Shown here: one piece after another, positions 1 to 21,132 of the stretch | Layout of the letters: the number at the start of each line of letters is the position of its first letter | Numbering within the stretch: position 1 is the first letter of the stretch | Source: Syncephalis plumigaleata | Lineage: Eukaryota > Zoopagomycota > Zoopagomycetes > Zoopagales > Piptocephalidaceae | Reading direction: 5' to 3' | Assembly: GCA_025201365.1 (NCBI GenBank) | Contig: JAIXMF010000246.1 | Span: 1 to 21,132 of the forward strand | DNA: 21,132 bases | Notes under the pieces: model-generated | Seen by the model: only the letters and a program-made list of their open reading frames with translations | What the model was told of the DNA's origin: nothing | Database searches by the model: none | Program-made: the position numbers and the translations under genes

Positions 1-528
1 ATCACATTGATGCAACTCAACAATGGCTGGCGTACCTTGGGTGGACCGACTACCGCATCTAATCATGGCCATCCCGCGGGTGCTAGCTCCCTTGCTGCCA
101 TGTCACCGGGATCCATGATATCAGCTCCTCTTTCCTGGCCTGGTGCCACGACATCGGCTGCAAATGCTACCGGTACATCCACCAATGCCAATATCAATGG
201 CAATATGGTGTCAACTTCTATGCCTGTTGTTTCACATCCTGCCACTGCTGCTGTGGTAGCTGCTGCCAATGCTACAAAACAACAACAACAACAACAACAA
301 CAACAGCATCATCAGCATCAGCATCATCAACACCGTCATCATCCACATTTGGCTCTTAGCCCGGTAATGGCCACATCGAATCTCGCTAATCATATGGCAA
401 CTTCCAAATCCAACAACAACAACTCGACAGAACCAATGACTCCATCATTGTCACACAGTTCTACATTATCATCTAATTCGAGTGTCAATTCCGATGTTAG
501 TAATGAATCATCCAACTCGAACTACTAA
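1..528 (+). CDS. 3' end of a Q/H/N-rich protein of unknown function (5' truncated by window edge)
   Basis: The frame is open from base 1 (ATC ACA TTG ATG...) to TAA at 526-528, so the true start lies outside the window, or in an upstream exon. About 175 residues are visible and they are low-complexity: an Ala/Ser/Thr/Gly/Pro-rich part, then about 10 Gln encoded mostly by CAA (279-306), then a His/Gln-rich run (306-351), then an Asn/Ser/Thr-rich tail. There is no folded domain, membrane segment or signal peptide. Tails like this are common in fungal transcription factors and other regulators, but nothing here identifies the family. AATAAA-type signals downstream (about 929-938 and 1017-1022) fit a 3' UTR of 400-500 nt. 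I am confident of the coding frame and do not know the function. Confidence 0.7.
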   Translation: MTLMQLNNGWRTLGGPTTASNHGHPAGASSLAAMSPGSMISAPLSWPGATTSAANATGTSTNANINGNMVSTSMPVVSHPATAAVVAAANATKQQQQQQQQQHHQHQHHQHRHHPHLALSPVMATSNLANHMATSKSNNNNSTEPMTPSLSHSSTLSSNSSVNSDVSNESSNSNY

Positions 529-1109
529 AAAATGCCCTCCTCCCCTATGATAGATGAACGAATCAATAAGTTGCGCGCTATTCATCTCTCTCTCCCTCCC
601 TCTTTCTTGCTTACTTACTTACTATGTTATATGGATTCTATTACTCTTCATATAACATCCATTACACTCGTTTCTCTCTTCTTTTACTTTGCATGTTTTT
701 TCTCAGTGTGTCTCCATCAATATTCATTCTTGTCGTTTACTCCTTCTCTTGATGTTGCAGTTGTTGCAGTCATGATGGTAATTGACGGGATGATCACACA
801 TCCATTAATCTCGTTATTATTATATAGTTTTTTATTACTGTTATTGTTATTACTATGACAACACTTGGATGTTTTTATCTATTGCTTTTATTTAACAAAA
901 AATGTTATGGTAATAATAACAGTAGTAATAATAAATAAATGAATAGAGAAATATACGTGGAATGTTGTTGCATAAATATTGGTCGTTGTGTGCTCTATGA
1001 TTGTTCATAGAACAAGAATAAAAGACAATATGAGCTGTATATTCAACAATGTAAGAACAGAAGGGCAAAAGTAAGCTTTATTCCTATTGACCAACAAATA
1101 ATCCATGTA
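529..1109. other. 3' UTRs of two convergent genes
   Basis: This non-coding stretch follows the TAA at 528. It holds T/C-rich and TTA-rich simple sequence and plus-strand AATAAA-like signals at about 929-938 and 1017-1022. On the minus strand AATAAA lies at 1082-1077, about 30 nt past the stop of the peptidase-like gene. I see no gene here; an open stretch at 532-858 is composed of T-rich simple sequence. Confidence 0.6.
1077..1082 (-). terminator. Poly(A) signal AATAAA of the peptidase-like gene
   Basis: AATAAA on the minus strand, about 30 nt past the TAA at 1110. The same hexamer in the same context is kept in the duplicated fragment near 4890. Confidence 0.6.
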
Positions 1110-3489
1110 TTAAGCAGAATTCAACGACTTGACTGCCTTTCCTAGCTTGCCAATAGCGTACGATAATTTAGTAGAAATCTGATCAAGGAATAAATCGCCT
1201 AGAATGACTTGTTAATATACAGCATACATATGCTACGTTGCAATTGCTTACTTTGATCGCTAGCATCACGCACTTCCATAACAATTGTACGTGGATCAGT
1301 ACTGCTCTTTGCACTTCGAGCAGTAGCAGCACGTAGTTTGGCCACCCATTTAGCAGTATCTATCGTAAGTGGTATTAGTTAGTGCGAGTTAATCAATAAA
1401 TGGATTGATCATACTTACCCCAGTATAGTGAATCCATTTCATCAGAATAACTAATCACGAGTATGTTGGGATATGCGACATTAGGCTTGATGTTCTCGTA
1501 TGGTGAATATGATCGAATAGTCTTATAATCATCCATTGATTCGGCTGGTTTACCCCATTGAGCAATATACACGCGATTGTCAGCATTTTTCTTGTCCATT
1601 GCTACGTCCAAGACATTCAAAAGTGGTACTATAATATTAAATTAGCACTCATCACTATTCAATGTATGATCTTTACACTTACTGTCGATAATGGCCACCT
1701 TGGCAATATCAGGTTGTCTATTGAGTGCAGCACCAATAATTGTAGAACCATCGTTATAACCTTCAACTACCATTAGATTATGACTGGTATACATCTCGGA
1801 TACCAACATATTGGTGGCAGACATGAAATCATCAATAAAAGCTTGATTATTATTGTGCACCGTGGCTATGTCATCTCCAGTCAACTCTGGATCTTCTGTT
1901 CTTCTGCTATGGGCGATTGCACAGACAAATCCACGATTGAGCAATGGTACAAGCTCTGCTTTGAAGTCAACTTCGAACATAGGAGTACCACCACCATTGC
2001 CCATTACCCAAGCAGGATTCTCACCATTCTTCTGCATTCCACGCTTATAGGCAATGGTAATAGGAACGTTGACTTGATTTCCCTTGCTATCTGGCTTGCC
2101 TTTAGCATAGATAAACTCGGTAACATAATCCGATTCATTATAGTCGGGTACTGGATCTACATATGTCTTCGTTGCCTTCTTTGTCGCCATGTTGTAGGAA
2201 TAGGTTGTTCGAGGTGTGATCAATGACGAGTACTCAAATGTGAGCGTATCACTGTTGTAATCGGCTACGCCTTTATTAGCTGCTTGATATGATTTAGCTG
2301 GGAACTCGATATTATGTGACTTTGCATTAGGCTGTAATCTTCTTTCGCTGTCATAGTCGTATACGGTGACTTGCTGAGGGACTGCAACGTCATTGAATAA
2401 TACAATATGATTTCGGAAGACGGCTATATCGCTAATCTCAAGCTTAGCGTTTTCCAGTACTCGCTTATGAGCACTTTTATCATTTATCTCGTCGATATCG
2501 CATACGTATGCCGTCTTCTTCTTGGTATCACCAGAAGTGATTACGAATAAGAACTGCTTGTTCAAATGGTATACCTCCAAAGCTGATCCAGGAGATAATG
2601 TTACTGGAATAGGCACCATTTTACTTGCAGTATCACTGGTGGCATCCAAATAAAAGTATTGTGTTTTACCATCTTTTTGATATACGTTTATGAAAAAGTA
2701 TTGATTGCTGCTGGATTTCTTTATGGTAATAAATTGTGCTTTTTGATCGGTATGAATGATGCTATCTTTATCTGCAGAAGTACCCATAGTGTGTCGCATT
2801 AGGCGAGGACCATCTCGACTATAAGTTGTGTATAGAATACTTTTTCCAGTGCCACTCCATTCGACCCAGTAACCAATGTTCTCAACCTTGTCTGGAAGTA
2901 ACTTTCCAGAAGTAAGATCCTTGAACTGCAAGCTGGATATCCGCTTAATGGAATCGTATGCCTTAAAAACAACTATGGTATGATTGCCGTTTGGCTTTAC
3001 ATCAAATACGCCTCTGGTTCCCTCAGGTAGTGTACTGGTATCCAATACAACTTCTTCGGGTGCATTCGCTTCGCCTATCTTCTTTCGATAGCAGACAGGA
3101 AATTTGGTATGAGGTTGCAGCTTAGAATAATAGCTGTAATTTCCAATATATCGAAATAATATTACATGAGATTGGCTTGTCGTTTTGACCAGTTCATTAC
3201 GAATCTGATCCTTAAGCTGCTGATCCTTGGCGAGCACTTGTTGAGCATAGACCTTCTCGGCATTGAGATACTCTTTCACATCCGTACTATCCTGGCCTTC
3301 ATCCTTTATCCACTGGTAAGGATCATCGATAACCTCGCCATGGTACTTGTGCTGGAATGGTTTCGTCTTGGCCACCGGTGCTTGTTCCGACTGAGCCCCT
3401 ACAAGTGCGTGTAATGGTACAGCCGATCCAATAAGTACTGCAAAGTAGGCAAGTGCTACAAACTTGCTTGTATTACGATAGCAAAGCAT
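1110..3489 (-). CDS. Secreted oligopeptidase B / prolyl-oligopeptidase-like protein (S9A family), predicted catalytically dead
   Basis: Four exons: 3489-1683, 1628-1419, 1359-1252 and 1198-1110 (TAA), with introns of 54, 59 and 53 nt that all have GTAAG donors. They give 737 residues, usual for the family plus a signal peptide. Residues 1-32 are a hydrophobic signal sequence. The S9 N-terminal motif follows (HKYHGEVIDDPYQWIKDEG, then a helix with YLNAEKVYAQQVLA), then a beta-propeller region and a C-terminal alpha/beta-hydrolase. Exon joins restore family text: SYSPYENIK, YPNILVISYSDEMDSLYW joined to DTAKWVAKLR. The nucleophile elbow, GGSAGG in active enzymes, reads GYNDG (Asn at about 579). 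The DAGH position of the catalytic His reads DASD. The oxyanion-side YGSYG and RGGGE motifs are also altered. Family assignment is firm. Loss of peptidase activity is inferred from the missing residues; a binding or decoy role is only possible. Confidence 0.88.
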
Positions 3490-4650
3490 GTCTAACAGCT
3501 AGATAATGATTGAGGAAACGTGACGTGATGTATTGATTGTATAAACGTAAGAATGATGATAAGATATTGTAAAACAAAATAAAATAAAAGGGCAGCGCTT
3601 TAACCATCATCTACAGCAGATTGTCCTCGACATTATAAGAGGTTTGGAGTGGAACTGTCAATGCTTCAACATCGTGCTATCTATGGCCACATTTGTCACG
3701 ACAATGTGGCGTTGCATCAAGTTATTCAGGATTAGGTATGTACTGTAGTGGTTATTTCAAGTCCTGCCAATACCAATTTGACACATTCCGTCACATGTGC
3801 TTGCAATCCTTGTTATGACTGCAATGGATGTTTCATGTTGTATACGTACTCCTCAAGAGTACCTTTACCATTTGTTCGTATATTGGTGCATCGTGCTTCA
3901 CATATATTTATTGGTCCAACCTGTAACATAAACCAGTCATTATTCCATTCATCATACATATTTTTCTGTACCTATTGGGAAAGAAACTGTTAATGGACTT
4001 ATGGTGTTTACTCGATATTTGTTCTTATGAAATCACTAGAGGACTATTAGTGAAGCAAGAGCATGGTTATTTTCAGGAATGTTTGAACAATGCCGTAGAA
4101 GATGTTACTTGTACTCATATCTCCTGCTTAGTGATTATTATTGAGTAGTTGCTTGCTTATGCTTACGGCTAAAGCATCATGAATGTATTCAATAAACCTT
4201 TGGTAATATTAAAGTAAGTTTACATTGATGGCACAATAATAATAATCATGTTGAAAACAAGAACGATACGGCGAGTGTATAACTAGTACGAAGTCATTAG
4301 ATCAAACATGAAGGCAAACTGTTTATTTTAGTAATAGTTGAGAGCAGTTGCAATGGTGATGATACGAACCTATACTTCCTCTCCAAGATGGGTGGTATCT
4401 ACTGGACTGATCTAGCAAGGTACTTATCCAACCAATGAAACGGAAAAACTACAGCAAAGAAGAAAAAAAGAGAGAAAGAATAATACACGTGATGACATCA
4501 AAGAGCATTGTGCATTGTGCGAGAGGCGTATGATTCAAAAATACAAAGAGGTCAAACGTATCATAGGCAGTTGGAAGCTCCATACATCAGTCATCGATGC
4601 ACTCCAGTCAGGCAGGCAGGTTCTAACCTTCATTAGTATGATTATTGGTA
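3490..4650. other. Intergenic, AT-rich, no gene recognised
   Basis: This holds the upstream region of the peptidase-like gene (minus strand), with an A/T-rich stretch around 3565-3590 that may be promoter. An 81-codon open stretch at 3748-3993 (+) has no recognisable motif and I do not call it. I found no RNA gene. Confidence 0.5.
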
Positions 4651-4747
4651 CTAATTGCAATTTATCACGACATGTCATCGAATGATCTTACAATCATATG
4701 GACATGAACATACTTGATGGCATCTATAATACGATACGACATTCATC
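4651..4747. repeat. Dispersed direct repeat, copy A (partner at 11506-11602)
   Basis: By hand alignment these 97 bp match 11506-11602 with about 7 mismatches (about 93% identity), same orientation, 6,855 bp apart. The longest identical core is about 49 bp, from 4691 (CAATCATATGGACATGAACA...) to 4739. The pair brackets the decayed peptidase fragment and the whole micro-exon gene. I do not recognise the element. Confidence 0.8.
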
Positions 4748-4854
4748 TGGTTAATATGATCATTCCTCAAGTATTATTCTCTCTCACACATACACGTTGA
4801 CTACATGTAAATCAAATGACATACGTTTGACATTATCATTCTAATGTATGCTTG

Positions 4855-5203
4855 TTCAACAATGTAAGAATAGAAGGGCAAAAGTAAGCTTTATTCCTAT
4901 TGATCAACAAATAGTCCATGTATTAAGCAGAATTCAACGGTTTGACTGCCTTTCCTAGCTTGCCAATAGTGTACGATAATGTAACGGCGTATTTAGTAGG
5001 GAATAAATCATCCAGAATGGCTTGTTAGTATACAGCATACATATGCTACATTGCAATTGCTTACCATGTTCCTTCTCATCTCATTCCAGCATAACAATTG
5101 TACGTAGATCAGTGCTGCTCTTTGCAGTTCGAGCACCATCTATCGTAAATGACATTAGTTAGTACGAATTAATCAATAGACCGATTGACCATTCATACTT
5201 GTC
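4855..5203 (-). pseudogene. Decayed duplicate of the 3' end of the peptidase-like gene
   Basis: The segment aligns with 1042-1432, mostly at over 85% identity. It covers the 3' UTR with its AATAAA, the last exon, intron 3, exon 3, intron 2 and the edge of exon 2. The copy has lost about 30 nt that encode the W-V-A-K-L-R stretch of exon 3, carries indels in the last exon, and lost the GTAAGT donor after exon 2 (the parent reads ACTTACCCC on the plus strand, the copy ACTTGTCC). Nothing from the propeller or the 5' part of the gene is present. It is a 3'-only duplicate and cannot encode a protein. The retained introns show that it arose by DNA duplication, not by retroposition. Confidence 0.85.
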
Positions 5204-5846
5204 CAATCCTCGTATATCATCAGTCAATACAATAATGATTAAGGATTGATGTCGATACTAGTGTATACATGTACTTGTGCATAATGAATAAACTGCTATC
5301 AATAATGCTGACTAGTTGTGCCTATACAATCATTCAAACACTAGTGTATATCAATGCAGTAGATGCATGCGACGTGCAGAAGAACATCTAGATCCAATTG
5401 TTAATGGTGCCATGATGTGCTATTGAAGAATACGTATCCGTTGCAACTATCTCTCTCTCTTTCTCTCTCTTCCCTATTTCACATTTGACTACGTCCTCCG
5501 TAATCACTTGTATGTGTATCGACTCGTGTTTCCACCACTCCCATTGACCGCTGTTGTCATCACTCGCTTCCATGCTGTTGTATCGTTTAAACATTAAAGT
5601 ATAGAAACGTAGACGCTGTCTTTGTTCCTAGCATTACAGCAACACTAGACATAGTTATGACATGTTATAATCCAAGTATAATGACAACGTGTAGGAAGCA
5701 TAGTTCTAAGGATACTGACATATGTGATGAAATAGCACTCGTGTAATCAGTATTCGATGACCTCACTCGATATACAATGCTCATTCATGATACACGATAA
5801 GTAATAAGCATAGCTGGAGTAGAAGAATGCCCTATAGCATTACATA
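5204..5846. other. Intergenic, no gene recognised
   Basis: AT-rich sequence between the peptidase pseudogene and the 3' UTR of the micro-exon gene. A 68-codon minus-strand open stretch (5594-5388) runs through a CT microsatellite at about 5452-5470 and has no family signature, so I do not call it a gene. Confidence 0.5.
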
Positions 5847-5852
5847 TTTATT
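5847..5852 (-). terminator. Poly(A) signal AATAAA of the micro-exon gene
   Basis: AATAAA on the minus strand, about 175 nt past the TAG at 6025. It is a plausible 3' end for the micro-exon transcript. Confidence 0.5.
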
Positions 5853-6024
5853 CAATCAATGAACCAGCCATTATTTGATATTTATGTAATAGGACCATGG
5901 ATGAATAGACGGAAGGGACTTGTAGATATAGTTGTCGTTGCTGTACCAAGGAATAATGACTTGAATAGCATGGACACAAAAGGGTCTTGTACCAATACAT
6001 TCTTGACTTGAATACCTATAATAT

Positions 6025-9000
6025 CTACTTGATGATGTCCTCGTCTTGTTCTGTAGGCATAATGGATTAGTATGAGTATAATTATGGTGGATTATTACTT
6101 ACTGCTTAATGTTTCTTTCTGTAAAATAGAATAGTTCATATTGTCATTAATGCCTCATGCCTTATAAGAGTTGCATTAACTTACGGCTTATTATTCGTAA
6201 ACATACATAAACATGTGGTATATTATGATTAGTATCTTATATCTTATAATGCTTGTGTTAACTTACTTGCTATTATTCGTAAATATACGTGGATCGAATG
6301 ACGCATGTGATTAGCACGTCATCGATTACAATAATAATGTCAACTTACAACCTGTTTATACACGAATACATGTTGATCGAGTGACATATGCAATTAGTAT
6401 CTCATAGGGTGCAGTGAATGCGGTAACTTACGGGCTGTTATTCGTAAGGATGCATGAATCAAGTGACACATGTGATTAGTATCTCATAGGTGATTATCAA
6501 GATGGTAACTTACGCCCTGTTTACATAAGAATACGTGTTGATCAAGCGGCATACGTGATTAGTACCCCGTTCATTATGGTAAGAATAACGACTTACGATC
6601 TATTATACACAAACATATGTGATTAGTACAGCGTGCATTACAATAATAATATCAACTTACAGGCTGTTATTCGCAAGCATACGTGGATCGTGTGACATAT
6701 TACAGTTAATATTTCACGCATTACATCAATAGCAGTGTTAACTTACGTCCTATTTATACAGGAACATACATGGATCATGTGCCATATTGTGATTAATATC
6801 TCATAGGTTGCAATGATAAGTTAACTTACGGACTATCATACACAAACATATGTAATTAGTATAGCGTATATTGTAATAATGATGTCAACTTACAGGCTGT
6901 TATTCGCAAGCATACGTGGACCAAGCGTCATATTACAGTTAATATTCCACGCATTACATCAATAGCAGCATTAACTTACGCTCTATTTATACACAAGCAT
7001 AGGGTGAGTCGAATGCCATATTATGGTTAGTATTTTATAAGTTACAAACAGAATGGTAACTTACAATCTGTTATACAAAAGCATACGTGGATAGAGCGCG
7101 GCATTATGATTAGTACATCCTACCCTATAATAATCAGACTGCTCACTTACCCACTGGTATACACAGGCATACGTGGACCGAGTGGCATATGTAATTAGTA
7201 CTTTATCGATTACACTAGCAGTGTTAACTTACGCCCTATTTATACACGAATGCGTGGTGATCGAATGCCGTATGCAATTAGTATCTCATAAGTTACAAAC
7301 AGAACGATAACTTACGGGCTGTTATACACAAACATACGGCATATTGTTATTAGCATGACGAACATTACAATAATAAAGTAAGCTTACAGGTGTCTATAGG
7401 TAAGCATACGTGTACCGAGTGGCATATCGTGATTAGTGCCCCATAGACTACAAATAGAATGATAACTTACGCCCTGTTATATACAAGCATACATGGGTCG
7501 AGCGTCATTTACAGTTAGTATTGCGTGCATTACACCAATAGCAGTGTTGACTTACGTTCTATTTATACACGGGCATAGGATGAACCATATGGCATATGCA
7601 ATTAGTATATCATAGGTTATGAACAGAATGGAAACTTACACTCTATTATAAATGAGCGTACGTGGACCGAGTGGCATATCGTGATTAGTGCCTCATTCAT
7701 TACAATCGAAGCGGTAACTTACAAACTATCATACACAAATATAGATGAAGTGTATGTCATACGTAATTAGTACATTCATTCATTACGATCATAAATGTAA
7801 CTTACCATCTGTTATACAAAGCATACATGGACCGGATGCCACATCATCATTAGTACACCATAATTTATAACTGGAGTGCTAACTTACACACTGTTATACC
7901 GGGACATACATAAAGATCAAATGCCACATCATGATTAGTATGGCTTACATTGGATTGGAATGATTACTTACGCCCTATCATACAAGAACGTATGTGGATC
8001 GTGTGTCAAATTGTGGTTAGTATTTCGTTCATTACGATCAGAATAATGACTTACTTTCTATAATGCAGGAACGTATATGAACCATGTGCCACATTGTGAT
8101 CAGTACATTCATATATTACGGTTATAAATGACAACTTACGCCCTATCATACAAGAAATCATGTGCCACGTTACAATTAGTACATTCATTCACTACGGTCA
8201 GAATAATGACTTACGTTCTATCATACACAAATATACGTGGATCATGTGCCATATTGTGGTTAGTATTGAATACGCTGTAGTCAGAACGGTAACTTACTTC
8301 CTATTGTCCAGAAACATATATGGATTCATGTGCCAGATTACGATTAGTATACCGTAGATTGTAACCGAAATGTTAACTTACAAACTATCATACAGAAACA
8401 TATGTATGGGTTGTGTGTCATACCATAATTAGTACCTCGTTCATTCATTATGGCCAGAATGATTACTTACATGCTATCATACGAGAACGTATGTGGATCA
8501 TGTGGCATACTATCATTAGTACTCCATTCATTACAGTCAGAATGGTCACTTACCATCTATCATACAAGAACATACGTGGATCGTGTGCCATGCTGTGATT
8601 AGTACATTCATAGACCAAGATCAGAAATGATAGCCTACCTCCTATTGTGTACGAAGATATGTGGATCATGTGCCGTATTATAATTAGTACCTCATTCATT
8701 ACGGTCGGAATGATTACTTACATACTATCATACACAAACATATGTGGATTATGTGTCAATAATTTGGTTAGTACATCAGGTATTACTGTCAGAATGATTA
8801 CTTACAGTCTATCATAGAGGAACATATGTGGATCATGTGTCATATCATAATTAGTATCTCGTTCATTGCGGTCGGATTAATGACTTACTTTCTATCATAC
8901 AAGAACATATGTGAATTGTATGCCATAGTATGATTAGTACATTTATAGATTACGATCAGAAATGATAACTCACTCCCTATCATACACAGATATACGGAAA

Positions 9001-10066
9001 TAATGAGCCATAGCGTGGTTAGTACCTCATTCATTACAAACAGAATGATAACTTACATCCTACCATACAGGAACATACGTGGATAATGAGTCACATTGTT
9101 ATTAGTACATCGTACATAGGATTTGAATGATCACTTACTTTCTATTATACAAGAATATATGTGGATCATGTGTCATAGCGTGATTAGTGCATTCATAGAT
9201 TACGATAAAAAATGATCACTTACCCACTAGTATACACAAGCGTGTGTCAATCGTGTGCCATATTATAATTAGTACCTCGTTCATTCATTATGGCCAGAAT
9301 GATTACTTACATGCTATCATACGAGAACGTATGTGGATAATGAGCCACATTGGTATTAGTACCTCATTCATTACAGTAAGAATGATTACTCACGATCTAT
9401 TGTACATGAACGTATGTGGATCATGTGTCATACTGTGATTAGTACCCCATTTATCACGGTAAGAAAGGCAACTTACAGGCTGGTATACGGGGATGTATGC
9501 GAATCATATGACATATTATAGTCAGTATCTCATACGCTGTAGTCAGAATGTTAACTTACAGGCTAATATACAGGAATATACAGGATCATATGCCATACTA
9601 TGGTTAGTACGTCATTTATTGCCATCATAGTGATAACCTACGCACTGTGGTAGACAGGTATATGGGTTGTGTGACAGATTGCGGTTAGTAGTCGTACACT
9701 ACGATCAAAATGATAACTTACGGGTGCTTGAATGGCAGCACATACGATTTTGGTTTGTATTACAATTAGCATAGTGCTTATTATGGTCAATAGAATAGCT
9801 TACGTTCTTGAGCTAACAAATGAATAGATAGAATAAACATTATAGTGTGATTATCACGTCAAAACAATCATTTAATATACATGCGCTTACGAGCTATCGG
9901 TAATCATCGGTAGACAATGAAACAATAGACTACAATTAGTACATCAATTGATAGGGTCACGGCCAGACATACCACGACGATCCATGACGGGACTAGCTTC
10001 AACGGCAACCAGACTGGCGACAGCGACAACGGCGACGGCAATAGCGATGATGGTAGAGAACTTCAT
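6025..10066 (-). CDS. Micro-exon gene: 87-aa secreted precursor from ~49 exons, 41 of them exactly one in-phase codon
   Basis: Exon 1 is 10066-9973 (94 nt). Micro-exons, by lower coordinate, 3 nt unless stated: 9891, 9804, 9722 (5 nt), 9642, 9560, 9477, 9394, 9311, 9224, 9139, 9057, 8974, 8889, 8806, 8722, 8639, 8554, 8471, 8382, 8298, 8215, 8140, 8055, 7972, 7888, 7806, 7723, 7640, 7556, 7471, 7388 (6 nt), 7316, 7233, 7151, 7065, 6980, 6894, 6830, 6747, 6661, 6597, 6514, 6432, 6349, 6267, 6185 (2 nt), 6103 (2 nt). The last exon is 6050-6025, ending TAG. Every micro-exon lies between an AG and a GTAAGT-like donor, and nearly every intron has a TNCTRAY-type branch site about 40 nt before its acceptor. 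Phases close: 94 leaves 1, the 5-nt exon resets to 0, 2+2 restores 1, and the last exon needs 1. Residues 1-24 are a signal peptide (MKFSTIIAIAVAVVAVAS...) and R30-R31 look like a Kex2 site. Residues 36-51 read CPPIHWKDGKTYEMHF; there are two Cys (36, 57), a sequon N61-G-T, a Pro-rich stretch and a QDEDIIK end. Function unknown. The gene model is inferred, without transcript evidence. Confidence 0.85.
6597..7064 (-). repeat. Three-unit tandem duplication inside the array (233-bp offset)
   Basis: The block 6597-6831 repeats at 6830-7064. Exons at 6597, 6661 and 6747 lie exactly 233 bp from those at 6830, 6894 and 6980. By eye the intron of the central pair differs at about 8 of 83 sites and that of the next pair at about 7-8 of 61, so this is a recent duplication. 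Related three-unit modules seem to continue at 7151/7233 and 7471/7556, marked on the plus strand by a CTATTTATACA-like block. Confidence 0.75.
9265..9338 (-). repeat. 74-bp segment identical to 8425-8498 inside the array
   Basis: Positions 9265-9338 and 8425-8498 are base-for-base identical, 840 bp (10 units) apart, while the units around them differ. The segment includes the micro-exons at 9311 and 8471 (both CAT, His). It looks like a recent exchange, conversion or copy between units. Confidence 0.85.
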
Positions 10067-10175
10067 GTTGATATTGGCCTAGTGGAATGGATAGCTCAGC
10101 TGACTAGAACGAGAGTAGAAAGTAGAGTAGAGTAGAAAAGAGTAGAGTAGAGTAGAAGAGTGAATATGAGGATGG
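10067..10175 (-). promoter_or_regulatory. CT-rich leader of the micro-exon gene
   Basis: Read on the minus strand, the 5' leader holds repeats of the pentamer CTACT (about 10105-10160), the pyrimidine-rich tract often found just upstream of strongly expressed fungal genes. A similar CTACT run precedes the acyl-CoA oxidase gene (14066-14085). Confidence 0.5.
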
Positions 10176-10203
10176 CAAGCTGAGTGTGTCGAAAAGTGCT
10201 TGA

Positions 10204-10209
10204 TTTATA
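10204..10209 (-). promoter_or_regulatory. TATA box (TATAAA) of the micro-exon gene
   Basis: The minus strand reads GGCTATAAATC at 10212-10202, about 140 nt upstream of the ATG and just before the CT-rich leader. This fits a start site near 10175. A clean TATA box and the C/T-ended codon bias of exon 1 suggest strong expression. Confidence 0.6.
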
Positions 10210-10379
10210 GCCGAGATGATGCTAAACATCTAGGTGGAAAGCATGATGATGGCTATCGTGGCGTCATTCATTATACACGCGAGTAGTTGTTCTAAGCATC
10301 TACTCCACATGCCGACATGTTGTAACAGCATGAGATGATATTATCACGCTGTATTACACATTTTACTGCATTATTTTAG

Positions 10380-11250
10380 CTCTAAAGGCCTTCTCTCCTT
10401 CTTTCCTTTACCTGGGATTCTTTTCAGGGGACTTTGTAACCCAATCCTATGCTGCTATCCATTATTTCCTCCATACTCGCCACTCCCATTTCTCTTTTAC
10501 CCGTTATTTCCAGGGAGAAACATTTGCATTGGGATTACTTTGGTGGTGGTGGTGATAGAAGTCGCCATTGTTCAAAAGTAGCAGGACTGGTGTTTGAATA
10601 AGCCGGTTTTGTAAGAAGAAAACCGGAAGGTCCCAGCACCATGGCTTTTGTCCATACGTTTCACCAACCACATATGAGGGAACTGCATGACCATTTGCTG
10701 GTCAAGGGTTAAGCAGCTAACCTCAGTTTGAGTAGAACAGGTCAATTCAACAGAGCATGTTACAGCCATTTCATTTTCGAATAGAAGTCTGGGCTAAATC
10801 ATTAGAATAGCCAATCATTTAACGAGGAATGAAGGAACCGTCATTTGCGATACAATGGCACAAATGCAAGTATACAACAATGTACGAGTGTTCCACGATA
10901 CCCGTTGCTTTCAAAGTAGTCGGATCGTTCAGTCCAATGTAAGCAAGCTGGGGAATATGAGCAGTTGCCGAAGGAGGGAGTGTTTACTTGCTTGGAATTA
11001 TCGAATGCAACTATCATTAGTCTGGGAACTGACGTTGCTCGTTTACATCCACCTATTTGTTCGACATCATTCTTCCCGGCCAATAAAAGTACTCATTTCC
11101 ATCATCACTTGTTTTAACTCCTTAGCCGCACATTTCACTAACACTAGACATGATGCTATGCTCGGATTGTTATGCGTATTACATGCATGTGTGGTGAGGA
11201 TAGTCGGCTGTTCGATGAAGTCGATTAAGAAGTGGATAGGTAAGAATAGG
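10380..11250. other. Unidentified segment of higher GC content, no confident gene
   Basis: By eye this segment is richer in G+C and has fewer homopolymeric A/T runs than its flanks. It has open stretches on both strands: 10769-10572 (-), 11083-10841 (-) and 10855-11277 (+, 140 codons). None shows a recognisable domain, splice-supported exon or signal peptide. It may be a decayed gene, an unrecognised exon or DNA of other origin. Confidence 0.35.
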
Positions 11251-11505
11251 AAGCATGTCTGCCTAGTTGGACAGTGATGGCAAATTAGGATGAGTAGCCG
11301 ATATTGTGCTCATGTAGCATAGAAATACGTGCGAATTACGAACAATACACGATAGCTTTCAATAATAGAGCGTGCATGTCATTATTATTCTGACTTGATT
11401 GTCACATTCATACAAATGTCATTCATTATCATGACATCTGCATGACATGTTCATTTGTATGTAATCTATCATTGCTCATTCCATTGTCAATTGACATGAT
11501 CGATA

Positions 11506-11602
11506 CTGATTGCAATGCATCACGACATATCATCGAATGATCCCACAATCATATGGACATGAACATACTTGATGGCATCTATAATACGATACGATATTCA
11601 TC
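11506..11602. repeat. Dispersed direct repeat, copy B (partner at 4651-4747)
   Basis: Same orientation and about 93% identity to copy A by hand alignment. Similarity fades into AT-rich sequence after ATTCATC. It lies about 570 bp before the SET-domain gene. Confidence 0.8.
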
Positions 11603-12171
11603 CTATGAGTATGATCAATTATCATTATTAATTACGCTGTATGAATCAGCATACTCGATGATCTAATAAATCCATTCATTCATTTACGTACACATGCAGT
11701 TTACTCTATCAACAGCTTCCCAATTGTTCATAGACTTGTGTAGCACATACTTAATCGTACTAGTACAATTACTAGCAATATTCATCATTATACCACCGTC
11801 CTTTGTCACTTTATCTATTTGTTGCTGAACTATAGGCAGCATTATACCATTACAGCAAAGTTACAATGGTATCAAATGATACGAAGCTTACATTGCCGTA
11901 TTCACGATACATACTCGAATAAACACAGATAGCCGTAACAAGCATGGTTTCACTTTATGAGACATTAAAAAGAAATAAAGCAAGTCCATTATCGTAGTAT
12001 CTTATCAATACTTCTATAGATTATAAACTGAAATAAACATATGAAGGGGAAGAGATTAGTATCGTATGTAACATTGGTTACTATTTCCGAACACATGAAT
12101 TCGATGGAATAATTAAGAAAAAATAAAAAATGAAATGATTACGCATGCAATGTTAGTCATTTTCATCAAAC
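11603..12171. other. Intergenic region upstream of the SET-domain gene, no gene seen
   Basis: AT-rich sequence, with A-rich stretches (about 12110-12130) close to the ATG at 12172. It probably includes promoter and leader. I identified no RNA gene or further coding exon. Confidence 0.5.
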
Positions 12172-13857
12172 ATGAAGGAACAAGGCCGTGAATTTTCCAC
12201 ATATTACTTTGACTGGTTGCGCTCGCGAGGCACCACCATTGATCAGAATTTAGCTATAGTGACGGTGGACGGTAAAGGACGTGGCCTCTACTTGTATCCT
12301 GAGAAGCAAAACGTATTACCATCATCGACTATCGATATCAAATCATCCACCGATGAGTGTAGCGTAGCAAAATTGCCTCGCTCTTTGGTTATTACGGCAC
12401 AAAATGTCCATCAGATAGCAGTGAAGCACTGGCCGGTACTTGCTATGTGGATTGATGGCTTAGCTGCAATGGATGATATGGATGCTACAACTTATGAACG
12501 TTCCGTACTGCTAGCCCTGATTATTCACCATTCCCGTGTATTAGCAGGAAGGAAGGACAATCAGCCATCTAGCCATTTAGCATTAGCAGATAGTGGTAGT
12601 GGCAGTGGCAGCGAGACATGCCCATTCCTACTGTTTGTTGCCACACTACCTGATAATACCGAATTACCATCACCTGTACTATGGCCATCTAGTTTAGAGG
12701 AGAGGGGCGTAGAACAAGGAAACACATTCGATTGCCTTGCCTTGCTTGAGGGAACATCATTGGGCGCCGCTATTATAGCTAAGAAGCGATTCTTGCAAAC
12801 AGAAGTCAAGCGATGGCAAGCTATGTGTAAATACACTCGTGATCAACATGATCATTCAACTAACAATACGAATAATGATGATATCTGTTACTTATTAAAC
12901 GATATAACGCATGAGGAATTGATACGTGCCGATGCACTATATTGGTCGCGTGTACTCGAGATCACATCGTCGACTGATGAAGCGCATCAACGTGGAACTA
13001 CCGCGTTTCTCCCGTTGATCGATATGTGTAATCACGCAGGAGAGCAGGCCAATGCTCGTTGGCAGCTAACGCCAGAGGGTGACGTTGAACTACTGGTTAG
13101 TGCGGCACTCTTAGCAAACACGAATGAACAAGTGGAGCTTTGCATATCGTACGGCGATAAAACCAACGAGGAACTATTATTTCTATATGGTTTTACATTG
13201 TCGGATACGCGATACGATTCATGTACCCTTATGGCTCCACTAGAGGCGGGCAATCAGTATGTGACGCCGACTACTACGGAACAAGAAGTGGAGGCGCTTG
13301 TTATGGGGAAAATGTATTTATTGCAAGCGGTAGAGGAATGGAAACCGCAACTAGTGTTACGTACACCATCTACTGGACAAGGAGAAGTAGACGTAAACAT
13401 GAATGATACGTTAAATAAGCGCCATTGGTGTCCCTGGTTAACACCAAATGCCGAGCGTGTATTTCAATTGTGTATGCTAGGAAGCGATGAGTTCGACACG
13501 GCAGAACAGCCAGACAATGAATACGGACTAGAATGGACCGTTTACGATAGAGTGCTTGATAAATTTAACGAAGATTTCGACAAAGCTATCGATCCACACC
13601 GATTGACACTACAACAACGTATGATCCCTGTATTACACGAGTTAGTTGAACAACAATTGGCATGCGTGTCATCGTTATCTATCACTGCTGCTGCTGCTGC
13701 TGCTGCTGCTCATCATCTATCCCTATCCAGTCGTAGTGATGATGACGCGTCATTATTACAAGATGTGGATCGTGTGAAACACATACACAACTACTTGACT
13801 GGGATAGAACGAGTGGCCGAAGCCATTCTCCATTGGCTTAACGACGCAACTAACTAG
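12172..13857 (+). CDS. SET-domain protein methyltransferase-like (SETD3/SETD6/Rubisco LSMT-type)
   Basis: A single uninterrupted frame of 561 residues from ATG 12172 to TAG 13857. The N-terminus (FDWLRSRGTTIDQNLAIV...GRGLYL) matches the start of the RLSMT/SETD3 class, where the SET domain begins GRGL. The hallmark motifs are LPLIDMCNHA near residue 280, with the Asn-His pair used to bind AdoMet, and CISYGDKTNEELLFLYGF near 324-341, the SET-C motif with its Tyr and YGF end. The SET domain is split by a long insert, as usual for this class. A C-terminal substrate-binding region follows, interrupted by an eight-Ala run near 505-512. It should transfer methyl groups from AdoMet to lysine (or histidine, as SETD3 does) of a protein. 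The substrate cannot be told from the sequence. It probably acts in cytosol or nucleus, as there is no targeting signal. Confidence 0.82.
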   Translation: MKEQGREFSTYYFDWLRSRGTTIDQNLAIVTVDGKGRGLYLYPEKQNVLPSSTIDIKSSTDECSVAKLPRSLVITAQNVHQIAVKHWPVLAMWIDGLAAMDDMDATTYERSVLLALIIHHSRVLAGRKDNQPSSHLALADSGSGSGSETCPFLLFVATLPDNTELPSPVLWPSSLEERGVEQGNTFDCLALLEGTSLGAAIIAKKRFLQTEVKRWQAMCKYTRDQHDHSTNNTNNDDICYLLNDITHEELIRADALYWSRVLEITSSTDEAHQRGTTAFLPLIDMCNHAGEQANARWQLTPEGDVELLVSAALLANTNEQVELCISYGDKTNEELLFLYGFTLSDTRYDSCTLMAPLEAGNQYVTPTTTEQEVEALVMGKMYLLQAVEEWKPQLVLRTPSTGQGEVDVNMNDTLNKRHWCPWLTPNAERVFQLCMLGSDEFDTAEQPDNEYGLEWTVYDRVLDKFNEDFDKAIDPHRLTLQQRMIPVLHELVEQQLACVSSLSITAAAAAAAAHHLSLSSRSDDDASLLQDVDRVKHIHNYLTGIERVAEAILHWLNDATN

Positions 13858-13921
13858 CTAGCTAGCAAGCAAGCAAGTGTCACAGCACATTAATAACGGT
13901 GGTTGAATTGGGGCAATTGAC

Positions 13922-13927
13922 AATAAA
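13922..13927 (+). terminator. Poly(A) signal AATAAA of the SET-domain gene
   Basis: AATAAA about 65 nt past the stop, after a short CTAG/AAGC tetranucleotide run at 13853-13876. Confidence 0.55.
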
Positions 13928-13929
13928 GA

Positions 13930-14254
13930 CTAAATTGCAGCCCCACGTGAATAGAATTCATTTATTGTAAAAAGACGGCAACTCCTTACTCGGTGTTACC
14001 GATATCCGCTTCGTTGTTTGAATAAATCACATCTCAACCCGTTACCACCGTCAGTAGTGATAAACACTACTCTACTCTACTCTATTCCTCCTCTTTAACT
14101 TTCTACATTACTTGTTGGTACACTTTTCTCAACTTACTCTTTAACTTGCTCATAACCTTGTTTATTGCTCACTTGTTAAAAAAACACGTACTCGCTTTAT
14201 TCATAAACAACTTGTTTATTTCTTTTCTCGTTTTACAGCAACGCTTCAATCACA
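13930..14254 (+). promoter_or_regulatory. Upstream region of the acyl-CoA oxidase gene with CT-rich leader
   Basis: No gene is seen. The pentamer run CTACTCTACTCTACTC (14066-14085) and further pyrimidine-rich tracts up to the ATG at 14255 resemble the leader of the micro-exon gene. The segment ATAAACAACTTG followed by TTTATTTC and TTTTCTCG lies just before the start. Confidence 0.4.
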
Positions 14255-16630
14255 ATGACACAAACACCGTCTGCTTCAGCGTTCTCCAACGTTAAGGGAG
14301 CTCAGCCCACACCGGTATTCGACCCGGTAGCCCTGAACCATATCCTCGACCCGGATAACCGTGATAATCGGGAACGAGTCAAGAAATTCATTATCGAACA
14401 TAAAGAGCTGTACACGCCTCGTTTTGATATTCCATTGAACGAGGAGCGTGACCTAGCCTACAAACGTCTACGTTTGCTAGGTGAAGCCGGGTTTATTTCC
14501 GTGTTGGATTTTGAAACGAATCCACTCAACATCTTTGCAGGTAACTATAAATAATAATTGGTAGGCAGCATTTATTTATTTATTTGTTTATTAGTTCATG
14601 AGGTTGCCGGTCTCGTGGATGCTGGTATGGCCACGAAACTTACTGTTAATTTCAACTTGGTAAGAGACGTCAAATGTAATATAGTATAATATAATTAATA
14701 TATGTATATATGTATATAATAGTTCGGTGGCACGGTACTCAAGCTAGGCACGGAGCGTCATCGTCATTTAATTCCAAACATCGATACGCTTCATTCCACC
14801 GGTTGTTTTGGTTTAACAGAGCTGGGCTATGGCAACAATGCCATTGAAATGGAAACCACTGCCCATTACGATACGAAGACCAAGGAATTCATCATTCATA
14901 GTCCAACGACCAAGAGTCAGAAATACTGGATTACCAACGGTGCCGTTCATGCCAAATATTGTGTTGTCTTCGCACAATTGGAGATTAATGGAACACATGA
15001 AGGTAGGCTAGTTAGAATGATCATACGAATGATAACTTCAACGATATACATTAATTAATGCATTTCTATTTATTATATATGTGCGTGTATATATATTTAG
15101 GTATTCACGCTTTCTTGGTTCGTATTCGTAATGAGGATTTCAGCGTGTGTCCCGGTGTTACTATTCGTGATATGGGTCGTAAACACGAATTGGATGGTGT
15201 CGACAATGCATTGCTCTCCTTTGATCATGTTCGGTAAGCAAATTGATAACAATACACTATTAACAATGCTAATCTATGATATGTATATAGTATTCCACGC
15301 GAGAATCTATTGAATCGTTACTCAAATGTAGCTGAAGATGGTAGCTTCACCTCTACCATTAGTGGTCGTCGTGCAAGGTTCATCGTCGTGGCCGATCAAT
15401 TGCTTAGCGGTCGTCTATGCATTGCTGCCATGAACTTGTCAGCTGCTCGTATGGCGCTAGTCATTGCTCTACGTTATGCTGCCACTCGTCTTACCGTGGG
15501 TCCTAATGGTAAATCGGATACGCCAATTCTATCGTATCAATTGCAACAACGTGCGATTATTCCATTATTGGCACGCACCATTGCGCTTAATGTCGGATTG
15601 AACTACGTGAAACGAGTGTGGATGAATCCGGCCAGTCCACCCTCCGCAGTCATTCGTCTATGCTGCGTTATTAAACCGTTGATCACCTGGAATACCGAGC
15701 GTGTCGGCAGTGTTTGTCGTGAACGATGTGGCGGTCAAGGCTACTTGCGAGCATCGCGTCTATCCTCTGTCATTGGATTTGCTCATGCAGTAAGACAATA
15801 TCATTTATGACATGGTATATACTGTACTAATCAATCCTGTTTATCCTGTTGTTATTATTTAGGGTATCACGGCTGAAGGTGATAATTCCGTACTCATGCA
15901 AAAAGTTGCCAAAGAATTATTGGCTGATGTTCAAAAAGGTCTGGAGAAATTGCCAGAGATCAAACGATCCGGCACGCCCTCCACCTGGTCACTCGATGAC
16001 ATTGAATCGCTCTTGGACCTTATTCGTTTGCAATCGAACAGCCACGTTAAAGAGGTGAGTGTATTAATGATGGCAGATCAATTGAAATGGCAAACTAATA
16101 AAAAGGTGTTTTATTCCATTTAGCTTGGTAAGAAGATGGCCGATGGTAAAGCGCAGGGCAAGTCAATCTATCAAGTTTGGATGCTGGAGGCGTCCGAGCT
16201 GATCCAGGCCACCTCACGTCTCTACGGTGAACGTGTGTGCATGGAGCAATTCGTCTCGCTCATTCAGACAACACCCATCTCACCATTGCGGTAAGTTAGT
16301 TATGTCAGTTAGTTGCAATACGAATACTAATATGATATCAATAATGATACCATTAGTGACACACTCGTGGATATCGCTCGTATCTACGCGTTAGCCATCG
16401 TTGAACGGGATCTCGCTTGGTATCAGACTCATGGCTACATTACACCAGCCAATGGTGCTAAATTATCCGATCTACTATCCGATTACGTTAGACAATTGGC
16501 ACCACGTACACTTAACATTCTCGATGGATTTGCCATTCCAGACGAGCTTCTCTTTGCTCCCATCGCCTTGGATTGGGAACGTTACAATGAATACGACAAT
16601 CATGGTGAACTAGTAGGCAACAAGCTATAA
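14255..16630 (+). CDS. Acyl-CoA oxidase, peroxisomal beta-oxidation
   Basis: Eight exons: 14255-14540, 14595-14659, 14723-15002, 15101-15233, 15291-15789, 15863-16054, 16124-16290 and 16357-16630. Phases agree at every join, giving 631 residues, normal for the family. The FAD-dependent acyl-CoA oxidase pattern is clear: [13 protein letters not shown], then [14 protein letters not shown] (the flavin-binding CxxTE-like segment), [21 protein letters not shown], and the ACOX C-terminal domain with [11 protein letters not shown] and [20 protein letters not shown], the latter carrying the catalytic-base Glu region. The enzyme oxidises acyl-CoA to trans-2-enoyl-CoA with release of hydrogen peroxide. 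The protein ends in Asn-Lys-Leu, a non-canonical PTS1 that fits peroxisomal import. Introns are 54-98 nt. Its 3' end converges with the ZC3H3-like gene. Confidence 0.93.
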
Positions 16631-16676
16631 TCTATGTTATTCTCATCGAGATCATTATACATACACCATTATTACT

Positions 16677-16682
16677 AATAAA
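16677..16682 (+). terminator. Poly(A) signal AATAAA of the acyl-CoA oxidase gene
   Basis: AATAAA about 47 nt past the stop. The convergent ZC3H3-like gene has its own AATAAA on the minus strand at 16709-16704, so the two 3' ends face each other or overlap slightly. Confidence 0.55.
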
Positions 16683-16798
16683 TGGATGAATTATAAGATT
16701 ACTTTTATTCATATATGTAAATGTATATACACTACATCGACAACAATAGTAACAATACATGAAGGTATTTTATATATTTATGTATATAGATATATTAT

Positions 16799-19025
16799 TC
16801 ACAACGAAATGAAATCGTTATCTTGTCTTTCTTCATTGTCATCATCTTCATCTTCATCACTACTTACTAAATCACTCATGTCAATATCTTGACCATCATC
16901 ATCATCATCATCATCATCATCGCCACTAATACTTGATATAGGTTGAGCGTTTAATGGGTCAACTTCATCATCAGAACTAATGAAATCAAGTATTTCCTGT
17001 TCTATTGACTGCTGCTGTGATGGTGATGATGCTACCGATTGATTATTTACTGGTTCATTGGTTGATGTCACTCGTTGCATTGCAGTGAAATCAGGTAGTA
17101 AACCAGCAACCGATACTGAAGGAATAATTGATGTGGCTGCTTTATCATTGTCACTGCTACTACTACCATTATTATTGTCGCTTGTTTGATTTACTTTCTC
17201 CGTAGCATTTGCCGTTTTCTGCGATTTCCTTAATAAACTGTGCGGTAGTGTGCAATAGGACAGGGTGCAATGTCCGTAAGTCGCGTAGAATGGACACAAG
17301 AGCAAATGTCGTTCATAGCAGTTATCGCCATTATCGCAGTAACCGTATCTAGCGAATAATCGACATACCGGTGCATTTGGATCGATTCGAATGTGAGCAA
17401 ATCTACACGTTGCTCGTCGACATTGTGCTATCTGGAAATGGATACAATGAGGTTGCTTCTCCGGTTGAATGGTATGCGACAAATGACAATTATCGCTAGT
17501 ACACTCGCCCGTCAATAATAGATTGGCGCATAATGCTACACGTGATGGATCGTGAATGTAACGACATCGTCCACATTTACGTTGTCTAGGACAACTTCCT
17601 AAATGATATCATATACATATATACATATATATAAATTTATACGTGTGTATTCTATAAACACAACTAGCATGCAACCTACCTAATCGATGATAATGACGAC
17701 AATACTTGAGACTATGATCCACATTACGAGATGGAATACTATAGTATAATGATGTTGTCTGTTAAATAAAACTATCCAGCGTAACAGCACATAAGAAGAA
17801 TGTCACTTACATGATAGAACCATTCGCATCCACCTTGACGCGAATTAGATTTCCTCGTTTCGTTCGTGTATAGGGAACACCGTCAATATTAACTATACGT
17901 GCTATCGGTTTTCGTTGATTTGATCTTAATTTCTTGACGGCATTCATCTTGAATACATTATCTAGACAAGATGTGCATCATTATATTACTCTACACTACT
18001 CGTTATGTTTATGTATAATGATAATTACCCAATGTATCGCTCTCTTTACGCTTTCGTACTAGTTTCCTACCACTTGAATTGGTAAAGAATGTAATACCAT
18101 CCACAACAATCTCACGTTGCTTAGGAGTTACTTTACGTAATGCTATACAAGTTGGTCAGCAACTATGATCATTATTCGTCTACTTTATAGCGCTATACAA
18201 ACCAGATGAGTTGCTGCCATTACTAGTGGATGCAAGTACAAGTTTGTTTCCGTTTTTATTCTTCTTGTACACGCCACCATTTTTAGTGTAATTATTGACT
18301 TGGTAATTTTAGCACTACTCGATACATGTAGTTTATTACAATTTTAATGACATGTTATCCATAAATAAACGATAATATATGAATGAATACCTACCTTTTC
18401 GGTTTAACATGCAATGTACGCGGCATACCACTACCACTGCCAATAGCAGTGTAGTAGCTGGCATTGGATTGTTTATAACGCTCGCCTTATCTAAATTGCT
18501 GTATATAATAAACAGATTCACCTTATACCGCAGGTCTTACCAATATCTGAACGAACAAGCTTATTGCCACGACGATATAACCAGTTGTTGTCGCTGCTGT
18601 ATTGTTACTAGATATGCTATCGGTATCTGCCGAGTCGTTTACTATTGCTGCACTATTGCTATCGCTGTTACTGGTATTGCTAGTCACTGGATGATTACCG
18701 TCCACCACCGTAGATGTTGAACGCTATGCTTATTGACCAGTGTCAAGTTACGTGAACCAGTAGGTCTTGCTGGTGGCATGCCACGTCCACGACCATAGGC
18801 TATCCTGCTAAATGCCCCTCTACTCCTAGCAGGTCTACCGCGAGCAGTATAAGAATGACCTGTCGAATAGCCTTGCTGTGTATCATTCTTGTAATGATTC
18901 TGAATAGCTCCTGATTATCATGGTATTATTAATCCTGTATCCTGATCATACGTGCAAGTTCACCCACCTGAAAGACGAGCAATCTCGTTCAACAAGGACT
19001 GTTGACTTGATTGCTGATTACTCAT
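16799..19025 (-). CDS. ZC3H3-like protein with five CCCH zinc fingers (middle exons uncertain)
   Basis: Secure 3' exons are 17598-16799 (stop), 17738-17680 and the chain upstream through about 17955-17811, 18087-18031 and 18148, with phases that agree. They encode KVTPKQREIVVDGITFF...SGRKLVRKRK, a basic VDGVPYTRTKRGNLIRV segment, then five fingers: one variant with C-x8-C-x8-C-x3-H spacing, and four of C-x7-8-C-x4-5-C-x3-H type (CANLLL..., CIHFQ..., CRLFARYGY..., CPFYATYGH...). A Ser/Asp/Gln-rich acidic tail includes nine Asp in a row. The 5' end starts at ATG 19025 (MSNQQSSQQSLLNEIARLSG), splices to an RG-rich part (ARGRPARSRGAF, YGRGRGM) and ends in RNLTLVNKHS. Between about 18715 and 18300 the frames that carry WLYRRGNKLVRSD and GGVYKKNKNGNKLV cannot be joined unambiguously. 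ZC3H3 relatives act in mRNA 3' processing and nuclear export; that role is inferred by homology. Confidence 0.75.
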
Positions 19026-19271
19026 GGGAAATAGTTGACAATAATAGCAATATCAAAGAGAGAAACAAGGAAAACAAGAAGCCACAAATGGGTGTGTGGA
19101 CATTGGAATGGATTGTTACTTGTTAGAGACCTTTTTTTTTACTATCCCGATGAACAATAGGAGTTAGCACTTTACTTTCAAGTGTATCATCATTGAGCAA
19201 CAATTATATTACAATAGATTAGTGGTATAATTTATTAATAGTAAGGATTAGATAAACACTATTGTTACAAT
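19026..19271. other. Short intergenic region between the ZC3H3-like gene and the receptor gene
   Basis: It holds the likely promoter of the ZC3H3-like gene and the 3' UTR of the receptor gene, with AATAAA on the minus strand at 19236-19231. The T9 run at 19132-19140 is the only other feature seen. Confidence 0.5.
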
Positions 19272-21022
19272 TCAAACAAATGATACTGCAGTCATTTGGG
19301 ATTGCAGCTCTCTGTCGTGATAATCAGGTGGCATAGTCTCCGATAGATTGATTACAGGATGGCTGGAAAGATAGCGTAGATAAGTATCGAAGAACATTAA
19401 CGTTTCCACTTCGTCTTGAGCAGCGTGCAATACTTTTGCATCGAAATCCGATATATCCCCGTTAATCATTTCGAGAAGCATTCGTTGTTGCGAGTCAGAC
19501 AGATTAACCTGATGCTCTGATGTATCGAGTAGGAAAGTGTTGCGTAACCAAAATAAATACATACAAAGCCTTTCATTGTAATCGTCGAGTAAATGGTGCT
19601 CGCTAGGCATTGCTGGCTTCCTATCGGCATACTCTCGTATCTTTCGACAGGCATCGTAGAAAAGCATATTTTCAACGCTAAGATCCCTAACTGTAAACGC
19701 TTTGAACTAATTGTTATCCAATATCATTATGTTAATCGATAAAGAATGTACAATGCATGGGTAAATAAACAAATGGTTGCCTACCTGTTCGAATGCTAGC
19801 TTATCATTTAATAAGGCATGGAAGAATGCGCGCGATAGTGTGTTTTCACTAATACCCTGTGGATTAACTGTATCGCATGTGGCCAACGATTTATGGTTTT
19901 GCGTGGATAGTGTTTCCTTACGCAAATTACGACGAACTTGCTTCTGTTTGTATTTCTCTTGCAGTATACATGCAATCGGAAGAAATACACTGAAAACATT
20001 ATTCACGAATAGCACGACAAGCTGGTAGCATATGGGTGGGAAGGGTCCTTTGTTCGGTAGTAATAGGGAACCAGCGATATACGCCGTTAATCCTATCATC
20101 CAAGATACCCATAGCCACATAAGTTCGCGTTGAATACCGAACGTGTCATTGATGCCATGTAGGAAGTAAAAGAAAAAGGGAGCAAACAAGACGATGATAG
20201 TTATTTCTAATACCATTAGAGGATAGACTTCCCATTCAAACGGCATGCGCTGCTGTATTTGGCTGGTATTGCGCCCCCTTGAATGGTCGATGAAAGTAAA
20301 TGGACAATTAATGTTAATAAAATGAGCATACCCCCTATTACCACCATTATACGCCATAGCACGGATGTTTGCACCAAGTCACGATGTCTAAGAATCCACT
20401 GGGTAATGACGGACATTTTGGGAATTGGTTTTGGAAATAGCGGCGTGTGCGGATAAGGAGTCAACGGACTACAATGCTCCTCTTCTGCTTCTGCTTCTGC
20501 TTCTGCTTTTTCTTTTTCTTTAATGTCATAACTAGCTTGTACGCTACAGCTCGAATGACAGTTTGGCACACGCTGAATGACATTCTTGGATGCGCACTCG
20601 TCTCGGCAAAGAATGTTATACGTGCTATCCTCGGATTTATTGGAGATCAATTGCATTCCTAATACGCTCGCCTCGGCAATACGATAGAGCGCGACCAATC
20701 GCCATGCCCGACAGCAATTGGCGCACATGTAGAGCGGTGTCACTACCATTGGTATCCATAACTGTGTCCAGCACGGTATTGTTCCGGGTAGTATCATTCT
20801 TATGCTGTTGTAAAAAGCTAATATCATTCCCATGATTGCGGCGAATATGGTTAGGCACGGCGTTCTAAACCGGATCATCGGATGGCGTCGTAGATAACTG
20901 AATAGAACGATACAGAATATGCCGCTACCTATGAAGAAACTACACAAAATGCTATAAGTAATGGTGACCGGGATTTCCATCGCCTCCCATTCTTCGCGAG
21001 TTTGCTGCGATTGTCGACCCAT
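19272..21022 (-). CDS. Seven-transmembrane receptor with C-terminal RGS domain (frame break near TM4)
   Basis: The start MGRQSQQTREEWEAME is at 21022. Hydrophobic spans: TM1 VTITYSILCSFFIGSGIF, TM2 TPCLTIFAAIMGMILAF, TM3 LWIPMVVTPLYMCANCC, a long cytoplasmic loop with a Lys/Glu/Ala-Glu run, TM4 IMVVIGGMLILLTLIVHLL, TM5 PLMVLEITIIVLFAPFFFYF, TM6 WLWVSWMIGLTAYIAG, TM7 YQLVVLFVNNVFSVFLPIACI. An exon join (19785 to 19706, 78-nt intron, phase 0) restores LAFEQFKAFTVRDLSVENMLFYDACR, the core of an RGS domain, which runs to the stop at 19272. RGS domains speed GTP hydrolysis by G-alpha, so the protein likely both senses a signal and dampens it, like fungal GPCR-RGS proteins. TM4 and TM5 lie in different frames: near 20285-20300, beside a GGGGG run, one base appears missing, or an 89-nt intron removes TM4. 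So it may be a pseudogene, a sequence error or an unusual splice form. Confidence 0.8.
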
Positions 21023-21132
21023 GGCGCATACGTATTAATACAAATGAACAAGCTTAACTGATTATTTGACTGGGGGGAATAGATATGGAAAAGAATGTAG
21101 ACAAGAGTGATATATATTTGCTGTTTGTTCAA

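Follow-up and report, generated by a model that had tools for sequence, protein, structure and literature searches.

The window analysed here, a stretch of 21,132 nucleotides from the fungus Syncephalis plumigaleata (contig C164 of the assembly searched, which comprises 32.6 Mb in 383 contigs), carries on its minus strand, from 10066 to 6050, an array of 48 introns of 52–86 nt between 49 exons. Exactly 3 nt is the length of 42 of the 47 internal exons, the others having 9, 5, 6, 2 and 16 nt. When the minus strand of 10066–6025 was read and searched, AG-N-GT micro-exon candidates were found to run from 9895 down to 6106, and TRF reports positions 7958–9477 of the array as a tandem repeat with a period of 83. 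The features of the window, as modelled, are given below.

9973–10066, minus strand: exon 1 (94 nt, phase 1 at its end), with ATG and a hydrophobic leader, MKFSTIIAIAVAVVAVASLVAVEASPVMDRR
9891–9893, minus strand: exon 2, CTC, 3 nt, phase 1
9804–9812, minus strand: exon 3, CTCAAGAAC, 9 nt; first AG after the branch site taken
9722–9726, minus strand: exon 4, CACCC, 5 nt; shifts phase 1 to phase 0
6267–9644, minus strand: exons 5–46 and their introns; all single codons in phase 0 (41) except a 6-nt exon (7393–7388)
6185–6186, minus strand: exon 47, CC, 2 nt; compensates the 16-nt penultimate exon
6103–6118, minus strand: exon 48 (penultimate), 16 nt; likely stop TAA at 6108–6106
5847–6050, minus strand: last exon and 3' UTR, to AATAAA (5852–5847) as putative 3' end
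6051–9972, minus strand: the 48 introns and enclosed micro-exons; introns 52–86 nt, mean 78
1642–3489, minus strand: neighbouring prolyl oligopeptidase
15310–15810, plus strand: neighbouring piece of an acyl-CoA oxidase
16799–17515, minus strand: neighbouring CCCH zinc finger, weak match
19272–21022, minus strand: neighbour with weak 7tm_3 and RGS matches, below cut-offs

This exon table agrees with the first-pass annotation on the location of the array, its strand and its 49 exons, and amends it elsewhere: 42 rather than 43 exons are of 3 nt; exon 3, previously read as a 3-nt AAC, becomes the 9-nt CTCAAGAAC when the first AG after the branch site is used; the penultimate exon has 16 nt instead of being a 2-nt CA; and the predicted protein has 84 residues, not 87. 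The stop had been placed at a TAG in the last exon, an end point that one alternative weight setting still yields; the TAA at 6108–6106 is the most likely stop. Given that TAA in the penultimate exon, the last exon of the window gene is likely to be 3' UTR, and in intronless paralogues the last-exon sequence comes after the stop. No in-frame stop interrupts exons 5–46. The signal peptide and dibasic RR site of exon 1 were judged by eye. Intronless paralogues such as L044 and L048, with RRAPQ, have exon 2 contiguous with the adjoining exons, and exon 3 is comparable to CGTCGTGCCCCTCAAGAG in the intronless L044. Exon 47 is included in the main models, skipped under one alternative weight setting, and also present in a near-copy of the gene (L013).

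A dispersed family and its intronless paralogues

The cassette pattern (TACTAAY N10–40 NAG NNN GTAAGT) has 746+660 matches in the genome and its reversed form 22+18; a difference of this size for TACTAAY..NAGNNNGTAAGT excludes a chance origin of the array. Copies of intron 1 were found 96 times at three mismatches or fewer, and the start of the last exon 181 times at the same threshold (controls, 0 each), while for exon 1 there are at least 150 homologues (of 180 candidates, 150 were scored, and each of these is among the matches listed)—counts that include near-duplicate contigs in all three cases. The window gene is one member of a large dispersed family, whose proteins are small and look secreted. 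Neither the window protein, searched against Pfam, nor the mature parts, searched against known families and structures, gave anything near a cut-off. Four genomic matches above the cut-off were obtained for PF08407, a chitin synthase domain of fungi.

Introns were placed by dynamic programming in which donor, branch site and acceptor were weighted and any AG passed after the branch site was penalised; the end was anchored on the last exon of the family where found, and the procedure was blind to reading frame. Two earlier model sets were discarded, since their chains had been broken by thresholds or by a later AG, and a set built with trained weights was put aside because it skipped units, its result for the window being kept as a rival. 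Models were attempted for 31 genes (the window, L011–L029, with two genes in L014, and L051–L060). Near-copies form five groups (window/L013, L012/L021, L026/L027, L023/L024/L025 and L016/L017), whose members differ at 0–2% of intron positions; between the window and L013, 60 of the 3038 positions in introns are different, as are 2 of the 148 in micro-exons and none of the 96 in AG. Leaving out six near-copies (L013, L017, L021, L024, L025 and L027) leaves 25 distinct genes, 24 of them with the last exon in the fetched stretch; L051 runs off it. In 24 of the 25, the array is bounded by the family's first exon on one side and its last on the other.

The window contig resembles a second haplotype of part of C362 (L013, C362:252796-262496), with introns about 2% different. 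As a separate observation, L017 (C35:103121-112821) has about 2.2 kb more than L016 inside the array, at ~1063–3242, with AATAGT at both ends, and this extra segment looks like a mobile-element insertion.

The frame closes in 19 of the 24 complete models: 17 in the main run, and L019 and L020 in another run only. All 18 closing models other than that of the window have their stop within the penultimate exon or at its end. In 16 of the 19, a TAA shortly before the end of the penultimate exon serves as the stop (TAAGCA, TAAGCG, TAAACA or TAAATG); L054 stops one codon earlier, L012 has a TGA in the penultimate exon and L020 a TGA spanning the last junction. The five that do not close are L011 and L018, without an AG before exon 4; L022, with a TAA in exon 3 when the first AG is taken; and L014b and L053, with a 2-nt exon in mid-array. 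Five of the near-copies left out close like their partners, the exception being L017, with its insertion. Of the 25 distinct models, 23 have 5 or 2 nt in the first internal exon whose length is not a multiple of three, so that this adaptor turns the phase 1 of exon 1 into phase 0. Exon length varies beyond this: L019 (C113:154003-163703) has 9- and 12-nt exons in its first half, a 5-nt adaptor, and single codons in its second half. The longest array seen, in L051 (C223:612800-618150), has at least 61 exons and continues beyond the fetched stretch; its second half contains many 6-nt exons, e.g., ACACCT and AGACGT.

Among 20 short loci fetched for open frames, 15 have the leader without the intron chain; the other five are L042 and L049, without a recognisable start, and L031, L039 and L043, still with introns. 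The last-exon sequence is contained in 13 of the 20. TTAAGCA in L036 is joined to AGCAAGACGAGG, and TTAAGCG in L038 to GACAAGACAAGG—in each case the spliced form of the last junction. Moreover, the 28-nt string CGTCGTG CTG TTG TCGAAC GCC GTG CTC, which six introns divide in L056 and L057, is contiguous at 13 other places, four of them exact and the rest with one to three mismatches (control, 0). Three of the intronless copies (L036, L038 and L040) are out of frame. Whether they are retrocopies or ancestral, these paralogues confirm the intron positions predicted by the models, including those around 3-nt exons. Homology in the 3' flank often stops near one place, which holds also for two micro-exon genes. 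No contiguous copy of the window's mature peptide was found in the genome, and a search by a pattern of three codons found no parent array for the intronless L038. One further intronless paralogue, at 301–510 of L030 (C1:2770087-2779787), would encode a glycine-rich repeat peptide, with a TGA arising at the join to the last-exon sequence.

Coding tests on the triplets

The first-pass annotation had noted AG-NNN-GTAAGT units and the lack of stops in the in-phase micro-exons, and both observations extend to the family. Measured over 548 units (22 genes), the exon holds 0.01, 0.06 and 0.10 bits at its three positions, the flanking AG holds 2.00 and 2.00, and the six donor positions hold 2.00, 1.93, 1.85, 1.50, 1.93 and 1.65; with 0.01–0.10 bits in the exon against about 2 in AG and GT, the codon offers the spliceosome almost nothing readable. 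In the 1406 genome-wide AG-NNN-GTAAGT matches, NNN is never TAA, TAG or TGA outside one simple repeat, while TGG occurs 39 times. A search with TRR at the place of the exon gave 42 matches (3 in a (TAAG)n repeat, 39 TGG and 0 stops; reversed control, 21), RRT gave 115 (control, 2) and TRY 116 (control, 0); six of about 100 TRY sites among the matches listed belong to a different dispersed repeat. This other repeat, of the form TACTAAC..CACTAG-TAT-GTAAGT or similar and of a cassette type that differs from that of the micro-exon family, lies at C27:18331, C68:485193, C223:470538, C223:1350240, C337:22703 and C340:754819.

When, for each of the 25 distinct genes, all exons of 3 or 6 nt downstream of the adaptor were joined, 598 codons resulted, 556 of them from single-codon exons; other exon lengths are omitted from this set, which accordingly contains neither the exon-3 stop of L022 nor the 2-nt exon of L053. 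Stops number 0, 4 and 64 in frames 0, 1 and 2; given how the three columns are composed, frame 0 should hold 21. Codon identity is also retained between genes: when each of 548 units (22 genes) was compared with the unit of a different gene whose intron is closest in sequence, the amino acid agreed in 113 cases, with 30.9 expected and a maximum of 56 in 2000 shuffles. Cysteine dominates these matches (35/36, with 2.4 expected), followed by proline (22/49) and tryptophan (13/35), and Ser, Asn, Gln, Arg, Thr and Phe pooled give 0/127. Read by eye from the list, 32 of 36 cysteine matches retain their rank in the protein (first, pair or last). A C..CC..C arrangement is present in eight of the 25 models (L015, L028, L051–L055, with L053 taken without its 2-nt exon, and L058); the window protein has two cysteines only, the first one and one matching the pair.

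Synonymous choice in the triplets follows that of 11 intronless paralogues in their mature parts (Spearman 0.69 over 55 codons) and, weakly, in their leaders (Spearman 0.28, p 0.06), and is uncorrelated with five window ORFs (rho −0.04); the intronless reference was tried only after the five-ORF comparison. Taken as sequence evidence, these results support a coding constraint on the triplets as well as the splicing and translation of the arrays. The earlier claim that the protein is assembled at about one codon per exon is supported by stop avoidance, closure in 19 of 24 models, contiguous paralogues, conserved cysteine codons and codon usage.

Proposed splicing, rival readings and possible cassette evolution

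The window very probably contains a protein gene with its leader in one exon and its mature part built from tandem cassettes, each an intron of about 80 nt and a codon, spliced by intron definition. What the computation shows is the anatomy of the cassettes, the avoidance of stops, closure of the frame in most models, the conservation of cysteines and the contiguity of junctions in paralogues. The course of splicing proposed is as follows. The spliceosome would excise each intron by intron definition, using the strong GTAAGT and the TACTAAY, whose branch A lies most commonly 43 nt before the exon, and the single codons would end up joined in phase 0. The 5-nt exon would fix the phase, the stop of the penultimate exon would close the frame, and the last exon would serve as 3' UTR. 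Removal is probably sequential, because two spliceosomes are unlikely to flank 3 nt simultaneously; each spliced codon would then become the new end of a growing upstream exon. Between branch site and acceptor, we counted 9 AG against 886 GA, a ratio that carries no evidential weight since the models penalise such AGs. No conserved hairpin between branch site and AG was detected in 330 segments (300 in RNAalifold), and the mean minimum free energy of 150 such segments is −4.8, against −3.8 for shuffles. The array gene is presumably transcribed. The leader and the cysteines further suggest a protein that is secreted, cleaved after RR by a Kex2-type protease and effector- or antimicrobial-like in its role.

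Several other readings were weighed against this one. Strong splice signals around a 3-nt step can be pictured as recursive splicing, in which a single long intron spans the array and is removed at once or stepwise and the AG-NNN-GTAAGT units, which look like ratchet points, leave nothing in the mRNA; exons of 3 nt are, moreover, hard to define. Ratchet points, however, need no stop avoidance, yet stops are 0 of 598 in frame 0 against 64 in frame 2, and 0 genome-wide; the cysteine codons are retained between genes, and the 3-nt exons are contiguous in paralogues. We consider this reading very improbable, and recursive splicing without inclusion was rejected given that stop avoidance, codon usage and cysteine conservation show constraint on the triplets. 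Even less can be said for a non-coding satellite or dispersed tandem repeat with chance splice-like motifs: a tandem array of period 83 is what it would produce, but AG, GT and branch site are near invariant around a near-random triplet in which stops are avoided, and family exons flank the array on both sides in 24 of 25 distinct models. Near-invariant splice signals, stop avoidance and these flanking exons led us to reject a satellite origin, which is scarcely credible.

Two further readings accept codon-by-codon splicing in the family. The window gene itself could be a decayed or silent copy, the family being spliced in this manner now or formerly; several members fail to close and some paralogues (L038 and L040) are out of frame, as decay would predict. 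Against it, the frame of the window closes, and the window and L013 retain frame and splice sites while differing at 60 of 3038 intron positions, so that decay appears decidedly unlikely. Skipping of the CC exon in an otherwise identical gene is possible, if unlikely: trained weights omit CC from L013 as well as from the window, the acceptor ahead of CC (AATAAG) is weak, and the frame would then end at the TAG of the last exon, giving a protein ...VQKETLSKQDEDIIK. With CC included, by contrast, the stop falls in the penultimate exon, as in the 18 other closing models.

The arrays of the family would most likely gain or lose whole cassettes by copying, one residue per step, because the units are similar and near-identical GGT cassettes run in series. 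Runs of the latter kind, at C1:1383464-1384077 and C1:1610283-1610827, appear as if glycine stretches had grown through recent cassette copying. Adjacent units are barely more similar than distant ones (0.712 vs 0.704), which points to copying that is mostly old or non-local, recent local duplication not being general. Unit pairs with 90–95% flank identity have 61% of exon letters in common; these 24 pairs, few and non-independent, give a hint that codons may evolve faster than introns. Whether proteins of this family evolve with the intron-codon cassette as their unit—homologous introns being copied, the codons between them diverging faster and cysteine codons being retained—we regard as an evenly balanced question. 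Nearly all cassettes have 3 nt and phase 0, so that skipping or duplicating one alters exactly one residue without a frameshift, and if cassettes do act as such units, many isoforms could also arise from one gene.

Comparison with known micro-exon systems

If the proposed splicing is true, the gene would be an extreme in how many single-codon exons follow one another, in a fungus whose splice signals look ordinary, and a natural system for how the spliceosome orders dozens of introns around exons that are nearly free of information. Secreted proteins would be made and varied residue by residue, a new route for protein growth. Standard gene finders and short-read aligners would overlook such genes, and similar families may hide in other genomes. 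The first-pass annotation knew of no described gene with dozens of consecutive single-codon exons, and our search of the open literature likewise found, among the papers listed, neither such a gene nor a fungal micro-exon gene family.

Introner elements are many similar introns within one genome; the similar introns described here differ in standing head to tail in one gene family, with one codon between them. Isolated tiny exons form another point of reference: Drosophila hth reportedly has a 3-bp exon, and Trichoderma is said to have a microexon. Exons of 1 nt are described in Arabidopsis APC11 and Fusarium CYP621A (PMC4674806, PMC12940212), and plant microexons span 1–15 nt (PMC12409088). 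As these sources present them, such cases agree with ours in that exons of 1–3 nt can be included by splicing, in fungi among others, and differ in that there is one per gene, whereas the window gene has dozens consecutively.

The first-pass annotation had named schistosome micro-exon genes and aphid bicycle genes as the nearest designs, of which the former comparison holds on structure and the latter fails on phase. Aphid bicycle genes, a large family of putative effectors with many micro-exons, have about 17 exons per gene on average, and a megacycle gene has more than 100 micro-exons (PMC9168663). Likeness lies in the large family of putative effectors rich in micro-exons; by that description, however, their internal exons are almost all in phase 2, while here they are in phase 0 with one codon each, and by exon phase the window gene is not a bicycle gene. 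The micro-exon genes of schistosomes and tapeworms have small, secreted, fast-changing products (PMC4350168, PMC7653826, PMC5825161), and, in these accounts, series of tiny exons with lengths divisible by three likewise make up most of their coding regions, with which gene finders struggle. The structural definition, as worded in PMC7653826, asks for at least seven exons, and the window gene has 49; the test for micro-exon genes counts 44 of these 49 (42 of 3 nt, one of 6 and one of 9), with 42 in a row in exons 5–46. By this definition, the window gene is a micro-exon gene. What sets it apart from those genes, as they are described, is that single codons, lying between homologous introns, make up 42 of its 47 internal exons, that it belongs to a fungus and that its leader is different; exon length, phase and the intron-codon cassette distinguish the window gene from known micro-exon genes.
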